7,604 nt of DNA from an uncultured Pseudoxanthomonas sp. (GTDB lineage: Bacteria; Pseudomonadota; Gammaproteobacteria; Xanthomonadales; Xanthomonadaceae). The stretch is from the NCBI GenBank assembly GCA_946886405.1, contig CAMPIO010000133.1:1-7604 (forward strand), written 5' to 3'. The notes beneath the pieces were generated by a model that did not search any database, was not told the origin of the DNA, and saw nothing but the letters and a program-made list of their open reading frames with translations. Each line of letters starts with the position of its first letter. The stretch's first letter is position 1. Of the stretch, positions 1 through 7,604 are shown piece by piece. The position numbers were made by a program, and so were the translations under genes.

Positions 1-2
1 CC

Positions 3-1151
3 TCAGCGCTGGTCGATCGGCACGAAGGCCAGGTCTTCCGGCCCCGTGTAATTGGCGCTCGGGCGGATGATCTTGCCATCGATGCGCTGCTCGATGACGT
101 GCGCGCTCCAGCCGCTGGTGCGGGCGATCACGAACAGCGGGGTGAACATCGCCGTCGGCACACCCATCATGTGATAGCTGACGGCGCTGAACCAGTCGAG
201 GTTCGGGAACATCTTCTTGATGTCCCACATCACCGATTCCAGGCGCTCGGCGATGTCGTACATCTTCATGCTCGACTGCTCGGCAGAAAGATCTTTCGCC
301 ACGTTCTTGATCACATCGTTGCGCGGGTCGCCGGTGGTGTAGACCGGATGGCCGAAGCCGATCACCACTTCCTTGCGCTCCACGCGCGCCTTGATGTCGG
401 CCTCCGCCTCATCCGGCGACTCGTAGCGCTTCTGCACTTCGAAGGCCACTTCGTTCGCGCCGCCGTGCTTCGGGCCGCGCAGCGCGCCGATGCCGCCGGC
501 GATGGCCGAATGCATGTCGCTGCCGGTGCCGGCGATCACGCGGCACGTGAAGGTCGACGCATTGAACTCGTGCTCGGCGTACAGGATCAGCGAGGTGTGC
601 ATCGCCCGCACCCAGCTGTCCTTCGGCTTCTCGCCGTGCAGCAGGTGCAGGAAGTGGCCGCCGATGGAGTCGTCGTCGGTCTCCACGTCGATCGCGCGAC
701 CGTTGTGGCTCCAGTGGTACCAGTACAGCAACATGGAACCCAGCGAGGCCATCAGCTTGTCGGCGATGTCGCGTGCGCCCGGGTGATTGTGGTCGTCCTT
801 CTCCGGCGACACGCAGCCCAGCACGGACACGCCGGTGCGCATGACGTCCATCGGGTGCGCCGACGGCGGGAGTTCCTCCAGCGCGGCCTTCACCGCGGCA
901 GGAATGCCGCGCAGCGATTTCAGCTTGGCCTTGTAACCGGCCAGCTCGGCGCGATTGGGCAGCTTGCCGTGCACCAGCAGGTAGGCGACTTCCTCGAACT
1001 CGCTGGTGGTGGCCAGGTCCAGGATGTCGTAACCACGATAGTGCAGGTCGTTGCCGGTACGGCCGACGGTGCACAGCGCAGTGTTGCCGGCGGCGGTGCC
1101 GGACAGGGCGACGGATTTCTTCGGTTTGAAGGGAACGGCAGCGTCTGACAT
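3..1151 (-). CDS. prpC: 2-methylcitrate synthase
   Basis: This enzyme condenses propionyl-CoA with oxaloacetate to 2-methylcitrate, the entry step of the cytosolic 2-methylcitrate cycle. The 382-residue protein is full length for PrpC. The N-terminal stretch with [20 protein letters not shown] (about 27-46) reads as PrpC rather than housekeeping GltA. Visible active-site residues of the citrate synthase superfamily are H194 (EHEFN), H229 (GPKHGG), H268 (GFGHP), R277 (GDPRN), D319 (NLDW), R344 (IARTSGW) and R363 (RPSANYTG). The ATG at 1149-1151 is preceded by a good Shine-Dalgarno, AAGAGGTG (1157-1164 on the complement). prpB lies 154 bp upstream in the same orientation, so the two are probably co-transcribed through the intervening repeat. 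The stop codon lies two bases from the left edge, so the next gene of the operon is not visible. Low-level citrate synthase activity is common in this family. Confidence 0.96.
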
Positions 1152-1156
1152 GTCAA

Positions 1157-1164
1157 CACCTCTT
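1157..1164 (-). promoter_or_regulatory. prpC ribosome binding site
   Basis: AAGAGGTG on the minus strand lies 5 nt before the prpC ATG, with about 7 nt between its AGAGG core and the start. It fixes the prpC start and shows that prpC has its own translation initiation site despite the upstream palindromic repeat. Confidence 0.7.
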
Positions 1165-1176
1165 GATGATGTAAAG

Positions 1177-1298
1177 CCCCTCTCCCACCGGGAGAGGGGT
1201 TGGGGTGAGGGTGCGGCGAAGTCCGCAGTGGTTCGGACATCACTGACTTCGCCGTACCCTCATCCGCCCTTCGGGCACTTTCTCCCAAAGGGAGAAGG
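1177..1298. repeat. Composite palindromic intergenic element (REP/BIME-like) between prpB and prpC
   Basis: Most of the prpB-prpC gap is nested inverted repeats. Hairpin A is a perfect 10-bp stem, CCCCTCTCCC/GGGAGAGGGG (1177-1186 and 1190-1199), with a 3-nt loop. The central part has 18-nt arms (1206-1223 and 1245-1262) that match with one difference, the core being CGGCGAAGTC/GACTTCGCCG. Small hairpin B is GCCC-TTC-GGGC (1266-1276). Hairpin C is TTCTCCC-AAA-GGGAGAA (1280-1286 and 1290-1296). The two outer flanks are also roughly reverse complements, so the whole is one large imperfect palindrome built from smaller ones. From general knowledge, similar CCCTCTCCC/GGGAGAGGG elements are scattered between genes in Xanthomonadaceae. 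It may stabilise or attenuate the prpBC message. None of the stems ends in a clear U-tract, so a strong terminator is not indicated. Confidence 0.85.
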
Positions 1299-1305
1299 AA
1301 TATGG

Positions 1306-2190
1306 CTACTTTTTGGCAGTGAAGAGCGCATCCAGCTTCTGCTCGAACGCGTGGTAACCGATGCGGTCGTACAGCTCCTCGCGGGTCTGCATGGTGTCGA
1401 CCACGTTCTGCTGATGGCCGTCGCGGCGGATCGCTTCGTACACGTTCTCGGCGGCCTTGTTCATCGCGCGGAACGCCGACAGTGGATACAGCTGGATCGC
1501 CACGCCGACCGAAGCGAGTTCGTCACGGGTGAACAGCGGCGTCTTGCCGAACTCGGTGATGTTGGCCAGCACCGGTACCTTCACCGCGTCGACGAAACGC
1601 TGGTAGGTGGGCAGGTCGTAGGCGGCTTCGGCAAAGATGCCGTCGGCGCCGGCCTCGACGCAGGCGATGGCGCGCTCGATGGCGGCGTCCACGCCTTCGA
1701 CCTGGATGGCATCGGTGCGCGCGATCAGGAAGAAGTCCGGATCGGTCTTCGCATCGGCGGCCGCCTTCACGCGGTCGACCATCTCGCCGGCGGACACGAT
1801 TTCCTTGCCGGGACGATGGCCGCAGCGCTTCGCGCCGACCTGGTCCTCGATGTGGCAGGCGGCGGCGCCGGCCTTGATCAGCGACTTCACGGTGCGCTCG
1901 ATGTTGAAGGCGCTGGGACCGAAGCCGGTGTCGATGTCGACCATCAGCGGCAGGTCACAGACATCGGTGATGCGGCGGACGTCGATCAACACGTCTTCCA
2001 GCGTGTTGATGCCCAGGTCGGGCAGGCCCAGCGATCCTGCGGCGACACCGCCGCCGGACAGGTAGATCGCCCGGTAGCCGGCGCGCTTGGCCAGCAACGC
2101 GTGGTTGGCGTTGATGGCGCCGATCACCTGCAGGGGCGATTCGGCGGCGAGCGCGGCGCGGAACTTCGCGCCGGCGGATGGGGTGCTCAT
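1306..2190 (-). CDS. prpB: Methylisocitrate lyase (2-methylisocitrate lyase)
   Basis: The enzyme cleaves (2S,3R)-2-methylisocitrate to pyruvate and succinate, the last step of the 2-methylcitrate cycle. The 294-residue protein has the length and TIM-barrel layout of PrpB in the isocitrate lyase/PEP mutase superfamily. The signature KRCGH lies at 121-125 with catalytic C123. SGGG (45-48) lies in the substrate loop, D85 and D87 (DIDTGFG) coordinate Mg2+, and E115/D116 (HIED) complete the acidic site. This numbering agrees with well-studied enterobacterial PrpB. The short loop and KRCGH context favour PrpB over the longer isocitrate lyase AceA. The start is well supported by GAGAGGAG located 8 nt upstream. 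It is the first gene of the leftward prp unit, divergent from the helix-turn-helix/citrate-synthase gene across 146 bp of regulatory DNA. Confidence 0.96.
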
Positions 2191-2198
2191 GCGATTGA

Positions 2199-2206
2199 CT
2201 CCTCTC
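2199..2206 (-). promoter_or_regulatory. prpB ribosome binding site
   Basis: GAGAGGAG on the minus strand, 8 nt before the prpB ATG, is a strong Shine-Dalgarno. It contrasts with the divergent gene on the other side, which has none. Confidence 0.75.
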
Positions 2207-2275
2207 GATCAGCGAGCGGACCCGGGGTTGGGGCCGGGTGCCGGAGGTGCGTGAAGGGTACGCCCCTCTTCGGGA

Positions 2276-2291
2276 CGCAAATCTGGCACCA
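2276..2291 (-). promoter_or_regulatory. Possible sigma-54-type promoter for prpBC
   Basis: On the minus strand, TGGTGCCAGATTTGCG has the GG-N10-GC spacing of a sigma-54 promoter (consensus TGGCAC-N5-TTGC). TGG and TTGC match exactly, and most of the intermediate purine/pyrimidine positions agree. The inferred transcription start near 2264 would give a leader of about 70 nt before prpB. In enterobacteria prpBCDE is driven by sigma-54 with the activator PrpR, which makes the match plausible, but no sigma-54 activator is encoded in this window. No convincing sigma-70 pair was seen for prpB. This may be a chance match. Confidence 0.3.
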
Positions 2292-2300
2292 TCCGCAGGG

Positions 2301-2327
2301 TTGATCAATCTTGATCGAACGAATCAA
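2301..2327. promoter_or_regulatory. Candidate operator: cluster of TTGAT/ATCAA half-sites
   Basis: An AT-rich island in GC-rich DNA contains TTGATC at 2301 and 2311, exactly 10 bp (one helical turn) apart, and ATCAA at 2304-2308 and 2323-2327. These combine into a perfect inverted repeat, GATCAA-TC-TTGATC (2303-2316), and a second spaced pair, TTGAT-N7-ATCAA (2311-2327). The cluster ends 9 bp before the start of the helix-turn-helix/citrate-synthase gene and lies upstream of prpB. Symmetric half-sites fit binding by a dimeric regulator. The natural candidate is the adjacent fusion protein, as an autoregulator and regulator of prpBC. The binding assignment is inference; the symmetry is directly visible. 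Confidence 0.5.
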
Positions 2328-2330
2328 TAT
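2301..2330 (+). promoter_or_regulatory. Possible leaderless promoter of the HTH/citrate-synthase gene
   Basis: TTGATC (2301-2306) and CAATAT (2325-2330), 18 bp apart, are a fair -35/-10 pair. The -10 ends only 6 bp before the ATG at 2337, so transcription would start at or next to the start codon. No Shine-Dalgarno is visible in the 15 bases before that ATG, which fits a leaderless message. The half-site palindrome overlaps the -35 and the spacer, where a MerR-like regulator would act. Confidence 0.35.
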
Positions 2331-2336
2331 TTCCGC

Positions 2337-3563
2337 ATGGCCGCCTCCACCGATCTCCTGTCTGCGCGCGAGACCTGCCACCTGCTCGGCATCAGCCAGG
2401 CCACGCTGTACGCCTACGTCAGCCGCGGCCTGCTGGAATCACGCCCCGGCAAGGACCATCGCAGCCGCCTGTACCTGCGACAGGATGTGGAACGCCTGGC
2501 CCAGCGCAAACAGGTGGGCCGCGGCGCGGCGCGCGGTGCGGCCCAGAGTCTGGATCGCGGCTTGCCGGTGCTGGAAACGCGTATCTCGCTGATCCGGCCT
2601 GATGGCCCCTACTACCGGGGCCGCTCGGCGATCGCGATGGTGCACGAGGGCGCGACGCTGGAAGACGTGGCACGACAACTGTGGGACGGCGGCACCGACG
2701 ATCCGTTCGCGACGCCCGCGTTGACGCAATGGCCTGCCGTCGTCGCGCCGCTCGCCGCAGACGCCTCGCTGCCGCCGCTGGAACGGGCCATGGCGACCAT
2801 TCCGCTGCTGGCGCTGGGGGTGCTGCACTCTTTCAGTTCGGCGCCCCGCGTACGCCACGAGATCGCGGCCGGGCTGCTGCGCCACAATGCGGCGCTGCTG
2901 GTGGCGAGACCACCGTCTGCCGCACCGGTGCATCGCGTGCTGGCGCAGGCGTGGCATCCCGATGACGACGGCTTCGCCGAACTGGTGCGTGCCGCCCTGG
3001 TGGTGTGTGCGGACCACGAACTCAACGTCTCCGCCTTCGCCGCCCGCGTAGTGGCCTCCACCGGCGCGCACCTGCATGCCACGGTGTGCAGCGGACTGGC
3101 GGCGTTGTCCGGACCGCGCCACGGCGGCGCGACCGCACGCGCCTATGCGTTGATCGCCGACGCGCGCGACGCGACCTCTCCCCGCGCCTTCATCGCACAA
3201 CGCTGGCAACGTGGCGACGACCTGCCGGGCTTCGGCCATGCGCTGTATCCGCAAGGCGACCCGCGCGGCGCGGAACTGCTGGCGCGCGCACGCGACCGGC
3301 ATGCCGGCACACGTGAAATGGCCGCGCTGGAAACCCTGATCGCCACCACCGAGGAGATCAGTGGACTGCGGCCGAACATCGACTTCATGCTCGCGGCGAT
3401 CTGCCACCTCAACCGACTGCCGGCAACGCCCGCGCTGGTGATGTTCGCGGCGGGGCGCCTTGCCGGCTGGCTGGCCCACGCACTGGAACAGCAGGCGCAG
3501 GGCGGCCTGATCCGCCCTCGCGCCCGCTACACCGGCATCACGCCACCGACGTCGCCTGCATGA
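2337..3563 (+). CDS. Helix-turn-helix/citrate-synthase fusion protein, candidate metabolite-responsive regulator
   Basis: This is a 408-residue two-domain protein. Residues about 6-58 form a MerR/excisionase-like helix-turn-helix with the pattern ARETCHLLGISQATLYAYV followed by SRGLLESR and a DVERL helix. A basic, Ala/Gly-rich linker (58-72) follows. Residues about 77-401 form a citrate-synthase domain. Conserved residues are YRG (93-95), H227 (DHELN), H262 (GPRHGG), H301 (GFGHA), R310 (GDPR), D349 (NIDF), R374 (GRLAGW) and R393 (RPRARYTG), which are the catalytic His/His/Asp and the substrate-binding Arg set. The HPMD element of the small domain is absent and that region is shorter than in PrpC. 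It is divergent from prpBC with a palindrome at its promoter, so a role as sensor/regulator of propionate metabolism is inferred. An active citrate or methylcitrate synthase is the alternative. I chose the ATG at 2337 because the helix-turn-helix begins right after it. In-frame TTG 2301 and GTG 2238 are less likely. Confidence 0.85.
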   Translation: MAASTDLLSARETCHLLGISQATLYAYVSRGLLESRPGKDHRSRLYLRQDVERLAQRKQVGRGAARGAAQSLDRGLPVLETRISLIRPDGPYYRGRSAIAMVHEGATLEDVARQLWDGGTDDPFATPALTQWPAVVAPLAADASLPPLERAMATIPLLALGVLHSFSSAPRVRHEIAAGLLRHNAALLVARPPSAAPVHRVLAQAWHPDDDGFAELVRAALVVCADHELNVSAFAARVVASTGAHLHATVCSGLAALSGPRHGGATARAYALIADARDATSPRAFIAQRWQRGDDLPGFGHALYPQGDPRGAELLARARDRHAGTREMAALETLIATTEEISGLRPNIDFMLAAICHLNRLPATPALVMFAAGRLAGWLAHALEQQAQGGLIRPRARYTGITPPTSPA

Positions 3564-3648
3564 CGCGCACGCACTGCGCCAGCCTGCGGATTTGACATCG
3601 ATGCCGCATGCGCCGACCCTGCCAACGACCGCTTCTGCTGCTGCCGTG

Positions 3649-5055
3649 ATGCGCCCCACCCTAGCCCTGTGCCTGCTGTTGACGATGATGACGCCCACCA
3701 CCATCGCCCGGAACACCGACATGCCACGTGCCGACGCGACAACGCTCGCGTCGACCGCGATGCCGCCGCCTCCCGCGTGGCTGTCCGATCTCGATGCGCT
3801 GTACGACCTGGAGCTGCGCGTCGCGGACCTGGAAGACCGCACGTTCAATGCGGAACACTGGTGGTCGGTCGCCACGCCATTGCTCGAGCGCGCACCCGGG
3901 TTCCGCGTCGAGGAGATCGGCCGCAGCGTCGAGGACCGTCCCCTGCGCCATGTGCGCTGGGGCGACGGCAAGATCCCCGTACTGCTGTGGTCGCAGATGC
4001 ACGGCGACGAGAGCACGGCGACGATGGCGCTGGCGGACCTGTTCCGCTTCCTTGGCGAGCATCCCGGCCATCCGCTGGTGAAGCAGTTGCGGGCGAACAC
4101 CACGCTGCATGTCTTCCCCATCGTCAATCCCGATGGCGCCGCGCGCTTCCAGCGCCGCAACGTGCAGGGCATCGACATCAACCGCGATGCGCGCATGTTG
4201 GCCACGCCGGAAGCGCGCACGCTGAAGGCACTGTACGACCGGGTGAAGCCGACCTACGGCTTCAACCTGCACGACCAGCGCGTGGGCTACCGTGCCGGCC
4301 ATTCCGACCGCGGCACCGCCATCGCCCTGCTGTCGCCGCCGTACAACCACGCCGCCGATGTCAACGACGTGCGCACGCGCGCCATCGAAGTGGCGGGCGT
4401 CGTCCGCGCCGCGCTGGAGCCGTATCTCGCCGGCCATATCGCGCGATGGGACGAGACCTTCGACCCGCGCGCGTTCGGCGACCTCACCACCCAGTGGGGC
4501 AGCAGCACCGTGCTGATCGAAGCCGGCGGCATCGAAGGCGACGTGCAGAAGCAGCACCTGCGCAAACTCTACTTCCTCGGCCTGGTGGCGGCGCTGGACA
4601 GCATCGCGACGGGCAGTCACCAGGGTGTATCGCCTGCGCTCTATCGCGAGCTGCCGGAGAATGGCGATGTGTGGCCGGACTTGCTGGTGCGCGGCGGCAC
4701 GCTGGCCGTGCCGGGCCGATCGCCGATGAAGGCCGACCTGCTGGTCAATTTCCGCAATCCGTTGATGGAGACCGACGGCGCGATCGCCGATGTCGGCGAC
4801 CTGGGCACGAAGAAGGCACGCCGCAGCATCGATGCACGCGGGCTGTTCATCGTGCCGATCCCGGGGCATACGGGCGAACGCACGATGATCGAAGCGAACG
4901 ACGACGGCGAGAACGATGAACCATCATCGCCACTGCCGCTCACGCCGGGCGCGAGCGCGCGTTTCGTGCTGAGCCGCGATCCGCAAGGCCGCGACGTGGT
5001 GTGGACGCTCGATGGCAGCGTGGACCCGGCGGCGCCGTTGCCTCCAAGGCGGTGA
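3649..5055 (+). CDS. M14-family zinc carboxypeptidase-like protein, probably exported
   Basis: This is a predicted metallopeptidase that would trim C-terminal residues from peptides or act on peptidoglycan-type substrates; the actual substrate is unknown. Numbered from the ATG at 3649 (468 residues), the M14 zinc site is visible as HGDE (H118, E121) and the third ligand H208 in FNLHDQ. Other M14 features are NPDG (160-163), INRDA (177-181) and the catalytic Glu E291 in IEAGG. The first 20 residues (Arg2, then a hydrophobic run, then TTIA) look like a signal peptide, implying export. About 140 residues after the peptidase domain resemble nothing I recognise and end in an acidic/Pro-rich stretch. 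An earlier ATG (3601) and a TTG (3592) are in frame, but the codons between have poor GC3, so 3649 is preferred; no start has a clear Shine-Dalgarno. It lies 85 bp after the HTH/citrate-synthase gene and may share its transcript, with no obvious functional link. Confidence 0.85.
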   Translation: MRPTLALCLLLTMMTPTTIARNTDMPRADATTLASTAMPPPPAWLSDLDALYDLELRVADLEDRTFNAEHWWSVATPLLERAPGFRVEEIGRSVEDRPLRHVRWGDGKIPVLLWSQMHGDESTATMALADLFRFLGEHPGHPLVKQLRANTTLHVFPIVNPDGAARFQRRNVQGIDINRDARMLATPEARTLKALYDRVKPTYGFNLHDQRVGYRAGHSDRGTAIALLSPPYNHAADVNDVRTRAIEVAGVVRAALEPYLAGHIARWDETFDPRAFGDLTTQWGSSTVLIEAGGIEGDVQKQHLRKLYFLGLVAALDSIATGSHQGVSPALYRELPENGDVWPDLLVRGGTLAVPGRSPMKADLLVNFRNPLMETDGAIADVGDLGTKKARRSIDARGLFIVPIPGHTGERTMIEANDDGENDEPSSPLPLTPGASARFVLSRDPQGRDVVWTLDGSVDPAAPLPPRR

Positions 5056-5056
5056 T

Positions 5057-6958
5057 TCAGCTGCCGACGTCCGGGCCGCGCAGCAGCGCGCGCCTCACTT
5101 CTTCCAGCGCATTGGGATCGTCGAGCGTCGACAAATCACCGGGATCGGCGCCCTGCGCCAGCGCCTGCAGCGAGCGCCGCAGCAGCTTGCCGGAGCGTGT
5201 CTTCGGCAGTGCATTGACGATGTAGACACGCGCCGGCCGCGCGACCGCGCCCAGGCTCTGTTCCACGGTACGGCGCATGCCATCGGCTGCCTGCACGCGT
5301 TCGTGGGGTTCGTCGGTCGACTGGCGCAGCGTGGCGAACACGACCGGTACCTGCCCCTTCAGTTCGTCGGCCACACCGATCACGGCGGCTTCCGCGACTG
5401 CCGGGAAACCCGACACGGACTCCTCGATCTCGCGCGTACCCAAGCGGTGCCCGGCGACGTTGATGACATCGTCCGTGCGACCGAGGATGAAGGTGTAGCC
5501 GTCCTCATCGCGGATCGCCCAGTCCAGCGAGCTGTACAGCAGTTCCTTGAAATGGCTGAAGTAGCTGGACAGGAAACGGGCGTCGTCGTTCCAGATGGTC
5601 GTCATGCAACCCGGCGGCAGCGGCGGCTGCATCACCAGCACGCCTTTCTGACCAGGGCCGACTTCCTCACCGGTGCTTTCGTCGATCACCTTCATCTTGT
5701 AGCCGAGGTTCGGGAACCCCGGCGAGCCGAAGCGTACCGGTTTCATGTCCAGGCCCGGCAGCAACGTCAGCGCCGGCCACCCGGTTTCGGTCTGCCAGTA
5801 GTTGTCGATCACCGGCCTGCCGATCGCGTCGGTGATCCAGTGCGCCGTCGGCTCGTCCAGCGGCTCGCCCGCCAGGAACAGGTATTTCAGCTCGGACAGG
5901 TCGTGGCGCTTGATGAAGTCGATGTCGTGCTTCTTCAGCACGCGGATCGCAGTCGGCGAGGAGAACATCGTGCGCACGCCGTACTGTTCGCACAACGCCC
6001 ACCAGATGCCCGCATCCGGCGTGATCGGCAGGCCTTCGTACAGCACCGACGTCGCACCGACGATCAGCGGACCATATACGTTGTAGGAGTGACCCACGGC
6101 CCAGCCGACGTCGGAGGTGGAGAACATCACCTGCCCCGGCCCTACGTCGAACACCGTGCGCATCGACAGCGCCATCGCCACCGCGTAGCCACCGACATCG
6201 CGCTGCACACCCTTCGGCTTGCCGGTGGTGCCAGAGGTATAGAGCAGATAACTCGGCTCGTTCGACTCCAGCCATTCCACGGGTACGTCCACATCGCCGA
6301 CCTCGGCGCGCAGCGCAGCGTAGTCCTCATCGCGTCCGGCGATCTTCGCTGCCGCTGGATCGAGGCCGCGCGAGACGATCAACACTTTGGCGGGTGGCGT
6401 GACGGCCTTCGTGCACGCCTCGTCGACCAGCGGCTTGTACGGGATGACCTTGCCGCCGCGGCTGCCGGCATCGGCAGCGATCAGCAGCTTGGGTTGCGCA
6501 TCGTCGATGCGCAGCGCCAGGTTATGCGCGGCGAAGCCACCGAACACCACCGAATGCACCGCGCCGATGCGCGCACAGGCCAGCATCGCGTACACGGCTT
6601 CGGCCATGTTCGGCATGTAGATGACGACGCGGTCGCCACGACCGACACCGAGCCGCTTGAGCACGGCGGCGAAGGCGTTCACCTCGCGGTACAACTCGCG
6701 GTAAGTGATCTCGCGGGTGACCTCGGTCTCGGTCGAGACGGCCACCAGCGCCAGCTGGTCGCCGCGATCGGCGACATGGCGGTCCACTGCGTTGTAGCAG
6801 AGGTTGGTCTGGCCGCCGACGAACCAGCGACGGAACGGAGGCTGCGAGTACTCCAGCACCTGCTGCGGCAGCACGTGCCAATGGATGGCCTTCGCTTCTT
6901 CGCCCCAGAAGGCCTCAGGCTGCTCGATCGAGCGCCGGTAGACATCTTCGTATGCCAT
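5057..6958 (-). CDS. prpE: Propionyl-CoA synthetase (propionate-CoA ligase)
   Basis: The enzyme activates propionate with ATP and CoA, via propionyl-AMP, to propionyl-CoA and so feeds PrpC. The 633-residue length matches PrpE (about 630) rather than Acs (about 650). Adenylate-forming motifs are visible: the P-loop YTSGTTGKPKG (240-250), YWQTETGWP (387-395), the hinge region GRTDDVINVAGHRLGT (493-508) and the catalytic lysine K591 in TRSGK, the usual lysine-acetylation control site. YWQTETGWP and LDWAIRDEDGY are typical of PrpE and differ from the WWQTETGG and GDxAxxDEDGY forms of acetyl-CoA synthetase, which supports the propionate call. The ATG at 6956-6958 has a strong GGGAGGAT site just upstream; the open frame continues to 7102 but through a terminator. 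It is not in the prpBC operon: it has its own upstream region and converges on the peptidase gene. Confidence 0.93.
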   Translation of the reverse strand: MAYEDVYRRSIEQPEAFWGEEAKAIHWHVLPQQVLEYSQPPFRRWFVGGQTNLCYNAVDRHVADRGDQLALVAVSTETEVTREITYRELYREVNAFAAVLKRLGVGRGDRVVIYMPNMAEAVYAMLACARIGAVHSVVFGGFAAHNLALRIDDAQPKLLIAADAGSRGGKVIPYKPLVDEACTKAVTPPAKVLIVSRGLDPAAAKIAGRDEDYAALRAEVGDVDVPVEWLESNEPSYLLYTSGTTGKPKGVQRDVGGYAVAMALSMRTVFDVGPGQVMFSTSDVGWAVGHSYNVYGPLIVGATSVLYEGLPITPDAGIWWALCEQYGVRTMFSSPTAIRVLKKHDIDFIKRHDLSELKYLFLAGEPLDEPTAHWITDAIGRPVIDNYWQTETGWPALTLLPGLDMKPVRFGSPGFPNLGYKMKVIDESTGEEVGPGQKGVLVMQPPLPPGCMTTIWNDDARFLSSYFSHFKELLYSSLDWAIRDEDGYTFILGRTDDVINVAGHRLGTREIEESVSGFPAVAEAAVIGVADELKGQVPVVFATLRQSTDEPHERVQAADGMRRTVEQSLGAVARPARVYIVNALPKTRSGKLLRRSLQALAQGADPGDLSTLDDPNALEEVRRALLRGPDVGS

Positions 6959-6961
6959 GCG

Positions 6962-6969
6962 ATCCTCCC
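6962..6969 (-). promoter_or_regulatory. prpE ribosome binding site
   Basis: GGGAGGAT on the minus strand, 3 nt plus the AT overlap before the ATG (core GGAGG to ATG about 5 nt), decides the prpE start against the longer open frame. Confidence 0.8.
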
Positions 6970-6988
6970 AGATGCAGCCACTGGAGCC

Positions 6989-6994
6989 AGCATA
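6989..6994 (-). promoter_or_regulatory. Possible -10 element of prpE
   Basis: TATGCT on the minus strand lies about 30 bp upstream of the prpE ATG and is the best -10-like hexamer in the gap. No good -35 stands at 17 bp, as expected if an activator or another sigma factor is needed. This is a weak prediction. Confidence 0.25.
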
Positions 6995-7010
6995 GTCCCG
7001 CACCGTGGCA

Positions 7011-7032
7011 GCGACCTTCCTACCTTGGTCGC
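7011..7032. promoter_or_regulatory. Inverted repeat upstream of prpE, candidate operator
   Basis: GCGACC (7011-7016) and GGTCGC (7027-7032) are perfect inverted arms separated by 10 bp, about one helical turn. The repeat lies just upstream of the possible -10, where a -35 would be. It differs from the TTGAT boxes before the HTH/citrate-synthase gene, so the two loci may not share a regulator. The function is inferred. Confidence 0.35.
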
Positions 7033-7058
7033 ATGGGACATTCCGTCGCACCCGAAAC

Positions 7059-7088
7059 GAAAACGCCGGGCACAGGCCCGGCGTTTTC
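7059..7088 (-). terminator. Intrinsic terminator of mdh
   Basis: A perfect 13-bp stem (GAAAACGCCGGGC with its complement, 7059-7071 and 7076-7088) has a 4-nt loop. Its GC core is followed on the minus strand by TTTTCGTTT. It starts 21 bp after the mdh stop and separates mdh from prpE. The A-run on the other side makes it potentially bidirectional. Confidence 0.82.
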
Positions 7089-7109
7089 CGTCTCGCTTGC
7101 AACCCGCGA

Positions 7110-7604
7110 TCAGCCCAGCAGATGCGCCACGCCGCTGCGTTCTTCTTCCAGCTCGCCCAGCGTCTTGTCGATGGCGGCCTGGCTGAAGGCGTCGACCGGC
7201 AGGTCCTTCACCATGGTGTACTCGCCGTTCTCGGTGGTGACGGCGAAACCGAACATCACGCCTTCCGGGATGCCGTAGCTGCCGTCGGACGGGATACCCA
7301 TCGTCACCCACTTGCCGTTGCTGCCCAGCACCCAGTCGCGCACATGGTCGATGGCGGCATTGGCAGCCGACGCCGCCGACGACAGCCCGCGCGCTTCGAT
7401 GATCGCGGCGCCGCGCTTGCCGACCTTCGGAATGAACTCGTTGGCGTTCCAGTCGGCGTCGTTGATCCTGTCCTTCAGCGACTGCCCGTTGACGGTGGCG
7501 AAGCGGTAGTCCGGGTACATGGTCGGGCTGTGGTTGCCCCACACGACCAGCTTCTCGATGTCGCCGACGGCCACGCCGGCCTTGTTCGCCAGCTGCGACA
7601 GCGC
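7110..7604 (-). CDS. mdh: Malate dehydrogenase, C-terminal half (truncated by window edge)
   Basis: This NAD-dependent TCA-cycle enzyme interconverts malate and oxaloacetate in the cytosol. The window shows the last 164 residues, about half of a typical 328-residue bacterial type. The catalytic histidine is visible in [14 protein letters not shown] (residue 25 of the fragment). Family motifs such as [24 protein letters not shown] and the C-terminal [20 protein letters not shown] segment (written here in pieces because of length limits) are characteristic of this MDH group. The N-terminal NAD-binding Rossmann part and the start codon lie beyond the right edge. The reading frame continues open to the last base (…[10 protein letters not shown]), so a GTG at 7574 is internal and not the start. 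A hairpin terminator follows the stop. The product supplies the oxaloacetate used by PrpC and citrate synthase, but it looks like a separate transcription unit. Confidence 0.95.

Follow-up and report, generated by a model that had tools for sequence, protein, structure and literature searches.

Regulators of the methylcitrate cycle are, in the parts of the literature covered here, of the sigma-54, the GntR or the [4Fe4S]/CoA type (PMC9765439, PMC6765138). 2-Methylcitrate is reported as coactivator of the Fis-type PrpR, and according to the portion of the same source that was consulted all analysed Xanthomonadales use this Fis-type PrpR (PMC9765439). The clade of the locus described below does not fit that statement as worded in that portion of the source (PMC9765439). 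The window, i.e. the whole stretch of 7,604 nucleotides from an uncultured Pseudoxanthomonas sp. that was analysed, holds the following features.

3..1151, minus strand: prpC, 2-methylcitrate synthase (NF009006, 721 bits, cut-off 550), proposed target downstream of prpB
1306..2190, minus strand: prpB, methylisocitrate lyase (TIGR02317, 416 bits, cut-off 354), proposed target
2280..2288, minus strand: putative extended -10 of prpB, TGC-CAGATT, 17 nt from the putative -35
2303..2308, minus strand: putative -35 box of prpB, TTGATC, read by eye from an alignment of 42 loci and overlapping the operator
2305..2327, plus strand: proposed operator TCAATCTTGATCGAACGAATCAA, conserved across relatives; within it the palindrome TTGAT-N7-ATCAA spans 2311-2327
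2337..3563, plus strand: gene of a helix-turn-helix (HTH)-citrate synthase fusion, proposed regulator, with a 408-aa product and divergent from prpBC
2355..2510, plus strand: HTH_17 domain, residues 7-58 (Pfam match)
2511..2555, plus strand: linker, residues 59-73, the gap separating the two Pfam matches, with pLDDT <50 at residues 71-77
2556..3521, plus strand: citrate-synthase (CS) fold, residues 74-395 (Pfam and fold), proposed dimer and ligand part

The initial annotation had read the gene as an HTH joined to a citrate synthase and divergent from prpBC, and this architecture was confirmed. The Pfam content of the fusion is HTH_17, MerR_1 and Citrate_synt and nothing else; it lies above the Pfam cut-off for the citrate synthase superfamily PF00285, which its fold also matches, and HTH_17 scores higher than MerR_1, the match to the latter being marginal (21.8 bits against a cut-off of 21.6). 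Of the NCBIfam models for citrate or methylcitrate synthase 21 matched and none reached its cut-off, the nearest being NF009005 for the CitA-type citrate synthase, and the database name of the protein is 'citrate synthase family protein'. Across 63 aligned fusions the HTH, with a mean column entropy of 1.38 bits, is about as conserved as the C-terminal part of the CS domain, with 1.40 bits. The HTH helix motif TLYAYVSRG is kept throughout, also beside unrelated target genes. An M14-family peptidase gene (3592-5055), likewise on the plus strand, starts 28 bp downstream of the fusion; L007-L010, L023 and L026 have a homologue following the fusion, and most other called loci do not. The gap between prpB and prpC (1152-1305) contains G+C-rich inverted repeats resembling an interspersed bacterial repeat element, and an Rfam scan of the whole window gave no match.

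Relatives were collected by a contig scan with a ten-row alignment, and the best 80 of 564 were kept. The close relatives (L007-L048, n = 42) were picked by similarity and are by the tree nearly all Lysobacterales, with two Nevskiaceae; the distant relatives are L049-L086 (n = 38). L039, the contig of which starts within the gene, does not enter the counts of linkage and of sites. By tblastn, 39 of the 41 close relatives with upstream DNA have prpB upstream of the fusion at a distance of 86-161 bp and in the opposite orientation, and in the remaining two, both Tahibacter, the fusion faces acnD followed by prpF (TIGR02333 and TIGR02334, above cut-off). Among 151 genomes sampled separately from the order, 13 full-length fusions (>430 bits) were detected, 12 of which lie 126-187 bp from a divergent prpB; the thirteenth (L108, in genome G049) faces acnD, and prpBC is located elsewhere in that genome. 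As a separate observation, the PrpB opposite the fusion in L016, L046 and L047 is 66-67% identical to that of the window and the adjoining PrpC 89-94%, a contrast suggestive of an in situ replacement of prpB.

The fusion was also claimed to stand where PrpR normally does, and this was upheld: the two regulators occupy the same position beside prpB, the fusion in 12 and the sigma-54 PrpR in 10 of the 151 genomes, and never both. The PrpR_N domain was found in 11 genomes of this sample, 10 of which have it facing prpB, and in none of 38 fusion-bearing genomes searched (L015, L026, L039 and L042 being set aside). A PrpB-like match was present in 138 of the 151 genomes, and those of the 138 not counted above show neither regulator by these searches. 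A stricter rule, under which no genome would contain both PrpR_N and the fusion, proved wrong, as G068 has both; the exclusion holds at prpB. In G068 the PrpR_N protein is encoded at C1:2529502-2529972, away from prpB, and prpB faces the fusion. In the prp clade the fusion would stand in for the sigma-54 PrpR.

The upstream regions of the prp clade have in common TTGATCAATCTTGAT, followed by seven bases and ATCAA, and the same core is found in distant clades with a non-prp neighbour. Searched for as the 23-bp pattern TCAATnTTGA-N8-RTCAA, the exact site was present within 120 bp of the fusion start in 79 of 86 loci, rising to 82 with at most one mismatch and to 84 with at most two. The two loci beyond two mismatches are L006, where the same intergenic gap holds a one-mismatch copy in the reverse orientation, and L005, a Burkholderia plasmid record in which the fusion is the last of a four-gene run and an exact site stands at the head of the operon, between the genes of a D-glycerate dehydrogenase and an SDR. 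This copy in L005 is the one other exact copy in the 1.25 Mb. None of 1720 single-base shuffles contained the site, even at up to two mismatches, and it was exact at just one of 984 other gene starts. Each of 13 fusion-bearing genomes has a single exact site, by its coordinates always next to the fusion, and together they have four one-mismatch sites away from it. The 10 genomes with the PrpR type have no exact site and one with a single mismatch, off the prpB contig; the 30 other fusion-less genomes of the order have one exact site, likewise off the prpB contig of its genome, and many one-mismatch sites, mostly in a few genomes. It was considered whether the prpBC located elsewhere in Tahibacter also carries the site, and none was found at up to one mismatch, the site being present beside the fusion only, so that a prpBC placed elsewhere, as in G049, is left without one. 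The same site recurs in relatives that face genes for CitA-type citrate synthase, CoA-transferase and others.

The wider distribution was examined in a phylum sample of 299 genomes, of which at least 38 have a fusion at E 1e-60 or better when up to six candidates are scored per genome. The divergent neighbour of these 38 fusions is a CitA-type citrate synthase in 25, PrpB in four, AcnD in one, a family-III CoA-transferase in one, a homologue of 2-hydroxyacid dehydrogenase in one (with a short called ORF between) and another gene in six, namely TctC (G205), cation efflux (three), MipA (one) and one without Pfam match. Among the 38 distant loci L049-L086, 30 face a CS-like gene and seven a family-III CoA-transferase, five of the latter assigned by Pfam and two (L055, L062) by place and length, with L083 unassigned. 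For the initial expectation that homologues would not be located at random relative to prp genes the outcome was divided: all 41 close relatives with upstream DNA face prp genes, and in the phylum sample 5 of 38 do so, against 25 facing the CitA-type enzyme. The placement of the phylum-sample fusions is nevertheless not random, because in 30 of the 38 the exact site is again found within 120 bp upstream and in the same orientation. Of the eight lacking it, G436 and G440 have one mismatch and G205 has, by eye, a spacer one base shorter; no near-match was found for the other five, which all fall among the six with 'other' neighbours. The fusions L139, L140 and L143 (G302, G473 and G330) stand opposite a cation-efflux gene without the conserved site, and perhaps represent a branch that reads a different DNA code or has a different target.

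Away from fusions, the phylum sample holds 38 exact sites in 36 genomes, 34 of which have no detected fusion, and several of these (e.g. in G281, G424, G222 and G476) closely resemble true sites. That such stray sites arise by mere chance was not borne out, since the reversed pattern gave 9 matches in the same 299 genomes, a control that is imperfectly matched as the real pattern is partly palindromic. Those in fusion-less genomes may serve another protein or more remote relatives of the fusion, and with exact sites present where no fusion lies nearby, finding the site is by itself no proof of the fusion protein.

The fusion has the marks of a local (one-operon) transcription factor as far as these can be read from DNA, i.e. 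a DNA-binding domain, a conserved site at its own putative promoter and that of its neighbour and few sites per genome, and is very probably a sequence-specific local regulator. The best explanation overall, to which we give a probability of about 0.75, is that it would be a one-component transcription factor using a repurposed citrate synthase as sensor and controlling itself and prpBC. The CS half would form a homodimer and use the former active site to bind a ligand resembling oxaloacetate or (methyl)citrate, and the pair of N-terminal HTH domains would read the palindrome TTGAT-N7-ATCAA. The initial annotation as a possible sensor-regulator of the 2-methylcitrate pathway is supported by comparative evidence, namely the prp linkage in 41 of 41 close relatives, the exchange with PrpR and the conserved site at the prpB promoter region and the fusion's own start.

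The direction of control is less clear-cut. In the 42 prp-clade loci a second conserved block, AATcTGGCACC, stands at a fixed distance from the site and on the minus strand would be the extended -10 of prpB, which puts the centre of the palindrome near -46 of the predicted prpB start. The end of the site is most often 9 nt before the start codon of the fusion (15 of 42 prp-clade rows and 14 of 42 others), so its own promoter probably overlaps the site and its mRNA may be leaderless. Self-repression together with control of prpBC is suggested because the site overlaps both the putative prpB -35 and the fusion's likely core promoter just before the start codon, and this layout fits either activation or repression of prpB. 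A scan of positions 1100-3700 for consensus promoters and terminators found none, and a sigma-54 promoter with TGGCAC (2284-2289) as its -24 box was rejected by eye, there being no -12 element at the right spacing and its direction being towards the fusion. Between activator and repressor the choice is near even, with a ligand-gated activator of prpBC slightly likelier. The same regulator and site would, somewhat short of even odds, instead repress prpBC until 2-methylcitrate or oxaloacetate lifts the repression; the overlap with the putative -35 box speaks for this, as does the GntR-type PrpR of Pseudomonas aeruginosa, which the portion of PMC9765439 consulted describes as a repressor, but the palindrome proper appears to lie upstream of the -35, near -46 and thus in the usual place of an activator, and the putative prpB hexamers are poor.

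H227, H262, H301, R310, D349, R374, R393 and R395 are invariant in all 63 fusions, and the first seven are presumably, by equivalence with pig citrate synthase, the oxaloacetate/citrate contacts and catalytic residues. R395 is replaced by Ser in the PrpC of the window and by Gln in the partner CS of Agrobacterium. The CS part folds as PrpC does, with the large domain shortened (118 residues from E109 to H227 versus 141 in PrpC and 130 in the Agrobacterium partner), and P305 is present in 59 of 63 fusions where partner enzymes have Arg or Lys and the PrpC of the window has Thr. This is read as an acid pocket that is retained and a CoA side that is altered, which would make a tricarboxylate, for instance 2-methylcitrate, the likely ligand. 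Such a ligand is in keeping with the site-bearing target in G205, TctC, which is a receptor for tricarboxylate uptake, and the coactivator role of 2-methylcitrate with PrpR would suit a CS pocket. The ligand is likely to be (methyl)citrate or oxaloacetate, with about an even chance that it is 2-methylcitrate itself. The CitA-type enzymes opposite fusions have Glu (NVEF or NVEY) at the expected catalytic Asp in all 30 examined (L001, L002 and 28 of L049-L086), unlike the fusions, which retain this Asp in 63 of 63.

Since all catalytic residues are retained, the fusion may still have an enzyme role, and it is conceivable, if unlikely, that it makes citrate or 2-methylcitrate as well as binding DNA, its own turnover setting the regulatory state. 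The invariance of the His-His-Asp equivalents in 63 of 63 fusions and the PrpC-like fold would agree with such a trigger enzyme, but the neighbouring gene already provides PrpC, the large domain is shorter and position 305 is mostly Pro, as against Arg or Lys in the paired enzymes, although it is Thr in the PrpC of the window. Ligand binding alone could moreover preserve the invariant residues, because these double as ligand contacts. That the gene encodes a plain citrate synthase isoenzyme, with the HTH as a remnant and the site belonging to another regulator, agrees with the database name and with the exact sites in 34 genomes without detected fusion but is highly improbable given an HTH conserved as much as the CS core, a site that tracks the fusion (79 of 86 loci; a single exact site in 13 of 13 genomes) and is at prpB in none of the 10 PrpR-type genomes, and a score under every NCBIfam CS cut-off.

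In a tree of 93 fusions and three enzyme outgroups made with a quick method, the 37 prp-labelled rows, including P0063, P0103, P0117 and P0031 labelled prp by assumption, form one group (SH-aLRT 99), and the seven labels require 8 changes on the tree against a mean of 43 when shuffled. The commonest divergent partner being the CitA-type citrate synthase, the simplest history would have the family arise beside this enzyme and later take over other operons, that of prp a single time. The prp branch is best read as one clade of a wider family of local, self-controlling transcription factors that would sense a (methyl)citrate-like ligand. We lean towards the fuller account in which the family was born by a citrate synthase gaining an HTH, kept its oxaloacetate/citrate pocket as sensor and its DNA code TTGAT-N7-ATCAA beside the target -35, acquired as targets genes for citrate synthase, CoA-transferase, tricarboxylate uptake and the methylcitrate and hydroxyacid functions, and replaced the sigma-54 PrpR at prpB in one gammaproteobacterial clade.

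The abstract of Suvorova et al. 2012 reportedly mentions four new transcription factors. In the portions of the literature covered, no description of a citrate-synthase/HTH regulator was found, and an earlier prediction in Suvorova et al. 2012 is possible; for the name PrpQ only unrelated abbreviations were among the matches listed. If true, our reading would add a methylcitrate-cycle regulator with the fold of a central-metabolism enzyme as sensor and a directly testable binding site, assign a role to many proteins that databases list as 'citrate synthase family protein' and provide a clear case of an enzyme turned transcription factor, in many instances still encoded opposite a member of the enzyme family from which it came. 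A protein that responds to citrate or methylcitrate and has just one exact site in the genome could also be used as a biosensor.

The MerR family usually combines its DNA-binding domain with a coiled coil and a small effector domain. With HTH_17 and a marginal MerR_1 match the fusion may be akin to this family, and differs from it in using a citrate-synthase fold for sensing and probably for dimer formation. The CitA-type citrate synthase (NF009005), nearest NCBIfam model and commonest divergent partner (25 of 38), differs in lacking an HTH and at the catalytic Asp, which is replaced by Glu in all 30 partners examined and kept in all 63 fusions. The GntR-type PrpR of P. aeruginosa is, in the part of PMC9765439 covered, also a local regulator of methylcitrate genes with a palindromic site; it has other HTH and sensor families, the fusion having no GntR HTH match, and its own site is given there as ATTGTCGACAAT. 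The PrpR/IsaR group of M. tuberculosis is likewise one-component and reads a metabolite of the propionate pathway, but as described in the portion of PMC6765138 consulted has a [4Fe4S] cluster and CoA or acyl-CoA as ligands; the fusion has no match of that kind. The sigma-54 PrpR (Fis/NtrC type, PrpR_N PF06506) occupies the same place, divergent from prpB in 10 genomes, and presumably does the same job; the fusion differs from it in having neither PrpR_N nor a sigma-54 AAA domain and in a site that adjoins a putative sigma-70-like promoter.
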